DNA from: Ruminococcus sp.
GTDB taxonomy: Bacteria > Bacillota > Clostridia > Oscillospirales > Ruminococcaceae
DNA: 64,000 nucleotides
Assembly (NCBI RefSeq): GCF_017549005.1
Contig: NZ_JAFYYT010000054.1
Coordinates: 1 to 64,000 of the forward strand
Direction of reading: 5' to 3'
In this document: in pieces, positions 1-64,000 of the stretch
Position numbering within the stretch: position 1 is the first letter of the stretch
Layout of the letters: each line of letters opens with the position of its first letter
Notes under the pieces: generated by a model
Database searches by the model: none
Told to the model about the DNA's origin: nothing
Seen by the model: the letters and a program-made list of their open reading frames with translations, nothing else
Made by a program: the position numbers and the translations under genes

Positions 1-77
<77 letters not shown>

Positions 78-109
78 ATATATAGTGCAGTTTCATCTGC
101 GACTATATT

Positions 110-138
110 ATTATACCACAGGAGGGGAGTGATGTCAA
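110..138 (-). promoter_or_regulatory. sigma-A promoter of tRNA-fMet
   Basis: On the minus strand TTGACA (138-133) and TATAAT (115-110) are separated by 17 nt, a perfect vegetative promoter about 33 nt upstream of the mature tRNA 5' end. Confidence 0.85.
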
Positions 139-547
139 CACCGGGATAGATATTTTTTTGTTTTAACTAATGCTGTGCGGCCAAAAAGCGGATATTTTGT
201 AAAAAGTGCAGGTTTTGAGGAAACAAAACATTCTTTTGCGGCATATGGAGTGAATGGAAAAGTTTTATAAAAAGTTCATATTTACCGGAAGGCGCGAAAA
301 CAAAGCTTTTTTCGGTGCTTTTGCTTTAAATTCGGCTTTTCAGCGGATTTCCCGTCTTGACATCGGCGGTTTTATGTGGTATCTTTAAATTAGAGACATA
401 TATCTGGATAAAAAGGAGATTTGCGGCTGCTGAGAGTATTTTTACAGGAATCGTTGGCGGTGTGCTGTGCATAGAGCGATGCTGATCATGGAAAGCTCTT
501 GCAGGCAGATTACAGTTCCGGCTGCAAATGAAAGGAAGAAGTTTTTA
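139..547. other. non-coding stretch before the HhH gene
   Basis: I see no gene here. It holds a plus-strand sigma-A-like promoter (TTGACA at 357-362, 17-nt spacer, TATCTT at 380-385) that would give a leader of about 155 nt to the gene at 548. An AAGGAG at 413-418 lies too close to a TTG at 420 to support a convincing leader peptide. Confidence 0.5.
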
Positions 548-775
548 ATGACTGAAAATGAAATAATCGACAGAGAAACTTACAGAAAGATCAAGAAAAT
601 GAATCGCGATGAGCTCACGAAATTCATACTTCGATACGGCGCGGAGCTGACAGGCAGTGAAGAGCGTGTCATCGACCTTTCAGCGCTTCAGAGTGAGCTT
701 GGAAATATTAAGGGTATAGGCGAAAAAAGGCTTGAGGAGATCATGTCAGTGATCGAGAAGTTCCTGAACGTGTAA
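548..775 (+). CDS. small helix-hairpin-helix protein
   Basis: A 75-residue charged protein of unknown specific function. The C-terminal third contains Gly-Ile-Gly-Glu-Lys-Arg-Leu, the hairpin signature of a helix-hairpin-helix (HhH) motif, which in known proteins contacts the DNA backbone without base specificity. Two predicted helices precede it. I chose the ATG at 548 because AAAGGAAG lies about 9 nt upstream; an in-frame ATG at 467 has no ribosome binding site and would add an unlikely 27-residue extension. A terminator follows at 794. It is monocistronic and probably cytoplasmic or nucleoid-associated. DNA binding is inferred from the motif only. Confidence 0.6.
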   Translation: MTENEIIDRETYRKIKKMNRDELTKFILRYGAELTGSEERVIDLSALQSELGNIKGIGEKRLEEIMSVIEKFLNV

Positions 776-793
776 CCATATCCTGAAAGAGCG

Positions 794-837
794 AAAGCGG
801 TCTGTTTGTTTTCCGACAAATGGCCGCTTTATTTTTA
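794..837 (+). terminator. Rho-independent terminator after the HhH gene
   Basis: The arms AAAGCGG (794-800) and CCGCTTT (824-830) close a longer imperfect hairpin, followed by a T-rich tract. Confidence 0.7.
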
Positions 838-914
838 TAAAAATTTGCTAGGGGAGCATTAATGTTTAGTGAGAGCTTAAAAACGTTTGAAATACATAAA
901 AAGGTGTGAAACCA

Positions 915-2231
915 ATGGAAATTGCAAAGAGATCGGACTGGAAAAGCTCTGATATGCCCGAAAAAAACGAAACATTTATACTGAACAGAGCCTTTGACGA
1001 AAAGCAGCTCAAAGTCCTGCGCCGCGGCAATATTCCTCAGGAAATGGAGGACAAGTGGTTCTGGTACATGGAAGGAAACAAGCTCTATGCACACAGGAGC
1101 TGGACGGGATATTGTATATATATCATCGAATTTTCGGCAGATAACGCTCATAAGGTCACGGTGAACCGCGATCCTGAGCAGTACAAATGCACAAGCACCG
1201 ACGAGGATATAAAAAAGCTGAACACACTGCTTGATTGGTGGTGTGAGGAGAAATACGACTACTATCACGAATGGCTGTCCGAGACCATGGCGCCTTTAAT
1301 AAACAGCCAAAATACGGACATGATGCTGAAAAGCGGTCTGAATTTTGTGATGACCGGGGATAAGCAGTATCAGGAAAGGTTACGCAGTGAAGTTTCGGCT
1401 AAGAGCCTTAAAAACGGGGGCAGCGTATTCCTTGATGACAAGCCTGTTCCTATTGACGACTTTCGGAGGGATATCTTCTATGTTAACCTGCGTGAAAAGG
1501 GCTTTTTTCAGAAAAGGCGCAGGTTCAGAAGCCTTATCGACGTAAATTCCAAGCTTGTAAAAGCTCTTGATATACAGCCGAAAGTGTTCGATATGCGTTT
1601 GCAGCAATTATGGCACTGGTCGTATCTGTGCTCCTGTGCCATAGGCATATCGGAAGGGAAGAGGTACCTGATATTTCCGTGGATAAACAGCACGGAATGC
1701 TCGATACAGTCATACATGTTCATGAAGCTGTACGAATATACGGTAAAAAACGGTATCGCAGTGCTCATTCCCACAGACAGCGTGAGAAAGCTGGAAATGA
1801 ATAAGATGGAGGGCTTTGTATACAATATTCTTAACGGAGTGAGCAGCACGGAGACATCTTTCGGAAATACAGAGGAAGATAATGCTATGTTCTGCAAAAT
1901 ATTTGTGGACTCTTCGCTGGAGTTCAGCAGTTTTTTCGGAAAGATCAGCAAATACGCGGGAGCTTCAGATGAAGATCCGATATTGCACAGTCTTTCCACG
2001 GAATGGTGCGACATGGACGTAAGGCGGAATGATTATTATGACGAAAAGGAATACTCCCGTGACAAAACGGATTTTGTCTATTGGAGATACTATATTGAAG
2101 TATACAGCAGCGGGAAAGCTGAAAAGGACGTATATACTGAAAAACTCAGGGAGCTTATCTCATTTCTGAAGACGTTCTGCGGCGGAGCTGTTCCTGCCTG
2201 CGATTTTGAGGACGAGCTGAACGACCGATAG
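915..2231 (+). CDS. hypothetical protein, 438 aa
   Basis: A soluble protein of unknown function with no signal peptide or membrane segment. The N-terminal 90 residues have a compact module with RGNIPQ, a WFWYMEG stretch and an AHRSWTG motif. From memory a similar module occurs at the N-terminus of some clostridial macro-domain or ADP-ribosylglycohydrolase proteins, but I cannot verify that and no such catalytic domain is evident downstream. The rest is mixed alpha/beta and rich in aromatic residues. The ATG at 915 has AGGTG 8 nt upstream and is preferred to the in-frame GTG at 906. The gene at 2248 begins 16 nt after the stop, so the two are probably co-transcribed. Confidence 0.6.
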   Translation: MEIAKRSDWKSSDMPEKNETFILNRAFDEKQLKVLRRGNIPQEMEDKWFWYMEGNKLYAHRSWTGYCIYIIEFSADNAHKVTVNRDPEQYKCTSTDEDIKKLNTLLDWWCEEKYDYYHEWLSETMAPLINSQNTDMMLKSGLNFVMTGDKQYQERLRSEVSAKSLKNGGSVFLDDKPVPIDDFRRDIFYVNLREKGFFQKRRRFRSLIDVNSKLVKALDIQPKVFDMRLQQLWHWSYLCSCAIGISEGKRYLIFPWINSTECSIQSYMFMKLYEYTVKNGIAVLIPTDSVRKLEMNKMEGFVYNILNGVSSTETSFGNTEEDNAMFCKIFVDSSLEFSSFFGKISKYAGASDEDPILHSLSTEWCDMDVRRNDYYDEKEYSRDKTDFVYWRYYIEVYSSGKAEKDVYTEKLRELISFLKTFCGGAVPACDFEDELNDR

Positions 2232-2247
2232 CGAAAGGAAGTGGATT

Positions 2248-2649
2248 ATGCTGATAAAGCTTCTTAACATTGAAAAACGCGGCAGTATCACCGTCGCCGA
2301 GTGTGAGACCGGTATAGGTGTTTTCAGGGGAATATGGCGGAGCAGACAGATAAAGCCCGTGCCCGGCAGTACGTACCGTGCGGAGCTTACATTAGCGGAC
2401 ATATCCTGCGATGAAGTGACAAAGCACAGCTCCGGGGAGGAACCATTCGTTTATCTGCAGGGTGACGGAGTCCGCTTTACAGCCATTTGTGAGGAATACG
2501 ACGGCGAGGTGTATTTCCTGCGCTTTGCGGAGGACTGGCTGCAGATGCTGTATATCGAGGAAGATGAGCAGCATTTCGCCGCGGACGATGTGCTGAGCTT
2601 TAAACTGAGCTGCGAACAGGTGGAAGTTTACCCCTACAGTCTGCCGTGA
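2248..2649 (+). CDS. hypothetical acidic protein, 133 aa
   Basis: A small acidic protein that I do not recognise. The pattern suggests an all-beta fold: alternating hydrophobic stretches such as ITVAECETGIGVF and VYFLRFAEDWLQMLYI, with no catalytic motif, signal peptide or membrane segment. It follows the 438-residue gene by 16 nt with its own site (AAAGGAA, 8 nt before the ATG), so the pair looks like an operon. The stop is followed by about 240 nt of AT-rich intergenic DNA carrying the promoter of the xylanase gene. Function unknown. Confidence 0.55.
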   Translation: MLIKLLNIEKRGSITVAECETGIGVFRGIWRSRQIKPVPGSTYRAELTLADISCDEVTKHSSGEEPFVYLQGDGVRFTAICEEYDGEVYFLRFAEDWLQMLYIEEDEQHFAADDVLSFKLSCEQVEVYPYSLP

Positions 2650-2740
2650 CATTTCGCACAGCATTTGTATCGGAAAATGTTTGAAGCTTGCCATTTCTTG
2701 CTTTTGTTTGAACATTTATTGCTTTTTGTTTTGATTTTAC

Positions 2741-2769
2741 TTTACAAATCTGTACAAAAGATGTATAGT
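2741..2769 (+). promoter_or_regulatory. sigma-A promoter of the GH11/GH43 gene
   Basis: TTTACA (2741-2746) and TATAGT (2764-2769) with a 17-nt spacer, giving a leader of about 115 nt before the ATG at 2894. Confidence 0.7.
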
Positions 2770-2820
2770 ATAAGTGAAAAATATAGGTTATCATGGGGAC
2801 TTTGTCACATTTTAACTAAG

Positions 2821-2883
2821 AAGGAGGTATGTATTTAATTCATTTATTTATAGGCATAGGCAAAACCCAAGTAAAATAAGGAG
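2821..2883 (+). promoter_or_regulatory. leader with a second Shine-Dalgarno and a 16-codon ORF
   Basis: AAGGAGG at 2821-2827 is a perfect Shine-Dalgarno core about 65 nt ahead of the real start. An ATG at 2829 follows after only one base and opens a 16-codon frame whose TAA (2877-2879) overlaps the AAGGAG (2878-2883) that serves the xylanase gene. The upstream site is too close to that ATG for efficient initiation. It could instead act as a ribosome-docking mRNA stabiliser, as known for the cry3A leader. Confidence 0.4.
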
Positions 2884-2893
2884 TTGATATCTT

Positions 2894-5869
2894 ATGAATT
2901 TAAAAACACTGAAAAGAGCGATCAGCGGTACAGTGTCCGCATTGATGCTTGCAACGGGAATCCCCTCCGTTTCTGTTGTAGACGCAGCCGATCAGCAGAA
3001 TAGAGGCAATGTCGGCGGCTACGACTACGAAATGTGGAATCAGAACGGACAGGGTCAGGCATCAATGAATCCGAGTGCAGGCTCGTTTACCTGTTCCTGG
3101 AGCAACATTGAGAACTTCCTCGCTCGTATGGGAAAAAATTACGACAGCAAAAAACAGAACTATAAACAGATAGGCAGCAATATAGTTCTCGAGTACGACG
3201 TAGAGTACACACCAAGAGGAAACTCCTATATGTGTGTATACGGCTGGACGAGAAATCCTCTTATGGAGTACTACATCGTTGAAGGCTGGGGAGACTGGCG
3301 TCCACCCGGAGACGGTGCAGAGAGAAAGGGCAGCGTAACACTTAACGGCAATACATATGACATAGCAAAGACAATGCGCTACAATCAGCCTTCTCTCGAC
3401 GGTACGGCTACATTCCCGCAGTACTGGAGCATTCGTCAGACAAGCGGTTCAAGAAACAACACTCAGAATAATATGAGCGGAACAATTGACGTTTCCAAGC
3501 ATTTCGACGCATGGTCGAAGGCTGGTCTCGATATGTCGGGTACTCTCTATGAGGTATCTCTCAACATTGAGGGCTACAGATCAAACGGCTCGGCTAATGT
3601 AAAGAAAGTAAGAGTTTACGAGAATTACGACGAAAAGAAAGACAACGATACCACAACAACTGAGATAGAAGACACTACAACAAAGGCAGGGCAGGACGCA
3701 GACGGATACTGGTATCACAGCACATTCGAGAGCTCATCGGACGGCTGGTCAGGCAGAGGCGCTGCTACTGTTGAGACAAGCAGTACAGCCAAGTTTGCAG
3801 GCAGCAAGTCGCTGTATGTAAGCGGCAGAACAAACAGCTGGAACGGTGCGAGCCTCGAGCTCGGCAGCGCTTTCAAGGCAGGAGAGACATACAGCTTCTC
3901 CACAAATGCCTGCTATACAAGCGGTTCTTCCGATACTCAGGAGTTCAAGCTTTCACTCCAGTATTCAGACGGCTCAACAACGAAGTATGATCAGGTAGCT
4001 ATCGCTTCCGCTCCTAAGGGCGAGTGGGTACAGCTTGCAAATACAAGCTACACTATCCCCGAGGGTGCAACTGATCTTCAGCTCTATGTTGAAACGACAG
4101 ACGAGAACGAGTATGTTGATTTCTATATAGACGAGGCTATCGGTGCTCCTAAGGGCACAGCAGTTGACGGCGCAGGTCAGCCCAAGGTACGTCAGGTACT
4201 CCTCGGCGACCTCAATTTCGATGAAAAGATAGACTCGCTTGATATGATAACCGCAAGAAAGGGACTTCTTGCAGGCGGCTTTGACGATTCAAAGACTCAG
4301 AAGGCAGCCGACGTAGATCAGAACAAGAAGTTTGAAACAGCAGACCTTGTTCTTATCCAGGAATATATCCTCAAGAAGATAACAGAATTCCCTGTAAACA
4401 AGCCTGAGGTAGATCTCTCAGAACTCGCTTCAAAGTTCGGCTCGGTAAGCCTTGCTGAATCATGGAAGAAGGACAACGAGAACAATCCTCTTACCACACA
4501 GCGTTTCGGCGCAGACCCAGGCTGGATGGTATATGACGGCAGACTCTATATCTACACCACAAACGACGCATTTGAGTATAACGGCAATACAATACAGGAG
4601 AACTCATACGACGTTGGTACTATCAACTGTATCTCATCTGCCGACCTCGTTAACTGGACAGACCACGGTGCTATCCCTGTAGCAGGCAGAAACGGCAGAA
4701 CCCAGAATGGTGCAGCCAAGTGGGCATCATGCTCATGGGCACCTGACGCAGCATGGAAGATGATCAACGGCAAGCCCAAGTTCTTCCTCTACTTCGCTAA
4801 CAGCGGCGGCGGTATCGGCGTTCTTACAGCTGACAGCCCGACAGGTCCATGGTCGGATCCTCTCGGTCACGCACTCCTTACAGGTCAGTCACCTAACTGC
4901 TCTGACGTTGTATGGATGTTCGACCCGGGCGTATACTATGACGAGGAAACAGACGAGGCTTACCTCTTCTTCGGCGGCGGCGTTGACAACAGAGACGTAT
5001 CCAACCCGAAGACAGGACGCTGTGTAAAGCTCGGCTCAGATATGATATCACTGGACGGCAGCCCGCAGACAATGCAGACTCCATACCTCTTCGAGGACTC
5101 CAGTCTTATCAAGATCGGTGATACATGGTATTACTCATACTGTGCTAACTGGAACGTACCTAACGGTACAAACATCAACGGCGTAGGCTTCGGCAACGCT
5201 GACATCCTCTACATGACATCAAAGAATCCTCTCGGACCGTGGACATCGAGCCAGCTGAAGGGTAACGTATTCAAGAATACAGGTACACAGGGTATCGACA
5301 ACGGCGGTAACAACCACCACTCGATCATCTTCTTCAAGGACAAGTACTATGTAGCATACCACTCACGTCAGCAGGAAATGCGTATGAACGGCGGCAAGGA
5401 CAGAAACTACCGTTCAACTCAGCTCAACGAGTGTACATATAATCCGTCAAACGGCACACTCAGTGCAAAGGGTGATATGACAGGCGTTAAGCAGATCGAG
5501 AACCTCGATCCTACACAGACAGTACGCGCATCTACAATGGCTAACGAGTCAAAGGGCATAAGCGTATCAGGCGTAGGCAATACTACAGTAGAGTTCAAGA
5601 AGGGCGAGTGGGCTAAGGTAAGTCAGGTAGACTTCTCCAAGGTTTCAAGCGGAACTCTCAAGGCAAAGGCTTCTTCAAAGAACGGCGCTATCATCAAGGT
5701 AGTTGCAGGTTCAAGAACAAGCGGCACTGCTATCAGCTACATTGAAGTACCTGCAGGCGGCTCTATGACAGAGATCGACACAGTACTTGCTGATTATCCG
5801 AGCGGTGCATCAGACATCTACTTCATCGCAAACGGTGATGTAAGCTTCGACAGCTGGACAATGTCATAA
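2894..5869 (+). CDS. secreted cellulosomal xylanase: GH11-CBM22-dockerin-GH43-CBM6-like
   Basis: A 991-residue extracellular bifunctional enzyme for xylan or arabinoxylan. A signal peptide spans about residues 1-31. GH11 endo-xylanase (about 38-246) has the family's two glutamates: E125 in NPLMEYYIVEGWG (nucleophile) and E226 in LNIEGYRSNGSA (acid/base). A Thr-rich linker leads to a CBM22-like domain (about 270-420). A type-I dockerin (about 436-495) has two calcium loops, DLNFDEKIDSLD and DVDQNKKFETAD. A five-bladed GH43 domain (about 510-865) carries the general-base Asp in FGADPGW (D541); its substrate is probably arabinofuranosyl or xylosyl side chains. The last 115 residues resemble CBM6. 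The dockerin would bind a scaffoldin cohesin. Codon use is strongly biased (AAG, ACA, CTC), suggesting high expression. The start follows AAGGAG by 10 nt. Confidence 0.93.
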   Translation: MNLKTLKRAISGTVSALMLATGIPSVSVVDAADQQNRGNVGGYDYEMWNQNGQGQASMNPSAGSFTCSWSNIENFLARMGKNYDSKKQNYKQIGSNIVLEYDVEYTPRGNSYMCVYGWTRNPLMEYYIVEGWGDWRPPGDGAERKGSVTLNGNTYDIAKTMRYNQPSLDGTATFPQYWSIRQTSGSRNNTQNNMSGTIDVSKHFDAWSKAGLDMSGTLYEVSLNIEGYRSNGSANVKKVRVYENYDEKKDNDTTTTEIEDTTTKAGQDADGYWYHSTFESSSDGWSGRGAATVETSSTAKFAGSKSLYVSGRTNSWNGASLELGSAFKAGETYSFSTNACYTSGSSDTQEFKLSLQYSDGSTTKYDQVAIASAPKGEWVQLANTSYTIPEGATDLQLYVETTDENEYVDFYIDEAIGAPKGTAVDGAGQPKVRQVLLGDLNFDEKIDSLDMITARKGLLAGGFDDSKTQKAADVDQNKKFETADLVLIQEYILKKITEFPVNKPEVDLSELASKFGSVSLAESWKKDNENNPLTTQRFGADPGWMVYDGRLYIYTTNDAFEYNGNTIQENSYDVGTINCISSADLVNWTDHGAIPVAGRNGRTQNGAAKWASCSWAPDAAWKMINGKPKFFLYFANSGGGIGVLTADSPTGPWSDPLGHALLTGQSPNCSDVVWMFDPGVYYDEETDEAYLFFGGGVDNRDVSNPKTGRCVKLGSDMISLDGSPQTMQTPYLFEDSSLIKIGDTWYYSYCANWNVPNGTNINGVGFGNADILYMTSKNPLGPWTSSQLKGNVFKNTGTQGIDNGGNNHHSIIFFKDKYYVAYHSRQQEMRMNGGKDRNYRSTQLNECTYNPSNGTLSAKGDMTGVKQIENLDPTQTVRASTMANESKGISVSGVGNTTVEFKKGEWAKVSQVDFSKVSSGTLKAKASSKNGAIIKVVAGSRTSGTAISYIEVPAGGSMTEIDTVLADYPSGASDIYFIANGDVSFDSWTMS

Positions 5870-5972
5870 TGATTCTTTTCGGTATTGGTCTGTACGGCGT
5901 ATCTGCACAACTCGCCGTACAGGTTGATATAATTCCAAAAACTGAATTGTAAGGGACAAATCAGAAAAAGGG

Positions 5973-6008
5973 AAAGCCGTGCTATTAGGCAGCACGGCTT
6001 TTTCTTTT
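5973..6008. terminator. bidirectional terminator between convergent genes
   Basis: An 11-bp perfect stem AAAGCCGTGCT / AGCACGGCTTT with a 7-nt loop. T-rich tails lie on both strands, serving the xylanase gene (plus) and possibly 6013-7944 (minus). Confidence 0.8.
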
Positions 6009-6012
6009 GTTT

Positions 6013-7944
6013 TTACATATATTTGAATGTAGATATCTTCCATTTCCCGTCATCAAGTTCAAGGAATATGAGCATATATGAGTCTGTCGGATCATCAACC
6101 TTAGCACGTACAGTCATTGTTGTTTCAGTTGAATTCATTACCTCGACATCTCCTGTAAAATTAAGGCCTCCGAATCTTGAAATGCGGCTGTAGAGCTTTC
6201 CGTTTTCCACATTTTCGATATAAACTGGGAATCCGTCCGAATCAGAATGAGCTGTAATTGCGTTTATCAAGTCTTCTCTGTACGAGCCGACTGTTCGTTC
6301 GCTGATAAAGCTCTTAATATCGTCAAGAGTTGAAAAACGCGGATCATCGACTTTGTAGTAAGCGATATTGTTAGGATTTGTCATTCCGCAGTATTTATAT
6401 ATCGTGTCGTTATCGAGGTGGTCGATTTCATCTGTTATAACTGTTCCGTTCATGACCTTCATTACATCATTCAGCATATTCGGAGCTTCTTTTGCAATGC
6501 CCGGGGCGTCGCTGTCTGCGGCTGTAGGCTGTTCGTCATCTGGATAACCGAAGTCGCTTATCTTCCAGCATTTATCCTCATATACAGCTGTGAACTTAAC
6601 CTTTTCCGTACCCCCCGGTATTGAGTTTAGTGCGATAATTGTATATGTTCCGTCTTCATTGCTTATAACCTCAGGATTTCCTGATAAGTTATAGCGGTTT
6701 CCCCTTGCATAATCACGGCAGTAGAGCTTTCCGTCAAATTCCTTGAACATTGGTGCTTCAAAGGCTTCATCGTCATAGATAAAGGCGTATGACTTGCTGA
6801 GCGCAGGTTCCGTAACAGCTGACGTAACTTCGTTTTTCATCATATCCATGTCTAAAATGCCTGACATGATGACTCTGTAATATACAGCTGTTCCCTTGCC
6901 GTCGGAGGGCGAAGAAAGATCCAGATACTTAATATCTCCACGGTCGGTTCTTAATTTGATGTCTCCTGCAAGCATTCTGTCAGCATTTTCAAATGACATC
7001 AGCAGATCCATAGCGTCTTCCTTATCAAACTTATCCGGATCCTGCTCTGCTCTGAGTTGAGACGAAGCAACATCAGTTCTGAAGCTGTCAAGCTTCCATT
7101 TTCCTCCCTCAAGAACAGCATGGCCATAACACGGTGTATCGGGCATAACGACGGTATCATAATAATCTGTGGTCAAAGATATATCAAAGCTGGTTCCGTC
7201 ATAGTTTTCAACTTCAATTGCTGCTTTGCCTATAACATTGCGTTCTTCATCAGCAGGTTCAGTGTAATCATGTTCCTTCCTGAAATAGAGCTTTCCGTCT
7301 ATCTCTCTGAACGCAGGCTCACGACCGGTGTAGTCAAAGAAAGCTGCGCTGAAGTCATCGAGAACTATTCCCGAGAACGTATCTGTCAGGTAATGGTTCA
7401 GCTCGTCGGCAGTGCTCCATTTGCTCGCGACCCTTGTGTATACAACCGGCGAGCCGTCATTGCCTTCCACTGTCTGCGTATCATCATTGTCAAGCTCTAT
7501 GCTCATAGGTAAACCTTCCATAAGTTCACTTGCATCATAAAAGCTTCCAATAAGCTTGCCTGCGATTATCTTAGTATCTTCCGCAGGAGATGTGGAGCCC
7601 ACCGTAGAAACAGTATCAGAGTCGCTGAACGGTGTCTTTATTGCATTTCTGTTCTTGTTCAGCGTGAAAACTGTTCCGCCTATGCCGCAGACCAGCAGCA
7701 TGCAGGCAGCAACAGAAGCGACAGCGTGCCACTTTGGTCTGTGATAGCGCTCAACACCGCTTACCTCGTATCCGTCATTGTTTATATTTATATTACTTTC
7801 TCTGTTCATTTTGTCCAGCTTTTTCTTGCTCATAGCCAGCAACCTCTCTTTTTCTTCTTTTGTGAGCACAGGGACCTCTGAAAGAAGCTCCAGTGTTTTG
7901 TCGTCTGCATTTTCAAGCATATCAAATTCACGATTCTCTTTCAT
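6013..7944 (-). CDS. membrane-anchored ECF partner (anti-sigma-like) with three ectodomain repeats
   Basis: A 643-residue single-pass protein. A charged cytoplasmic segment of about 75 residues precedes one membrane helix (AVASVAACMLLVCGIGGTVF), and the rest lies outside. The ectodomain has three diverged repeats of about 150 residues, each ending in a pattern like FxExDGKLYxR ... (D)GKWKxxxF. This resembles the IseA/YoeB DL-endopeptidase inhibitor family, but that match is from memory and weak. The gene starts 13 nt after an ECF sigma gene, the usual place for a cognate anti-sigma factor. The start at 7944 is set by AAGGAG 9 nt upstream; the upstream in-frame ATG abuts the GGAG. Anti-sigma function is inferred from topology and context. 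Confidence 0.7.
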   Translation of the reverse strand: MKENREFDMLENADDKTLELLSEVPVLTKEEKERLLAMSKKKLDKMNRESNININNDGYEVSGVERYHRPKWHAVASVAACMLLVCGIGGTVFTLNKNRNAIKTPFSDSDTVSTVGSTSPAEDTKIIAGKLIGSFYDASELMEGLPMSIELDNDDTQTVEGNDGSPVVYTRVASKWSTADELNHYLTDTFSGIVLDDFSAAFFDYTGREPAFREIDGKLYFRKEHDYTEPADEERNVIGKAAIEVENYDGTSFDISLTTDYYDTVVMPDTPCYGHAVLEGGKWKLDSFRTDVASSQLRAEQDPDKFDKEDAMDLLMSFENADRMLAGDIKLRTDRGDIKYLDLSSPSDGKGTAVYYRVIMSGILDMDMMKNEVTSAVTEPALSKSYAFIYDDEAFEAPMFKEFDGKLYCRDYARGNRYNLSGNPEVISNEDGTYTIIALNSIPGGTEKVKFTAVYEDKCWKISDFGYPDDEQPTAADSDAPGIAKEAPNMLNDVMKVMNGTVITDEIDHLDNDTIYKYCGMTNPNNIAYYKVDDPRFSTLDDIKSFISERTVGSYREDLINAITAHSDSDGFPVYIENVENGKLYSRISRFGGLNFTGDVEVMNSTETTMTVRAKVDDPTDSYMLIFLELDDGKWKISTFKYM

Positions 7945-7957
7945 ATTCCGCATCTCC

Positions 7958-8524
7958 TTATAATGTGATACCGGCAGAAGCCAGTGTGGTTTTCAGCTTA
8001 TCGAGAGCTCTTGCTGCCCTCATTCTCACAGCAGAGGCTTTCATGGAAAGCTGCTCCGCTATCTCCGAAGAAGAACGGTCATAGTAGTATTTCTGAAGGA
8101 TAATGGTAGAGTCAGGCTCGCCCAGCTCGTTTATCTTGCTGATAAGTATACTGCGTGTCTCAGCCATATCGGAGTCATGCTCGATATCATCGTCAGAGCC
8201 GATATTGAAAAGCTTCTCCTCAGCCTCCTCAGAGAAATGACCGCTTCTTGCGGCAAGACTGTGAAAGGCATTGATAGCGCGGCGTTTGGCAACAGTCCCC
8301 ACGTAGCCCTTCATATCACCTGCGAAGCTGCTTGCGGTGTCGTAGCCGAAGAAAATATCCGCGAAGATATCGCTGACGCATTCTTCGATGTCTTCCCTTG
8401 AAGCAGCGCTTCTGAGTTTATTATAGACAATAGCGTACACATAGTCGCAATAGCATTCAAAAAGCGCGTCATAAGCCCTGTCTTTGGACTTTTTATACAG
8501 AGCGCAGTATTCTTTACCTGTCAT
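7958..8524 (-). CDS. ECF-type RNA polymerase sigma factor
   Basis: A 188-residue sigma-70 family protein with region 2 (about residues 10-90; DALFECYCDYVYAIVYN, REDIEECVSDIFADIF) and region 4 (about 125-180; SSSEIAEQLSMKASAVRMRAARALDKLK, a helix-turn-helix). There is no region 1.1 or 3, as expected for ECF factors. It directs RNA polymerase to a dedicated promoter set. The start at 8524 has AGGAGG 6 nt upstream; the frame extends further 5' without a binding site. The membrane protein at 6013-7944 follows 13 nt downstream and is the likely partner. I found no convincing autoregulatory promoter upstream. Confidence 0.88.
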   Translation of the reverse strand: MTGKEYCALYKKSKDRAYDALFECYCDYVYAIVYNKLRSAASREDIEECVSDIFADIFFGYDTASSFAGDMKGYVGTVAKRRAINAFHSLAARSGHFSEEAEEKLFNIGSDDDIEHDSDMAETRSILISKINELGEPDSTIILQKYYYDRSSSEIAEQLSMKASAVRMRAARALDKLKTTLASAGITL

Positions 8525-8717
8525 GTTTATCCTCCTGAATCGTTGAAAGTTTTCCATGGAAATTGTGCTTTCATAAATAACATTCAAGACTGAGAACGAA
8601 AGTGTCACAAACTTTCAGAAAAAATTTTTTGCGTTTGATAACTGGCTGACGTTTGCGTAACTGCCCACGTCGGCAGCCTTCAGGGCAGTTCATACTAATT
8701 AATTGTAAGCAAAGTTA

Positions 8718-9335
8718 TTACTCCCTCGTCTGAGGCGGTATCCCACCTATAAGGAGCTCATATTCCTCAGCTGTCAGAGGTCGGAAGTCTCCCTCCTTCA
8801 TGTCATTATCGAGAGAAAGTCCGCCTATGCTTTCCCTGCGGAGGTAGAATATCCTGCACCCCACAGCTTCCAGCATTCTTTTAACCTCATGCTTTTTTCC
8901 CTCATGAACAGTCAGAGTGGCGGCAAAAGCCGCTCCGTCGGGATTTTTCATGTATTTTTCACGGCGTTCAGGGGGCATGAAGTCCGCAAGCTCGCGGATA
9001 CGGTAATTTCTTATCAGGGTAAAAACCGCCTTTTTTGCGGTCATTCCCGCCATTTCAATGCCGTTTTCGAGCTTTTTCACCTTTTCTTCGTCCAAAGAGC
9101 CGATAGCGTAGAAGAAATAGGTCTTGCTGATATGCTTTGAGGGCTGCATTATCCTGAAATCCAGGTCGCCGTCGTCGGTGAGAATGAGGAGTCCGCAGGT
9201 ATCCATATCAAGCCTGCCCACAGGGTGGAGCTTCGCGGCAAGGTCGGCAGGGAAGTAGTCCATAACTGTTTTATGGACTGCGTCAGAGCGCGCAGTTACG
9301 CAGCCCTGCGGTTTATTGAACATAAAGTACAGCAT
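8718..9335 (-). CDS. RsuA/RluB/RluE-family pseudouridine synthase lacking an S4 domain
   Basis: Isomerises a uridine to pseudouridine in rRNA. The catalytic signature GRLDMDTCGLLILT (about residues 41-54) has the nucleophilic Asp of the TruB/RluA/RsuA fold, and the KPQG motif near the N-terminus is typical of the RsuA group. At 205 residues it lacks the roughly 50-residue N-terminal S4 RNA-binding domain that RsuA and RluB carry, so it resembles RluE-like forms; the exact target base cannot be read from sequence. The C-terminal half includes HEGKKHEVKRMLEAVGC, the conserved RNA-contact helix. GGGAG precedes the ATG. It appears monocistronic. Confidence 0.9.
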   Translation of the reverse strand: MLYFMFNKPQGCVTARSDAVHKTVMDYFPADLAAKLHPVGRLDMDTCGLLILTDDGDLDFRIMQPSKHISKTYFFYAIGSLDEEKVKKLENGIEMAGMTAKKAVFTLIRNYRIRELADFMPPERREKYMKNPDGAAFAATLTVHEGKKHEVKRMLEAVGCRIFYLRRESIGGLSLDNDMKEGDFRPLTAEEYELLIGGIPPQTRE

Positions 9336-9412
9336 TTTTGTCTCCCGGAGTTTTTATAATTTTTGTCATAGGAACATTATATCAGTCCCCAGTGGAAAAG
9401 TCAAACAGGGCA

Positions 9413-9447
9413 ACAAAAAAAGCGTAAAGAAATTCGTTTCCTTACGC
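9413..9447 (-). terminator. terminator of the ECF/multi-EF-hand operon
   Basis: On the minus strand GCGTAAGGAAA-CGAA-TTTCTTTACGC forms an 11-bp stem (one G-U pair) with a tetraloop, followed by seven T residues. Confidence 0.85.
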
Positions 9448-9511
9448 CTTTTTCGCATTTAAAATATCAGTTAGGGGTAAATTTTATTATATGAAATGAG
9501 CTGCGTGTAAC

Positions 9512-11521
9512 TCATTCAGTATAATTCTGCTTGTGATTGAGCAGACGGTTCTGGATCGCCAGTACGTCTGTAAGAGTGATACCGTTGTTCTTTCCGTCGA
9601 TATCTCCGTTGAGCCTTCCGCGGTCTGTAAGCTGGAACTTGTTTGGATTGGAGAGATACTGCATTATGAGTACGGCGTCAGCCATATCAACAGTTCCGTC
9701 ACAGTTAACGTCGCCGTCAAGAGCGTAAGGATCAATATTTGAGGTGTTCTGCGAGTCAGTCTTATCCGGAGGCGTATCATTGATATCCTCGTCATTGGTG
9801 AGCAGCACATACATCTGCGTAAAGAAGATATCGTAGATATCGCCGCTCGTTCCGTTCTGATTGAAGTCACAGCTGCTGTTGATGTTCTTCCACACATCAG
9901 CAGGTATTTTAAGGCTGCTGTTATTTGTATTTGCAGCGACTTCAAAAATGTAATCGCTTGCAACAGCGTAGTCCTTGTGGTCCACTGCTCCGTCCATATT
10001 AATGTCGGGAGCTGCCTGTTTTCCCGAGGCTACGTTTTCGCAGTAGGTCTTGAAGCCGTTCTCGAAAACTTCATTATCAAAGTGGAAATAGCTGTCCTCT
10101 TCGGGGATAACTCCTATTTCGACAGCACGGTAGTAGAGGCTGTCGCCGATGGAGTATTCCTTTGCATATCTGACTATGCTCTCGTAGAAATCATTTTCAA
10201 AGAACTCGGGCATAAGTGTCATATGGGAAGCAAAATAGTCTTCCAGTCCTGTTAAGAAGCAAGAAACTTCATCTGTATACTCGTATTTAACGAAAGGTCT
10301 TGCAAGGTACACAGCGTCGCAGTTCTTTTTGATATTATCGGGAAGAACGATCGCATTCGGACGGGGAGCTGTTGTATATCCGCCCTCAACGGGAACGATA
10401 TAGTTATCGAGGTAATTGTCGCCGTTGATCTTGAGATAGGTGAAGTCCTCGATATCCACATTTCCGTTCTTGTTCACATCGAGATCGATAATATCCTTGT
10501 CCACCATATCCTCTATGATATAGTGGTCGATCATGAGTTTGTGTGCAAAGCTGCTGACCGTATATGCAAATGATGATTCGCTGCTGTTTCCCGACTGGAG
10601 GGCGCTGTCCGGATCGCCATAGGCAGCGGGTGAAACATCGCTGTACGTCACCCTGTTGTTGATAAGACAGAAGCATACGAGGATATCAGCATCCTCAGAG
10701 CTTATCTTACCGTCCTGGTTGTAGTCGGCATTTTCAGCTATGAGCTGAACAGTCTCCTGTGGGATATTCAATTCGTTACCGGGAGCATCGTTTCCGCTGC
10801 CCGAGCAGTATTGATACAGCAGGCGGCAGTCCTCAAGGTCAGACTTACCGTTACTGTCAAGGTCGGTAAGCATACTGAGCTTTCTGATATTCTCGATACC
10901 GTTTTTCTGATTCGGGTATCTGTCATCGCTGACATAGTATTCGGTATTGACGTTTGAGATAACGTTTGAGACCGAAGCAGTGAGTGCAGAGAGGAATACA
11001 GGTATCCTCTGCATATCTACTCTCACTTCATGGATGGGAACATCGGGCTGAACTTCTGCTGCAGTTGTAGCGACTACAGGTACAGCCGCGATGGGTGAAG
11101 ACGTGACGGCGCTGTTTTTCACTGTATTATCGGTTAATTTCTTGTCAGTAGTGACAGTGCAGAAAGCCGCGGTAGTAACCGAGCTTGTCACTAAAGTATC
11201 TGCCCGTTTACGGGTCGTTTCCGTAACAGTTCCCGACAACGCCGTTGTTGTCCTCGTCGTCTTGTTTGTGTCATAAGCTGTTGTTGTGCTCATCTGATCC
11301 TGATCCGGAGTGGTTTCCGCAGGCGCAACGTTATTGATCTCAGGCGGAATTACTGCGTTATTGTATCGGTACATACCCTTACCGATCACTGCCGCAGTAC
11401 AGCAAGCAAACGCGGCGGCAGCAGCACTGTACTTCACGATCATTGCTTTTCGCTTGTCCTTTGCTATCTGCTCATCGCGCCGTCTGAGCACGGCTTGAGT
11501 GACCTTATCATAGTCCCGCAT
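9512..11521 (-). CDS. single-pass membrane protein with seven dockerin/EF-hand loops
   Basis: A 669-residue protein. A basic cytoplasmic tail of about 30 residues precedes one membrane helix (about 30-50), a Thr-rich linker (about 70-160) and a large ectodomain with seven calcium-loop motifs: DLDSNGKSDLED, DYNQDGKISSED, DVNKNGNVDIED, DINMDGAVDHKD, DFNQNGTSGDIYD, DVNCDGTVDMAD and DIDGKNNGITLTD. Six can be paired and the last pair looks like a canonical type-I dockerin. The start at 11521 has AAGGAGG 9 nt upstream, inside the end of the upstream ECF sigma gene, which it overlaps by 14 nt; translation is probably coupled. By position and topology it could be the anti-sigma or sensor partner, with the ectodomain binding cohesins or reporting calcium. 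No known anti-sigma domain is recognisable in the short tail, so this is inference. Confidence 0.75.
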   Translation of the reverse strand: MRDYDKVTQAVLRRRDEQIAKDKRKAMIVKYSAAAAAFACCTAAVIGKGMYRYNNAVIPPEINNVAPAETTPDQDQMSTTTAYDTNKTTRTTTALSGTVTETTRKRADTLVTSSVTTAAFCTVTTDKKLTDNTVKNSAVTSSPIAAVPVVATTAAEVQPDVPIHEVRVDMQRIPVFLSALTASVSNVISNVNTEYYVSDDRYPNQKNGIENIRKLSMLTDLDSNGKSDLEDCRLLYQYCSGSGNDAPGNELNIPQETVQLIAENADYNQDGKISSEDADILVCFCLINNRVTYSDVSPAAYGDPDSALQSGNSSESSFAYTVSSFAHKLMIDHYIIEDMVDKDIIDLDVNKNGNVDIEDFTYLKINGDNYLDNYIVPVEGGYTTAPRPNAIVLPDNIKKNCDAVYLARPFVKYEYTDEVSCFLTGLEDYFASHMTLMPEFFENDFYESIVRYAKEYSIGDSLYYRAVEIGVIPEEDSYFHFDNEVFENGFKTYCENVASGKQAAPDINMDGAVDHKDYAVASDYIFEVAANTNNSSLKIPADVWKNINSSCDFNQNGTSGDIYDIFFTQMYVLLTNDEDINDTPPDKTDSQNTSNIDPYALDGDVNCDGTVDMADAVLIMQYLSNPNKFQLTDRGRLNGDIDGKNNGITLTDVLAIQNRLLNHKQNYTE

Positions 11522-12062
11522 ACGTAATTCCCTCCTTTTCAAGTTCAGTTTTCAGAGCTTTTTTGGCTTGATATAAAAGATTTGTGATCTGTTTGTTACT
11601 CTTCTTCATTATCACCGCCGTTTCAGCATTTGAAAAGCCTTCGAGATATATCAGGTGTATCACCTGACGATATTCGTCTTTCAGATTTGAAATAGCCCTG
11701 TGAATGATAGCTTTTCTCTCTTCTTTGATATAAGCTTCTTCCACATCAATATCAGAGTTAAGCTCCGTACAATCGTCAAAGGACACAGATTTACAGCCCT
11801 TGCGCTTCCTGAGACTGTCTATCGCAAGATTCCTTGCAATGGCGTACAGCCAGGTCTTGAAGGAGCTTTTCCCCGTATATCGCGGCTTTTTGTAAGCCAG
11901 TCGGAAAAAGGTCTCTTCCATCAGCTCTTCTGCTTCAGAAAGATTATTGGTGAAGCTGTTCAGAAATGCGATGAGCCCGTCCATGTACTCGCGGACCAGC
12001 TCTCCCATAGCGGCATCATCACCGGCAAGATAACGGCTGTAGCTACTTGCACCATTATCCAT
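11508..12062 (-). CDS. ECF-type RNA polymerase sigma factor coupled to the multi-EF-hand protein
   Basis: A 184-residue ECF sigma factor. Region 2 shows AEELMEETFFRLAYKKPRY and the SSFKTWLYAIARNLAIDSLRKRK helix typical of sigma region 2.2-2.4. Region 4 shows LKDEYRQVIHLIYLEGFSNAETAVIMKKS and NLLYQAKKALK, the -35 recognition helix-turn-helix. AAGGAG lies 7 nt before the ATG. Its 3' end overlaps the membrane protein gene, so sigma factor and partner are made together. A sigma-A promoter at 12370-12398 would transcribe the operon with a leader of about 300 nt. A CGTCTAATA element at 12099-12107 resembles an ECF -10 box, but no matching -35 box is clear. Confidence 0.9.
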   Translation of the reverse strand: MDNGASSYSRYLAGDDAAMGELVREYMDGLIAFLNSFTNNLSEAEELMEETFFRLAYKKPRYTGKSSFKTWLYAIARNLAIDSLRKRKGCKSVSFDDCTELNSDIDVEEAYIKEERKAIIHRAISNLKDEYRQVIHLIYLEGFSNAETAVIMKKSNKQITNLLYQAKKALKTELEKEGITYAGL

Positions 12063-12369
12063 TGACAGGCTCCTTTCCGAAAATTTTGCCTTTCACTATA
12101 TTAGACGTAAATTTTTTCCGATTATCTTAGTAATTTCAGGAATTTTTTCAAAAAAATTTTTTGAGCTGCGATTTTTGCCGAAATATCGCAGAAAAATATT
12201 TCCGATAATGGCAGCAGAATTTTCTGTTTTATTTGCGGACGGGGCTGCTGCCGGTACAGATACCGTATCTGGTCCGTATATCGGGCGGCGGACATATAAA
12301 AACCGCCGGGAAAGTAATTTTACCATTCAGTATTACGTTTTCGTGAAATGCGTCCGCTTTCTATATTAA

Positions 12370-12398
12370 ATTATAACATGAGCAGGCTCGGATTGCAA
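12370..12398 (-). promoter_or_regulatory. sigma-A promoter of the ECF/multi-EF-hand operon
   Basis: On the minus strand TTGCAA (12398-12393) and TATAAT (12375-12370) are 17 nt apart. This is the only strong promoter between the CotH gene and the sigma gene, about 305 nt upstream of the sigma start. Confidence 0.65.
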
Positions 12399-12418
12399 TG
12401 GGAAATGGAAAAAATGGG

Positions 12419-12447
12419 AGAAAAAAGCGGCAGTCCGAAACTGCCGC
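12419..12447 (-). terminator. terminator downstream of the CotH gene
   Basis: Stem GCGGCAG / CTGCCGC with a 7-nt loop, followed on the minus strand by a run of six T residues. Confidence 0.8.
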
Positions 12448-12556
12448 CGAAGAAGTGTAGATAAGGCGATAAACAAGCGGAGAAAAGAATATCGCCTGTA
12501 TATCTGATATGTTTTTTGGATCTATATTGATTTTCTCAAAAATTTCCCTTTATATT

Positions 12557-15268
12557 TCAGTTATTTCCCTTTAAAAGCTCTTTCCTCATTGCGATTATGT
12601 CGAATACGTCTATTATTCCGTCCTCGCAGAGGTCAGCGTTCTTCCAGTTTGCAAGCTCCACGCTGTTGTCGGCTGTGAGCCATCTCTGCAGGAGCACCAG
12701 GTCTACAACATTGAATTCTCCGTCGGAATTTGCGTCGCCGCGGACGTCGGAGGTATAAACAGCCTCAACTGTAGCGTCAGATGTGAGCTTGAAGCTGATA
12801 GTTGCAGAAGTCTTATCGCCATCGGTTATCTGTGCGCCCTTGACTATCCAGTGTGAGAATGTGCGTCCCTCCTCGGGAACAGCGGTGATAGTCATATCGT
12901 AATCGGAGTGGTAATTGCCGCTCCAGCCGTCGGTCTTGCCGAGGTCGAGGGTGTTGAGCTTTATGCTGCCGTTGCCGGCGTGATTGCTGACGGTGAGCTT
13001 ATACGGAGCAGCCGAGAGCTTTGCAGCGGAACGTGTAGTGCTTTCCGCATACGAATAGCGCTTTGAATAGAAATTGAGTACTGTGGATATAGCGCCGTCA
13101 AATCTGTTTTCTCCGCTTCCGCCTGAAAGGCTGTTTGAATTGAATCGTGCGAATGTATCGAGTACCTGCTGTCTGTAGTTGTTCTTATAGTAGTTGATAG
13201 TTTCTGCTGTTTTTTCTGTTGTGAAGTTGAAATTCGCAAGATCCATCATAGTTCTTGAGAAATCGAGCCTGAACTTATCGTTTTTCATGAGAGCTGTGAA
13301 CATTTTGCCTATATCGCTGTTTGTGCTGCTGATACGTCTGTAGCAGTCGGCAGAGAAGGACTTGTCACTGCTGCCGTAAAGTCCCTGTCCCGACTCTGTA
13401 TCGAAGAGTATCATTCTCCACTTTCCGTCTGCATAGGGATTGGTCTCGTCGATAGTGTCGGAGCGCCATGCGGTATAGTTTCTCTGCGGCCAGTCTGCGT
13501 TAGCCCAGTATATCTGAGCTGCAAAATAGTCCATGAAGCCCTGTACATCGACCTTATTGCAGAATTCGTCATAGGAAATGCTTCCGCCTGCAACGCCCTT
13601 GCAGAGCTCGTTCCAGTCGCTGAGGTCCTGCTCTGAGCCCTCATCGAGGTCGCCGTTCTTTATCATGGCTACGCTGCTTTTCTTAACGCCGTAGTGGGAG
13701 CTGAGATAGTCCTTGCCGATCTTTTCCATCATCTGATAAATGCCCCAGAACTCGCCGTCTATGAACACTATGCACTCGGTAGTAGCCTGATATGCAAAGG
13801 CTCTGTCGGTGATAAGGCTCTGATTTATGCTGTCGCGGAAGAAAGCGTAAGTATTGTCGTTTCCGCCGTTGCGGAGGACAAGACCGTCGTACTTCTTTAT
13901 AGCCTTGCCATTTTTAGCCTTTGTAGCCTTGCCCGAGAAGAGGTCGTAGTCGAATTCGGGTGTGCCGTAGTCCTCACGGGTATAAACGGTGAAGCTTTTC
14001 TGCGGCAGGCTTCTTGAGTAGTTGCCCTTTATGCGGATACCCACGTTCTGCTCAAGGACCTTTTCGCCGTTGTCGAAGAGAGTGAATGAAGCCTCGCGCT
14101 CCCAGTCTCTGCCGCGCATTGTATAGTTTGCAGGCATTTCCCACGGATTGCCGGCTCTCTGACGGGGAACTCTGTTATCCTCGGGCTCCCTGTGCTCGGG
14201 ACCGTTTTCCTCCTTGGGCTTTTCATCTTCCTTGGGACGTTCGCCCTCCTTTGGCTTGTCGTCCTCCTTAGGCTTGTCGTCAGGCTGCTGCTGACCGCCG
14301 TATGCCTGTCCGAGGCAGTATATACCGTTTTCATAGCCGAAAAGGTTATCGGGGTCTGTAACCAGTGAAACGACCTTCATTTTCGGATAATAGCCTGAAT
14401 TCGTCTTGCCTATGAGATAAGTCTTTGTAACGGTATCGCTTATGCGACCCTCGCTGTCGACCGATACAGCGCGTATTACAGCAGCCTTGTCCACGGTGCT
14501 GCGCGGAGCTTCCGCTCTGCCGGGAACTATATCGGTACGTGCGCTCAGACGGTTCTGAGTGTCGGACATATCCTCAACGGTGATAGGTCCGGAGTACTTC
14601 TCGGACTCTGTGGTAGGGTCGCTTCCGTCAGTGGTGTAGTATATTGTGCAGCCCTCGTCGGCTGTGAGGGTAAGTGAGAAGCTGTTGTCATAGAAGCCGC
14701 TGTCCTGTGAAAAAGCAGGCTGGTGTACGGCATTGCTGCCCTCGGGAGCAGTATTTGTCTGTGCAGGAGTACATTTGAGGGTGTAGAACTCGCCGCTTCC
14801 GTCGGGATACTGTCCGTATGAGGCGTCCTCGGCAATTGAGCCGAAGGTGATAGTGTGAGCAGTTTTGCCCTGTGCGTCCGTGAGAACTATGGTCTCGCCC
14901 GAGGTGGAAAGTCCGAAGGGAGCTATTTTGCTGTCATTTGCAGCTGCGTCGCTGTCGCAGAAGACTACCAGTCTTTCGCCTGCCTTGATAGCCGTACCCT
15001 CGGGGAAGGTGTAAAGATAGGGCTTTTCTTCCTTGTCGGAAAGTCCCCAGCCCGAAATGTTAGCTTCCTGACTGCCGCTGTTGTACAGCTCTATCCAGTC
15101 GTAAAAGTTTCCGTCAGCAGCCTGATAGGTGCTGTTCTTGGCGCAGACCTCATTCAGTGTGACAGCTGCGCTGTCCTCGGCGTTTACAGGGAGATATGCA
15201 GCGGATTGCATTATTATGCCAAGGCATAATATCCCCGAAACGGTTTTGCTTTTGAAATGCTTTTTCAT
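12557..15268 (-). CDS. secreted CotH kinase with lamin-tail domain and C-terminal dockerin
   Basis: A 903-residue exported protein. A signal peptide (1-30) is followed by a lamin-tail domain (about 35-165; LNEVCAKNS, DWIELYNSG, ISGWGLSD), a chitobiase/hexosaminidase-type beta domain (about 185-285; TIYYTTDGSDPT), a charged linker of degenerate KPKE units (about 329-360), and a CotH kinase domain (about 296-720). The kinase shows RIKGNYSRSLPQKSF, GLVLRNGGND, GEFWGIYQMMEKI and MILFDTESGQG, matching nucleotide- and metal-binding motifs of this secretory kinase family. A Gly-rich beta domain and a type-I dockerin (about 840-900; DANSDGEFNVVD, DLCEDGIIDVFD) end the protein. CotH proteins phosphorylate coat proteins in Bacillus; dockerin-bearing versions are known in ruminococcal cellulosomes with unclear roles. 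AGGAGG precedes the ATG. Confidence 0.9.
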   Translation of the reverse strand: MKKHFKSKTVSGILCLGIIMQSAAYLPVNAEDSAAVTLNEVCAKNSTYQAADGNFYDWIELYNSGSQEANISGWGLSDKEEKPYLYTFPEGTAIKAGERLVVFCDSDAAANDSKIAPFGLSTSGETIVLTDAQGKTAHTITFGSIAEDASYGQYPDGSGEFYTLKCTPAQTNTAPEGSNAVHQPAFSQDSGFYDNSFSLTLTADEGCTIYYTTDGSDPTTESEKYSGPITVEDMSDTQNRLSARTDIVPGRAEAPRSTVDKAAVIRAVSVDSEGRISDTVTKTYLIGKTNSGYYPKMKVVSLVTDPDNLFGYENGIYCLGQAYGGQQQPDDKPKEDDKPKEGERPKEDEKPKEENGPEHREPEDNRVPRQRAGNPWEMPANYTMRGRDWEREASFTLFDNGEKVLEQNVGIRIKGNYSRSLPQKSFTVYTREDYGTPEFDYDLFSGKATKAKNGKAIKKYDGLVLRNGGNDNTYAFFRDSINQSLITDRAFAYQATTECIVFIDGEFWGIYQMMEKIGKDYLSSHYGVKKSSVAMIKNGDLDEGSEQDLSDWNELCKGVAGGSISYDEFCNKVDVQGFMDYFAAQIYWANADWPQRNYTAWRSDTIDETNPYADGKWRMILFDTESGQGLYGSSDKSFSADCYRRISSTNSDIGKMFTALMKNDKFRLDFSRTMMDLANFNFTTEKTAETINYYKNNYRQQVLDTFARFNSNSLSGGSGENRFDGAISTVLNFYSKRYSYAESTTRSAAKLSAAPYKLTVSNHAGNGSIKLNTLDLGKTDGWSGNYHSDYDMTITAVPEEGRTFSHWIVKGAQITDGDKTSATISFKLTSDATVEAVYTSDVRGDANSDGEFNVVDLVLLQRWLTADNSVELANWKNADLCEDGIIDVFDIIAMRKELLKGNN

Positions 15269-15291
15269 GTTTTCCTCCTATATTTACTATT

Positions 15292-15316
15292 CCTGCTTAT
15301 AAAGCAGGTCTTTTTT
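15292..15316. other. hairpin just upstream of the CotH ribosome binding site
   Basis: CCTGCTT-ATA-AAGCAGG is a perfect 7-bp hairpin. On the minus strand it lies in the CotH 5' leader about 10 nt before the AGGAGG. On the plus strand it is followed by TCTTTTTT and would look like a terminator, yet no plus-strand gene lies upstream. Confidence 0.5.
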
Positions 15317-15391
15317 ACGTTTTGCTATTCTTTAAAATATTTATCTGTAATTATCTCTATTTATATAAAAGTATCTTTTAATTGCATAATA

Positions 15392-15421
15392 ATTATATCA
15401 TACGTCAGGCAGGGGATTCAA
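15392..15421 (-). promoter_or_regulatory. sigma-A-like promoter of the CotH gene
   Basis: On the minus strand TTGAAT (15421-15416) and TATAAT (15397-15392) with an 18-nt spacer. Confidence 0.6.
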
Positions 15422-15633
15422 CCGAAAAAAGGCAGATTTAGGGTAAAAAACGAGGATTTTCGCATGAACTCCGCGTTTTTTCTGCTTTTGACATAAGCCT
15501 GTACCGAGCTGTGCAGGAACTGTAGGATATAGCTGCAAAAAATAGTATGAGAGGGAATAGCCGCGTAAAAAATCTTCACAGTAAAGAATACGCAGCTGCC
15601 CCTCTCGGAAACGGTGTAACACGAGAGATTTTA

Positions 15634-15664
15634 ATAAAAAAGAGCATGATAATTATTATCATGC
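15634..15664 (-). terminator. terminator of the GGDEF gene
   Basis: A 9-bp perfect stem GCATGATAA / TTATCATGC with a 3-nt loop, followed on the minus strand by CTCTTTTTTATT. Confidence 0.8.
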
Positions 15665-15702
15665 CCTCATATAATTAAAACGAGAATTTTATTATGTAAA
15701 GA

Positions 15703-17127
15703 TCAGCCCTTCCGTCTGCGGTCGGGGTGTTTTTCGTAGAACTGCTGCTTGTTTTTGTACATACTCTTATCGGCGTCGCTCATAGCCTTACGGATATCGC
15801 AGTCAACGTCGTCATAGCAGTAGCCGAGTGAAAAGCTGACATTTCCGTCGGTCTCCGAGTAATCGCTCAGCTTTTTCACGCGGTTTTCCAGCTCTTCACG
15901 GGAAATACCGGTGACTATAGCCATGAATTCATCGCCGCCTGCACGGTAGATCTCGCCGTCGAAGAAAACGTCCTTGAACACATCAGCTGCTGCTTTGAGC
16001 AGATTATCGCCTGCAACATGACCGCCGCTGTCGTTGACCTGTTTGAGACCGTTGAGGTCGGCATATACGACTGCAAGACTTTCCGGCTTGCTGCTGCTCT
16101 TTATGAGCTCGTCGATACGCTTGTTCATGGCGTTGCGGTTGTAAACGTCCGTCAGCATATCAACTGTGCTCATGGTCTCAAGCTGCTCAAGAAGCTGATT
16201 GTTCGCTATCTCGGAAGCCACGAAATAAGAGGTAGTCTCAAGTGTAGCACGTATCCTTACGGTATTCTCAGTATCGAAGTTTATCGCCCATATATAGCCG
16301 AGAGTTTCACCGTTGAAATAAAGGGGATAGAGAACTATGCTCTTTATCCCCGAATCCTCCATCGACTTGCACCAAACGGGATTTCTCTCGCGGAGGACCT
16401 CCATATCGCTCTCATTCTGGATTATAAGGCAGGTGCTGCCTGCGATAGTGTCCTTCCAGGTCTCGACAATACTGAAAAAGTCGGAGTAGTTGTTTTTTAG
16501 GTATTCTTCAACAGGAAGCAGTCCCAGCTCCAGAGCTGATGCGTCGCAGAGCACAGAGTACTCTCTCTCGCTGAAATCGGTAAGGAATATGCAGCATACC
16601 TGGGCTCCGCACATTTCGCGTATATCGGAGATTACCTCGTCCATAGTGTGTCTGAAATCATCGGTGCTGCGGAGCTTTATGCAGGTCTCAAGAACAGAAG
16701 CCGATACCGATGAATCTACATTGGACATACGCTTTGTGTCTGCTTCGGGGGTGAGTTCCTGAGTATATATACAGTAATAAGTATTCGGTTTGTCGGAGGT
16801 GATGGGTATCATATACATATCTACCCAGAATGGGTATCTTTCGGGGTGCATATATGTGTGGAACGTCTTTTTCAGCACCGCAGACGCATAGCAGGCGCTC
16901 TCGAAATTCAGATCCTTGGGGATATATCTTTCATAAGGTGAATCCGGCACAAATGTATTGTCCAGCATTTCCGCAAAGGCGATATTGTCGGGACTTTCTA
17001 TAGAATTGACATACGGCTTATTGCCTGCAACTATACGGATGTTGCCGTAGCTTCCGTCGGGAAATACCTCCACGGAAATGATACAGGTCATTGGCTCAAA
17101 GCTGTCGGCAAGCGCTTGAAGATCCAT
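15703..17127 (-). CDS. GAF-GGDEF diguanylate cyclase
   Basis: A 474-residue cytoplasmic protein likely to make cyclic di-GMP from GTP. Residues 1-125 form a PAS-like domain, about 145-310 a GAF domain, and about 320-470 a GGDEF domain with an intact active site (RAGGDEF, GGDEF at 397-401) and the usual DMLTDVYNRNAM entry and YADLNGLKQVND metal-binding motif. There is no RxxD inhibitory site at the usual place five residues before GGDEF, so product inhibition may be weak. No EAL or HD-GYP partner, flagellar gene or PilZ gene is nearby, although an orphan prepilin occurs 40 kb away. A sigma-A promoter lies at 17164-17192. Confidence 0.9.
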   Translation of the reverse strand: MDLQALADSFEPMTCIISVEVFPDGSYGNIRIVAGNKPYVNSIESPDNIAFAEMLDNTFVPDSPYERYIPKDLNFESACYASAVLKKTFHTYMHPERYPFWVDMYMIPITSDKPNTYYCIYTQELTPEADTKRMSNVDSSVSASVLETCIKLRSTDDFRHTMDEVISDIREMCGAQVCCIFLTDFSEREYSVLCDASALELGLLPVEEYLKNNYSDFFSIVETWKDTIAGSTCLIIQNESDMEVLRERNPVWCKSMEDSGIKSIVLYPLYFNGETLGYIWAINFDTENTVRIRATLETTSYFVASEIANNQLLEQLETMSTVDMLTDVYNRNAMNKRIDELIKSSSKPESLAVVYADLNGLKQVNDSGGHVAGDNLLKAAADVFKDVFFDGEIYRAGGDEFMAIVTGISREELENRVKKLSDYSETDGNVSFSLGYCYDDVDCDIRKAMSDADKSMYKNKQQFYEKHPDRRRKG

Positions 17128-17163
17128 AGCTTCACCTTCCGTTCTAAAATTACTTCGTTTATG

Positions 17164-17192
17164 ATTATACCATATTTTTTTGTGATTGTCCA
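17164..17192 (-). promoter_or_regulatory. sigma-A promoter of the GGDEF gene
   Basis: On the minus strand TGGACA (17192-17187), a 17-nt spacer and TATAAT (17169-17164). Confidence 0.65.
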
Positions 17193-17315
17193 GCAGAATA
17201 TGTTGAAAGTTACATTTTCTTTAAAAAAATCAAAATAAAGGAAATTGGCTTATGTAAGTATTATACCAAAAACACGTGTAAAAGTCAATCATATAACTAA
17301 AACTCCCCCTGCTTG

Positions 17316-17344
17316 TTGACTTTTCGGGCTGTATCTGCTACAAT
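17316..17344 (+). promoter_or_regulatory. sigma-A promoter of the SGNH lipoprotein gene
   Basis: TTGACT (17316-17321), a 17-nt spacer and TACAAT (17339-17344). Confidence 0.75.
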
Positions 17345-17406
17345 AGGGGAGTATCCGGTATGAGAAAGAGTTTATTGAACGCTTTTTCGGAAAAGAGGTC
17401 TTTAGA

Positions 17407-18396
17407 ATGAAAAAAGCAGCCGCTTTTTTAGGTGCAGCCGCTATGGTGCTGAGCCTTGTTTCATGTAAAATGACAGTGACTCCCAAAAAGGAAGTCGTAC
17501 ATAATACAGAAGTTCCGCCGAAAATGATGTTCCTCGGTGACTCTGTCGCCGCAGGTTACGGACTTGAGGGCTATTCTGCCGACGATCTTTATCACTGCCG
17601 TTCCTATGCGAATATACTGAAAGAAAAATACGAAGCCGAGCTGGAGGGGGAGTGCGGCCACGAAATGGTGAACAAGGCTGTTTCGGGAGCTACGTCTGCC
17701 GATCTTCTCGCGCTTATACAGAGCGGCTCACTTGACGAGGATCTGATTGACAGCGACGCTGTGGTAATATCTATCGGCGGAAACGATATGCTTGAAATAA
17801 TGCTCAACGCACTGAAAAATATGGGAATAACCGAAAATGGCGACTTCAAAGCTAAGGATATCGATGTTTTCAGTGCTGCCTCATCGCTTCTGAACATGGA
17901 TAAGGACGTTGATGAAGCCCTTGTGCAGTTTGAGAAGAATATCAGGACTATATCCGAGGAGCTTTCCGAGAGGACGGACGGAACGGTATTTGTCCAGACT
18001 CTTTACGATCCGCTGGAGTCGCTAAGCAAATTCCACATGATAACGGATTTTTCCAACGAAAAGATCGGTAAGTTAAACAGTATGATCTCCGAGAACTCGC
18101 TTTACGGCTATAAGGTCATAGACGTTGCAGCAGATTTCAAAGGGAAGTCCGATACTCTCACGAATATCGGCAAGTTCGACATTCACCCCAACGCAGAAGG
18201 ACACAGGCAGATTGCAGACGACGTTGACGCGGCATTCCGCGCAGCAGGTTTCAGCTATACTACCATAGAGTACGGCAAGAAGGAACTCACCGTGTACTGG
18301 AAAAGAGCTATATACGGCGGCTGTGCAGGACTTATAGCTCTGACCGCAGTTATTATCGGCGTAGTAGTACACAAAAAGAAGAAAAAGAAAGACTGA
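17407..18396 (+). CDS. SGNH/GDSL hydrolase lipoprotein with C-terminal membrane helix
   Basis: A 329-residue surface esterase or lipase-like hydrolase. A lipoprotein-type signal ends in LVSC with Cys20. The SGNH catalytic blocks are clear: FLGDSVAAGYG (Ser46, block I), the GGND motif (block III) and DIHPNAEGH (Asp/His, block V). The C-terminus is unusual for a lipoprotein: a membrane helix (GGCAGLIALTAVIIGVVV) followed by a poly-Lys tail, so both ends would be held at the membrane if the lipobox is used. The substrate is unknown; deacetylation of cell-wall or plant polysaccharide, or lysophospholipase activity, are possible. It has its own promoter and terminator and stands alone. Confidence 0.85.
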   Translation: MKKAAAFLGAAAMVLSLVSCKMTVTPKKEVVHNTEVPPKMMFLGDSVAAGYGLEGYSADDLYHCRSYANILKEKYEAELEGECGHEMVNKAVSGATSADLLALIQSGSLDEDLIDSDAVVISIGGNDMLEIMLNALKNMGITENGDFKAKDIDVFSAASSLLNMDKDVDEALVQFEKNIRTISEELSERTDGTVFVQTLYDPLESLSKFHMITDFSNEKIGKLNSMISENSLYGYKVIDVAADFKGKSDTLTNIGKFDIHPNAEGHRQIADDVDAAFRAAGFSYTTIEYGKKELTVYWKRAIYGGCAGLIALTAVIIGVVVHKKKKKKD

Positions 18397-18400
18397 ACAT

Positions 18401-18438
18401 AAAAAACCGTAAGAAAGAAAAGCTTTCTTACGGTTTTG
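18401..18438. terminator. bidirectional terminator between convergent genes
   Basis: A 14-bp stem AAACCGTAAGAAAG / CTTTCTTACGGTTT with a 5-nt loop; T-runs follow on both strands. Confidence 0.85.
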
Positions 18439-18441
18439 CAT

Positions 18442-19413
18442 TTAACGCGGCATTTCCTGATCGGGAACGATAATAGCTCCGTTGAGACTGAGGTTTCTAA
18501 GGAAGATAAGTCTTGCCTGATCCACACATTCGGGCTTTACCATGTAATAGAGGTAATGCTCCATCAGGTTGAACATATCGAAGGTCCTGCCCTCTATCTT
18601 GAACTGACTGAAGCCCATAGGAACATACTTGTTCCAGATATCGTCGGGAGTTATATGGGTACTGAGCGACTTTATGTCGAAAAGGCTCCTGTGCTCGCAT
18701 TTACATTCAAATACAGCCTTTGCCTCGGGGTGTTCCTTTGCGAATTTATCGGAATCGAAGGGCGCATTGGGGTATTTTCTTACGTGGTTGGCATAAGCTA
18801 TCTGCTCGAGACCTATGGTCTGATAGTGGAGAGAGCGGTTAGCGCAGCCCGGATTGCAGCAGGCGTTCACAAGTATCTCGCATTTTCCCTTATCCGGTAT
18901 CTTTTCAAGGACATCGAACCTGTTGTTGAGGTCGTAGTCGATGACTACGATATGATAGTCCTTTTCAACCTCCTCATAGAGCTTTTCGGGCTCGGTTATT
19001 CTCTTGCAGGTTGAGCTTGTAAGCTTGAAATTTGGATAGGTCTTTCTTATGTAGTCCTCAAGGATCGGGGACATAACGATACATTCGTTCATGCCGTTGT
19101 CAGCGATATGCATTACCATGTTGCAGAATTCGTCGCTGAGATGCTTTTTTTCGATCATAGGGTTTGTGAATGTGAAGCGGAGCGGTATTCCCTTGCCGTT
19201 GAAGTACTTTGTAACGCCTCTTACGAAGTCCTTCTGGCACATACCGTGCATAACACGTCCGCCGTTCCATAATGAGGGCGGAAAAATGCCGTAGATTGAA
19301 GCTATCTCAACTCCCTCGCGGAAAAGCTCGGGGCTGTTTTCGAGCATTGTAAGAAAAACCGAGTTGAATTTGAAAAGCCTTGCAAAATCAGGCAGATGAA
19401 ACCTTACTTTCAT
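18442..19413 (-). CDS. peptidase U32-like TIM-barrel protein
   Basis: A 323-residue cytoplasmic protein. The (beta/alpha)-repeat pattern (LRFTFTNPMI, ECIVMSPILEDYI, HIVVIDYDLN, CEILVNACCNPGC), the Cys cluster NACCNPGC and the KIEGR motif near the C-terminus recall the U32 collagenase-like/UbiU group, in which clustered cysteines bind Fe-S. The overall match is moderate and the molecular role is unknown. I chose the ATG at 19413 because an AAGGAGG lies 7 nt upstream; the frame extends 12 codons further without a site. It is monocistronic and convergent with the SGNH gene. Confidence 0.5.
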   Translation of the reverse strand: MKVRFHLPDFARLFKFNSVFLTMLENSPELFREGVEIASIYGIFPPSLWNGGRVMHGMCQKDFVRGVTKYFNGKGIPLRFTFTNPMIEKKHLSDEFCNMVMHIADNGMNECIVMSPILEDYIRKTYPNFKLTSSTCKRITEPEKLYEEVEKDYHIVVIDYDLNNRFDVLEKIPDKGKCEILVNACCNPGCANRSLHYQTIGLEQIAYANHVRKYPNAPFDSDKFAKEHPEAKAVFECKCEHRSLFDIKSLSTHITPDDIWNKYVPMGFSQFKIEGRTFDMFNLMEHYLYYMVKPECVDQARLIFLRNLSLNGAIIVPDQEMPR

Positions 19414-19717
19414 TGGGATTCCTCCTTGAATAAGCCTAAGGAAAGGCAAAGTTATTAAGTAATAATATTATAGCATAAAATACAGGAAAAAGCAACAATC
19501 GCGGAGAAAACGCAAAAAAAAGCGCCGCAAAAAACAGCTTGCGGCGCATCCTTTTATCATATTCAATCTTGATATCCGCGCTTTTACCGAGATGTGCAGA
19601 TATCAGGCGGGTAAAAGGGGGTAAAAGAGGATAAGGGGATTGGGATTGGATTGTTTGATGATCTGCCCTTCGGGGAAAACCTTTGCAGGCAAGGGCAGAT
19701 CAGAAGTATTAACTTGA
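19414..19717. other. intergenic region between the U32-like and proline-rich genes
   Basis: Apart from the terminator at 19514-19547 I see no gene, RNA or strong promoter here. Confidence 0.5.
19514..19547 (-). terminator. terminator downstream of the proline-rich secreted protein gene
   Basis: A 9-bp stem GCGCCGCAA / TTGCGGCGC with an 8-nt loop, followed on the minus strand by eight T residues. Confidence 0.8.
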
Positions 19718-20656
19718 TTATTCAGCGTCAGCCTCAGCAGCAGCCTCAGTTGTTTCCTCAGCTACAGCCTCAGTTGTCTCTTCAGCCTCTGCCTCAGCAG
19801 CCTTGAGAGCTTCTCTCTCCTTAGGTCCGAGGTGCTCGTGAGCAGGTCCCTTAGGAGCCTCAGGAGCTACAGGAGGAACAGGAGGTGCCGGAGGTGTAGG
19901 AAGCTCGCCGTCCTCAGGAGCTACAGGAGGTGCCGGAGGTGTAGGAAGCTCGCCGTCCTCAGGAGCTACTGGCGGTACAGGAGGCTCAGGCTTGTTCGGA
20001 TTTACAAAGTGAACGTCAGCGTGAACGTCCTTAGCGTTGAGGATCTTCTCCATTGTGTCTTCGTCGATGAAGTCGATCTTGCTGAGATCTACCTTATCGC
20101 GGAACTGCATGAAGAGATCTGTGAGCTCGAGGTGTACAGGGCCGAGGGGCTTTGTGGGCTTCTCGATATCCTCTGCGTCCTCAGCTTCTTCAGCTTCCTC
20201 AGCCTCAGCTGCCTCTTCGTCAACCTCAGGCTTTTCGATGTCCTCAGGAGGAACAGGCGGAACCGGCTTCTCGTTAGCGTGGAAGTGAACGTCTACCTTC
20301 TCGATCTGATCCCAGTTCTCGAGGATAGTATCTGTAAGAATATCAATGCTGTTAGCATCGATGAAAGTACGGATCTGGTCGATGAACTCTGTTACATCGA
20401 GGATTACAGGAGGCTCCGGAGGAACAGGCTTCTCTGCTTCGTCGAGTTCTGCATCAGGAACGATGAGCTCTGGTGCTTCAACTTCTACTGCTTCCTCAGC
20501 AGCTTCTTCTTCTGCAACGTCCTCAGCAACTGCTGTGATAGCAACAGCTTCTTCAGTTGTCTCTGCTTCCTCAGCAGCAAATGCGTTGAGGCTCATAGCT
20601 GAAGCCATTACTGACATAGCAGCTATTGCAGCAAGAATGTTCTTTTTGCTTTTCAT
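19718..20656 (-). CDS. secreted acidic Pro/Glu/Ala-rich protein
   Basis: A 312-residue exported protein that I do not recognise. A Sec signal peptide (cut near AFA-AEEA, about residue 28) is followed by very acidic Ala/Glu tracts and PxPP segments. Two related units of about 50 residues are visible: one with LDVTEFIDQIRTFID ... VDVHFHANEKPVPP, the other with LELTDLFMQFRDKVD ... ADVHFVNPNKPEPP. A 15-residue PPVAPEDGELPTPPA unit is repeated in tandem. No enzyme motif, dockerin or LPXTG sorting signal is seen. A SigI-type promoter motif lies upstream at 20726-20757, matching the one upstream of sigI, so it is probably a target of the adjacent SigI/RsgI system. AAGGAG lies 9 nt before the ATG. 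Confidence 0.7.
   Translation of the reverse strand: MKSKKNILAAIAAMSVMASAMSLNAFAAEEAETTEEAVAITAVAEDVAEEEAAEEAVEVEAPELIVPDAELDEAEKPVPPEPPVILDVTEFIDQIRTFIDANSIDILTDTILENWDQIEKVDVHFHANEKPVPPVPPEDIEKPEVDEEAAEAEEAEEAEDAEDIEKPTKPLGPVHLELTDLFMQFRDKVDLSKIDFIDEDTMEKILNAKDVHADVHFVNPNKPEPPVPPVAPEDGELPTPPAPPVAPEDGELPTPPAPPVPPVAPEAPKGPAHEHLGPKEREALKAAEAEAEETTEAVAEETTEAAAEADAE
19881..19970 (-). repeat. 45-bp tandem repeat, two copies
   Basis: A 45-bp unit beginning GGAGGTGCCGGAGGTG (plus strand) at 19881 is repeated immediately at 19926, essentially identical. It encodes two copies of a 15-residue Pro-rich unit, so it is in frame and can expand or contract without a frameshift. Confidence 0.9.
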
Positions 20657-20725
20657 AGGTAATTACTCCTTTTTGATAAATTTTCTCCGCATGGGAGATA
20701 TAAGCTTTATTTGCTTTATGTTAAC

Positions 20726-20757
20726 AGTTTACGGAGTCCGTTTTATAAAAGTGGGGT
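20726..20757 (-). promoter_or_regulatory. candidate SigI promoter of the proline-rich protein gene
   Basis: On the minus strand ACCCC (20757-20753), a 19-nt spacer and CGTAAACT (20733-20726), about 70 nt upstream of the ATG. The same two elements with the same spacer occur upstream of sigI and the lipoprotein at 30576. They fit the ACCCC-type -35 and CGWA-type -10 boxes known for SigI. Confidence 0.75.
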
Positions 20758-20833
20758 AATTATGAATTTTTTTGGAAAAAATCCAAATATTTTTTTTGAA
20801 GCCCCTGAAGTCGGCTGTTTTTCGGCACAGAAA

Positions 20834-20866
20834 CAGAAAAGACATTGCTGTGCAATGTCTTTTCTG
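20834..20866 (-). terminator. terminator of the sigI-rsgI operon
   Basis: A 15-bp perfect stem CAGAAAAGACATTGC / GCAATGTCTTTTCTG with a 3-nt loop. The stem's own 3' arm supplies TTTTCT and the tract continues TTTCT. Confidence 0.75.
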
Positions 20867-20887
20867 CTTATAGTAATTCATGTTTTC

Positions 20888-22222
20888 TTAGGGAAGGGAA
20901 ACAGGGGAAACAGAGGGTTGGGTATTAGGGCAGGATACTTCCGTCCCGGGCAGTGCATCCCGTGGGGTATCCTTTTTCACATCACCTGGCATTACCCGTT
21001 CAATTGAGAATCTGAATGCAGGCGAAGGTTCCCTGACGCTTTCCGGTTTTATTTCTTCTGCGGGGGCAGGAGAAAGCGCTTCGGGTGTCTCAGGCTTATC
21101 CTGAGGAGTTTCCTTTGCTTCGTCGGAAGACAGAGACGGGAACTCGTTTTCGGGCAGTGCTTCCCGATTTTCTTCTATAATGACCGCGTCCTGCACATGA
21201 GGGGCAGGTGCGGGAAGAAGCGGCTTTATTTTTTCCACTGCCTCGCGGGTTATCTCAATGATGCCGTTGTTATCCCTGAGAACAAAGTGATTATTGTTGG
21301 CAGGTTCAGCAGGAGCGGCAGGTTCCGCAGGCTTAGGAGGTTCAGCCTTGTTGTCATCAGGCTTGGGAACAGCCTTTTCTCCGCTCTTGATCTCGGGCTT
21401 TGCGGGCTCGGGTGCAGGAGCTTCGGGAGTATCGTGAGCCTCAGGCTTTTTGGGAGCCTCGGGCTGTGACGGTGCAGCAGGAGCTGCGCCGTTATCGGGC
21501 TTCGGAGTTTCGGGAGCCTTGACCTCCTCCTGAGGAGGCTTTGGAGCTTCGGGAATATTTCCCTTATCCTCATGGACCTTCGGAGCTTCGGGAGCCTTGT
21601 CGTCCTTGTGCTTCGGGCCGTCGGGCTTGGGAGCCTCCGGCTTTGCAGGCTCGTGAGGCTTTGGAACACCGAATTCATAGACGTTTACCTTAGTATCCGT
21701 AATGCCGTTTTCAAATTCTTCCTTGAAGATATTGTATTCGTCGGCGTCGGTCTTTATAAAGATGTTGACAACGTCATCTTCGGTGTTGAGACCCTGTGAT
21801 TTTTCCATATCAAGGATCTCGTTTGCAGCGGTGAGCTTATCCTTGCCCTTGCCGTTGTAGTCCCTGAGGAGCTCGTCAGCCGTGGCGTCGCCGCCGCTGA
21901 GGTGAAGAACTTCTCCCTTTATGTTAAGATCCATTCGTATATTTGTTTTAGCAGATATCAGGACGGTAGAGTGAGTTTTGAAATTACGTGTATAATAGAA
22001 TGAACCTGCTGAAACTGCTATCGCGAGACAAGCGGCGGCTGCGGCAAATCTTGTAACGTAGAAGCTTATCCGTCTTTCCTCCTCGGCTCCGTATTCCATG
22101 AGCACGGGAGCAGTAACGGTCTGTCCTACGGTGTATCTGAGATTTGCAGCTTTCATGTAGCGTGCTTCCTCGTCCATTAGTACAGCATATCCTTTGTGAC
22201 ATTCCATAACGATGTATTTCAT
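20888..22222 (-). CDS. rsgI: RsgI-family anti-sigma-I factor with proline-rich ectodomain
   Basis: A 444-residue single-pass membrane regulator of SigI. An RsgI_N-type cytoplasmic domain (residues 1-50; YIVMECHKGYAVLMDEEARYM) holds the sigma factor in known homologues. A membrane helix follows at about 55-75, then a juxtamembrane domain (about 83-185) and a long disordered tail rich in PEAPKP, AEP and KPE units. There is no CBM, GH or PA14 domain such as the sensors on Clostridium thermocellum RsgI proteins. In characterised RsgI proteins a conserved Asn-Pro in the juxtamembrane domain is the self-cleavage site; the corresponding stretch here reads AKTNIRMDLN, with Ile95 after Asn94. The start overlaps the sigI stop as ATGA. 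Confidence 0.85.
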   Translation of the reverse strand: MKYIVMECHKGYAVLMDEEARYMKAANLRYTVGQTVTAPVLMEYGAEEERRISFYVTRFAAAAACLAIAVSAGSFYYTRNFKTHSTVLISAKTNIRMDLNIKGEVLHLSGGDATADELLRDYNGKGKDKLTAANEILDMEKSQGLNTEDDVVNIFIKTDADEYNIFKEEFENGITDTKVNVYEFGVPKPHEPAKPEAPKPDGPKHKDDKAPEAPKVHEDKGNIPEAPKPPQEEVKAPETPKPDNGAAPAAPSQPEAPKKPEAHDTPEAPAPEPAKPEIKSGEKAVPKPDDNKAEPPKPAEPAAPAEPANNNHFVLRDNNGIIEITREAVEKIKPLLPAPAPHVQDAVIIEENREALPENEFPSLSSDEAKETPQDKPETPEALSPAPAEEIKPESVREPSPAFRFSIERVMPGDVKKDTPRDALPGTEVSCPNTQPSVSPVSLP

Positions 22223-22941
22223 TTGTTTTCACCACCTTTTAATACTTGCATGATATGGCCGCGCATTATCTCGTATCCGTTGGTGCATATGAGCAGAACG
22301 GCGACAAGGTAGCGTCGGTGCCTTTCAAGAGACTTTCTTTCCACATTTGCTCCCTCTGCTATTCTTGCAAGGGGAACGCGTTTAGTTCTCAGAAAGTCAT
22401 CGAGGATCTCAGGATTGTTTCTTGCGTAATAAACAGCTTTCTGGCATATCTCCAGTGTACGTCGCTGCCGCGGAGAATTCTCCGCAACATCGTCCATAGT
22501 CACACCAAAATCCTTCATTTGGGCTGAAAGCTCTTCGATCTCCTGCTTTGTTGCGTCTCTTAGTTCGTTTTCTGCGTAATCATCGTGTTCGTCTCGGATC
22601 GTTTCTTTCAGGTCTGTTTTATCATCTTCACTTACGTCCAGGGATATTTGACCTTTATTTCTCTTTTCTTTACGGTAGTTATCTATCAGGCGATTTTTTA
22701 TTTGTAAAGCGGCGAATTTCAAAAAAGAGCCGCGTAATCTTGAATAATTCTTAATAGCTTCATAGAATGCGAACATCGCAATGCTGAGTTCGTCATCGCT
22801 CTGATCGGGCGGACGGTTGAGAAACTTGGAAGTTTCAGACTTAATAAAGGGCATATAAGCAGATATGAGCTCATCTGCTGCGTGGCTGTCCTTTTTTGCT
22901 CTGTAGACCTGGGATATGATTTGATGTACATCAGAAGTCAT
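22219..22941 (-). CDS. sigI: RNA polymerase sigma factor SigI
   Basis: A 240-residue alternative sigma factor of the SigI group. Region 2 is visible at about 40-100 (DQSDDELSIAMFAFYEAIKNYSRLRGSFLKFA, IKNRLIDNYRKEKR); the SigI-type C-terminal domain (about 125-235) ends in ERKSLERHRRYLVAVLLICTNGYE, the family's DNA-reading helix. SigI controls heat-shock and wall genes in Bacillus and cellulosome genes in Clostridium thermocellum. I chose the ATG at 22941, 6 nt after a GGGGGGTGG, over the GTG at 22950 that overlaps that site. Translation is coupled to rsgI by a 4-nt overlap. A SigI-type promoter at 22968-22999 predicts autoregulation. Confidence 0.92.
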   Translation of the reverse strand: MTSDVHQIISQVYRAKKDSHAADELISAYMPFIKSETSKFLNRPPDQSDDELSIAMFAFYEAIKNYSRLRGSFLKFAALQIKNRLIDNYRKEKRNKGQISLDVSEDDKTDLKETIRDEHDDYAENELRDATKQEIEELSAQMKDFGVTMDDVAENSPRQRRTLEICQKAVYYARNNPEILDDFLRTKRVPLARIAEGANVERKSLERHRRYLVAVLLICTNGYEIMRGHIMQVLKGGENK

Positions 22942-22967
22942 ATTTGCCACCCCCCAATATTACTTAT

Positions 22968-22999
22968 AGTTTACGCAGCCCGCACATCAAAAACGGGGT
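22968..22999 (-). promoter_or_regulatory. candidate autoregulated SigI promoter of sigI-rsgI
   Basis: On the minus strand ACCCC (22999-22995), a 19-nt spacer and CGTAAACT (22975-22968), about 27 nt upstream of the sigI start. Identical core and spacing to 20726-20757 and 30502-30533. Confidence 0.8.
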
Positions 23000-23035
23000 G
23001 CTTTGGCGGAAATTCAAAAAAATTTCAGAATTTTT

Positions 23036-23065
23036 CAAAAAAAGCCCGAACAGCAGGGTCCGGGC
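23036..23065 (-). terminator. terminator of the acyl-CoA synthetase gene
   Basis: Stem GCCCGGAC / GTTCGGGC (one G-U pair) with a 6-nt loop, followed on the minus strand by seven T residues. Confidence 0.75.
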
Positions 23066-23076
23066 GTTAAGTTTTG

Positions 23077-24753
23077 TTACTTTGCGGAGTTTTCCTCGTC
23101 CTGGTGACGTATCTGAGCGCGCTTGATCTTGCCGCCGAGAGTCTTCGGGAGCTCCTTTACATATTCTATTACACGGGGGTACTTGTAAGGCGCAGTTTCG
23201 TGCTTTACGTGATCCTGAAGCTCCTTTGTGAGCTCGGGTGAAGGAGTATATCCCTCTGCAAGTACGACAGTAGCCTTTACTACCTGACCTCTTATGGGGT
23301 CGGGAGCGCCTGTGATAGCCGATTCAACAACGGCAGGGTGGGTGAGGAGAGCGCTCTCTACCTCGAATGGTCCGATACGGTAGCCCGAGCACTTGATAAC
23401 GTCGTCGTTTCTTCCCACGAACCAGTAATAGCCCTTGGAATCGCGCCATGCAACGTCGCCTGTGTCGTAATTCTTACCGCCGAGAACGGCTTCCGTGAGC
23501 TCGGGGTTCTTGTAGTAGCCGCAGAACAGTCCTGTAGGACGCTCCTTGTCTATGCCGCATACCATGATGCTGCCCTCTTCACCGTCGTCAGCCTCAGAGC
23601 CGTCGGGACGGAGGAGGTGGATATTGTAAAGCGGTGAGGGCTTGCCTGTTGAGCCTGGTTTCGGGTCTATCCACGGGAAGTTTGCGATGAGAACGGTTCC
23701 CTCTGTCTGACCGAAGCCCTCGCGCATCTTCTTGCCCGTGAGCTCATATATACGGTTGAATACTTCGGGATTGAGGGGCTCGCCTGCGTTGCAGAAGTTC
23801 TGAATGGAGGAAAGATCGTACTTTGTCATATCCTCCTGGAGCATGAATCTGTACATAGTAGGCGGAGCGCAGAATGTTGTCAGCTTGTAGTGGCTTATTA
23901 CCTCAAGTATATCCTTTGCGTTGAATCTGCCGGTGAAGTCATATGCGAACTGTACGGCGCCGCAAATCCACTGTCCGTATATCTTTCCCCAGCCGAACTT
24001 AGCCCAGCCCGAGTCGGATATTGACATATGGAGCTTGTTCTCCTGTACCTGGTGCCAGTACTTCGCGGTAACTATGTGACCTAACGGGTGTGCGAAGTTG
24101 TGACATACCATCTTCGGCATACCTGTTGAGCCCGATGTGAAGTAGATGAGCATGGTATCGGTAGCCTTTGTAGCCTGATCGTCTGTGGGACGCTCGAAGG
24201 TGTCGGGATACTTTGCTATCTCGTCCTCGAAGTAGTCCCAGCCCTCGCGCGGTTCTGCAACGGCTATCTTCTTGCGGAGAGTCTTTATCTCGGGAGCGGC
24301 TCCGTCGATCTGACCGCGTATGTATTCGTCGTCGCAGGCGATGATAGCTGATATCTCAGCCATATTGCCGCGGTAAGCGATATCGTGAGTAGTGAAAAGT
24401 AGATTTCCGGGGATAAGAATGACTCCCAGCTTATGGAGAGCTGTGGCTATTACCCAGTATTCCCAGCGGCGGCGCAGTATAAGAAGGACTACATCGCCCT
24501 TTTTCAGACCGAGACTGCGGAAGTAGTGGCAGGTCTGGTTTGAAAGCTTTGATATATCCGTAAAAGTAAAGGTCTTTTCCTGTTTGTCGTGGCTGAGCCA
24601 TACGAGAGCCTTTTTCTCGGGCTCCTGTTTTGCCCATTCGTCAACGATATCCCAGCCGAAGTTAAAGTCTTCGGGAACATTTACGCGGTAGTTTTCCTTG
24701 AAATCCTCGTATGAATCAAATTCTATACGAGGAAGGTATCGGTCTAAAAGCAT
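23077..24753 (-). CDS. AMP-forming acyl-CoA synthetase (medium-chain/acetyl type)
   Basis: A 558-residue ANL-superfamily ligase that activates a carboxylic acid to its acyl-adenylate and then its CoA thioester. The P-loop YFTSGSTGMPKMVCHN, the FGQTEG motif, YDTGDVAW and the DDVIKCSGYRIGPFEVE hinge are intact, and the C-terminal catalytic Lys lies in PKTLGGKIKR. It is the length of medium-chain acyl-CoA synthetases. The chain length used cannot be read from sequence. It follows a cupin-type transcription regulator by 39 nt on the same strand, a gene pair common in gut Clostridia, so the regulator probably controls it. AAGGAG lies 11 nt before the ATG. Confidence 0.9.
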   Translation of the reverse strand: MLLDRYLPRIEFDSYEDFKENYRVNVPEDFNFGWDIVDEWAKQEPEKKALVWLSHDKQEKTFTFTDISKLSNQTCHYFRSLGLKKGDVVLLILRRRWEYWVIATALHKLGVILIPGNLLFTTHDIAYRGNMAEISAIIACDDEYIRGQIDGAAPEIKTLRKKIAVAEPREGWDYFEDEIAKYPDTFERPTDDQATKATDTMLIYFTSGSTGMPKMVCHNFAHPLGHIVTAKYWHQVQENKLHMSISDSGWAKFGWGKIYGQWICGAVQFAYDFTGRFNAKDILEVISHYKLTTFCAPPTMYRFMLQEDMTKYDLSSIQNFCNAGEPLNPEVFNRIYELTGKKMREGFGQTEGTVLIANFPWIDPKPGSTGKPSPLYNIHLLRPDGSEADDGEEGSIMVCGIDKERPTGLFCGYYKNPELTEAVLGGKNYDTGDVAWRDSKGYYWFVGRNDDVIKCSGYRIGPFEVESALLTHPAVVESAITGAPDPIRGQVVKATVVLAEGYTPSPELTKELQDHVKHETAPYKYPRVIEYVKELPKTLGGKIKRAQIRHQDEENSAK

Positions 24754-24792
24754 GATATTAAGAACTCCTTTTTATTAGCCGAAGGCGGCTTA

Positions 24793-25338
24793 TTATTCAG
24801 CGATCATAGTAAGGAATCTTGCCTTTGAATCGCCAACGCAGCGCTGTCCGTGAAGATAAGTCGGATTGAAGTAAATAGAGTCTCCCTCGTTGAGGATTAT
24901 CTCCTGATCCTCAAATACTACGGCAACAGTGCCCTTGAGGACGAGGTTGAACTCCTGACCTGAATGTCTTACGAGCTTTGCAGGCTCATCGGAGGGTTCA
25001 AGTGTGACTAAAAGAGGCTGCATTACCTTATCGGCATAGCGGAAAGCAAGATCCTTGAAGCGGTAGCCGGGGAAACGGCTTATACTTCTGCCCTTACCGC
25101 GTCGCACGACCTGGAAAGTGTCGATACGGCTGGGTTCGCCTGTGACGAGCTCATTAAAATCGACTCCGAATTTATTTGCGATCTCATAGATGACGCTTAT
25201 TGGAAAATCTCCGTTCTGTTCATAGCCTGCATACTGCTCGACTGAAAGTCCGAGTTCCTGAGCAAGCTTTTCCTGTGTGTAGTCGCACACCTCACGCAGT
25301 TCTTTGATACGTGCTGCGATCTCATTGATGGTTTCCAT
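24793..25338 (-). CDS. XRE-family regulator with C-terminal cupin domain
   Basis: A 181-residue transcription factor. An N-terminal helix-turn-helix of the XRE type (about 8-63; YTQEKLAQELGLSVEQYAGYEQNG) is followed by a cupin beta-barrel (about 105-180; HSGQEFNLVLKGTVAVVFEDQ, LNEGDSIYFNPTYLHGQRC) that would bind a small ligand or metal. It lies directly upstream of the acyl-CoA synthetase gene and probably senses its substrate or product, by analogy with other XRE-cupin regulators linked to metabolic genes. AAAGGAGG precedes the ATG by 8 nt and a sigma-A promoter lies at 25379-25408. Confidence 0.9.
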   Translation of the reverse strand: METINEIAARIKELREVCDYTQEKLAQELGLSVEQYAGYEQNGDFPISVIYEIANKFGVDFNELVTGEPSRIDTFQVVRRGKGRSISRFPGYRFKDLAFRYADKVMQPLLVTLEPSDEPAKLVRHSGQEFNLVLKGTVAVVFEDQEIILNEGDSIYFNPTYLHGQRCVGDSKARFLTMIAE

Positions 25339-25378
25339 AGCGCAACCTCCTTTATGAAAATTAAAGTATACATTAGTA

Positions 25379-25408
25379 ATGATATCATATTTTATGCTGT
25401 TTTGTCAA
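25379..25408 (-). promoter_or_regulatory. sigma-A promoter of the cupin regulator/acyl-CoA synthetase operon
   Basis: On the minus strand TTGACA (25408-25403), an 18-nt spacer and TATCAT (25384-25379). Confidence 0.7.
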
Positions 25409-25429
25409 GATAGGCGCCGATTTATGATA

Positions 25430-25466
25430 AAGAAAACACTTTCACGTTTAAAAGTGAAAGTGTTTT
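25430..25466 (-). terminator. terminator of the ABC-3 metal transporter operon
   Basis: A 13-bp stem AAAACACTTTCAC / GTGAAAGTGTTTT with an 8-nt loop and a T-rich tail on the minus strand. Confidence 0.8.
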
Positions 25467-25486
25467 GACGTTTTTAACAAAGCTGT

Positions 25487-26356
25487 TTATCTTCCGCGCT
25501 TCAGCACGGCGGAAATGATACAGAATATGAAGAATACAGTGATATCTGCGGAAACTATGGTGGAGCCCACAGGAGTTTCGGCGAGTATAGAGATTATTAT
25601 GCCGAAAAACGCGCATAGCAGGGATATCACCACAGAGCAGATTATAACGCTGCGGAAGCTCTTGAAGACTCTCATTGCAGAAAGCGCAGGGAAGATTATT
25701 AGAGCCGATATCAGCAGCGAGCCTACGAAGTTCATGGCTATTACGATTATCACCGCAATGACCACCGCAATGAGCAGATTGTACATATCCGAGCGTATTC
25801 CCGTAGCCTTTGCGAAGCTCTCATCGAAAGTAACGGCGAATATCTTATTGTAGAATACAAGGAACACGGTAACGACGATGACCGACATAGCAATGCAGAT
25901 CCACACGTCCGCAGGTTTGAGAGTGAGTATAGCAGTGGAGCCGAAAAGCGTGCTGCACACATCGGCGGTAACGTTTCCCGAAGTTCTGCCGATACCTTTT
26001 CTTGCGGCGATATTCATGAGCATATAGCCGAGAGCGAGAGCTCCCACCGATATCATGGCAACTGCCGCGTCGCCCTTAATCTTTGTGTTGCTGCCTGTTC
26101 TCAGCAGCAGAACTGCCGAAACTATGGTGACAGGCATGATAATGAGCATATTGTTGGTTATCCCTGTCACAGTGGCGACTGCCATTGCGCCGAATGCAAC
26201 GTGTGAAAGACCGTCGCCTATGAACGAGAAACGCTTCATTACAAGTGTAACTCCCAGCAAAGAGGAGCACAGAGCGATAAGAAGTCCCACAATAAGGGCA
26301 TATCTTACCACGGGGAGCTGAAATGACTGATGAAGCTTTGCAAACAGGTCACTCAC
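25487..26356 (-). CDS. ABC-3 metal transporter permease (ZnuB/MntB type)
   Basis: A 289-residue integral membrane protein with about eight or nine helices, of the ABC-3 permease family that moves Zn2+, Mn2+ or Fe2+. The family-typical GLSHVAFGA stretch (coupling region) is at about 35-43. I chose the GTG at 26356, 8 nt after GGGAGG, over the GTG at 26365 that sits nearly on that site. It overlaps the ATPase gene by 8 nt, so the two are translationally coupled. It is the last gene of the binding protein, ATPase, permease operon. Confidence 0.88.
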   Translation of the reverse strand: MSDLFAKLHQSFQLPVVRYALIVGLLIALCSSLLGVTLVMKRFSFIGDGLSHVAFGAMAVATVTGITNNMLIIMPVTIVSAVLLLRTGSNTKIKGDAAVAMISVGALALGYMLMNIAARKGIGRTSGNVTADVCSTLFGSTAILTLKPADVWICIAMSVIVVTVFLVFYNKIFAVTFDESFAKATGIRSDMYNLLIAVVIAVIIVIAMNFVGSLLISALIIFPALSAMRVFKSFRSVIICSVVISLLCAFFGIIISILAETPVGSTIVSADITVFFIFCIISAVLKRGR

Positions 26357-27071
26357 TGTCCTCACCTCCCATTACAGAGATGAACGCCTGACCTATCCTG
26401 CTGGTCATGTAGTCCTCTTTAGTTCCGAAAAACAGCTGTTTTCTGCCGATGTGGAGTATATGCGTGGCGTACCTCACAGCTGCGTTCATATCGTGTGAGA
26501 CCATTATGACGGTGATACCGTCTTTTTTGTTGAGACTGCCGATAAGCTCGTACATCTCGTTTGTAGCTTTCGGGTCGAGACCTGTTACAGGCTCGTCCAG
26601 GAGTATCATCTTCCTTGCCGCACAGAGAGCTCTCGCAAGGAGGACTCTCTGCTGCTGACCGCCCGAAAGCTCGCGGTAGCAGCGCTTTGTGAGGGGCTCT
26701 ATCTCAAGTCTCCTCATCATGTCGTGAGCGAGCTTCTTCTCTTCCTTATTGTAAAAGGGGCGCAGACCGCAGCGGTTCATGCAGCCCGAAAGCACGATCT
26801 CGCGCACCGAGGCAGGGAAGTCTCTTTGTACCATAGTCTGCTGCGGGAGATATCCTATCTCGTTCTTGCCAACTTCTCCGCAGAGCTCGACTTTTCCGTC
26901 AAGGGGCGCTCTCAGACCGAGCAGAGCCTTTATAAGCGTACTTTTTCCCGAGCCGTTCTCGCCGACTATGCAGAGGTAATCGCCGCTGCTCACGGTGAAA
27001 TTCAGACCTTTTGTGATTACGTCGCCCTCGTAGCCGAGAGAAACGTTCTCACATCTAAGCAATGCACCCAT
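26349..27071 (-). CDS. ABC-3 metal transporter ATPase (ZnuC type)
   Basis: A 240-residue ABC ATPase that energises the adjacent permease. Walker A (GENGSGKSTLIKAL, about 37-50), the Q-loop (YLPQQTM), the signature LSGGQQQRVLLARAL, Walker B (KMILLDEPVTGLD) and the switch His (VSHDM) are all present. Its start directly follows the binding-protein stop with no gap, and its end overlaps the permease gene. It acts on the cytoplasmic face of the membrane. Confidence 0.92.
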   Translation of the reverse strand: MGALLRCENVSLGYEGDVITKGLNFTVSSGDYLCIVGENGSGKSTLIKALLGLRAPLDGKVELCGEVGKNEIGYLPQQTMVQRDFPASVREIVLSGCMNRCGLRPFYNKEEKKLAHDMMRRLEIEPLTKRCYRELSGGQQQRVLLARALCAARKMILLDEPVTGLDPKATNEMYELIGSLNKKDGITVIMVSHDMNAAVRYATHILHIGRKQLFFGTKEDYMTSRIGQAFISVMGGEDSE

Positions 27072-28046
27072 TTATCCAAGCACCTTCTTCAGAGTTTCCA
27101 GGTTTTCTTCCATTAACGATAAATATGTAACGCCTGACTCAACGTCCTTCTGAGTTACGGACTGCAGGGAGCTGAGCTTTTCGATAACGGCGTTCTTGCT
27201 ATCTGAGTTGTCGATTATCGACCTTGCGATGGAGTCGTCGGAGTTTTCCAGTATGAACACCGTTCCGAGTTTAAGCTCGTCCAGCTTGCCTGCAAGGGTC
27301 GCAATGGTCTCAAAGCTTGCGTTGGTCTCGGCGGAGCAACCTGCAAAGGCGGCATAGTAGTCGATATCGTAGTCGTCAACAAGATAGCGGAACGGGAAAC
27401 GGTCGCCCACAAGTATAGTCCTTACGTCGGAGCTTTCAGCCATTTCCGTATATTTTCCGTCAAGAGCTTTCAGTTTTTCCTCATATCTGTCAAGATTTGA
27501 GCGGTAAGCGTCTGCATTTGACGGGTCGGCTTCACAAAGGCTTTCGCATATGCTGCTGCAAAGGACTTCTGCGTTTTTCAGCGAGAGCCATATATGCTCG
27601 TCGTATTCGATACCCTCATCGTGTTCCTCGTCCTCGTCGGACTCCATGCCCTCTTTGGTCTCTTCTTCTTTCAGTCTCTGACCGAGAGCGTCAAACAGCC
27701 TTAAAACCTTAATGTCCTTGTTCCTGACATTCCCAATGGCGTCGTCCACCCATGTCTCGGACTCGCCGCCCGAGTAGATAAAAACGTCACAGTCTGAGAT
27801 AGTGAGCATATCCTGAGTACTTGGCTGATAGTTGTGTATATCCACGCCGCTGCCGAGAAGATATGTGATATCGGCGCTGTCAGTGCTGCCTATGATATTC
27901 TTTGTCCAGTCGTATTCGGAGAAGTTGGTGCAGACGATACTGAGCCTGCCGTCGTCGGCCTTGCGGCTTTCCGCACAGCCGCTCAAAGAAGCAGCCGCGA
28001 TAACCGCAGCTGCCATAAAAAATAAAGCTTTTCTAAGCAAATCCAT
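27072..28046 (-). CDS. metal-binding lipoprotein of the ABC-3 transporter (ZnuA-like)
   Basis: A 324-residue cluster A-I substrate-binding lipoprotein. The signal ends in LSGC (Cys24). A flexible Asp/Glu/His-rich loop (about 140-160; MESDEDEEHDEGIEYDEH) precedes YDEHIWLSLKNA, the site of one metal-binding His; such a loop is typical of zinc-binding ZnuA and less so of Mn-binding proteins. The metal is therefore more likely Zn2+. However, the operator at 28071-28087 resembles a Fur box more than a Zur box, which leaves iron or manganese open. It is the first gene of a three-gene operon. Confidence 0.88.
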   Translation of the reverse strand: MDLLRKALFFMAAAVIAAASLSGCAESRKADDGRLSIVCTNFSEYDWTKNIIGSTDSADITYLLGSGVDIHNYQPSTQDMLTISDCDVFIYSGGESETWVDDAIGNVRNKDIKVLRLFDALGQRLKEEETKEGMESDEDEEHDEGIEYDEHIWLSLKNAEVLCSSICESLCEADPSNADAYRSNLDRYEEKLKALDGKYTEMAESSDVRTILVGDRFPFRYLVDDYDIDYYAAFAGCSAETNASFETIATLAGKLDELKLGTVFILENSDDSIARSIIDNSDSKNAVIEKLSSLQSVTQKDVESGVTYLSLMEENLETLKKVLG

Positions 28047-28070
28047 GTCATGAGCTCCTGATATTTGAAT

Positions 28071-28087
28071 TTGATAATCATTTTCAA
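28071..28087 (-). promoter_or_regulatory. Fur-family operator of the metal transporter operon
   Basis: On the minus strand TGAAAAT-G-ATTATCA is a 7-1-7 inverted repeat, one mismatch from the Bacillus Fur consensus TGATAAT-N-ATTATCA. It sits just downstream of the -10 box, over the expected transcription start, where a bound repressor would block transcription. Confidence 0.65.
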
Positions 28088-28092
28088 TTTAT

Positions 28093-28121
28093 ATTATACT
28101 TTATTTAAAAGCTTCTGTCAA
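28093..28121 (-). promoter_or_regulatory. consensus sigma-A promoter of the metal transporter operon
   Basis: On the minus strand TTGACA (28121-28116), a 17-nt spacer and TATAAT (28098-28093): a perfect consensus. Confidence 0.88.
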
Positions 28122-28190
28122 TAGTCATGAGTTAATTTCATATAACTCGGCGGATAAAATGAAAAAACGATGATTTTTTCGGCGATATAC

Positions 28191-28219
28191 TTGACAATGT
28201 GAGTAATTTCATGTATAAT
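28191..28219 (+). promoter_or_regulatory. consensus sigma-A promoter of the 154-aa membrane protein
   Basis: TTGACA (28191-28196), a 17-nt spacer and TATAAT (28214-28219): a perfect consensus. Confidence 0.88.
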
Positions 28220-28252
28220 ATCCTTGTAAATTTGATATAGGGGGGCGGTATT

Positions 28253-28717
28253 ATGCCGAAAAACACAAAAGACAAAGAGCTCGACAAAATGTACAAGGAT
28301 CTCCTTGAGACAAGGAACGGAGCTCGTTCATCATCAAAAAGCGAAGGAAACCGACTGCTTACATTCTTCATAGGACTTCTTCTGCTTGGCGGCGGCCTGT
28401 TCATGATATTCCAGAATATCGTGGTAGAGAGTTCGTGGGGACTTGGCGGATATTTCTTCAGGATAGGCAGTATAGGACTTCCCAACGGACTGATAATGCT
28501 TCCTATAATCGCAGGAATTGCAATGCTTTTCCTTATGGACAGGAAGATATTCGGCTGGGTGGTACTGTCGATAGGAATAGTTATCGTACTTCTCAGCGTA
28601 ATGCTGACCACACATCTGAGATGGCGCAGCACCAATGCTTACGTATTCATAGTCATGTTCGGCATGGTTGCGGCAGGTGGCGGAATGGTTCTCAGAGAGC
28701 TTTTCAGAAAAGACTAA
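28253..28717 (+). CDS. small membrane protein with four predicted helices
   Basis: A 154-residue protein of unknown function. A hydrophilic N-terminus of about 33 residues (KELDKMYKDLLE) is followed by four hydrophobic segments (RLLTFFIGLLLLGGGLFMIF, IMLPIIAGIAMLFLM, IFGWVVLSIGIVIVLLSV, VFIVMFGMVAAGGGMVL). I do not recognise the family. It is transcribed from a perfect-consensus promoter, begins after a GGGGGCGG-type site and ends with a strong terminator, so it is an independent and possibly well expressed unit. Confidence 0.6.
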   Translation: MPKNTKDKELDKMYKDLLETRNGARSSSKSEGNRLLTFFIGLLLLGGGLFMIFQNIVVESSWGLGGYFFRIGSIGLPNGLIMLPIIAGIAMLFLMDRKIFGWVVLSIGIVIVLLSVMLTTHLRWRSTNAYVFIVMFGMVAAGGGMVLRELFRKD

Positions 28718-28721
28718 GAAC

Positions 28722-28753
28722 AAAGGACGTACCTTTCGGGTACGTCCTTTTTA
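28722..28753 (+). terminator. terminator after the 154-aa membrane protein
   Basis: A 12-bp stem AAAGGACGTACC / GGTACGTCCTTT, loop TTTCG, then TT. Confidence 0.8.
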
Positions 28754-28793
28754 ATGCGTAATAAGGTATCGGCTTGCGCCGACGGAGCTGAAC

Positions 28794-28831
28794 TAAAAAC
28801 AGGCAGAAGGAGTTTTTCTTCTGCCTGTTTT
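28794..28831 (-). terminator. terminator of the GH16 gene
   Basis: A 14-bp stem AAAACAGGCAGAAG / CTTCTGCCTGTTTT with an 8-nt loop and T-rich 3' end on the minus strand. Confidence 0.8.
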
Positions 28832-28837
28832 CGCATA

Positions 28838-30262
28838 TTATGTCCATGAGATATTGTAAAGCGTCACTTCATGCGCTCCGAGAGAAGCGGCATTGTCGAT
28901 ATTTCCCAGCTGGAACTTTATATCCGCCGCCATATCGGCTGCAAAGGTGACATCGAAGCTGAAATGCTTCTTCTCTGGAGTTATCTCCACTTTTTCATCG
29001 AGATAGCGCGTGTAGGAGCTGTCCTCGGCAGTGACCACCATATTTCTCGGGACAGTTGAGCTCACATCGAATGAAAGGGTGTGTTTTTCGCCTGCCTTTA
29101 CCTCACGCGAGCGGAGAAGTCCCATAACTGCGTACTCAAGCTCGCCTGCGTTTTTGATATCCACAACGGTACAGCCCTCCTTGTTGACTACGGAAGCCTC
29201 AGCGCCCTCGATATAATTATCGAGGGAAAGGGAAGTCATCTCCGTAGGACTGAAATCAGAGCCTTTTTTCTCATAGACCCTGACGTAGTCGATATCGAAG
29301 TGCTTCTCGCCGTCGGCAAATGTGGCAGGTTCAGCGTAAATACCGTCGATACCGTCGAAGTGACCGCCCACTGCAAGGTTGAGTATCACATAGAAATTCT
29401 GGTCAAAGGGGGCAGGGTAGCTGAAGCCCTCGGAGTACCAGTCCGACTGAGTGCTGTACAGGGCGCCGTCCACGTACCAGCGTATCTCGCCGCGTTCCCA
29501 TTCGATGCTGTAGGTATGCCAGTTCTGAGTACCGTCGCCGTTTTTGAAGATATAGTCGTTGGTGAGGTAGGTATTGTTCGGCCATGCACCGCCGAAGTGT
29601 ATAGTTCCGCAGATCTTGTCGGGAGTGCTGCCCCAGCCTTCCATTATGTCTATCTCGCCTGATGAAGCCCAGCCGCCGTAAGCGCTGTCTTCGGGGAGCA
29701 TCCATATGGCAGGCCACAGTGACTTGCCCGAATCGCACCTTGCGCGGACTTCGATCTTTCCGCCGCACACCGAGAATTTATGCTGAGTATTTATCCTTGC
29801 CGAGGTGTAGTCGTAGCTGCCCTGCTTTTCGTCAACCCAGCTCTCCTTACGGGCGGCAATGGTAAGGATACCGTCCTTTACCGCAGTATTCTGCGATGTA
29901 TAGAACTCCTGCTCGTTGTTGCCCCAGCCGTTGGTTACGTAGTTTCCGCTGTCGTCGAGCTTCCAGTTGCCCAGTTCGTATGACCACTTGCTCTCGTCGA
30001 GCCTGTCGCCGCTGAACTCGTCGCTCCAGATGAGCTCATAGTCATTATCCGCGGAGCGTTCCGTCTCATTACCAAGGAGAAAGCTGCCGAGAACGCGGAG
30101 CTCCTCTGCGGAAGCGCCTTTTTTTCTTGCGCTTACCATGTCGAATATATCAACGATACCGTCACCGTTGAAGTCAGTTTTTGGACTGCCGCCCGCATAT
30201 GCCGGAAATGGCACGGAAGCAAGAAGCAGCGCCGCAGCTGTCAGTATTTTCAAGGCTTTCAT
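28838..30262 (-). CDS. secreted GH16 beta-glucanase with a single-loop N-terminal dockerin remnant
   Basis: A 474-residue extracellular endo-beta-glucanase. A signal peptide (1-23) is followed by one dockerin-type calcium loop (DFNGDGIVDIFD, residues 30-41) and its helix; the expected second loop is absent, with ELRVLGSFLLGN in its place. GH16 (about 75-325) has the catalytic signature GEIDIMEG (E203, D205, E208), with flanking features of laminarinase/lichenase-type beta-1,3(1,4)-glucanases (WPAIWMLP; TIHFGG). The last 110 residues look like a CBM4/9-type beta-sandwich. I chose the ATG at 30262 because GGAGG lies 6 nt upstream and a signal peptide follows at once. A sigma-A promoter lies at 30307-30335. 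Confidence 0.9.
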   Translation of the reverse strand: MKALKILTAAALLLASVPFPAYAGGSPKTDFNGDGIVDIFDMVSARKKGASAEELRVLGSFLLGNETERSADNDYELIWSDEFSGDRLDESKWSYELGNWKLDDSGNYVTNGWGNNEQEFYTSQNTAVKDGILTIAARKESWVDEKQGSYDYTSARINTQHKFSVCGGKIEVRARCDSGKSLWPAIWMLPEDSAYGGWASSGEIDIMEGWGSTPDKICGTIHFGGAWPNNTYLTNDYIFKNGDGTQNWHTYSIEWERGEIRWYVDGALYSTQSDWYSEGFSYPAPFDQNFYVILNLAVGGHFDGIDGIYAEPATFADGEKHFDIDYVRVYEKKGSDFSPTEMTSLSLDNYIEGAEASVVNKEGCTVVDIKNAGELEYAVMGLLRSREVKAGEKHTLSFDVSSTVPRNMVVTAEDSSYTRYLDEKVEITPEKKHFSFDVTFAADMAADIKFQLGNIDNAASLGAHEVTLYNISWT

Positions 30263-30306
30263 GATTACCTCCGTATCTGTAGTGTATTGCCGTGCTTTAC
30301 GACTTA

Positions 30307-30335
30307 ATTTTAGCATTAAAACAGGGCAAAGTCAA
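30307..30335 (-). promoter_or_regulatory. sigma-A promoter of the GH16 gene
   Basis: On the minus strand TTGACT (30335-30330), a 17-nt spacer and TAAAAT (30312-30307). Confidence 0.72.
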
Positions 30336-30428
30336 GAAATATCTCTCTGAACTATGTACAAAATTACTGCTTTTCGTAGCAAAACTAATGAATAAAGACT
30401 GCATTTCGGCGACTTTTTCAAATCATGC

Positions 30429-30457
30429 TTGCAATCGGGCAGACACCGTGATATAAT
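30429..30457 (+). promoter_or_regulatory. sigma-A promoter P1 of the lipoprotein at 30576
   Basis: TTGCAA (30429-30434), a 17-nt spacer and TATAAT (30452-30457). Confidence 0.7.
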
Positions 30458-30501
30458 GTATCGTGTCGCAGGAATGGGATTTCCGGCAAATTTTCGGAAA
30501 T

Positions 30502-30533
30502 ACCCCGAAAAACGGAAAGCTCCTGCGTAAACT
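30502..30533 (+). promoter_or_regulatory. candidate SigI promoter P2 of the lipoprotein at 30576
   Basis: ACCCC (30502-30506), a 19-nt spacer and CGTAAACT (30526-30533), 42 nt before the ATG. Same elements and spacing as upstream of sigI and of the proline-rich protein gene. Confidence 0.75.
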
Positions 30534-30575
30534 ATAGACGTTTGGAATAATAACGATCCTATTGGAGGTCATTTT

Positions 30576-31232
30576 ATGAAGAAAATTGTAACGTCAATAG
30601 CTGTCTGCTCACTTGCGGTATGTGCTTTTGTATCGTGCGGAAGCAAGTCCGAGAGCAAGAAGAAGTCTGCCGACATTGTCGGTAAATGGGCGCTCAGTGG
30701 AGTTGACAATCAGGAAGTCGAAAGCGCGGGACTCATCTTCCATGAAAACGGAAAGGGTTCCATGTATGAGGACGCCTCATCAATGTTCCACTTTGAGGAC
30801 GAGGGCTTCAGCTTGGGCGGTTCTGTAATTTCCAACGATTACGTAAAGGAAGAGGGCGACACCGTTACGGTAGACGTAATGGGCGAGCAGATCCTCGTTA
30901 TGAAGAAGCTTGGCGGCAATGACGGCTACTACGGAAAATACACTCTTGAGGGCGGCAAGCTTTACGACAACTTTGCCGACAGCATGAAGGAGGAGACCGA
31001 AAAGAACGGCAAGCCTCTTGACATCACACTTAATTTTGAAGGTCCTCACAGCGAGCTTATCTTCAACAACATATTCACATATACAATCGACGATAAGAAG
31101 CTCAATATCTCAGGCTCTTCCGCAATATTCAACAGCGACGGAAGCGCTATGTCGGGAGATTACACCATAAAAGGCGACACTCTCACAATCACTGACTCAA
31201 AGAAGACAGACACTCTTACAAGAGTCAAGTAA
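30576..31232 (+). CDS. lipoprotein with GKW motif, candidate SigI target
   Basis: A 218-residue predicted lipoprotein. The signal ends in VSCG (Cys21), followed by a Ser/Lys-rich spacer. The rest is beta-rich with a repeating Gly pattern: VGKWALSGVD at the start, GKYTLEGGKLYDN in the middle and SGDYTIKGDTLTITD near the end. This resembles lipocalin-like domains of small Firmicute lipoproteins; the ligand is unknown. TTGGAGG precedes the ATG by 8 nt. Two promoters precede it, one sigma-A and one SigI-like, which suggests basal expression plus induction by the SigI/RsgI signal. A strong terminator follows. Confidence 0.75.
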   Translation: MKKIVTSIAVCSLAVCAFVSCGSKSESKKKSADIVGKWALSGVDNQEVESAGLIFHENGKGSMYEDASSMFHFEDEGFSLGGSVISNDYVKEEGDTVTVDVMGEQILVMKKLGGNDGYYGKYTLEGGKLYDNFADSMKEETEKNGKPLDITLNFEGPHSELIFNNIFTYTIDDKKLNISGSSAIFNSDGSAMSGDYTIKGDTLTITDSKKTDTLTRVK

Positions 31233-31242
31233 TCATACATCA

Positions 31243-31281
31243 AAAAAACAGGCAGATACGTACAGGTATCTGCCTGTTTTG
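31243..31281 (+). terminator. terminator of the SigI-target lipoprotein gene
   Basis: A 15-bp stem AAAACAGGCAGATAC / GTATCTGCCTGTTTT with a 6-nt loop. Confidence 0.8.
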
Positions 31282-31288
31282 CTGTAGC

Positions 31289-31328
31289 GGAAAAAAGCAG
31301 GCTGAAGAAGGCGCTCTTCTTCAGCCTG
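31289..31328 (-). terminator. terminator of the flavodoxin/MetY operon
   Basis: A 13-bp stem CAGGCTGAAGAAG / CTTCTTCAGCCTG with a 5-nt loop, then CTTTTTT on the minus strand. Confidence 0.82.
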
Positions 31329-31335
31329 TTCTGAA

Positions 31336-31866
31336 TTATCCTTTAATATAAGCCACAATAGGCTCGATATACTTTTTATCGCTGAAGTCGCAGGACGAGG
31401 CGACGTGTTCTATCATAGCCTTGTCGGTTTCGGACTTGTTCTTCTTGCCCTTGAGCATAGCCGCAAAGGTCTTCATGAGCATTTTCGAGCCGAAGGACAT
31501 CTTTTCGTAGCAAAGGCCGCCTACGCAGTAGAAAGCTTTTGCGACCTTCTTCTGCTCGTCGGTGAGCGTTTTGTCGAGAATGCCCTGTATTCCCGAGTAC
31601 TCGGCAGGACTTGCTCCCACGCCGAATATAGCCAGCTTTTTGCCCTTCCACTTGTCAAGTCTCGAGGTGAACCAGTCGGCCTTTGCGATCTTTTCCATAG
31701 ACAGCCAGCTGCCGAAGATTATGGCGTCGAAGTCATTGAAGAAGCTGTCCTCCTTTTTGGAGGCTTCCTTCATGGTAATAGTCGTGCCGCCGAGAGCTTC
31801 GGCAAGCCATTCGGCATATTTCTGCGTGAAGCCCGTCTGCGAGAAGTATACTATCAGAGTTTTCAT
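31336..31866 (-). CDS. flavodoxin-domain protein
   Basis: A 176-residue cytoplasmic FMN-binding electron-transfer protein. The N-terminal phosphate-binding loop YFSQTGFTQKYAEWLA is typical of flavodoxins, followed by a flavin-contact loop (FGSWLSMEKIAKADWF) and an IFGVGASP strand. The extra C-terminal region (KMSFGSKMLMKTF) suggests the HemG/flavodoxin_5 side of the family rather than classical short-chain flavodoxin. It follows metY by 14 nt on the same strand, so it is probably co-transcribed with metY; a direct biochemical link is not evident. Confidence 0.85.
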   Translation of the reverse strand: MKTLIVYFSQTGFTQKYAEWLAEALGGTTITMKEASKKEDSFFNDFDAIIFGSWLSMEKIAKADWFTSRLDKWKGKKLAIFGVGASPAEYSGIQGILDKTLTDEQKKVAKAFYCVGGLCYEKMSFGSKMLMKTFAAMLKGKKNKSETDKAMIEHVASSCDFSDKKYIEPIVAYIKG

Positions 31867-31880
31867 TGTTTATCACCTGT

Positions 31881-33146
31881 TCAGATAGCTGCGAAAGCCT
31901 GCTTGAGGTCGTCGAGGATATCGTCGATATTTTCAAGGCCAACGGAAAGTCTGATAAGACCGCCGTTTATGCCGCAGGCAACGAGCTGCTCGTCTGTGAG
32001 CTGACGGTGAGTTGCACTTGCAGGGTGGAGCACACAGGTGCGGATATCTGCAACGTGTACTTCATTGGAAGCAAGCTTGAGTGAATCCATGAACTTGATA
32101 GCGGTATTTCTGCCGCCCTTGATGATGAACGAGATAACGCCGCTTGTACCGCCGGGGAGGTACTTCTTTGCGAGCTCGTGGTACTTGTTTCCGGCAAGAC
32201 CGGGGTAATTTACAGACTCTACCTTATCGTTTGCCTCGAGGAACTCAGCAACGGTCTTAGCGTTCTCGCAGTGCTGCTTCATACGGATAGGAAGTGTCTC
32301 AAGGCCGAGATTGAGGTAGAATGCGGACTGAGCTGAAGGATAGCAGCCGAAGTCTCTCATGAGCTGCATTCTTGCCTTGATGATGTAAGCAGCCTTGCCG
32401 TAAGCCTTTGTGTAGACAGTGCCGTGGTAGCTTTCATCGGGCTCTGTGAACTCGGGGAACTTGCCGTTTGTCCAGTCGAAATTGCCCGAATCAACGATAA
32501 CACCGCCGCCCTGAACAGCATGACCGTCCATGTACTTTGTGGTGGAGTGGATAACTATATCGGCTCCGTACTCGAAAGGTCTGCAAAGGATAGGGGTAGG
32601 GAATGTATTGTCGATGATGAGCGGAACGCCGTTCTTGTGAGCGATATTTGCGAACTTTTCTATATCGAATACAGAAAGTGCTGGATTTGCGAGAGTTTCG
32701 CCGAAAACAGCCTTGGTGTTCGGCTTGAAAGCAGCCTGTATCTCTTCCTCCGGGGCGTCGGCGTCAACGAAAATGCACTCGATGCCAAGCTTCTTGAGGG
32801 TGAAAGCGAAGAGATTAACGGTACCGCCGTAGATAGTGGCTGCCGATATGAAGCTGTCGCCTGCCTTGAGGATATTGAGCAGTGAAAGAAGCGAAGCTGC
32901 CTGACCGCTGGAGGTACACATAGCTCCGACGCCGCCCTCGAGGGCATTGATCTTTTCCTCAACTGCCATAACGGTGGGGTTCTCAAAGCGTGAGTAGATA
33001 AGGCTCTTTGTAGGATCATCGAATACAGCGGCAACGTCGTCTGTTGAGTCGTATACGTAGGTAGTGCTCTGAACAATAGGCACTACTCTCGGCTCTGTAT
33101 TCTTTGGGGTGTAGCCTGCGTGCAGGCATTTTGTTTCGATTTTCAT
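31881..33146 (-). CDS. metY: O-acetylhomoserine sulfhydrylase
   Basis: A 421-residue PLP enzyme of the Cys/Met metabolism family. It makes homocysteine from O-acetylhomoserine and sulfide, or related substrates. The PLP lysine is K204 in HSTTKYMDGH; TSSGQAA (phosphate cup), YGGT and the IDNTFPTP motif are also present. The length of about 420 residues and the N-terminal ETKCLHAGY are typical of MetY rather than the shorter MetB/MetC. It lies between an HD-domain gene upstream (30 nt) and a flavodoxin gene downstream (14 nt), apparently one operon. No SAM riboswitch or T-box is visible in the leader. Confidence 0.92.
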   Translation of the reverse strand: MKIETKCLHAGYTPKNTEPRVVPIVQSTTYVYDSTDDVAAVFDDPTKSLIYSRFENPTVMAVEEKINALEGGVGAMCTSSGQAASLLSLLNILKAGDSFISAATIYGGTVNLFAFTLKKLGIECIFVDADAPEEEIQAAFKPNTKAVFGETLANPALSVFDIEKFANIAHKNGVPLIIDNTFPTPILCRPFEYGADIVIHSTTKYMDGHAVQGGGVIVDSGNFDWTNGKFPEFTEPDESYHGTVYTKAYGKAAYIIKARMQLMRDFGCYPSAQSAFYLNLGLETLPIRMKQHCENAKTVAEFLEANDKVESVNYPGLAGNKYHELAKKYLPGGTSGVISFIIKGGRNTAIKFMDSLKLASNEVHVADIRTCVLHPASATHRQLTDEQLVACGINGGLIRLSVGLENIDDILDDLKQAFAAI

Positions 33147-33176
33147 TATAGTGTGACCTCCGTCGTAAAATATATG

Positions 33177-33683
33177 TTACTGCGGTCTCCTGCGGACTAT
33201 CTTCTGCACCCTGGGGACGCAGAATTCCAGGACAGCGCAATACTTGTCGATTATCGTGATTATGTATGTCTCCTTGTAGCTTGGCTTTGGCCTTGTCATG
33301 GGCCACATATGCTTTTCTATCATATCCCGTTCGAGTCTGGTGACAGACGTTATCTTCGCGGCGTTGGCGCAGGCTTCCAGCGAGTGCTTTCTGCTGTGTG
33401 AAGCCTGACCCTTCGACTTTGTGGAGTTGTACTCCTTGCGGTCGTAATAGAAAAGGTCGTGCATAAGCCCTGCTCTTGCGGCTGAACGCGCATTGAGGCT
33501 GAGCTTCCTGCAAACTACATAGCTGTAGTATGAAACGTTAATGCAGTGCTGGAAACGGGTAGTGGAGACATGATGGGTAATGGATTTCAGCTCCTGTATC
33601 TGTTTGCTTTCTATTATATCGCTGACGCAGTCATAGTAGCTGTTATCCGTCAGTTCTTTTGCTGAGCAAATGGCTTTGAGCAT
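33177..33683 (-). CDS. HD-domain phosphohydrolase
   Basis: A 168-residue predicted metal-dependent phosphohydrolase. The HD pattern is visible as FQHCINVSYYSYVVCRKL (first metal His), GLMHDLFYYD (HD pair) and the final Asp in IITIIDKYC. The substrate is unknown; proteins of this size often act on nucleotides. It is the first gene of a run HD, metY, flavodoxin, with a sigma-A promoter at 33744-33772. Confidence 0.8.
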   Translation of the reverse strand: MLKAICSAKELTDNSYYDCVSDIIESKQIQELKSITHHVSTTRFQHCINVSYYSYVVCRKLSLNARSAARAGLMHDLFYYDRKEYNSTKSKGQASHSRKHSLEACANAAKITSVTRLERDMIEKHMWPMTRPKPSYKETYIITIIDKYCAVLEFCVPRVQKIVRRRPQ

Positions 33684-33743
33684 AGAGCAAAGCCTCCTTT
33701 ATATAATGATTCCCTCTCATTATACAGTCATGCCGTTATTGAT

Positions 33744-33772
33744 ATTATACAATATCTCAGAGCAAAAATCAA
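33744..33772 (-). promoter_or_regulatory. sigma-A promoter of the HD/metY/flavodoxin operon
   Basis: On the minus strand TTGATT (33772-33767), a 17-nt spacer and TATAAT (33749-33744). Confidence 0.7.
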
Positions 33773-33967
33773 TACAGATAACAAAAAAACTCATTATATT
33801 CATATGCAGCGCCGCAGAGAGCGCATCGAGCCTCAGACCTGAACTTCACACCAAGATGGGAAAGGCGGTTGTTGAAAGAAATATAGTCAGTATGCACAAA
33901 CTTCGTCAAAAATTTTGTGCGTTGGGGATTAAAACGAAGAAATTTGCAAATTTACAGCAATAAAGTA

Positions 33968-33996
33968 TTGCAAAATGGAAACAGTAGTGTTATAAT
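33968..33996 (+). promoter_or_regulatory. sigma-A promoter of gdhA
   Basis: TTGCAA (33968-33973), a 17-nt spacer and TATAAT (33991-33996). Confidence 0.72.
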
Positions 33997-34005
33997 CAAT
34001 AATGA

Positions 34006-35412
<1,407 letters not shown>

Positions 35413-35463
35413 TAAAAAAACTGATAGTGACTCATCAGTAAGAGCAGTAAAGTAAACTAACAG

Positions 35464-35498
35464 GTCTCCCGTTGTGCTAACCGACGGGAGACTTTTTA
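35464..35498 (+). terminator. terminator of gdhA
   Basis: A 9-bp stem GTCTCCCGT / ACGGGAGAC with an 11-nt loop, then five T residues. Confidence 0.82.
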
Positions 35499-35584
35499 TA
35501 TTTAATAATGCACAATTAAGTAAGCCCTGAATTGGTGAAAACATAGAAACTCAACCATTTAAACAATAATTATTGTTGTTAATG

Positions 35585-35612
35585 TTGAAATATGTGCAAA
35601 ATGTGATATAAT
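35585..35612 (+). promoter_or_regulatory. sigma-A promoter of the cytidylate kinase-like gene
   Basis: TTGAAA (35585-35590), a 16-nt spacer and TATAAT (35607-35612). Confidence 0.65.
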
Positions 35613-35674
35613 ATGAAATGTAGTTATTTTATCATATTATGTAATAAGAATTATACCATGGGGGAGATAATAAA

Positions 35675-36298
35675 ATGAAAAAAACTATAATCACTATTGA
35701 AAGACAATACGGAAGCGGCGGCAGCAATATCGGCAGACTCACCGCTGAAAAGCTCGGTATCAAATGCTATAACAGACAGATACTTGAAATGACGGCTGAA
35801 AGGTGCGGGATCGCTCCCGAATATCTTGAGAATGCAGAGGAAAATGTTCCCACAAGCTTCCTGTATTCACTGCTTTTGTCGGCAAATCCAGCAAGGACTA
35901 TGGAAGAAAATCTTCCTCTGTCCGACAAGGTCTTTCTTATGGAGAGCCGCATAATCAATGAAATTGCCGACAGGGAGAAGAAGTTCGTCATAGTCGGCAG
36001 GTGCGGAAGCTATATCCTCGAGGACAAGGGCTGCTTCAATGTGTATATCTATGCAGACCCCGAGGTCCGCGTAAAAAGGGCGATAGAGGAATACGGCGTA
36101 AGTGAGGGCAAGGCGGAGTCCATAATGAAAAAGGCGGATAAGCGCCGCGAGACCTTTTATAACGTCAATACAGGCAGACTATGGCAGGACAAGGATCAGT
36201 ATGCCCTGTGCCTGAACAGCGGAGTTCTCGGCGATGAACTCTGTGCGGAAATGATAGTCAAGGCATATCAGGAATATAATGAACGCTTTGCTGATTGA
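35675..36298 (+). CDS. cytidylate kinase-like family protein
   Basis: A 207-residue P-loop protein of the cytidylate kinase-like group common in Firmicutes. The N-terminal loop IERQYGSGGSNIGRLTAEKLGI has the altered Walker A (QYGSGGxxIG) of this group. FVIVGRCGSYIL and a LID-type Lys/Arg helix (KADKRRETFYN) support a nucleoside or nucleotide kinase fold. The true phosphate acceptor is unknown, and it is not the housekeeping Cmk. It is monocistronic, with GGGGGAG 9 nt before the ATG. The DUF421 gene follows after about 95 nt. Confidence 0.82.
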   Translation: MKKTIITIERQYGSGGSNIGRLTAEKLGIKCYNRQILEMTAERCGIAPEYLENAEENVPTSFLYSLLLSANPARTMEENLPLSDKVFLMESRIINEIADREKKFVIVGRCGSYILEDKGCFNVYIYADPEVRVKRAIEEYGVSEGKAESIMKKADKRRETFYNVNTGRLWQDKDQYALCLNSGVLGDELCAEMIVKAYQEYNERFAD

Positions 36299-36394
36299 TA
36301 TAAAGAATAAGTTTCTATATAGGCAACAAAGTAACGCGCGGCTTTGAATATATCAGCTCCTTTGCGGCAGAATAACCGTAAAGGAGCTGTTTTT

Positions 36395-37120
36395 ATGTGT
36401 GTAGTACTGATACGATCGGTCATGCTGTATCTGCTTGTCATATTCGCGGTAAGGCTCATGGGAAAGCGCCAGCTCGGGGAGCTTCAGCCCTCGGAACTCG
36501 TCATAACCATACTTGTCTCGAACATCGCGACTCTTCCCATAGAAGACGTGAATATTCCCGTAATCGTAGGAGTCACGCCTATTCTGTCACTGGTCTGCTT
36601 TGAAGTCATTACCTCATGGATAAACCTTCGATTTCCCAGGCTGAGAAAGCTCATATCGGGAAGTCCTAAAATAGTCATACGGAACGGGCGGATAGAGAGG
36701 GATATACTTCGGGAGCTTCGTTTTTCGGTGGACGACCTTCTTATGGCTCTGAGAAGCAAGGACATTTTCGACCCCGACGAGGTGCAGTTCGCAATAGTCG
36801 AGACCACAGGCAGTGTTTCAGTGATGAAGAAGCAGTCCGCGGAAACTCCCACGCGGCGTGATATGGGTATCTCCGCAGAAGAGACCGACCCGCCCGTGCT
36901 GATAATATCCGACGGAATATATGTGGAAAAGGCTATGGAGTCGCTGAAACTGAGCAGAAGCGCTGTAGAAAAGCTGCTTTCCGCCAATAATATGAGAGTA
37001 AACGACGTTTTCATCATGACTGCCGACAGCTCCGGGAGCTGTTTCATAGCTGATAAAAAGGGGAATACGCCCCGAAAAGTAAGGCTCGGAGGTGAAAAGA
37101 ACGACAAGAGTAAGGCTTAG
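36395..37120 (+). CDS. DUF421 (YetF-type) membrane protein
   Basis: A 241-residue protein of the DUF421/YetF family. Three N-terminal membrane helices (VMLYLLVIFAVRLMG, LVITILVSNIATLPI, VIVGVTPILSLVCFEVIT) precede a cytoplasmic domain with the family's PKIVIRNGRI and LRELRFSVDDLLMALRSKDIFDPDEV motifs. Homologues in Bacillus affect spore or envelope properties, but no biochemical activity is established. The start at 36395 follows AAAGGAG; an upstream in-frame ATG lacks a site. Its end overlaps the DUF4363 gene by 29 nt, the usual partnership in Firmicutes. Confidence 0.87.
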   Translation: MCVVLIRSVMLYLLVIFAVRLMGKRQLGELQPSELVITILVSNIATLPIEDVNIPVIVGVTPILSLVCFEVITSWINLRFPRLRKLISGSPKIVIRNGRIERDILRELRFSVDDLLMALRSKDIFDPDEVQFAIVETTGSVSVMKKQSAETPTRRDMGISAEETDPPVLIISDGIYVEKAMESLKLSRSAVEKLLSANNMRVNDVFIMTADSSGSCFIADKKGNTPRKVRLGGEKNDKSKA

Positions 37121-37478
37121 CGCGGCAATTCTGCTGATACTGATAGCATTCAGTGTTTTTACGAGCGTTTGGGTGAACCGCCGCTGCGATGAAATGCTCG
37201 GGGAAATAAACAAGCTCAGTATCATGTCAGAAAACGGAGAAAGTGAAGCGCTCACAGGGAGCGCACAGGAGCTCGGAGAAAAGTGGGAAAGCTTCCGGCA
37301 TTGGGCGTCTGTTCTGCTGAAGTACGACAAGCTTGTAGAAGCAGACAGGATAAGCGCAAGGATAATACAGCTTGCGGAAAGTGATGGCGAGGAGCTGAAA
37401 GCGGAGCTTTCTGAGCTGCGGGAGCTCCTTGAAATGCTAAAAAGCGGCGAAACGCCGCTTTGGAATAGCGTTTTTTGA
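37092..37478 (+). CDS. DUF4363 family protein
   Basis: A 128-residue protein with one N-terminal membrane helix (LSAAILLILIAFSVFTSVWV) and an extracytoplasmic helical domain, fitting DUF4363, which is typically encoded right after DUF421. The start is a GTG that overlaps the end of the DUF421 gene. The nearest strong site (GGAGG) touches the start, so the weaker AAGG 7 nt upstream may be what initiates. The two probably act together at the membrane; function unknown. Confidence 0.75.
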   Translation: MKRTTRVRLSAAILLILIAFSVFTSVWVNRRCDEMLGEINKLSIMSENGESEALTGSAQELGEKWESFRHWASVLLKYDKLVEADRISARIIQLAESDGEELKAELSELRELLEMLKSGETPLWNSVF

Positions 37479-37507
37479 AAAAGTGAACAGTTATTAGTGC
37501 ATTGAAA

Positions 37508-37530
37508 AGGGACGCCTTTGGCGTCCCTGA
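37508..37530 (-). terminator. hairpin downstream of the gene remnant
   Basis: AGGGACGCC-TTT-GGCGTCCCT is a 9-bp perfect stem. On the minus strand it is followed by TTTTC, so it could end transcription from prfB and the remnant. Confidence 0.5.
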
Positions 37531-37531
37531 A

Positions 37532-37762
37532 TTATTTCCGGAATTTTGTGCATGATACAGTCTGTTTTGCAGTATCAACGCTGAATGATATGTCGAAATC
37601 TTCGCAGTTCCAGCAATTTGTCTGATAGATACAGAAAGAGAACCCGACATCATCATATTTTACGTTGTATATATATTTGCCGTATTCACCGGCGCGGTTC
37701 TTTATTTTACTGCCGTTTACAAGGACCTTTTCGGCTTTTCCGCTTTTTGATATGCGAGCCGG
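37532..37762 (-). pseudogene. 5'-truncated gene remnant (last 76 codons)
   Basis: Minus-strand codons run open from 37762 to a TAA at 37534-37532. They read PARISKSGKAEKVLVNGSKI, then continue with a protein-like composition (NVKYDDVGFSFCIYQ, CWNCEDFDISFSVDT) and end KFRK. There is no ATG, GTG or TTG in the open part; the frame begins straight after a TGA. It looks like the 3' end of a gene whose 5' part is lost, lying immediately after prfB. I do not recognise the family; it is beta-rich with three Cys close together. Confidence 0.5.
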
Positions 37763-37780
37763 TCAATTACTCATTACGAT

Positions 37781-38899
37781 TTACTTTTCCAGTGTTCCGT
37801 GAGAGAGTGACTTCAGATAAGCATTGATGAATCCGTCGAGGTCGCCGTCCATAACAGCCTGGATATTGCCGTTTTCAAAGCCGGTACGGGTGTCCTTTAC
37901 AAGAGTATATGGCATGAATACGTATGAGCGTATCTGCGAGCCCCAGGCAATCTGGTTCTGAACGCCCTTGATATCCTCGATCTTTTCGAGGTGCTCTCTT
38001 TCCTTGATCTCAACGAGCTTTGAACGGAGCATCTTCATGGCGTAGTCCTTGTTCTGATACTGGCTTCGCTGAGTCTGACAGGAAACAACGATACCTGTAG
38101 GCTTATGGATAAGACGTACAGCAGAGCTGGTCTTGTTGACTTTCTGCCCGCCTGCGCCGCTTGAACGGTAAACTTCCATTTCGATATCCTCGGGACGGAT
38201 ATCAACTTCGATAGAGTCATCGAGCTCGGGCATTACTTCAAGTGCTGCAAAAGAGGTGTGTCTGCGGCCCTGAGCGTCGAACGGAGAGACACGTACAAGT
38301 CTGTGAACGCCTGACTCGGATTTCATATAGCCGTAAGCATTCTCGCCCTCGATAAGTATAGAAGCGGACTTCATACCTGCTTCATCGCCGTCAAGATAGT
38401 CAAGAAGCTCGACCTTGAAATCGTGACGCTCAGCCCAGCGGTTGTACATACGGTAGAGCATTTCTGCCCAGTCCTGAGCCTCTGTTCCGCCAGCGCCGGC
38501 GTGGAAGGTGAGGATAGCGTTTGCATTGTCATACTCGCCTGTAAGCAGAGTTGACAGCTTTTCGTCCTCCAGCTTTGTTTTGAAAGCTTCGGACTCGCGC
38601 TTTATCTCTTCAACGTCGCTCTCGTCGTCAGCCTCGATAGAAAGCTCGATAAGAGCGATTATATCTTCAAGGTTATCGTTGAGCTTGTTGAAATTCTCGA
38701 TCTTTCTTTCCAGTGATTTCTGCTCCTTGAGCACTTTCTGGGAGTTTTCGAGGTCGTCCCAGAAACCGTCCCTGCCTGTTTCTTCGGCAAGCTCGGCAAC
38801 GCGCTTCTTTGCAGCTTCTATATTCAGAACGTCGGCAAGCTCCGACATTTCCTTTCGGTAGCCTGTCATTTCTACTCTGAGTTCGTCGAGTATTATCAT
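37781..38899 (-). CDS. prfB: peptide chain release factor 2
   Basis: A 372-residue translation factor that recognises UGA and UAA and triggers peptide release. The codon-recognition SPF motif (RVSPFDAQGRRHTSF) and the catalytic GGQ (SSGAGGQKVNKTSSAVR) are both present. I chose the ATG at 38899 with AAAGGA 9 nt upstream. The reading frame is continuous through the region where many bacteria carry the +1 programmed frameshift (CUU UGA), so this prfB is not autoregulated that way. It appears monocistronic; the remnant at 37532-37762 follows. Confidence 0.95.
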   Translation of the reverse strand: MIILDELRVEMTGYRKEMSELADVLNIEAAKKRVAELAEETGRDGFWDDLENSQKVLKEQKSLERKIENFNKLNDNLEDIIALIELSIEADDESDVEEIKRESEAFKTKLEDEKLSTLLTGEYDNANAILTFHAGAGGTEAQDWAEMLYRMYNRWAERHDFKVELLDYLDGDEAGMKSASILIEGENAYGYMKSESGVHRLVRVSPFDAQGRRHTSFAALEVMPELDDSIEVDIRPEDIEMEVYRSSGAGGQKVNKTSSAVRLIHKPTGIVVSCQTQRSQYQNKDYAMKMLRSKLVEIKEREHLEKIEDIKGVQNQIAWGSQIRSYVFMPYTLVKDTRTGFENGNIQAVMDGDLDGFINAYLKSLSHGTLEK

Positions 38900-38949
38900 A
38901 GTTTCAAATCCTTTCAAACATAGATACATATATTATATCACAGTTTCGG

Positions 38950-39069
38950 ACGGACTGCAAGGGGAAAAAGAGAATTTTTCGCGTTGTGTGAAAATTTCTC
39001 AGCCCTTAGCCGTGTAGGGAACACCGTCCCCTACAATCTTAGTTCTTAGTTCTTAGCTCTGATAATTCC
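38950..39069. repeat. copy A of a dispersed intergenic repeat
   Basis: A hairpin (GTGTAGGG ... CCCCTACA, about 39012-39034) is followed by an AATCTTAGTTCTTAGTTCT tract. Related copies lie at 45301-45345 (inverted) and 51365-51420. Confidence 0.5.
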
Positions 39070-39072
39070 GTC

Positions 39073-39101
39073 TTGACAAATGAAAAATTATCATGTATAA
39101 T
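39073..39101 (+). promoter_or_regulatory. consensus sigma-A promoter of valS
   Basis: TTGACA (39073-39078), a 17-nt spacer and TATAAT (39096-39101). Confidence 0.88.
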
Positions 39102-39111
39102 TATAAGGTAT

Positions 39112-39372
39112 TCAAAGGCAATGATGAAGAGGAGTACGTGAGATACCCGATTTTCAGAGAGCTGCCGTATGGTGAAAGGCAGTATGAGGGACTTGCGGAA
39201 GTAGCTTCGGAGCTTCGCGTGCCAACAGCAGATGCTCAGTAGTATGCGGCGTGATCCTCACGTTACAGGGGAAGGAGCTCACAGGCTCCGCAGAGTGCGG
39301 GGTAATACCCGAATTCAGGTGGTAACACGGACTTAGTTCGCCCTGAACCTTTAACGGTTCGGGGCTTTTTAT
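39112..39372 (+). promoter_or_regulatory. valine T-box leader of valS
   Basis: A T-box riboswitch. Stem I has GATGA...AGTA on the 5' side, an AGAGAG apical element (about 39157) and a 3' specifier loop GAA-GTA-G with Val codon GTA at 39201-39203. The T-box bulge region GGTGGTAACACGG is at 39318-39330. Antiterminator TTCAGG (39314-39319) pairs with CCTGAA (39342-39347), competing with the terminator GCCCTGAACC / GGTTCGGGGC (39340-39365) and its T-run. Uncharged tRNA-Val would favour readthrough into valS. Confidence 0.92.
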
Positions 39373-39432
39373 TTGCTCTGACCGACAAAAACACGGTGAC
39401 GTCGGCTGACTGTCACGAAAAGGAGAATGAAA

Positions 39433-42054
39433 ATGGCAAAGGAACTTGCAAAGGCTTATAACCCCAAGGACTTTGAGGATCGTATCTACGCCGCATGGAA
39501 CGACAAGGGCTGCTTCCGTGCAGAGGCTGATCCAAAGAAAACGCCCTACACTATAGTTATTCCCCCTCCGAACATCACAGGACAGCTCCATATGGGACAC
39601 GCCCTTGATGAAACATTGCAGGATATACTTATCCGCTGGAAGAGAATGAGCGGCTACAGCGCACTGTGGCTCCCGGGTACGGACCACGCAGCTATAGCTA
39701 CTGAGGCTAAGATAGTTGAAGCTATGCGCAAGGAAGGCGTTACAAAGGAGGACCTCGGACGTGAGGGCTTCATGAAGCGCGCATGGGAGTGGAAGAAGCA
39801 GTACGGCGGCCGTATCGTTGAACAGCTCAAGAAGCTTGGCTCTTCCTGCGACTGGTCACGCGAGCGCTTCACTATGGACGAGGGCTGCTCAAAGGCTGTA
39901 AAGGAAGTATTCATCAAGTACTACGAAAAAGGTCTCATCTACAGAGGCGAGCGTATAATCAACTGGTGTCCCAAGTGCCGCACCTCCCTTTCCGACGCAG
40001 AGGTAACATATGAGGATCAGGCAGGTCATTTCTGGCACCTCCGCTATAAGATAAAGGACAGCGACGGCTATCTGGAGCTTGCTACGACACGTCCCGAGAC
40101 TCTTCTCGGCGATACGGCTGTTGCAGTAAATCCGAAGGACGAGCGCTATACAGCTCTTGTAGGAAAGACTGTTATCCTGCCTATCGTACACCGCGAGATA
40201 CCTATCGTTGCTGATGATTATGTTGAAATGGACTTCGGTACAGGTGTAGTTAAGATAACTCCTGCTCACGACCCCAACGACTTTGAAGTAGGTCTCCGTC
40301 ATAATCTGCCGGTTATCAACGTAATGAACGACGACGCTACAATAAATGACGATTATCCCGCATACGCAGGCATGGACCGCTATGAGGCAAGAAAGAAGAT
40401 AGTTGAGGACCTCGAAAAGGAAGGCGCTCTTGTTAAGATAGAGGAGTACAGCCATAATGTAGGTACCTGCTACCGCTGCGGAACTACAGTTGAGCCAAAG
40501 GTATCGACTCAGTGGTTCGTTAAGATGAAGCCCCTTGCAGAGCCTGCTATCAAGGCTGTAAAGAACGGCGATACAAAGTTCGTTCCCGAGCGTTTTGATA
40601 AGATATACTTCCACTGGCTTGAAAACATCAAGGACTGGTGTATCTCCCGTCAGATATGGTGGGGACATCAGATACCTGCATTCTACTGTGACGAGTGCGG
40701 CGAAATGGTCGTTACCAAGGAGAGCAGCGCGGTTTGTCCCAAGTGCGGAAAGCCCATGAGACAGGACCCCGATACCCTTGATACATGGTTCAGCTCGGCA
40801 CTGTGGCCTTTCTCGACTCTCGGCTGGCCTGAGAATACCGAGGACCTGAAGTATTTCTATCCTACAAATACCCTCGTAACAGGCTATGATATCATCTTCT
40901 TCTGGGTAATCAGAATGATGTTCAGCGGACTGGAGAACATGGGAAAAGTTCCTTTCGATACAGTTCTTATCCACGGACTTGTACGTGACGCCCAGGGACG
41001 CAAGATGTCCAAGTCTCTCGGAAACGGTATCGACCCTCTTGAAGTTATCAACGAATACGGTGCTGACGCTCTCAGATTTATGCTGGCTACAGGAAACTCG
41101 CCCGGAAATGATATGCGTTATATCGACGACAAGGTAAAGGCTGCCCGTAACTTTGCGAATAAGCTCTGGAACGCTTCACGTTTCATTATGATGAACCTTC
41201 CCGAGGACTTTGAGTTCAGGGGACTTCCTGCGGAGCTGGAGCTCGAGGACAAGTGGCTCGTGAACAAGTTCAATCAGCTTGCAAAGGAAGTAGGCGAGAA
41301 CCTCGAAAGATATGAGCTTGGCGTTGCTTCACAGAAGATATACGACTTTATCTGGGATGTATTCTGCGACTGGTACATCGAGCTCACAAAGCCGAGAATA
41401 CAGGCAGGCGGCGAGACAATGGCAAAGGCTCAGGCAGTTCTGGTATGGGCTATGCAGGGTATGCTGAAGCTCCTTCACCCATTCATGCCGTTCATTACCG
41501 AGGAGATATGGCAGGTACTCACAAACGAGAAGTCAATGATAATCCTGGAGACTTACCCCACATATGACGCTTCTATCGACTTCAACGCCGAGGAGAAGGC
41601 ATTCGAGAAGATAATCTCAGCTATCAAGGCTGTAAGAAATACACGTACAGAAATGAACGTACCTCCGTCGGTAAAGGCCAAGCTCTTCATCGAGACTGCC
41701 GACAAGGAGCTTTTCAACTCCTGCGCTGTATTCTTCGAGAAGCTTGCTTCCGCTTCAGCAGTCGAGACAGGGGACAAGTTCGATATACCTGATTCGGCAA
41801 ACGCTGTTACCGATTCCGCACGTATATTCATTCCTATGGACGAGCTTGTTGACAAGGATAAGGAAATAGCACGTCTTGAAAAGGAAAAGGCAAAGGTACA
41901 GAAGGATATCGACTTCCTCAGCGGAAAGCTCAATAATCAGGGCTTTATCGCAAAGGCTCCCACACAGCTCATAGACGCCGAGAAGGCAAAGCTTGCAAAG
42001 GCTGAGGAGAAAATGGCTAAGATAGAGCAGTCTATCGCTGCTTTCAAGAAGTAA
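39433..42054 (+). CDS. valS: valyl-tRNA synthetase
   Basis: An 873-residue class I aminoacyl-tRNA synthetase charging tRNA-Val. The HIGH motif is PNITGQLHMGHAL, the KMSKS motif is GRKMSKSLGNGIDP, and the editing domain includes TTRPETLLGDTAVAVNP. A CPKC/CDEC zinc pair is visible (INWCPKCRTSL, FYCDECGEM ... VCPKCGKPM). The C-terminal coiled-coil (DKDKEIARLEKEKAKVQKDI) typical of ValRS is present. The ATG at 39433 has AGGAG 7 nt upstream and is preferred to the ATG at 39427, which nearly touches it. Expression is controlled by the T-box leader upstream. Confidence 0.97.
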   Translation: MAKELAKAYNPKDFEDRIYAAWNDKGCFRAEADPKKTPYTIVIPPPNITGQLHMGHALDETLQDILIRWKRMSGYSALWLPGTDHAAIATEAKIVEAMRKEGVTKEDLGREGFMKRAWEWKKQYGGRIVEQLKKLGSSCDWSRERFTMDEGCSKAVKEVFIKYYEKGLIYRGERIINWCPKCRTSLSDAEVTYEDQAGHFWHLRYKIKDSDGYLELATTRPETLLGDTAVAVNPKDERYTALVGKTVILPIVHREIPIVADDYVEMDFGTGVVKITPAHDPNDFEVGLRHNLPVINVMNDDATINDDYPAYAGMDRYEARKKIVEDLEKEGALVKIEEYSHNVGTCYRCGTTVEPKVSTQWFVKMKPLAEPAIKAVKNGDTKFVPERFDKIYFHWLENIKDWCISRQIWWGHQIPAFYCDECGEMVVTKESSAVCPKCGKPMRQDPDTLDTWFSSALWPFSTLGWPENTEDLKYFYPTNTLVTGYDIIFFWVIRMMFSGLENMGKVPFDTVLIHGLVRDAQGRKMSKSLGNGIDPLEVINEYGADALRFMLATGNSPGNDMRYIDDKVKAARNFANKLWNASRFIMMNLPEDFEFRGLPAELELEDKWLVNKFNQLAKEVGENLERYELGVASQKIYDFIWDVFCDWYIELTKPRIQAGGETMAKAQAVLVWAMQGMLKLLHPFMPFITEEIWQVLTNEKSMIILETYPTYDASIDFNAEEKAFEKIISAIKAVRNTRTEMNVPPSVKAKLFIETADKELFNSCAVFFEKLASASAVETGDKFDIPDSANAVTDSARIFIPMDELVDKDKEIARLEKEKAKVQKDIDFLSGKLNNQGFIAKAPTQLIDAEKAKLAKAEEKMAKIEQSIAAFKK

Positions 42055-42123
42055 TATGTTTTATCGTGGAAAAACTTCTTCATAAAGATGTTGCCGATAT
42101 ATGTATTATTATAAGCGTACTGA

Positions 42124-42160
42124 AAAAACAGCACTCCCGAAAGTTCGGGAGTGCTGTTTC
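42124..42160. terminator. bidirectional terminator between valS and htrA
   Basis: A long perfect palindrome, AAACAGCACTCCCGAA / TTCGGGAGTGCTGTTT, with T-runs on both strands. Confidence 0.85.
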
Positions 42161-42204
42161 CGTTTTTTTATGTAAAGGAGTATCAATGAAGATTGCATTG
42201 GGTG

Positions 42205-43749
42205 TTATTCTGCAATATCAGGAGCTTCTGCGTTATTTCTGTTTTTTCTTGCGGGAGCTTCCTCTTCGCCGCCGTTGTCTTCCTCGGCATTTTCATTGTC
42301 GGAAGCGCTCTTCTTTGACTTCTTGGAAGTCTTTTCTTCGTTCTCTTCGTCAGCCTGCGGCTTATCTACCTCGTCAAGTATGAGCTTTACAGTCTTTTCA
42401 TCGCCGTTTCTGATGAATGTTACTTCAACCTCGTCACCTGCGGAGTAAATGTTCTTTTCAGCTGAGAGCTCCTCATAGCTCTTTACCTTCTTGCCGTTGA
42501 GAGCTACGATGATATCGCCGTTCTGGAGGCCTGCCTTTTCAGCGCCGCTGCCCTTCTTGACATCGGATACGAATATACCTACAGGGAGATTGTACATCTT
42601 TGCAGCAGTTTCGGTAACGTCATAGCAGGATATACCGAGCTGCGGCTTACCTGTTACGTAGCCGTACTTCATAAGGTCGTCGATAACGTTAGCTGTAAGG
42701 TTGGATGGGATAGCAAAGCCGATACCCTCGATAGAAGCCTCAGATGAACCGTATGAGGAGGACATCTTTGAGGAGTTGATGCCTATTACCTGACCGTACT
42801 TATTGATGAGCGGTCCGCCAGAGTTGCCCGAGTTGATAGCTGCGTCGGTCTGAATAAGGTTCATGGTCTTGTCGTTGATAGTGATGTGACGTCCGAGACC
42901 TGAGATCATACCGCCTGTAACTGTGTCCATAAGGTCAAAGCCGAGGGGGTTGCCGATAGCTATTACTGACTCGCCAAGCATGAGCTCGTCGCTGTTGCCG
43001 AATTCAGCTGCTGTGAGATCTGTTTCGTCTATCTTTAAAACTGCGAGGTCGTAGTCAACATCATAGCCGACGATCTCTGCTTCAAATGCTTCATCGTTGT
43101 TAAGGAGAACAGAAACGCTGTCTGCTTGTTCGCCGCCGTTCTCACTGTCATAGATAACATGGGCGTTTGTTACGATATAGCCGTTTTCGGATATGATAAC
43201 GCCTGTACCTGTTCCCTTGTACTCTTTTGAAGTAGTACCGCCGTCGTTGTTTCCGTTTCCGAAGCCGAAGTCAAATCCACCGCCGAAGCCGAAATCAAAG
43301 AAGTCGTTCATTGACTGCCGCACTTCTGTTGTGAATGTGGATTCTATACCTACTACAGACGGGAGCATTTTCTCAACGATATCCTCTGTTGAAAGAGTGC
43401 TGCCGCCTACCTCTTCTGGCTTGATTATGCTTACGTTCTGAGCTGTTACTGACTCGGACTTTGCTTCCTTTGTGGCAGTTGTGGCCTTTTCGGTTTTCTT
43501 GCCGTCTTCCGCATCAACTACTGCTGCGCTGCGGATATTGCTCTCGCGGTTGAATATGCGGTAGCCCTCGATAGAGCCTGCGGAAACGACTCCCATAGCT
43601 ACAACGAAAGCAGCTACCTTCAAGAAGGAATGCTTTTTCCTGGGCTTCTGCTCCTGAGGCTGCTGTCCGTCTGTACTGAAGCCGTTGTAGCCCTCGCCGT
43701 TGTTCTGCTGGTTTTCATTGTTATTAAAATTGTAATTATACTCATTCAT
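42205..43749 (-). CDS. HtrA/DegP-type serine protease with PDZ domain
   Basis: A 514-residue membrane-anchored quality-control protease. A hydrophilic Asn/Gln-rich cytoplasmic N-terminus, one membrane helix (FLKVAAFVVAMGVVSAG) and a trypsin-like domain carry the triad His197 (TNAH), Asp234 (DYDLAVLKI) and Ser310 (AAINSGNSGGPLIN). One PDZ domain (about 375-460; PQLGISCYDVTE, AGLQNGDIIVALNGK) follows, then a Lys/Glu-rich tail. A Phe/Gly-rich insert (FFDFGFGGGFDFGFGNGN) precedes the protease core in the position of the regulatory LA loop. I chose the ATG at 43749 with AAGGAA about 10 nt upstream. It would degrade misfolded exported proteins. Confidence 0.93.
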   Translation of the reverse strand: MNEYNYNFNNNENQQNNGEGYNGFSTDGQQPQEQKPRKKHSFLKVAAFVVAMGVVSAGSIEGYRIFNRESNIRSAAVVDAEDGKKTEKATTATKEAKSESVTAQNVSIIKPEEVGGSTLSTEDIVEKMLPSVVGIESTFTTEVRQSMNDFFDFGFGGGFDFGFGNGNNDGGTTSKEYKGTGTGVIISENGYIVTNAHVIYDSENGGEQADSVSVLLNNDEAFEAEIVGYDVDYDLAVLKIDETDLTAAEFGNSDELMLGESVIAIGNPLGFDLMDTVTGGMISGLGRHITINDKTMNLIQTDAAINSGNSGGPLINKYGQVIGINSSKMSSSYGSSEASIEGIGFAIPSNLTANVIDDLMKYGYVTGKPQLGISCYDVTETAAKMYNLPVGIFVSDVKKGSGAEKAGLQNGDIIVALNGKKVKSYEELSAEKNIYSAGDEVEVTFIRNGDEKTVKLILDEVDKPQADEENEEKTSKKSKKSASDNENAEEDNGGEEEAPARKNRNNAEAPDIAE

Positions 43750-43965
43750 AATATTCACTTTCCTTTTCGGTTATTTTATTTCTGAGGTTCTCCCTCAGCC
43801 TGTGATTATATTATATTAGCCCTTTGTGATATTGATTTGCGGCATTTGTATTGTTTTTGAGAATTTTATGTGTAAATTTTATCACAATTCCCGGCGCTTT
43901 GTGAAATTGATGTTAAGGACAGTCGGTATTCCGCCGCATGAATGGTAAAGGGCTGCGTCAAAGAC

Positions 43966-43994
43966 TTGCATTATTTTTTATTATATGTTATAAT
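43966..43994 (+). promoter_or_regulatory. sigma-A promoter of the CNNM/CorC gene
   Basis: TTGCAT (43966-43971), a 17-nt spacer and TATAAT (43989-43994). Confidence 0.7.
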
Positions 43995-44025
43995 AGTAAC
44001 ATTATTATATAAGGAAAGGAATAAT

Positions 44026-45297
44026 ATGGACAGTTCAGATATATGGAAGATAGTTCTCGTCATTGCTATGATGATCTTTTCAGCCCTGTTTTCGGGGACT
44101 GAAACGGCTTATTCCAGTGTTAACAAGCTTCGCCTGAAAAACTACGAGGCACAGGGCAGCAAAAAAGCGAAAAAAGCTCTCAGGCTCGCAAACCGCTTCG
44201 ACGAAGTCCTCACAGCAGTGCTTATCGGCAATAATATCGTGAATATCGCCACTTCGTCGGTTAGCACCCTTATTTTTATCAAGCTTGTGGGGCCGAAAGG
44301 TCCTGCGCTGTCAACTATTGTTGTCACTGTGCTTGTGCTGGTGTTCTGCGAGGTACTGCCGAAATCCTATGCCAAGAAAAACGCGGAGAAGCTTGCGCTC
44401 GCATTCGCTCCGCCCCTTACGTTCCTGGTGGGACTTTTCAAGCCCTTTGTGTGGCTGCTCAATAAGCTCTCGTCCCTTGTTTCAAAGGGTGATGAAGCTC
44501 CCAGCGTTACCGAGGACGAGCTAAAGTACATGATCGATGAGATCGAAGAGCAGGGCGTTATTGAGGAGCAGGAGAGCGAGCTGGTAAAAAGTGCGCTTGA
44601 ATTTGACGAGATAACCGTAAATGAGATACTCATTCCCCGCGTTAAGGTCATCGGCGTTGAGCTTGGCTCGACTATCGACGAGATAAAGGAGCTTTTCAGC
44701 CGTGAGATGTACTCCCGTCTGCCTGTGTATGAAAAAAGTCTTGATGAGATCAAGGGTATCATCACAAACAAGGCGTTTTTCAAAATGCTGGTGGAGGGCG
44801 GAAGCGATATCACGCCTATCATTCAGGAAGTTCCCCACATTGCCGATACAAAGCTCATAAGCGAGGCTATGCGCGATATGCAGCGCTCAAAGGTACACCT
44901 TGCGGTAGTCATTGACCAGTACGGCGGTACTAAGGGAATAGTCACCCTCGAGGACATCATCGAGGAGCTCGTCGGCGAGATCTACGACGAGGACGACGAG
45001 ATAGAGACAAATATAATGATGCTTGCACCTGACAAATACGAGGTGGCAGGCGATATGAGCATAAGCGATATGCTTGAAATGCTGGATCTTGACGAGGACA
45101 TGATAACTACGGACTACACCTCCGTGGGCGGCTGGGTGACAGATGTTATGGAGCATATCCCCGAGGCAGGCGAGACTGCCGAAAGCGGAATTTTCCGCAT
45201 TACTGCCGCTGAGGTCAACGAGCAGAACGTAGAAAAGGTCATTATCGAGGTGCTCCCCACCGACGACGATGATGACGAAGAAGATGAAGATAAATAG
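44026..45297 (+). CDS. CNNM/HlyC-CorC family membrane transporter with CBS pair
   Basis: A 423-residue protein of the hemolysin/CorC (CNNM) family, now linked to Mg2+ export or transport. A DUF21/CNNM membrane domain (about 1-170; SALFSGTETAYSSVNKLRL, VLVFCEVLPKSYAKK) is followed by two CBS motifs (IPRVKVIGVELGSTIDEIKELF; IQEVPHIADTKLISEAM, ... LAVVIDQYGGTKGIVTLEDIIEELVGEI) that bind nucleotide, and a C-terminal CorC_HlyC domain. The tail is very acidic (DDDDDEEDEDK). The ATG at 44026 has AAAGGAA upstream; an earlier in-frame start lacks a site. Monocistronic. Confidence 0.92.
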   Translation: MDSSDIWKIVLVIAMMIFSALFSGTETAYSSVNKLRLKNYEAQGSKKAKKALRLANRFDEVLTAVLIGNNIVNIATSSVSTLIFIKLVGPKGPALSTIVVTVLVLVFCEVLPKSYAKKNAEKLALAFAPPLTFLVGLFKPFVWLLNKLSSLVSKGDEAPSVTEDELKYMIDEIEEQGVIEEQESELVKSALEFDEITVNEILIPRVKVIGVELGSTIDEIKELFSREMYSRLPVYEKSLDEIKGIITNKAFFKMLVEGGSDITPIIQEVPHIADTKLISEAMRDMQRSKVHLAVVIDQYGGTKGIVTLEDIIEELVGEIYDEDDEIETNIMMLAPDKYEVAGDMSISDMLEMLDLDEDMITTDYTSVGGWVTDVMEHIPEAGETAESGIFRITAAEVNEQNVEKVIIEVLPTDDDDDEEDEDK

Positions 45298-45300
45298 TGC

Positions 45301-45345
45301 TGAGAACTCGGAACCAAGATCGTAGGGGCTGCCTTTGGCAGCCCT
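45301..45345. repeat. copy B of the dispersed intergenic repeat (inverted), containing the CNNM gene terminator
   Basis: Read on the minus strand: a GGGCTGCC-AAA-GGCAGCCC hairpin, then CCTACGATCTTGGTTCCGAGTTCT, matching copy A at about 39029-39055 in most positions. Confidence 0.5.
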
Positions 45346-45349
45346 TTTT
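45325..45349 (+). terminator. terminator of the CNNM/CorC gene
   Basis: Stem GGGCTGCC / GGCAGCCC, loop TTT, then five T residues. Confidence 0.82.
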
Positions 45350-45365
45350 GCTGATTGCTGATAAC

Positions 45366-45402
45366 TGAAACACCCGAAACAGTTTAACTGTTTCGGGTGT
45401 TT
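45366..45402 (-). terminator. terminator of the MBOAT/SGNH/kinase operon
   Basis: A 17-bp palindrome (AAACACCCGAAACAGTT and its complement) directly after the kinase stop codon, ending in T residues on the minus strand. Confidence 0.8.
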
Positions 45403-45403
45403 A

Positions 45404-46720
45404 TCATTCTACAGTGCCCTCGCTTCTGCCTATAGTGAGGACGAAGCCTTTGTTTATGGGCATTATGCCCTGTGGGTCAACTGTTTTTACCGTATTGTCG
45501 GGGAGCTTTACGCTCCATGTATCATTGGAGAGGTTGCGGAGAGCGTGTTTGCTTGGGTCCTTCTTGTTGCGGACCACCTCACCGATTATCTTATGGAAGT
45601 CGCCCTCCGTGTCGCCTGCCATGCCCTCATAGAGCTTAGCTCCGCCGAATGCAGGGAGCTCGAAGCGCTTGAACTTGATACTTTCGGTGCAGGTCAGCTG
45701 ACCGTTGCAGTACATACAGTTCACGGAATACTTCGGGGCGATAAAGGTTTCCTTGCCGCAGTGAGGACAGGGGACTGTCTCGCTTCTCAGTTTAACAAAG
45801 GCGTCAAGCCATGTCATTTCGATAACGCGGTCGTAAGGGGGCTGTACCGACTTCTTTCCGAATGATTCTATGAAAAGGTCGCGGATATAGTCGGGATATA
45901 TCTTCCAGAAGCGGAGAGTATTGGTGTTGAGCTGATTGTTTGCGGCATTGCGGTCGTCCTCGGGGTCGAGAACGAATACGGGGTCTGAGCCGTAGAACTT
46001 CTTTTCAAGCTCGGGAGTCATGCACGGAGGAGTAGAGTATTTGCCCTCCAGCGGGTGCTCGATGAACAGCATACGGAAGAGTATGACTGCCAGCGAGAAG
46101 CGGTCGGAACGCTTGTCGGGAGCTCCGCCGAGAACTACCTCGGGAGCCATATAGCGCTGTTTGCCGGCAATTCCGAAGTTGACGCCGCGCTCGGAAACGT
46201 TGTCGTTGTCACATATGAGCACATCGCCGTTTTTCGGGTCTATGAAGAAGTTGCCGTTATTGAGGTCCTGATAGCTGTAGCCGTCGTTGTGGAGAGCGCG
46301 GAAGCCCTCGATGATATTGATGGCTGCGTTGCAGCGGGCGGTTATATTTGCGAAGCTTGCCTTCATGCGGCGTGTTTTGGGGTCCCAAAGCAGGAAGCGT
46401 GTCAGCTCCTCATAGCCTGACGGGCGGAGTGGCATGATATAGCCGAAAGAGCCGTCTATCCAGTTGGAGAGCTCCTCAGGCCAGAGAAATGCCTTTGTGG
46501 GAGCGCCCTTTTTTATGTTTGCCTTGAGGTTTTCGTAGAATTCCTGGGGGTTTTTCATCTTGTCGATAGTGGACTTGTGGTACCATTTGAGCGCCATCTG
46601 CTTGCCGTTGCACTCAACGCGGTATACATTTCCCTGTCCGCCGCCGCCGAGAAATTCGAGTATGGTGAATGTGGAATTGTATACTGTCCTGCCTGTGTAG
46701 CCTACTTTGAGTTCTGCCAT
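45404..46720 (-). CDS. Ser/Thr protein kinase-like protein with zinc ribbon, atypical active site
   Basis: A 438-residue cytoplasmic protein with a eukaryotic-like kinase fold. It has a Gly-rich loop GGGGQGNVY (25-33), ATP lysine K45 (MALKWY), catalytic loop YSYQDLNNGNF (YQD at 150-152 in place of HRD, with the Asn kept), metal motif CDNDN (DND at 171-173 in place of DFG) and APE (192-194). The catalytic Asp, Asn and metal Asp are conserved, so activity is plausible. A CPHCG...CMYCNG zinc ribbon (about 318-340) and a beta-rich C-terminal domain follow. It resembles kinases found with VWA/TerY proteins in tellurite-type clusters, but here it is downstream of an O-acetylation pair by 23 nt. Confidence 0.8.
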   Translation of the reverse strand: MAELKVGYTGRTVYNSTFTILEFLGGGGQGNVYRVECNGKQMALKWYHKSTIDKMKNPQEFYENLKANIKKGAPTKAFLWPEELSNWIDGSFGYIMPLRPSGYEELTRFLLWDPKTRRMKASFANITARCNAAINIIEGFRALHNDGYSYQDLNNGNFFIDPKNGDVLICDNDNVSERGVNFGIAGKQRYMAPEVVLGGAPDKRSDRFSLAVILFRMLFIEHPLEGKYSTPPCMTPELEKKFYGSDPVFVLDPEDDRNAANNQLNTNTLRFWKIYPDYIRDLFIESFGKKSVQPPYDRVIEMTWLDAFVKLRSETVPCPHCGKETFIAPKYSVNCMYCNGQLTCTESIKFKRFELPAFGGAKLYEGMAGDTEGDFHKIIGEVVRNKKDPSKHALRNLSNDTWSVKLPDNTVKTVDPQGIMPINKGFVLTIGRSEGTVE

Positions 46721-46743
46721 TTTATGCTCCTTTCGCTTTCAGC

Positions 46744-47697
46744 TTATAGGTTGGAAAATTCTTCGTTCTGAGGTTTCTTGTTTTGTGTGGTAGTCTCTGC
46801 TGTATCGGAGGTGGATTCTGTCTGCGGCTTGTCTTCTGTTGCAGCGGGGGCTGTAGTCGCGGCAGGGGCAGCAGCCACGGTATTCATGCAGAGCCATTCA
46901 CACCATGTGGTGTAGTACTTTGCAAGGACGTGTACGCCGTCGCTTGCGTACTCGGCTGTAAGATAGCCGTAATCATCGTCGAATAAGGGATTGACGTCCA
47001 GGTAGTATATCTTCTTGTTGTCGTCAGCCATTCCCTGTATATTTGTATTCAGCGCATTTATTCTCTCATTGGTGATATACTGGGTCTCGCCTGAGGTTGT
47101 AACGTGGAGGTTTGCCTGCAAATATATCAGGGCGTCCTTCTGTATCTCGCGGATACCGTCAACGAGGCGCCTGTACTTTGCGGTTGTTCCCTCGATATCG
47201 TTGCCTATCTCGTTAATGCCGAGCATTACGTATATCTTGGCGTACTGCTTCTTGCGGAGCTTGTCCCATACGGTCATGCCGTCCACGGTGGATTCGTCTA
47301 TTCGCGCCACCATGAGGCCCTTGTCGCAGAAATAGTCCGCATTTTTCAGCGTACCGTAGAGGCTTATGCCCACTGTTCGGGAGTCGCCGATAAACAGGGC
47401 GTCGTCGAAGTACTCGGGGCCGCTTTCAATAAAGCTTGACGGCGGAGTTGCAGGCTCTGTGGGAGCTTCCGTGGCAGTCTCAGTGCCCTCTGATGTGGTC
47501 TGAGTCTCGGATGTGACGTCCTGACCGGCTGTCGTGGTGGTCTCGGCAGGCTGAGTTACCGCCGTAGGCTCCTTTACGGCAGCCTTTGGCTTTTTGATAT
47601 TGCTGCTATCCCATATCTGCTTATATATGAACGGCGAAGCCACAACGCAGGTGACCAGCAGTATCAGTGTATATATGCATTGTTTTAACTTGCTCAA
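46744..47697 (-). CDS. membrane-anchored SGNH hydrolase/acyltransferase partner of the MBOAT protein
   Basis: A 317-residue protein with an N-terminal membrane anchor (YTLILLVTCVVASPFIY), a Thr-rich linker and an SGNH domain: FIGDSRTVGI (block I Ser), MLGINEIGN (block III) and DGVHVLAKYY (Asp/His, block V). The C-terminus is another disordered Ala/Thr/Pro tail. Such proteins work outside the membrane with MBOAT transporters to move acyl (usually acetyl) groups onto surface polysaccharides. Here the MBOAT gene is 12 nt upstream, supporting that role. The acceptor glycan is unknown. Confidence 0.85.
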   Translation of the reverse strand: MSKLKQCIYTLILLVTCVVASPFIYKQIWDSSNIKKPKAAVKEPTAVTQPAETTTTAGQDVTSETQTTSEGTETATEAPTEPATPPSSFIESGPEYFDDALFIGDSRTVGISLYGTLKNADYFCDKGLMVARIDESTVDGMTVWDKLRKKQYAKIYVMLGINEIGNDIEGTTAKYRRLVDGIREIQKDALIYLQANLHVTTSGETQYITNERINALNTNIQGMADDNKKIYYLDVNPLFDDDYGYLTAEYASDGVHVLAKYYTTWCEWLCMNTVAAAPAATTAPAATEDKPQTESTSDTAETTTQNKKPQNEEFSNL

Positions 47698-47709
47698 TTC
47701 TTTCTCTCC

Positions 47710-49401
47710 TTAAAATCTGAAATACATGAACGGGTCGTCCATTCCCATGTACATACAGTAGACTGCTGCGAGGAATACCGCAATCAGCGCTATGGCTGTA
47801 ATGAATGAGTGCTTGATCTTCTTGTATACCAGCTCGGGCAGCCTTGTGGAGAAAACTATGGCTGCAGCGAAGTATTTCCAGTATATTTTCCATTTTTCAA
47901 TGTAGTCGTTATCCATTACGGCATAGGTCTTCTGCGGCAGGAACGGGAGAAGTCTCCTGAAATAGATGCCCAGCTCGTGAAAGTCCGTTATCGCAAAGAT
48001 AAGCCATGTGAGCGGGATTATCAGTATCATGTAGGCGTGACCGAGGGGCTTTATCCTGTTCAGCGTCTTGCCTGTCCAGAATTTTTCGCTCATGATTATT
48101 GCGAAAAGCACAAGTCCCCACATGACGAAGTTCCAGCTCGCGCCGTGCCACAGTCCTGTGAACAGCCACACCACCAGCATATTGAATACCATTCGTCCCT
48201 CGCCCCTGCGGTTTCCGCCGAGGGGGATGTAGATGTAGTCCTTGAACCAGGTGCCGAGGGTCATGTGCCAGCGGCGCCAGAATTCCGTCATGGTCAGCGA
48301 CATATAGGGGTGGTCGAAGTTGCGTGGAATATTGAAGCCCATTACTTTTCCGAGTCCGATGGCCATGAGGGAATATCCGCAGAAGTCGAAGTAGAGCTGG
48401 AAAGAATAGGCGAATATACCCAGCCATGCCAGCCGTGATGATATGCTCTCGTAGCCTATGGCAGAGATGTCGCTCCACAGTCCGCCTATCTGATTGGCTA
48501 TGAGCACCTTGTAGCCGAGACCGATGGTAAAGGTCTTGAGACCGTCCTCGACATTGTGTATGCTGTGAGTACGGCTTTTCAGCTCTTTGGCAACGTGGTC
48601 GTAGGTAACAATAGGACCTGCAATGAGCTGCGGGAACATTGTTATGTAGGCTCCGTAGTTTATGAGGTTCTTTTCGGCCTGAGCCTTGCCTCTGTATACA
48701 TCGATTATGTAGGAGACGTTCTGGAAGGTGTAGAAGCTGATACCTATAGGCAGGATAATATCCTTTACGGTGAAACTCTGTCCGAACCAGTGATTGATGT
48801 TTTCAGTGCCGAATGTCCAGTATTTGAAGAAGATCAGCCACCAGAAGTTGAAAAGAATGCCGAATGTGAGCCAAAGCTTCTTGATATGGCGGCTGTGCTC
48901 GATGAACTGTCCCACTATGAAGTTGAGAAGCACCGTCAGCAGGAACAGCATGATATAAACGGGCTTCTTTACGCCGAAGCTGTAGAAGATGACGCTTCCC
49001 GTGAATATGATAAGGTTCTGATAACCTATCCGCGATGAGGAATACGCCTGCATGAGCAGAAAGACTGCCGCTGCAAGGAAGAGGGCTACCGGGACAGGCT
49101 TGAAAAGCTCCATATTATGGAACAGGATATAGCCTGCGACTGCGCTTCCGAAGAGTATGACCACACATCGGAACCGCTTCTCGGAAGCCGTTGCGGATTC
49201 AAACAGGAGCCACACCACCGACGCGAGATAGATAAGTATGGGGAGCGGCCTTATGAGCCTCATGACATAGAACATATCTATGCCGGCTATAACGCTCGCT
49301 GTTACTAAAACGATATTTCTATATTTATTTTCAGACGCCGAATAGGCTATCATAAAAACAGGCAGGAATATGAAGATAAATTCCAAGCTGCTGAATACCA
49401 A
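47710..49401 (-). CDS. MBOAT-family O-acyltransferase (AlgI/DltB-like)
   Basis: A 563-residue polytopic membrane protein of the MBOAT family. The conserved core EFWRRWHMTLGTWFKDYIYIPLGGNRRG and the catalytic-His region TGLWHGASWNFVMWG are intact. AlgI-type members carry acetyl groups across the membrane for exopolysaccharide or wall acetylation. I favour a TTG start at 49401: it gives the MVFSSLEFIFIFLPVFM N-terminus typical of this family and has GAAGGGTGA 5-6 nt upstream; the alternative GTG at 49410 lies on that site. It heads an operon with the SGNH partner and a protein kinase. Confidence 0.9.
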   Translation of the reverse strand: MVFSSLEFIFIFLPVFMIAYSASENKYRNIVLVTASVIAGIDMFYVMRLIRPLPILIYLASVVWLLFESATASEKRFRCVVILFGSAVAGYILFHNMELFKPVPVALFLAAAVFLLMQAYSSSRIGYQNLIIFTGSVIFYSFGVKKPVYIMLFLLTVLLNFIVGQFIEHSRHIKKLWLTFGILFNFWWLIFFKYWTFGTENINHWFGQSFTVKDIILPIGISFYTFQNVSYIIDVYRGKAQAEKNLINYGAYITMFPQLIAGPIVTYDHVAKELKSRTHSIHNVEDGLKTFTIGLGYKVLIANQIGGLWSDISAIGYESISSRLAWLGIFAYSFQLYFDFCGYSLMAIGLGKVMGFNIPRNFDHPYMSLTMTEFWRRWHMTLGTWFKDYIYIPLGGNRRGEGRMVFNMLVVWLFTGLWHGASWNFVMWGLVLFAIIMSEKFWTGKTLNRIKPLGHAYMILIIPLTWLIFAITDFHELGIYFRRLLPFLPQKTYAVMDNDYIEKWKIYWKYFAAAIVFSTRLPELVYKKIKHSFITAIALIAVFLAAVYCMYMGMDDPFMYFRF

Positions 49402-49602
49402 ATATATCACCCTTCAGTTAAATCATTTGTTAGAGCTTCCGCTGTTTGGTTTGCCTGTAAATCTGCGGAAAATAGCATTATAAAAACTCATACATTATTA
49501 TTTTACACGTTTGCCAATTAAATGTCAATAGCTTTGGGATAATGTAGCAATTTGCAGTAAACAGTCGGACGGGCAGGCGGCTTTTCGGTGTTTTTGACAG
49601 GG

Positions 49603-49631
49603 TAAAAAATGAACGCCGGAAACGGCGTTCA
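49603..49631 (-). terminator. terminator of the NSS transporter gene
   Basis: A 9-bp stem TGAACGCCG / CGGCGTTCA with a GAAA/TTTC loop, then six T residues on the minus strand. Confidence 0.83.
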
Positions 49632-49649
49632 CTTCATGTTCATATGTAC

Positions 49650-51053
49650 TTATATTTCCGTCACAAAGGGCGTGATAAGTATCATTGCCATGCATACGGG
49701 GCAGATGTACTTTATCATGACGCTGTAGAGTAGCTTCGAGCGGAAACGCTTTTCGCCGTACATAACCTCTTCCTCGATGTACTTCGTCTTTACGGCGTAT
49801 CCTATGAGTATGCAGGTGAGGAGAGAGAGCACCGGCATCATTATATTGTTCGTGGTGAAGTCGAAAAGGTCCAGTATCTGCATACCGAATATGCTGAAAT
49901 CAGACCATGTGCTGTAGCCGAGGACAGAGAGCATTCCTACGGCAATGGTAACGAATATCACTATTAAGCAGCTCTTTGCGCGGTTTAGTCTGAACTTCTC
50001 CATTACCACCGCAACTACGGTCTCCATAAGGGATATTGAGGAGGTGAGCGCCGCAAGGGTAACGAGTATGAAGAAAGCTGTGCCCAATACCTGTCCTGCC
50101 GGCATTGAAGCGAATACCTTCGGGAGAGTGATGAACATAAGTCCGGGACCCTTGTTGAGGGCAGACTCATCTCCGCCCGAGAATACGAATACCGCAGGAA
50201 CTATTATCATTCCGGCAAGGAATGCGACAAGTGTGTCGAATATCTCAATCTGACGGACCGAGCTCTCAAGGGAGTCCTCTTTTCGCATATATGAGCCGTA
50301 TGTGACCATTATTCCCATAGCGATGGACATCGAGTAGAAAAGCTGTCCGCAGGCTGCCGCTATGGTCTGAAGGAGCCTTGAGAATGTGAAGCCCTTGAAA
50401 TTGGGGAGAACATAGTATTTCAGCCCCTCTCCCGCGCCTTTGAGGGTAAGAGTATAGACTGCTATGCCGATTATCAGCACAAGCAGCACGGGCATGAGGA
50501 ACTTGCTTACCTTTTCTATGCCCTTTTCAACGCCGAAAAAGACTACAACTGACGTGAGAAGCACGAAAATTATGAAAAACACGGAGGGCTGTTCGAGAAG
50601 TCCGATGAAATGCTCGAAAAACGTGAGAGTTTCGTCCGAGCCTTTGACCGCGTATTCCGCAACGGAAACAGCTTCACCGTCGCCCTTGGCAAAAACCGTC
50701 ATATATTTCAGCACCCAGCCGCCTATAACGCAGTAATATGGGAGTATAAGAGCAGGAATGACTGCTGCGAGGACTCCGAGGGGAGAAAATCGCTTGTCAA
50801 CTTCCTTGTATGCGCCGATAACGCTCTTGCCCGTTCGCCTGCCTATGGCTATCTCGGTCAGCATGAGGGCAAAACCGAAGGTTATGGCAAAGATAAGGTA
50901 TATGAGCAGGAATATTCCGCCGCCGTACTTAGCGGCAAGATATGGAAAACGCCAGATATTTCCCAGTCCTATCGCCGAGCCTGCCGCGGCGAGCACAAAG
51001 CCTATTTTTGAACCGAAGCTGCCTCTTGACGAGGGATTTGTTTTTTCTTTCAT
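49650..51053 (-). CDS. neurotransmitter:sodium symporter family transporter
   Basis: A 467-residue Na+-coupled amino-acid transporter of the NSS (LeuT-like) family. The helix 1 signature GFVLAAAGSAIGLGNIWRFPYLAAKYGGG contains Na+ and substrate-binding residues, and about eleven or twelve hydrophobic segments follow (for example TSVVVFFGVEKGIEKVSKFLMPVLLVL). The substrate is likely a hydrophobic or aromatic amino acid by family precedent but cannot be assigned. It is monocistronic, and a sequence remnant (51143-51292) lies divergently upstream. Confidence 0.92.
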   Translation of the reverse strand: MKEKTNPSSRGSFGSKIGFVLAAAGSAIGLGNIWRFPYLAAKYGGGIFLLIYLIFAITFGFALMLTEIAIGRRTGKSVIGAYKEVDKRFSPLGVLAAVIPALILPYYCVIGGWVLKYMTVFAKGDGEAVSVAEYAVKGSDETLTFFEHFIGLLEQPSVFFIIFVLLTSVVVFFGVEKGIEKVSKFLMPVLLVLIIGIAVYTLTLKGAGEGLKYYVLPNFKGFTFSRLLQTIAAACGQLFYSMSIAMGIMVTYGSYMRKEDSLESSVRQIEIFDTLVAFLAGMIIVPAVFVFSGGDESALNKGPGLMFITLPKVFASMPAGQVLGTAFFILVTLAALTSSISLMETVVAVVMEKFRLNRAKSCLIVIFVTIAVGMLSVLGYSTWSDFSIFGMQILDLFDFTTNNIMMPVLSLLTCILIGYAVKTKYIEEEVMYGEKRFRSKLLYSVMIKYICPVCMAMILITPFVTEI

Positions 51054-51142
51054 AGTGTGACTGTCCTTTCGTATGGTGTCGAATAGTGCGATACAAATAC
51101 AATTATAGCATTAGTAATAAGAAAAATCAATATGAAGTCTGA

Positions 51143-51292
51143 CAAAAATCCGCGTCCGTGACAACTTTATGGGATAAGACATCAGATGCGGAAACCGGTC
51201 AGGGAATCGAGCTTTCCATTCCTGACAAAACAACGCCGGAGGAACTTATAGCAAACAGCGGCTACAGATTTTTCTTTAACGACGGTTCCTGA
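51143..51292 (+). pseudogene. gene remnant (last 49 codons)
   Basis: An open stretch right after a TGA ends in a TGA at 51290-51292. It reads like a real protein C-terminus (LWDKTSDAETGQGIELSIPD, then TTPEELIANSGYRFFFNDGS), and a plus-strand terminator follows. A GTG at 51157 is in frame but has no ribosome binding site. I take it as the 3' remnant of a degraded gene; the family is not recognised. Confidence 0.45.
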
Positions 51293-51328
51293 CCAAAGTA
51301 AAGATGTCCTGGCTCCCATAAAAAACAC

Positions 51329-51366
51329 AGCGCAGCAAGGATAATACCTGCTGCGCTTTTATTTTT
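51329..51366. terminator. terminator between the remnant and folD
   Basis: Stem AGCGCAGCA / TGCTGCGCT with a T-rich tail on the plus strand and a T-run (GTGTTTTTT) on the minus strand, so it may also end the folD transcript. Confidence 0.75.
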
Positions 51367-51420
51367 CAGGCGGATAATATCCGCCCCTACACGGCTTAGC
51401 TCTTAGTTCTGCTAACGGCT
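51365..51420. repeat. copy C of the dispersed intergenic repeat
   Basis: A GGCGGATAATATCCGCC hairpin is followed by CCTACACGGCTTAGCTCTTAGTTCT, similar to copies A and B: hairpin, CCTAC, then a CTTAGTTCTTAGTTCT-like tract. Confidence 0.5.
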
Positions 51421-51426
51421 AAAGGC

Positions 51427-52284
51427 TCATTCTATCCCTGCCTGCTGTTTAGCGGCTGTGAGGGTGTTCTTCATGAGCATTGCGATAGTCATGGGACCAA
51501 CGCCGCCCGGTACGGGAGTGATGAACGAAGCCTTCTTTTCTGCGGACTCGAACTCTACATCTCCGCAGAGCTTGCCGTTGTCAAGGCGGTTCATGCCCAC
51601 GTCGATAACTACAGCGCCTTCCTTTATCATATCGCCTGTAACGAAGTTAGCTTTTCCGATAGCAACTACAAGGATATCAGCGCCGAGGCATACTTCCCTG
51701 AGGTTCTTGGTCTTGGAGTGGCATATAGTAACAGTTCCGTTCTTCTGGAGAAGCAGCATAGCCTGGGGCTTGCCTACGATATTGCTTCTGCCGATGACTA
51801 CGCACTGCTTGCCTGTGATATCCGTGCCTGTGCTCTCTATAAGGCGCATAACGCCTGCGGGAGTGCAGGGGAGGAAAGCGTAGTCGCCTATCATTATCCT
51901 GCCCACGTTGACAGGGTGGAATGCGTCAACGTCCTTGTCGGGGGAGATAGCGTTGATTATTGCCTTTTCGTCGATGTGCTTGGGCAGGGGGAGCTGTACA
52001 AGTATACCGTTTACCCTGTCGTCGCGGTTGAGTACGTTTACAAGGTCGAGGAGCTGTTCCTGTGTGGTGGATTCCTCGAGAGCGTACTCGAATGACTGGA
52101 AGCCTACTGCCTCGCAGGCTTTCTTTTTATTGTTGACGTATACTCTTGAGGCAGGGTTGTTGCCTACGATAACAACCGCAAGACCTACCTTGAGTCCTTT
52201 TTCTTCCTTGAGCTTTGCAGCTTCCTCGGCAACCTCTGCCTTTACTGCTACTGAAACTGCTTTTCCGTCAATGATCTGTGCCAT
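51427..52284 (-). CDS. folD: bifunctional methylenetetrahydrofolate dehydrogenase/cyclohydrolase
   Basis: A 285-residue enzyme interconverting 5,10-methylene-, methenyl- and 10-formyl-tetrahydrofolate for purine and formate metabolism. The signatures [17 protein letters not shown] (active-site Tyr and Lys), [11 protein letters not shown], the Rossmann motif [17 protein letters not shown] and [11 protein letters not shown] are intact. I chose the ATG at 52284: AAGGAGG lies about 9 nt upstream inside the lgt gene, whose TAA ends one base before this ATG. It is the last gene of the M16-M16-lgt-folD run. Confidence 0.95.
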
Positions 52285-52285
52285 T

Positions 52286-53440
52286 TTATTTATCCTCCTT
52301 GTTATCCCCGGACTTTTCAGCCGGGCTGTCGGCTTCGTGCTTTTCGTCGCTGCTGTTCTCGTCCTCATCGTCGTAGTCGTCATCGTCATCGTCGTGGGCG
52401 TCCAGTTCCGACATATCGAAGTCGTCATCGTCATCGTTAAGTATATCGAGATCCTTGTCGTCGCCGATCTTTGCGTCCTCATGGGACATTCCCATGCGCT
52501 TTCTGCGCGATTCCTCGATAAGCTGGTGTGATTCCTCCGTATTTACATAGAGCGTCATGCTCTCGGGGTCACGTTTTCTCCTTGCGAAGAGGAGTATCTG
52601 CAAAATTACGGACAATACGAAGAGTACTGCCGAAAGAGCCTGTGATATGCGGATATTTCCGAGCATGAGGCTGTCCGTGCGGAGTCCCTCTACTATGAAG
52701 CGCTCTGCGCCGTACCATGTAAGGTACATGAGGAATATCTGTCCGTCGTACTTTCTGTGCTTTGACAGGAAGGCAAGGACTGCAAATCCCAGCAGACACC
52801 ATGCGGATTCGTAAAGGAAGCATGGGTGAACGGGATTTTCCCACAGCACCTTCACGTTATTGAAGTACATATCGCCGCCTATCTGCATATTATTGCTGAT
52901 AGTGCGCTGTATTGTACCGCCTGTCATACCGAGTATACTGTCCGTGTTCACGCCGAAGGCTTCCTGATTGATGAAGTTGCCCCAGCGTCCGATACCCTGT
53001 CCGAGGAGCAGTCCTATGACTGTTATATCCAGCATGGGGAGCACCCTGACCTTGCGTATCTTCGCGACAATATATCCCACAAGGAACGCGCCTATGATAC
53101 CGCCGTATATGGCAAGTCCGCCGTTGCGGGTGTTGATAATGGCTTTCCAGTCCCACTTGTACTCGTCCCATTTCATCAGGACGTAGTAGGCTCTTGCGCC
53201 GATTATTCCGCCGATGACACCGCAGATTATAACGTCTATGGCTCTGTCGTAGTCGATACCGAAGCGCTTCATTTTCGGCAGCACGTAGCATAACGCAAGG
53301 ATAAGTCCGAGAGTTATGATTATGCCGTACCACTGTATCTCAAAGCCGAAAATGGTAAAGGCAGTCGGGTCGATGTGGAAAGACCAGCCAAGCTTCGGAA
53401 AGACTATTTCGTGTTCTTCCAGAAATGTTTCAGTAGTCAT
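52286..53440 (-). CDS. lgt: prolipoprotein diacylglyceryl transferase with acidic tail
   Basis: A 384-residue membrane enzyme that transfers diacylglycerol from phosphatidylglycerol to the lipobox Cys of prolipoproteins, the first step in making the many lipoproteins in this window. The Lgt signature [17 protein letters not shown] is present, with conserved [10 protein letters not shown] and Arg-rich [16 protein letters not shown]. About 300 residues match Lgt; the final 80 or so are a cytoplasmic Asp/Glu-rich tail ([19 protein letters not shown]...) not part of the family core. It overlaps the M16 stop codon by one base (TAATG). Confidence 0.93.
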
Positions 53441-54720
53441 TATTCAGTCTCCTTTCCTATTACAGACAGAACGCATCTGTCACTGTGCATTTCATTTTTC
53501 ATGAATTCCGTTACATCGCCGCTTGTGAGCTCGGAAAGCACTTCTATGGAATCATAGGGACCTACGTTTTCCATATGAGCGTTGAGCATGAGGTTTGAAA
53601 CGGCTTCCACGTTGTTGAGCTCTCTTATCATCATGCCGTAGGCTGATTTCTTGATACGCTGGAAGTCCTTTTCGTTTATTCCCTCTGTGAGGAGCCTGTT
53701 TATCTCGGCGGCAAGAGCTTCGCGGATAGTATCGGGGGCCTCGGATTCGCCCGAGAATATCACGGTGAAATAGCCGTTCCCGTAGAATACCTCTCCGCAG
53801 AAAGTGGAGTTTATGATACCGTCTTTAAGAAGCCTTTCATACATGGGGAGCGCAGGGTCAGTGAGCAGGGAAGAAGCCGTGGAAGCGGCGGCAACCTGTT
53901 TCAGCAGCTCTATTCCCGACGCAGGTCTGCACTTGTAGCCTATCTGGAATATTGAAGCTCCGATAGGCTGGGTCTCGCGTATCTCGGGCGATACGATACC
54001 GAGGGGCTCCTCGGGGAAAACAGTTTCGAGCCCTTTGTCCTCGCAGGGTCTGAGGTACTTGTCGCATATTTCCAGCACCTTGTCCGCGCTGATGTTTCCT
54101 GCAATGGAAAGCACCATGTTGTTGAGGTTGTAGAAAGTGTCGTAGCACTTGTAGAGCAGGGGAGCGTCTATCTTTGAAATGCTCGCGACAGTACCTGCGA
54201 TATCCGTCTTTACAGGGTGTGCATGGTACATACACCTGAGCATATTGAAGAAAACGCGCCATTCGGGGTTATCATTGGTCATCTGTATCTCCTGACCGAT
54301 GATACCCATTTCCTTTTCAACGTTTTCCTTTGTGAAATAGGGCTTCTGAACAAATTCGAGGAGTATTTTGAGGTTTTCCTCGTAATTCTTCGAGCAGCTG
54401 AACAGATAGCAGGTCTTGTCGAAGGAAGTGAAAGCGTTGCACATTGCGCCCGTACCTGCATAGAGCTCGAAAACTCCGCAGTCCTCGTTCTCGAAGAGCT
54501 TATGCTCGAGGAAGTGTGCTATTCCCTCGGGGACTGTGGTATAACCGCTGTCGGCGGCGGTCCTGAACATGGTGTTCACAGAGCCGTACTTTGTTCCGAT
54601 AAGGGCGTCGATACCGCTGAAGCCCTGCATTTCACATATATAGATATCAAGTCCGCTGTCGTGCTTGATGTGTACGCAGCTGTCGCCTGTGCGCTGACTT
54701 GTTATTGTTTCTCTCTTCAT
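53440..54720 (-). CDS. M16-family metallopeptidase, active subunit (YmfH-like)
   Basis: A 426-residue pitrilysin-family protein. The inverted zinc motif HFLEH (H69, E72, H73) and the downstream Glu in the EKEMGIIGQEI helix make it a plausible active zinc peptidase. The two-domain M16 layout continues with a substrate-side R/Y-type region (... GEVFYGNGYFTVIFSG). It is paired with a second M16 gene lacking the zinc motif, overlapping it by 4 nt (ATGA), like the YmfF/YmfH pair of Bacillus; some related pairs are annotated as linked to EF-P modification. The substrate is unknown. Confidence 0.88.
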   Translation of the reverse strand: MKRETITSQRTGDSCVHIKHDSGLDIYICEMQGFSGIDALIGTKYGSVNTMFRTAADSGYTTVPEGIAHFLEHKLFENEDCGVFELYAGTGAMCNAFTSFDKTCYLFSCSKNYEENLKILLEFVQKPYFTKENVEKEMGIIGQEIQMTNDNPEWRVFFNMLRCMYHAHPVKTDIAGTVASISKIDAPLLYKCYDTFYNLNNMVLSIAGNISADKVLEICDKYLRPCEDKGLETVFPEEPLGIVSPEIRETQPIGASIFQIGYKCRPASGIELLKQVAAASTASSLLTDPALPMYERLLKDGIINSTFCGEVFYGNGYFTVIFSGESEAPDTIREALAAEINRLLTEGINEKDFQRIKKSAYGMMIRELNNVEAVSNLMLNAHMENVGPYDSIEVLSELTSGDVTEFMKNEMHSDRCVLSVIGKETE

Positions 54721-55985
54721 TGAGCCTGTACCTCCTTGCTGAGCATGAGGTAGACGCTGTCTGGTCTCAGCGACCTTGCAGTCTGTATTATCCTCTCTTT
54801 GGTGACCTCGGTGAAGCGCCTGAAGTGCTCTTCGGGAGTTATGAGGTCCCTGTCGCAGAAGCAGTCGAAATACCAGCCTATATATGAGGACGGAGTATCG
54901 CCTATCTGCAGTACTGCGTTGTCCAGCGCCATAATCGAGCTTGAGAGCTCCTCATCGGTGATATTGCCGTTCTTTATCTCTTCGAGCTGGGCGAGTATCT
55001 CCGCCTTTGCCTTTTCGATGTTCGAGCGTTCCACGCCGATATCAACGAAGAACGAGCCCTTTACCGATACTGAGCTGCTGGTGCAGTAATAGCACAGGCT
55101 GAGCTTCTCGCGGACGTTGAGGAAAAGCTTTGAAAACGGCATTTCCCCGTAGATTATGCTCAGCATTTTCAGAGCGTACCTGTCGTCGGAATCGGTCTTG
55201 AAAGCAAGTACCGCCTTGCACTGGTTCACGTCGAACTCCTCGGAAACAGTTTCGACCTCGGGCTTGAGAGGGCTGTGGTTGCGGAAATCCACTGTTTTTG
55301 GCGCTCTTTCCGTGTTTTTGAAGCTTTCGCGGAACATTTCCGCAAAAGAGTCGTCCTTTTCGGGTGAAACGTAGTATATCTCTATCTGAGCCGTTCTCAT
55401 GAGCTCCTTGTATGCACGGTAGGCGTCCTTCGGACCTGCGGCAAGAGCTGCTTCCCTTACGCCGTAGCTTGAGGTAGCGGCAGGCTCGCCGCGGTATGCG
55501 GTCTTTGCAGCCTGCATGAGGGCGTAGGTGCGCTTGTCGTTGAGCTCGCTGCTAATATTGTCGAGGAGGTCCTTCTGCACTATCCTGAACGATTCCCCGT
55601 CGAAAGCGCCGTTCTCGGCATTGGGAGCGAAAAGGCAGTCTCTCAGGAGCTCCCTCATCTCTCCGCCGATGTCCTCGCCGTCGATAGTGTATTTATTGCA
55701 GAGCCATGAGGCTTTTATGCATAAGGTCTGTGCGTCACCCTTTTTCCGCGTGGAAGAACTGAGACCTGCGCCGTAGAGCTCGGAAAGCTTCTCCGAAAGA
55801 GCCGCATACGTTCTGTACCTGCTGTTTGAGACAGTGAGTATGCTTGCTGCGAGATTGTTCACAGCGGCAGTTTCAGCGCTGAGCTCTGTGAGGAAGTAGA
55901 CAGCTATTGAACAGGTCTTGAATTTACTGTCGATAATGGAGGTGAAACCTATACCACCGCCAAGATCGGTCCTGTTGTATGTCAT
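54717..55985 (-). CDS. M16-family peptidase homologue, zinc motif absent (YmfF-like)
   Basis: A 422-residue M16-fold protein with no HxxEH motif in the expected N-terminal position, so it is probably the non-catalytic partner of the downstream M16 protein; active/inactive M16 dimers are the rule in this subgroup. The C-terminal half keeps M16 features (MPFSKLFLNVREKLSLCYYCTSSS, FFVDIGVERSNIEKA). It is the first gene of a run M16-M16-lgt-folD with 4-nt, 1-nt and near-zero spacings. GGAG lies about 12 nt before the ATG. Confidence 0.85.
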   Translation of the reverse strand: MTYNRTDLGGGIGFTSIIDSKFKTCSIAVYFLTELSAETAAVNNLAASILTVSNSRYRTYAALSEKLSELYGAGLSSSTRKKGDAQTLCIKASWLCNKYTIDGEDIGGEMRELLRDCLFAPNAENGAFDGESFRIVQKDLLDNISSELNDKRTYALMQAAKTAYRGEPAATSSYGVREAALAAGPKDAYRAYKELMRTAQIEIYYVSPEKDDSFAEMFRESFKNTERAPKTVDFRNHSPLKPEVETVSEEFDVNQCKAVLAFKTDSDDRYALKMLSIIYGEMPFSKLFLNVREKLSLCYYCTSSSVSVKGSFFVDIGVERSNIEKAKAEILAQLEEIKNGNITDEELSSSIMALDNAVLQIGDTPSSYIGWYFDCFCDRDLITPEEHFRRFTEVTKERIIQTARSLRPDSVYLMLSKEVQAQ

Positions 55986-56124
55986 AAAGCTTGCACTCCA
56001 ATCATTAAAAGCTTTATTTTTGCAAAACTATATACTATTATACCACAACCTGATAAGAATTGCCATAGTATTTTTAATTTTTTTTGAATTTTTATGGCTG
56101 CGGCTTCATAATATACTGAAAAGC

Positions 56125-56154
56125 TTGATTTTTTCCATGCAGAAGTGGTATAAT
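56125..56154 (+). promoter_or_regulatory. sigma-A promoter of the RING-like membrane protein
   Basis: TTGATT (56125-56130), an 18-nt spacer and TATAAT (56149-56154). Confidence 0.65.
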
Positions 56155-56196
56155 ATAAGGCAGAGCGATAAATGATATCAGAAAGGAGGCATGAAT

Positions 56197-57168
56197 ATGA
56201 GATACATTGGAGAGAAATGCCCTGTCTGCGATAATATCTTCACAGATGAGGACGATATAGTAGTATGTCCCGAATGCGGAACTCCACACCACAGGGAGTG
56301 CTATCAGATAAAAAACAGGTGCGCCAATGAGGAACTTCATGCCAGGGGAGAGAAATGGGAGCGCAAGGGAAAGCCGTCACGGTACAAGGTGTGCCCTTTC
56401 TGCAGCTTCCCCAACAGACTAACGGATACAGCCTGCCAGCGCTGCGGAGCTGAGCTGACCGCGGCTCAGGAACAGCCTGAGAGCGGCAGTACGGGAGGAA
56501 ACGGCGAAAGACCGTGGAGAGATACATTCACAATGCCTGACGCTGAGGACCTGATGAATCCCATAAAATACCTGGGACTTGACCCGGATGAGGACATGGG
56601 CGGCGCGACAGTCAAGGAAATGTCGGATTTTGTGGGACCGAGCACTATCTACTATATACCGAAGTTCAAGAAGATGAAGGAGGAGGGCGTAAGGCCGTCA
56701 TTCAACCTCTTCTGTCTCCTGTTCCCGTCACTTTTCTTCGCAAACAGAAAAATGTGGGGCTGGGCAATACTTGCGGCGTCACTGGGGATAATATTCAATC
56801 TGCCTGCAAATCTTCTTATGTATGACAAGGGGCTTCCCTCGGATATAATAAGCTTTCTGAAAAGCAACAAGCCTACTCTCGAGCTGATGAGCGAGATATT
56901 CGTTATGGCTGATATAGTCGTGAGAGTGATATTCGGACTGTTCTCCAACTGGTTCTATTACCGTTTCTCACTGAACTCCCTGAAGAGAATAAAGAAAAAC
57001 CGCAGACCTGCGGAGGAAATAAAGACTGTCGGCGGAGTTAAACCGCTGAACATGGTGCTCATCACTATCATCAAGTACGGCATCGGTGTATTTGCTGTGA
57101 TTGCGCTGTACATGGGATACGAAATGCTGACGACAGTCAGGGATTTCAGCGATCTGTGCATCAGGTGA
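56197..57168 (+). CDS. prokaryotic RING/zinc-ribbon membrane protein
   Basis: A 323-residue protein. The N-terminus has a RING-like zinc domain (CPVC ... VVCPECGTPHHRECYQIKNRC, about 7-44) and then a zinc ribbon (CPFCSFPNRLTDTACQRCG, about 66-84). After an acidic linker come four hydrophobic segments (FNLFCLLFPSLFFANRKMWGWAILAASLGII ... IIKYGIGVFAVIALYMGYEML), reminiscent of DUF2628-type proteins. The role is unknown; ubiquitin ligase activity should not be assumed. The ATG at 56197 is 7 nt after AAAGGAGG and preferred to the ATG at 56191. A lipoprotein gene follows after 27 nt. Confidence 0.78.
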   Translation: MRYIGEKCPVCDNIFTDEDDIVVCPECGTPHHRECYQIKNRCANEELHARGEKWERKGKPSRYKVCPFCSFPNRLTDTACQRCGAELTAAQEQPESGSTGGNGERPWRDTFTMPDAEDLMNPIKYLGLDPDEDMGGATVKEMSDFVGPSTIYYIPKFKKMKEEGVRPSFNLFCLLFPSLFFANRKMWGWAILAASLGIIFNLPANLLMYDKGLPSDIISFLKSNKPTLELMSEIFVMADIVVRVIFGLFSNWFYYRFSLNSLKRIKKNRRPAEEIKTVGGVKPLNMVLITIIKYGIGVFAVIALYMGYEMLTTVRDFSDLCIR

Positions 57169-57195
57169 CGCTTTTATTCAACAGGGGGGAATAAT

Positions 57196-57732
57196 ATGAG
57201 CTTCAGAAGGGGACGTATCCTGTTCGTGCCGCTTTTCTGCCTGATACTTTCTGGCTGCGGACTCAGGGACTATCCGACTTATACCTATGAGCTGAAAAAC
57301 GGGCTCGGGGAGGATTATCTCATAAATTACTGCGAGCAGACGGATTATCCCGAGAATATAACCCGTGTAAAGGTTTTCAGGGAAAAGGACAAGATAAGCG
57401 ACTATAACGGCGGCGCATATGCGGGCTGTGATTCGTATATACCGTCGCAGATGATGTTCGTCTGCAATGCGGACAAGGTGGATTACTATTATCTCAGGAC
57501 GCAGAGCGGAGAATACATCGTTGCTGACGGAGTTGCGGACCTGAAAATGAACTTCAATATGCTTCTTCTCGGTAAAGCTGCGGAGGATATGACTGAGCAG
57601 GAGAAGAATACATACAAAAAGCTGTCGGAGACCGTCAGAAAAGCGGAGGCGGCTGACAGCATACAGAAGAAGTTCTCGGACTGCGGCTATAATTCTTCTG
57701 TTTTTATGACGTTTTACAATTACGATACATAA
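57196..57732 (+). CDS. hypothetical lipoprotein, 178 aa
   Basis: A small predicted lipoprotein with signal peptide and lipobox LSGC (Cys21). The mature part is mixed alpha/beta with many Tyr/Asp residues (YTYELKNGLGEDYLINYCEQTDY) and two further Cys; family unknown. It follows the RING-like gene by 27 nt and is probably co-transcribed. GGGGGGA precedes the ATG. Confidence 0.65.
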   Translation: MSFRRGRILFVPLFCLILSGCGLRDYPTYTYELKNGLGEDYLINYCEQTDYPENITRVKVFREKDKISDYNGGAYAGCDSYIPSQMMFVCNADKVDYYYLRTQSGEYIVADGVADLKMNFNMLLLGKAAEDMTEQEKNTYKKLSETVRKAEAADSIQKKFSDCGYNSSVFMTFYNYDT

Positions 57733-57734
57733 AG

Positions 57735-57771
57735 AAAAAGCCATAAAGAAGTAATTCTTTATGGCTTTTTT
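57735..57771. terminator. bidirectional terminator between convergent genes
   Basis: A 16-bp stem AAAAAGCCATAAAGAA / TTCTTTATGGCTTTTT, loop GTAA, with T-runs on both strands. Confidence 0.86.
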
Positions 57772-57776
57772 GTGGC

Positions 57777-58340
57777 TTATACGTAATCGTTGTCCCTTTC
57801 GGGGTACATCCTGTAGATAGGAGTATTGCTGTTTCCGTCGCCTATCCATATCTCGACCTTGGAGTTGTCGTCCTTGCGGTAGCATATGAACCAGCGGTTC
57901 AGCGGTTTTCCTGCCTCGGATTTAGTGTACTTTATAGGAGTTTTTCCCTTTCCGACTATAGCGTTGAGTTCGCTTTCAAAAGGCTCCGCTTCCTCGCCGC
58001 CGCCGCTCCAGAGTGAACGGTTGCCGCCTGCATTTTTGGCGCCGTCCTTTGTACAGGCAATGCAGAGGGTGTATTTTTCCTCTGTACCGCCGTATTTGAC
58101 GGTAACTGACTCGTCCTTGATACTCTGAGCCACCAGTGCGTCGGAAGCTTCCTCGTTTCCTGCAATAGTGGTCATTACCGACTCATAAATGGTCTTTGCG
58201 CTTGCGATATCGGACGATCTCTTGGACTTTTTCACATATCCTACCATTGCAGGCAGGAGTATAGCGGAAAGAACACCGATAATAGCGATGACGACTATCA
58301 GTTCGATAAGCGTAAAGCCGCGTTTTTTTGTATTTGCCAT
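57777..58340 (-). CDS. orphan type IV pilin-like prepilin
   Basis: A 187-residue type IV pilin or pseudopilin precursor. The class III leader KKRG is cut before FTLIELIVVIAIIGVLSAILLPAM, the canonical N-methylated hydrophobic helix with the Glu at +5. A 120-residue globular domain follows with one close Cys pair (LCIACTKDG) and another Cys in WFICYRKD. No prepilin peptidase, assembly ATPase or platform gene is in the window, so it must use machinery encoded elsewhere. The start at 58340 follows GGGGGGA; a longer frame 5' is without a site. Adhesion to fibre is a possible role, given the cellulosomal setting. Confidence 0.85.
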   Translation of the reverse strand: MANTKKRGFTLIELIVVIAIIGVLSAILLPAMVGYVKKSKRSSDIASAKTIYESVMTTIAGNEEASDALVAQSIKDESVTVKYGGTEEKYTLCIACTKDGAKNAGGNRSLWSGGGEEAEPFESELNAIVGKGKTPIKYTKSEAGKPLNRWFICYRKDDNSKVEIWIGDGNSNTPIYRMYPERDNDYV

Positions 58341-58481
58341 ATTCAATCCCCCCAGATCATATCGTGCAAATAAAGAGAAGTTATTAACTTTATTATACTT
58401 TTTATTATGATATTTGTCAATAGGGGTTAACGAAAAATTCACATAATTGTGCAATTGTTTCCATTTTGTAATTTCTGCGCC

Positions 58482-59699
58482 TTATTTTACAACTACCTTT
58501 TTGAAGGCTTTCTTGCCCTTGCGGACTATTATTTCGCCCTCAAGGCGTATCATTTCCTTGGGATCGCTCTTCTTTTCGTCGTTTACAGTGATACCGCCCT
58601 GCTGTACAAGACGTCTTGCCTCTGAAACTGACGGTGCGAGCTCAGCCTTCACAAGGAGGTTGAGAAGTCCGATAGCGCCGTCTGTAAGGTCAGCGGAGTC
58701 TATCTCGGCTACAGGCATATTCTCGTTGGAGCCGCTTCCGCCGAAGAGAGCCTTTGCGGCAGCCTTTGCCTTTTCAGCCTCCTTCTCACCGTGAACGAGC
58801 TTTGTGAGCTCATATGCAAGGAGCTCCTTAGCAGCGTTGAACTGAGCGCCCTCCATTGTCTTTTCCATTTCCTCGATCTGCTCGACAGGAACAAAAGTGA
58901 GCATTTTCAGGCACTTGATAACGTCGGCGTCGTCAACGTTTCTCCAGTACTGGAAGAACTCATAAGGAGTGGTCTTTTCGGGATCGAGCCATACTGCGCC
59001 CTTTTCGGTCTTGCCCATCTTCTTGCCCTCGGAGTTGAGGAGAAGAGTGATAGTCATTGCATAAGCGTCCTTGCCCAGCTTTCTTCTTATGAGCTCTGTA
59101 CCGCCCAGCATATTGCTCCACTGGTCGTCGCCGCCGAACTGCATATTGCAGCCGTATTTCTGGAAGAGCTGGTAAAAGTCGTAGCTCTGCATTATCATGT
59201 AGTTGAACTCAAGGAATGAGAGTCCGCGTTCAAGTCTCTGCTTGTAGCACTCGGCTGTGAGCATACGGTTTACGCTGAAATGAGCGCCTACCTCGCGGAG
59301 AACTTCGATATAATTGAGGTTCATGAGCCAGTCCGCATTGTTAACGACGATGGCCTTGTCCTCTGAGAAGTCGATGAACCGGCTCATCTGCTTCTTGAAG
59401 CAGTCAACGTTGTGCTGTATGGTCTCGGGAGTCATCATCTTACGCATATCGGTCTTGCCCGAGGGGTCGCCGATCATGGCAGTACCGCCGCCGATGAGGA
59501 CGATAGGCTTGTTGCCTGCCATCTGGAGGCGCTTCATAAGGCAGAGAGCCATGAAGTGACCTACATGGAGGGAATCGGCAGTAGGGTCGAAGCCGATGTA
59601 GAAAGTAGCCTTGCCGGCGTTGACAAGCTCCTCTATTTCCTTTTCGTCTGTGAGCTGCGCGAGGAGACCTCTGCGCTTGAGTTCTTCAAAAGTAGTCAT
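58482..59699 (-). CDS. tyrS: tyrosyl-tRNA synthetase
   Basis: A 405-residue class I synthetase charging tRNA-Tyr. The HIGH-like motif is [11 protein letters not shown], the Tyr-binding region includes [22 protein letters not shown] and [13 protein letters not shown], and the KMSKS-like loop is [14 protein letters not shown]. The C-terminus is an S4 RNA-binding domain (about 340-400; [22 protein letters not shown]). There is no T-box directly upstream; the gene starts 14 nt after the 164-residue gene in a same-strand run headed by the T-box at 62334-62590. Confidence 0.96.
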
Positions 59700-59713
59700 T
59701 ATTTATTTCTCCT

Positions 59714-60208
59714 TTATATTGATAATTTATCTTCAGCAAGCTTTAATATCTCGTCCTTATGACTTAAAACGAGCCTGCGTTTCCAGTTATATATGTATTC
59801 ATCGTTATCATATATCCAGCTGTCGATATTTTCGGCTTCTTCCAGCCATTTCTGCGGATAGCCGAAGTTCTGTCCGTATTCGGGGGCTGTATAGTCATGT
59901 ATGCCAATTGAAAAGATATCAGCCATTTCTTTTTCGCCCTGAGCTTCAAGACAGGCTTTTACTCTTTCAAGCTTTCCGTTTTCGTAAGATCCGCTCTCAT
60001 AATACTGCCATACTCCGCAGCGCAGGCTCATTCCCTGCCAGCCGTCTATTTCCATGAACATAAAAAAGGTATCGGGAATATCTGCGTAAGGAGTATCCTT
60101 GTATTTACTGTAAAGCAGTGAAAAAAGGGTACAATCGCATTCAAAGAGCTCGATTGCCGCTTTTTCCTCATATGAATAAAGAAGCTCGTTCAACTGTTCT
60201 GCTGTCAT
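59714..60208 (-). CDS. hypothetical protein, 164 aa, in the tyrS operon
   Basis: An acidic cytoplasmic protein of unknown function. The central part (TFFMFMEIDGWQGMSLRCGVWQYYES) and a following helix (KLERVKACLEAQGEKEMADIF) recall DUF4375/DMP19-like proteins, but only weakly. The start at 60208 has CGGAGG 7 nt upstream; the frame continues 5' without a site. It lies 28 nt after a zeta-like kinase gene and 14 nt before tyrS, so these three are almost surely co-transcribed. An antitoxin role for the kinase is conceivable but unsupported. Confidence 0.6.
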   Translation of the reverse strand: MTAEQLNELLYSYEEKAAIELFECDCTLFSLLYSKYKDTPYADIPDTFFMFMEIDGWQGMSLRCGVWQYYESGSYENGKLERVKACLEAQGEKEMADIFSIGIHDYTAPEYGQNFGYPQKWLEEAENIDSWIYDNDEYIYNWKRRLVLSHKDEILKLAEDKLSI

Positions 60209-60236
60209 ATCATACCTCCGTAAAGAATGAAAAAGT

Positions 60237-60806
60237 TCAGGGAGTGATTTCATTGAGAATGGTTTCAAGCTCTTTGAGCCATTGCGGCGGCTCGTTTCCA
60301 TATATCACGAGACTTCCGTTTCTGTATTCTCCCACGTTGACGAAACCGTTCTCATTGTCCCAGAACTCAGCTTCGCTGCAATAGGGGAGTATTGCAGTAA
60401 GGTCGCTGAAACGCTTTTCATATCTTCGCTGTACGTCCCCGGAGGGGATATCGTGACCGCCCTTGCGTACCCTGTTTGCAATACGCAGCAGGCTTTCTTC
60501 ACAGGAGCTTACACCTATATAATACAGCCTGACCTGATAATCGAGCTCGATAGCGCGGCGTATGGTCTTGAGTGTTCTTACTACCGAAAGAGTGGTCTCC
60601 TGAGTAAAGCTCAGACCTTTTTCAAGGCAGTCCTCAATAATAGATACAGCCTTTTTGCCGCCTTGTATGCGGTCGCCGCCAAACTCTGCATTTATCTTGT
60701 CGGTATCTATTATGATGCCGAGGTCATCTGTCTTGCGGACAAGAACACCTGTAAAACTGCTCTTTCCGACGCCGTTGACTCCGCCGATTATGGTATATGT
60801 CTTCAT
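60237..60806 (-). CDS. zeta-toxin-like P-loop kinase
   Basis: A 189-residue P-loop protein. Walker A is GGVNGVGKSSFTGVL; IDTDKINAEFGG corresponds to the zeta-toxin acid/substrate motif, and ETTLSVVRTLKTIRRA and RVRKGGHDIPSGDVQRRYEKRF (a lid with several Arg) match the zeta/ZTL group. Zeta proteins phosphorylate UDP-N-acetylglucosamine, but chromosomal stand-alone homologues may have other substrates. There is no epsilon antitoxin upstream. It is followed after 28 nt by the 164-residue gene and then tyrS. Confidence 0.82.
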   Translation of the reverse strand: MKTYTIIGGVNGVGKSSFTGVLVRKTDDLGIIIDTDKINAEFGGDRIQGGKKAVSIIEDCLEKGLSFTQETTLSVVRTLKTIRRAIELDYQVRLYYIGVSSCEESLLRIANRVRKGGHDIPSGDVQRRYEKRFSDLTAILPYCSEAEFWDNENGFVNVGEYRNGSLVIYGNEPPQWLKELETILNEITP

Positions 60807-60906
60807 ATTTCACCGCCTTTATTGAAAAAAAGCTTTTTATGCGTATAAGCAATGAAAACGTCGGGCGTTTTCATGTATATCACGACCTTTCGCTGCAAAC
60901 GAACCG

Positions 60907-61836
60907 CTAAACGTTGTCCTTCTGCTCTTTTATGGAAGAAAGGGAAGGGGAGGAGCTCACGGAAAGAGCTTCATAGGCCATCTGCACCTGGAACTCATTG
61001 AGTTCGACCTGATAATGGGTGCATCTGCTTCCGTCCTGATCTTTCAGATTAACTATAAGGGAATACGTGAATACCGAGCCTGCGTAGACTCCGTTCCCGT
61101 AGTGCTTTGTCTTGGTTATGTGCTTGTTTACGGACTCTATCTCGGCTCTGTCCATGCAGATTATCATGCCGTCCGAGTACATGACGACGTAATTACCGCC
61201 GATATTTATGCCGCTGTTGCAGGAATGCTCGCCGTTCCTGCGGTATGTGAGCATTTTGCCGTTGAGGTAGGAGCGCTCTATCTCGGGGAGCTTTTCGCCG
61301 CAGTTGGCTATAAATGATCTTACGGGCGTGTGCAGGAGCTTGAATCCGCCCCACATTGCCGCGAGGATTCCGCTTACCGCAAGGACTCCTCTTATATCAT
61401 TCTGTGCAGCTCTGCATATTATGGCTGCCGCAAAGAAAATGGCGGCGGCTATGAGCCATACAACGCCAGAGGGCTTGAAAAAGCGGCGATCCAGGTCGGC
61501 TTTCATGGAGCTTGCCGTGACCTGCTGAAAATCGTTTTTCAGCACATAATCCGAGTACTTTTCCTGCCATTTCTCGTCGCTGTGGAACTCATCGTTCCTG
61601 ACCGCGTTCCTGAACTCGGCGTCCCTGCGCTTTGACCTGCACTCGAAAAATACCGAAACAGCGAGCACAGCTGCGACCGCCGCGGTCAGTGAAACGCAGA
61701 AAACTGTGGAAAAGCCTTTGAATTTACCCATGATAAAGCAAAGGGGAACGCATACAATATAAGCTACCACTCTGCTTTTCAGCGGAGGAAGGTCGGGATC
61801 GAACTTTTTTCTCGGAGGTTCTTCAAATCTGCCCAT
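60907..61836 (-). CDS. membrane protein with PH-like C-terminal domain
   Basis: A 309-residue protein of unknown function. Two membrane helices near the N-terminus (VVAYIVCVPLCFIMG, FSTVFCVSLTAAVAAVLAVSVFF) and two in the middle (GVVWLIAAAIFFAAAIICRA, GVLAVSGILAAMWGGFKLL) precede a beta-rich cytoplasmic domain (about 190-290; NYVVMYSDGMIICMDRAEIESVNKHI) that looks like a PH-type (bPH) fold. It follows the 153-residue membrane protein gene by 17 nt, both downstream of the T-box. About 100 nt with no clear promoter separates it from the zeta-like gene. Confidence 0.6.
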   Translation of the reverse strand: MGRFEEPPRKKFDPDLPPLKSRVVAYIVCVPLCFIMGKFKGFSTVFCVSLTAAVAAVLAVSVFFECRSKRRDAEFRNAVRNDEFHSDEKWQEKYSDYVLKNDFQQVTASSMKADLDRRFFKPSGVVWLIAAAIFFAAAIICRAAQNDIRGVLAVSGILAAMWGGFKLLHTPVRSFIANCGEKLPEIERSYLNGKMLTYRRNGEHSCNSGINIGGNYVVMYSDGMIICMDRAEIESVNKHITKTKHYGNGVYAGSVFTYSLIVNLKDQDGSRCTHYQVELNEFQVQMAYEALSVSSSPSLSSIKEQKDNV

Positions 61837-61853
61837 ATTTTCAGCTCACTTCC

Positions 61854-62315
61854 TCACTTTGCGTGTTTCATGACCGCTTTCAGCAGACCGAGAAACGCGG
61901 AATGGATAAAGGTACGGACAGCGATGATGATATGTCCGCCCATGAAGACATAACTGATGTACCTGTAGAAGCTTCTGCCGGCATTTCCTTCGTTCCTGCC
62001 GGTAAGCGCGTCAAGGTAGGCTCCCACGTTTTCGCCGCCGAAAGTGACGTACTGGACGAAAACGGAAAGGACCAGTGCAACGGTAAAGCCGAGGTTGAGC
62101 TTTGCGCTGTCAAGCCCTGCAAGTCCGGTTATAGGGTGGATATATCTTGTGAACAGGGACGTAAAAGCCAGAGAGATGAGGGTGCATATGGTCATGCGGA
62201 TAAAAGGGAAGCCGATATTATTGTCCGCTGCCCTTATAAAGCCGATATACAGGCATAGAAGCGGAACAAGGAACACGGTCAGCGAAAGGCAGAGATATCC
62301 TGTGAGTTTTTTCAT
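61854..62315 (-). CDS. membrane protein directly downstream of a T-box, 153 aa
   Basis: A small integral membrane protein with about four helices (YLCLSLTVFLVPLLCLYIGFI, MTICTLISLAFTSLF, LGFTVALVLSVFVQYVTF, YISYVFMGGHIIIAVRTFI). I do not recognise the family and it shows no amino-acid transporter signature. The ATG at 62315 follows GAGGGA, just past the T-box terminator. It is the first cistron of a same-strand run ending in tyrS. Control by uncharged tRNA is unexpected for such a protein unless it is only a passenger in the operon. Confidence 0.65.
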   Translation of the reverse strand: MKKLTGYLCLSLTVFLVPLLCLYIGFIRAADNNIGFPFIRMTICTLISLAFTSLFTRYIHPITGLAGLDSAKLNLGFTVALVLSVFVQYVTFGGENVGAYLDALTGRNEGNAGRSFYRYISYVFMGGHIIIAVRTFIHSAFLGLLKAVMKHAK

Positions 62316-62333
62316 GCTGTTCCCTCTTTTCCG

Positions 62334-62590
62334 AAAAAATAAAAGCCCCCGAACAGCGAAAGAACTGTCCGGGGGCGAAGTTACTCGCGGTACCACCCCG
62401 ATTTTTCCGTATAAACGGAACTCGAAAAGCTGTAACGGGCCTGCCCGTCCGCACCTACTGACGTTCAATGCGGCAACTCCCGAATGTAGGTCACTGTGCG
62501 CCGTCATTCCCTCACACCACACGGGAACTCTCTGTATCGGGCTCTGCACAGGTTTTATTCGTTCACAGTATTTGTACATTTATAATAGCA
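62334..62590 (-). promoter_or_regulatory. T-box leader (Tyr or Pro specifier) of the membrane-protein/tyrS run
   Basis: On the minus strand the leader has Stem I with an AGAGAG element and a GTTCCC...GGGAA apical stem. The specifier loop lies between GCACAG and ATTCG. The T-box GGGTGGTACCGCG is at 62398-62386. The terminator GCCCCCGGACAG / CTGTTCGGGGGC is at 62376-62345, followed by TTTTATTTTTT. The antiterminator uses the CGGGG before the T-box motif and the CCCCCG of the terminator. The specifier reads TGACCTAC: TAC (Tyr, 62488-62486) or CCT (Pro, 62490-62488), each followed by A. Confidence 0.9.
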
Positions 62591-62610
62591 TATCTTTTTT
62601 GTGTTGTCAA
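62582..62610 (-). promoter_or_regulatory. sigma-A promoter of the T-box operon
   Basis: On the minus strand TTGACA (62610-62605), a 17-nt spacer and TATTAT (62587-62582), placing the start close to the first base of Stem I. Confidence 0.8.
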
Positions 62611-62705
62611 GAGAAAAAAGTTTTGCGTTTTTTGCTGTTTTTTCTGAAAGGATAAAGGTATTTCGGTAAAAAACGTCAAAGCTCAAGTTTTTTTCGGCTT
62701 AGTAC

Positions 62706-62734
62706 TTGAAATTTAATGCTGATTGGTATATAAT
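62706..62734 (+). promoter_or_regulatory. sigma-A promoter of the DUF1846 gene
   Basis: TTGAAA (62706-62711), a 17-nt spacer and TATAAT (62729-62734). Confidence 0.75.
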
Positions 62735-62766
62735 AAATTATTATAGTTTAACGGGAGGAAGATAAA

Positions 62767-64000
62767 ATGAGTTTTAAGATCGGATTTGACAATGAAAAGT
62801 ACCTCAAGATGCAGTCAGAGCATATCCGTCAGCGCATTTCCCAGTTCGGCGACAAGCTTTACCTTGAATTCGGCGGTAAGCTTTTTGATGATTATCATGC
62901 TTCGAGAGTGCTGCCCGGATTCAAGCCTGACAGTAAGCTGCAGATGCTTTTACAGCTCAAGGACGACGCTGAGATAGTCATTGTCATCAATTCTGACGAT
63001 ATCGAGAAAAACAAGGTAAGAGGCGACCTCGGCATAACCTATGATATAGACGTTATCAGACTTTTCAACGTTTTCACAAAGATCGGACTTTATGTAAGCA
63101 GCGTAGTTCTCACGCGCTATGATGGTCAGCCCACTGCCGACGCTTTTCAGAAGCGCCTTGAAGCTCTCGGAGTAAAGGTTTACCACCATTACAGCATAAA
63201 GGGCTATCCTTCCAATTTACAGTATATAATAAGCGACGAGGGCTACGGAAGAAACGAATATATCGAGACCTCACGCAGGCTCGTTGTCGTTACGGCTCCC
63301 GGACCCGGAAGCGGTAAAATGGCTACCTGCCTTTCACAGCTCTACCATGAGCACAAGAGAGGCATCGACGCAGGCTATGCAAAGTTCGAGACCTTCCCGA
63401 TCTGGAACCTTCCTCTCCGTCACCCTGTCAATATTGCTTACGAGGCGGCTACCGCAGACCTTAACGACGTCAACATGATAGACCCGTTCCACCTCGAAGC
63501 ATATGGAAAAACTACCGTTAACTATAACCGTGATGTTGAGATATTCCCCGTTCTCAACGCTATGTTTGAAAAAATACTTGGCGAGTCTCCTTACAAGTCG
63601 CCTACGGATATGGGCGTAAATATGGCAGGAAACTGCATTATGGACGACGAAGCCGTTTCCGAAGCTGCAAGACAGGAGATAATCCGCCGTTATTATACAG
63701 GTATGTGCGAATACAGGAAGGGCCTTATTTCCGAAGACGAGGTAATGAAGCTCGAGCTCCTTATGAAACAGGCAAATGTCACCGTTGAGGACAGAAAGGT
63801 AGTATCCGCCGCTCTCGACAAGGAGAGGGCTACGGACGGCCCGGCGGCAGCTATGGAGCTTCCCGACGGAACTGTCCTTACGGGACGCACATCAAATCTT
63901 CTCGGAGCTGTTTCGGCTCTGCTGCTGAATGCACTCAAGCACTTTGCAAATATCGACGATGAGATACTGCTCATGTCGCCTCACGTTATCGAGCCGATAA
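62767..64000 (+). CDS. DUF1846 family protein (3' end outside the window)
   Basis: The first 411 residues of a protein of the DUF1846 (UPF0371) family, normally about 500 residues, so roughly 90 are missing past the window edge. Typical features are the N-terminus MSFKIGFDNEKYLKMQSEHI, the P-loop-like VVTAPGPGSGKMATCLSQLYHEH (about 180-200), FETFPIWNLPLRHPVN and the TDMGVNMAGNCI motif. Members form a nucleotide-binding-fold oligomer whose reaction is not established. GGGAGGA lies 9 nt before the ATG. The gene points away from the T-box operon. Confidence 0.92.
   Translation, partial: MSFKIGFDNEKYLKMQSEHIRQRISQFGDKLYLEFGGKLFDDYHASRVLPGFKPDSKLQMLLQLKDDAEIVIVINSDDIEKNKVRGDLGITYDIDVIRLFNVFTKIGLYVSSVVLTRYDGQPTADAFQKRLEALGVKVYHHYSIKGYPSNLQYIISDEGYGRNEYIETSRRLVVVTAPGPGSGKMATCLSQLYHEHKRGIDAGYAKFETFPIWNLPLRHPVNIAYEAATADLNDVNMIDPFHLEAYGKTTVNYNRDVEIFPVLNAMFEKILGESPYKSPTDMGVNMAGNCIMDDEAVSEAARQEIIRRYYTGMCEYRKGLISEDEVMKLELLMKQANVTVEDRKVVSAALDKERATDGPAAAMELPDGTVLTGRTSNLLGAVSALLLNALKHFANIDDEILLMSPHVIEPI

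Follow-up and report, generated by a model that had tools for sequence, protein, structure and literature searches.

A candidate ECF signalling unit in Ruminococcus with a dockerin-bearing membrane partner

In a 64,000-nucleotide stretch of Ruminococcus sp. contig NZ_JAFYYT010000054.1, here called the window, an ECF sigma factor gene is followed by the gene of a membrane protein whose ectodomain ends in a dockerin, and we consider it more likely than not that the two form a signalling unit with a receptor that plugs into the cellulosome. The computed observations behind this reading are the pairing of the two genes, the covariation between tail and sigma factor, the type and contact residues of the dockerin, the scaffoldin genes of the same genome, a promoter motif, and a terminator hairpin. 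The 31-residue tail of the partner would act as a minimal anti-sigma domain, a helix packed on sigma region 2 that holds the sigma factor away from RNA polymerase. Outside, one transmembrane helix would lead into a flexible Thr-rich stalk, a row of EF-hand loops, and a terminal group-1 dockerin that could bind surface-exposed cohesins of ScaA/ScaB type. Proteolysis or conformation of the receptor may change on docking, when docking is absent, or under pull transmitted by the stalk, and the freed sigma factor would turn on its own operon; the signal sensed would be cohesin occupancy.

The sigma factor gene and its promoter

The sigma protein scores above cut-off for Pfam Sigma70_r2 (1.8e-16) and Sigma70_r4_2 (1.6e-10) and for NCBIfam TIGR02937, and with sigma2 and sigma4 as its only domains it has the content and size of an ECF factor (approximately 180–200 aa). 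The −35/−10 motif (Table 1) is kept 5′ of orthologous sigma genes and presumably serves as the autoregulatory promoter expected of an ECF sigma factor. Scanning 20 chosen genomes with the pattern CTAAGA-N16-19-CGTCTAA gave 22 matches, 17 of them directly 5′ of the orthologue of the window's sigma gene and one (G105:C2:374099) 5′ of another sigma gene of the same family; the remaining four show no excess over the five matches of the reversed control pattern, and no common theme was seen among their adjoining genes. A wide regulon was rejected on these grounds, and at the stringency applied the motif appears confined to the operon itself. The initial annotation had not remarked on this promoter, which occurs almost only at the operon. 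The hairpin 3′ of the partner gene was absent from the output of a simple terminator pattern scan and is probably the end of the two-gene operon.

Table 1. Features of the sigma–partner locus (window coordinates)
Feature	Coordinates	Strand	Details and basis
Hairpin with T-run 3′ of partner gene	9413..9456	-	fold −23.1 kcal/mol, z −5.69
Membrane partner, proposed anti-sigma receptor	9512..11521	-	669 aa from ATG 11521
C-terminal group-1 dockerin (predicted), residues 602–661	9539..9718	-	loops 6 and 7 at 604 and 640; Pfam, PDB, dN/dS
EF loop 5 with insertion, residues 552–564	9830..9868	-	loop scan and alignment
EF loop 4, residues 506–517	9971..10006	-	strict loop pattern
EF loop 3, residues 348–359	10445..10480	-	strict loop pattern
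EF loop 2, residues 266–277	10691..10726	-	strict loop pattern
EF loop 1, residues 220–231	10829..10864	-	strict loop pattern
Degenerate embedded signal peptide and internal ATG, residues 166–190	10952..11026	-	alignment to relatives' embedded signal peptides
Thr/Ser-rich linker, residues 54–165	11027..11362	-	sequence; dN/dS
Transmembrane helix, within approximately residues 27–53	11363..11443	-	hydropathy
Cytoplasmic anti-sigma tail (proposed), residues 1–31	11429..11521	-	covariation with sigma region 2; dN/dS
ECF sigma factor gene	11508..12062	-	184 aa; sigma2 and sigma4 (r4_2 type); Pfam, NCBIfam
Autoregulatory ECF-type promoter (predicted)	12101..12130	-	−35 CTAAGA, 17-nt spacer, −10 CGTCTAA

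Architecture and constraint of the membrane partner

The coordinates of the two genes confirm the 14-nt overlap that had been read from the sequence at the outset. A 19-residue hydropathy scan finds one transmembrane helix in the partner, as the initial annotation had it, but a looser 15-residue scan additionally marks residues 109–124, 137–153, 173–189, and 273–287, and a single-pass topology is therefore probable rather than certain; segment 173–189 is what is left, in degenerate form, of a signal peptide embedded in the frame. With a predicted N-in helix, an ectodomain, and co-transcription that we infer from the overlap and the hairpin, the partner has the layout of a transmembrane anti-sigma factor.

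The seven dockerin-type loops first noticed in the ectodomain are all present, including the C-terminal pair: five (at residues 220, 266, 348, 506, and 604) fit the strict EF/dockerin pattern and two (at 552 and 640) contain an insertion. Shuffled ectodomains contained a mean of 0.05 loops of the strict pattern and a maximum of 2 (2000 shuffles), and in a 30-row alignment the key Asp/Gly columns show complete or at least 90% conservation in six of the seven loops, loop 266 being the exception. Compared with the two nearest orthologues, the dN/dS values are 0.08 and 0.17 for the tail, 0.48 and 0.36 for the Thr/Ser-rich linker, 0.04 and 0.13 for the still constrained residues 166–200, 0.09–0.14 for residues 301–585, and 0.05 and 0.01 for the dockerin, which among the parts of the ectodomain evolves slowest or ties with the slowest.

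Distribution among relatives

A same-strand downstream partner lies next to all 97 sigma relatives read, 89 of them at exactly −14 nt, and the same overlap recurs in 74 of a named set of 83 that partly overlaps the 97. The pairing extends through the genus; its conservation in relatives had been chosen beforehand as a refutation test, which the proposal survived, and the conserved overlap supports the anti-sigma position and topology first proposed. Dockerin/EF ectodomains occur in 29 of the 97 partners, in a sample biased to close relatives, and two of these (L146 and L152) have EF loops and no dockerin match. The other 68 have non-dockerin ectodomains, a side of the family that the initial annotation did not touch on, and the dockerin is thus one sensor type among several; Pfam gave no match at cut-off in the five such ectodomains tried. 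Named R. flavefaciens strains with the gene family are FD-1, Y1, XPD3002, and YL228. With 16 bits (E 0.014) the FD-1 partner (L150) does not reach the Pfam Dockerin_1 cut-off, but it scores 90 bits against a local profile built up from the dockerin of the window. Among five relatives checked, the wider neighbourhood is kept in L242 only, and not in L251, L243, L244, or L252.

Covariation between tail and sigma factor

Tail positions 7, 8, 14, and 15 covary with sigma positions 16, 20, 47–49, and 56 in sigma region 2, with an APC-MI of up to 0.53 from approximately 89 effective sequences. Seven of 4806 tail pairs exceed 0.25, compared with none of 3382 pairs in the transmembrane control (maximum 0.22), and the maximum over 30 permutation runs is 0.17. 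Arg or Lys at tail position 14 accompanies Glu at sigma position 49 in 111 of 112 cases, and five of seven charge changes at sigma 49 fall on the same branch as a charge change at tail 14 (0/5000 random). Pair s56-t11 is unsupported when counted on the tree (2034/5000 random), the shared fractions are low for s57-t18 (0.06) and s47-t14 (0.22), and s16-t15 (0.46) and s48-t7 (0.41) stay at or below the 95th percentile set by control column pairs (0.46; the highest control value is 1.00). Pairs joining s182–184 with t2–4 were discarded as artefacts of the overlapping frames, and the sigma4 signal is weak (s165-t7, 0.23). Such a pattern would be expected if an anti-sigma helix lay on sigma region 2; being position-specific, it indirectly indicates that the cytoplasmic part of the partner binds the sigma factor, in keeping with the contact that had been predicted.

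The dockerin and its candidate cohesin

Pfam Dockerin_1 matches the partner with 47.1 bits, the best stretch being residues 603–661, and among PDB entries the R. flavefaciens group I dockerin 5m2o_B comes closest. Residues M613, V617, Q621, Q657, and L661 occupy the five cohesin-contact positions checked, for which group 1 dockerins have I/V/M39, V43, Q47, Q83, and L87 in Doc1a numbering, and by these residues the dockerin is classed in R. flavefaciens group 1. The same genome encodes ScaC-, ScaA-, and ScaB-like genes; the first cohesin of the ScaA-like protein best matches the cohesin of the 5m2o cohesin–dockerin complex, and this ScaA-type cohesin is the matching candidate partner. Cohesins L132, L133, and L135 matched only 5n5p and not the group-1 complexes. 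A paralogue in the same genome (contig C26, L099) has a dockerin of another type, nearest to the ScaH dockerin 8ajy.

The initial annotation had expected the ectodomain to dock to cohesins, and the retained contact residues and the matching cohesin suggest that it would do so. Its broader reading as a cohesin or cellulosome sensor is supported for the anti-sigma layout, the tail contact, the dockerin, and the pairing; cohesin occupancy, calcium, and scaffoldin anchoring stand as candidates for what is sensed.

An embedded signal peptide and a possible internal start

In most dockerin-bearing members a strong Shine-Dalgarno sequence precedes a signal peptide embedded in the frame, features on which the initial annotation was silent. 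The Shine-Dalgarno energy is −9 or lower at 20 of 23 embedded starts outside the window's clade and at none of 433 other ATGs, and in the E-R-S motif 5′ of the embedded ATG the Arg codon is AGG in 16/17 and the Ser codon AGY in 13/13. An A-x-A-like site (loose pattern) is found in 18 of the 23 embedded segments. In one sigma clade 13 of 22 members retain the strong Shine-Dalgarno and leader, and in another five of six do so, with ectodomains only approximately 22–28% identical to that of the window, and stand-alone secreted homologues (L129 and L130) have the same kind of leader and Shine-Dalgarno. The window's internal ATG is M170 (codon 11012–11014), with a weak Shine-Dalgarno (−6.2 kcal/mol); its embedded segment and those of its clade have no A-x-A site, and the clade has lost the canonical leader and retained the open frame. 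The window's gene has probably lost the internal start.

These data suggest that in most dockerin members a single frame gives rise to a receptor and, in addition, to a copy that is secreted. Translation from the upstream start would yield the membrane-bound anti-sigma receptor with its terminal dockerin, and translation from the internal start would release the ectodomain alone as a soluble dockerin protein; in the window's clade only the receptor would remain, the decoy having been given up, and the C26 paralogue would keep both. That the two compete for the same cohesins, so that the receptor reports the number of empty scaffoldin cohesins, is a possibility that we raise tentatively. With a second, secreted copy of the plug the cell may thus sense how full its cellulosome is. 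We found no description of a receptor and soluble decoy from one frame for anti-sigma factors in the literature searched.

Alternative interpretations

The dockerin could merely position the receptor, by fastening scaffoldins to the membrane or by bringing the sensor close to the cellulosome, with the internal EF-hand region (residues 200–585) reading calcium, a glycan, or a peptide. This seems rather unlikely to us, even though the internal region is shared throughout the dockerin group, its Asp and Gly hardly varying, is itself constrained over residues 301–585, and also occurs in secreted homologues with no adjoining sigma gene. The dockerin is under the stronger constraint of the two, which fits a working contact and is also compatible with an anchor. 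We give considerably less weight to the idea that the partner activates or chaperones the sigma factor: covariation indicates contact and not its sign, but region 2 is where anti-sigma factors of classes I and II place their sigma2-binding helix, which presumably blocks core RNA polymerase, according to the available part of PMC7406223.

Two further explanations of the embedded segment are each improbable in our estimate. It could be a built-in signal peptidase cleavage site, through which the ectodomain is shed and regulated proteolysis begins; the A-x-A-like sites of the relatives and the constraint on residues 166–200 in the window's clade despite its weak start would suit this, as would RsgI signalling through RseP intramembrane cleavage and ClpXP in C. 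thermocellum (portion available of PMC12203970). However, cleavage leaves the Shine-Dalgarno and its codon preferences unexplained, and the window's clade lacks the A-x-A site. Alternatively, the embedded start may be a functionless leftover from a fusion to a secreted dockerin protein, only the full-length product mattering, as the stand-alone homologues and the loss of the leader with the frame kept open would allow; retention of strong Shine-Dalgarno and leader in two sigma clades with such divergent ectodomains argues against it.

Comparison with known systems

SigI/RsgI of C. thermocellum and Acetivibrio resemble the window pair in joining a sigma factor to a co-encoded membrane anti-sigma factor in a cellulosome setting, and in having a cytoplasmic part, a transmembrane segment, a variable ectodomain, autoregulation, and several paralogues, as given in the available parts of PMC6056542 and PMC3413522. 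Unlike SigI, the window sigma factor has an ordinary sigma4 (r4_2) and not sigmaI-C, and unlike RsgI, the ectodomain is a dockerin/EF array and not CBM, GH, or PA14-like. Membership in RsgI/SigI was rejected, as Pfam RsgI_N gave no match in the partner up to E = 1 and the sigma factor has r4_2.

CnrY-type systems, which belong to another phylum, differ in their sensor and in a second helix on sigma4, of which there is no clear sign here. The window tail is like theirs in being short and having a sigma2 signal, the class II anti-sigma part comprising fewer than 50 residues with helices on sigma4 and sigma2, whereas class I (ASDI) domains have at least 50 residues and four helices (both from the available part of PMC7406223). 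With a cytoplasmic part of approximately 26–31 residues and no anti-sigma Pfam match, the partner falls outside class I.

The dockerin retains all five contact positions of the R. flavefaciens group 1 dockerins (Doc1a, 5m2o; Doc1b, 5m2s), but is on a proposed membrane receptor and not a secreted enzyme. It is C-terminal, as in the FD-1 dockerin proteins catalogued by Rincon et al. 2010 (PMC2930009), whose main text does not contain the terms 'sigma', 'transmembrane', 'membrane', or 'EF-hand'. No described system of an ECF sigma factor with a dockerin receptor was found in the open-access papers searched.

Ruminococcus is a main fibre degrader of the rumen. RsgI receptors are described, in the available part of PMC11557425, as used only by bacteria with Acetivibrio-type cellulosomes. 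The gene pair offers a concrete candidate regulator family for Ruminococcus cellulosome control, and a possible partner for it is named here. Should initiation at the internal ATG prove genuine, a single frame would yield both a receptor and a soluble decoy, and if the dockerin is indeed a sensor, the code of cellulosome assembly would double as an input to gene control.

The sigma factor gene and its dockerin-bearing partner

The coordinates confirm that the ECF sigma gene and the gene for its membrane partner overlap by 14 nt, as initially annotated, and the seven EF-hand or dockerin loops attributed to the partner are recovered, five of them as strict EF loops and the other two bearing an insertion. 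The C-terminal dockerin aligns to the group I dockerin 5m2o_B (E = 6.6e-19). According to PMC5429695, group 1 dockerins contact ScaA and ScaB cohesins mainly through I39 (also V or M), V43, Q47, Q83 and L87, and the window dockerin has M613, V617, Q621, Q657 and L661 at these positions.

Features of the pair and its surroundings, with the scaffoldin cluster of the same genome
Feature	Position	Strand	Description
ECF sigma gene	11508-12062	-	
Membrane partner	9512-11521	-	669 residues
Degenerate embedded segment of partner	10922-11026	-	residues 166-200
Second, unrelated ECF sigma and partner	6013-8608	-	single-TM partner
CotH-kinase protein	12557-15268	-	lamin-tail, Fn3-associated and dockerin domains; directly upstream of sigma gene
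Multi-modular xylan enzyme	2894-5869	+	GH11-CBM4/9-dockerin-GH43-CBM6
ScaC-like protein	contig C51		cohesin and group-1-like dockerin, 294 aa
ScaA-like protein	contig C51		721 aa
ScaB-like protein	contig C51		1196 aa

Comparison of the partner gene with its two nearest orthologues (L139 and L002, in that order) gives dN/dS values of 0.05 and 0.01 for the dockerin, 0.08 and 0.17 for the cytoplasmic tail, 0.04 and 0.13 for the degenerate embedded segment, 0.12 and 0.12 for residues 301-500, and 0.48 and 0.36 for the linker. By these values the frame, linker included, behaves as a translated protein, and the dockerin, tail and embedded segment are its most constrained parts.

The genome containing the window (3.33 Mb in 56 contigs, 93.8% complete) is placed in the same genus as those of R. 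flavefaciens FD-1 and XPD3002, and has at least 141 Dockerin_1 matches, with 150 of 245 candidates scored. Its scaffoldins are named here for their resemblance to those of the FD-1 cluster. The ScaA-like protein has a first cohesin that best matches 5m2o_A (E = 5.3e-24), whose structure was determined in complex with a group 1 dockerin. The sigma70-ECF model has 47 matches above cut-off in these 3.3 Mb, a few of which (the longest, for example) are unlikely to be ECF factors. A simple script found the next gene overlapping or starting no more than 20 nt away, with a predicted transmembrane segment, for 38 of 45 (two partial matches were left out), and the genome by this reading holds a large expansion of ECF and putative anti-sigma factors. 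Close relatives of the window sigma number ten in this genome, and EF/dockerin partners occur in two, the window pair and a paralogous pair on contig C26. The partner of the second, unrelated sigma factor in the window has an ectodomain weakly similar to IseA, an inhibitor of DL-endopeptidases (7.9e-07); its 29.6 bits fall marginally below the cut-off of 29.9. Among five relatives inspected, the CotH-kinase gene adjoins the sigma gene only in locus L242.

Pairing across the genus

A relative of the window sigma is present at E <= 1e-30 in 78 of 100 genomes of the genus. We read 97 sigma genes, comprising 80 regions (mostly top-ranked among the roughly 150 matches listed) together with loci of the window's own genome and some others, and a downstream partner is present for every one. 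Partners start at an offset of -14 in 89 cases, -17 in four, -11 in two and -26 in one, and the remaining one, L149, is split. The conservation of the pair among relatives, which the initial annotation had proposed as a check, is thus borne out. In L149 (contig C1 of G034) the frame changes at an A-run within the linker, so that the tail (at -17) and transmembrane helix are read in one frame and the ectodomain in another, a split that may be either real or an assembly error; its embedded start and leader are intact. A dockerin match or at least two EF loops occur in 29 of the 97 partners (a dockerin match in 27 of those), a fraction that should not be taken as typical of the genus, since close relatives are over-represented in the sample. 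A second set, made up of 80 named loci and sharing some members with the first, yielded 83 sigmas and 81 partners, 74 of them at -14 and 14 (two weak) with dockerin or EF loops, including those of R. flavefaciens Y1, XPD3002 and YL228.

On a tree of 140 distinct sigma sequences, 33 of them with dockerin/EF partners, the partner label changes six times, against a mean of 29.8 and a minimum of 24 after shuffling. The dockerin/EF sigmas fall into clades of 22 members (support 0.984) and six members (0.974), with a pair of weaker standing and three isolated genes besides. YL228 encodes a second, more distant sigma (127 bits) whose partner is a 546-aa dockerin/EF protein, also with an embedded signal peptide and a strong Shine-Dalgarno (SD) sequence (-12.4). 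Non-dockerin partners (e.g. L100:6345-7139 and L096:3369-4364) resemble the dockerin partners in their tail and, often, in a Thr-rich stalk; the ectodomains of the five tried gave no Pfam match at cut-off, and these proteins may be further sensors built to a common plan.

The tail as a putative anti-sigma domain

The tail, of about 31 residues, is recognisable in partners both with and without a dockerin. Covariation was computed over 140 sigma-tail pairs (effective number 89), with identical sigmas, odd lengths, other offsets and the overlapping codons excluded. The strongest sigma (s) and tail (t) pairs are s20-t8 (0.53), s49-t14 (0.41), s56-t15 (0.39), s16-t15 (0.38), s48-t7 (0.33) and s47-t14 (0.30), compared with a maximum of 0.17 in 30 permutations and 0.22 for the transmembrane stretch, where none of 3382 pairs exceeds 0.25 versus 7 of 4806 for the tail. 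Arg or Lys at t14 accompanies Glu49 of sigma in 111 of 112 cases, and Val, Ala, Glu or Ile at t14 accompanies Gln49 in 24 of 25.

Changes shared on branches were counted on a tree from which the tested columns had been withheld, and compared with 5000 random draws: s49-t14 (scored by charge) has 5 (reached in 0 draws), s56-t15 has 8 (0), s20-t8 has 15 (2), s48-t7 has 11 (1) and s16-t15 has 3 (32), while s56-t11, with 2 (2034), has no support on the tree. The shared fraction was also set against that of 300 control column pairs (95th percentile 0.46, maximum 1.00). It stands out for s49-t14 (0.71), s56-t15 (0.62) and s20-t8 (0.52); s16-t15 is at the 95th percentile (0.46), and s48-t7 (0.41), s47-t14 (0.22), s56-t11 (0.14) and s57-t18 (0.06) are below it. 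The tail spacing of 7/8 and 14/15 would fit a single helix face. According to PMC7406223, the sigma2-binding helix of anti-sigma factors sits on regions 2.1/2.2, likely preventing binding of core RNA polymerase.

An embedded signal peptide with a possible start of its own

In 28 of the 29 dockerin/EF partners (the exception is L146) an in-frame ATG after the linker opens a leader-like hydrophobic stretch, typically MKKL..F..AL....NA and degenerate in the window's clade. With this ATG located from residue features, its SD energy averages -9.9 kcal/mol in 27 genes versus -2.4 for 421 other in-frame ATGs. Values of -9 or below occur at 20 of 23 embedded ATGs outside the window's clade (the exceptions are L151, L152 and L006) versus 0 of 433 other ATGs in 28 genes; annotated sigma and partner starts mostly reach about -12 to -13. 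An E-R-S-like motif precedes the embedded ATG in 19 genes, its Arg being AGG in 16 of 17 (AGG makes up 19% of all Arg codons there) and its Ser AGY in 13 of 13 (36% overall), with nominal probabilities of 5.7e-11 and 1.8e-6 that are too small because the rows are related. A loose pattern finds an A-x-A-like cleavage site in 18 of 23 genes outside the window's clade and 0 of 5 within. Among 68 non-dockerin partners, five have an internal ATG with an SD of -9 or below, and by eye no signal peptide follows any of these five. Secreted ectodomain homologues without an adjoining sigma gene have a leader and SD of this type at their start (L129, -8.7; L130, -11.9).

The simplest reading is that initiation inside the receptor's reading frame would yield a dockerin protein that is secreted. 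SD values in the window's clade, which comprises the window gene and those at L139, L002, L003 and L140, are weaker (-5.8 to -7.9; a value of -6.2 is attained at 5.8% of other ATGs), so that the receptor form alone probably remains there. The embedded segment in this clade is constrained despite the weak SD and the lack of an A-x-A site. A strong SD (-12.9) and a full leader persist in the C26 paralogue.

Promoter and operon

By eye, a promoter-like motif lies upstream of most sigma genes, with no clear motif in a few (e.g. L181 and L200). Throughout the sigma family the -10 element is CG[TA]CTAA or a close variant, and the -35 is clade-specific: CTAAGA in the window's clade, and TGAGAG, CTTAGTG or CTGCAACA in others. 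Differing -35 elements with a similar -10 could keep the sigma paralogues apart. In 20 genomes, chosen mostly for having the sigma orthologue, CTAAGA-N16-19-CGTCTAA has 22 matches in 17 genomes. Of these matches, 17 lie immediately upstream of the sigma orthologue, and the reversed control pattern has five; at this stringency no sign of a wider regulon was seen. A hairpin with a T-run, which a simple pattern scan did not list, lies 3' of the partner gene, and together with the promoter motif it makes the unit look like a two-gene, self-regulated operon.

Discussion

The accessible parts of the open-access literature on dockerins, ECF and anti-sigma factors, R. flavefaciens, the regulation of ruminococcal cellulosomes, and alternative starts or decoys among anti-sigma factors yielded no description of a dockerin anti-sigma factor or of a dual-start one; the portions seen of PMC11557425, PMC12484212, PMC3573020, PMC6056542, PMC2930009, PMC3413522 and PMC6507058 mention neither. 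According to PMC11557425, the use of RsgI receptors is confined to bacteria that have Acetivibrio-type cellulosomes.

The sequence analysis itself shows the pairing of the two genes, the covariation of tail and sigma, the type of the dockerin, cohesins encoded in the genome, the promoter motif, a terminator hairpin and, in relatives, a signature of an internal start at the nucleotide level. We favour, with moderate confidence, the interpretation that the window partner is a cohesin-docked anti-sigma receptor, in which the tail would inhibit the sigma factor, the dockerin would bind, and the docking state would be read out. For the family as a whole we tentatively suggest a receptor accompanied by a decoy, a free secreted copy that may compete with the receptor.
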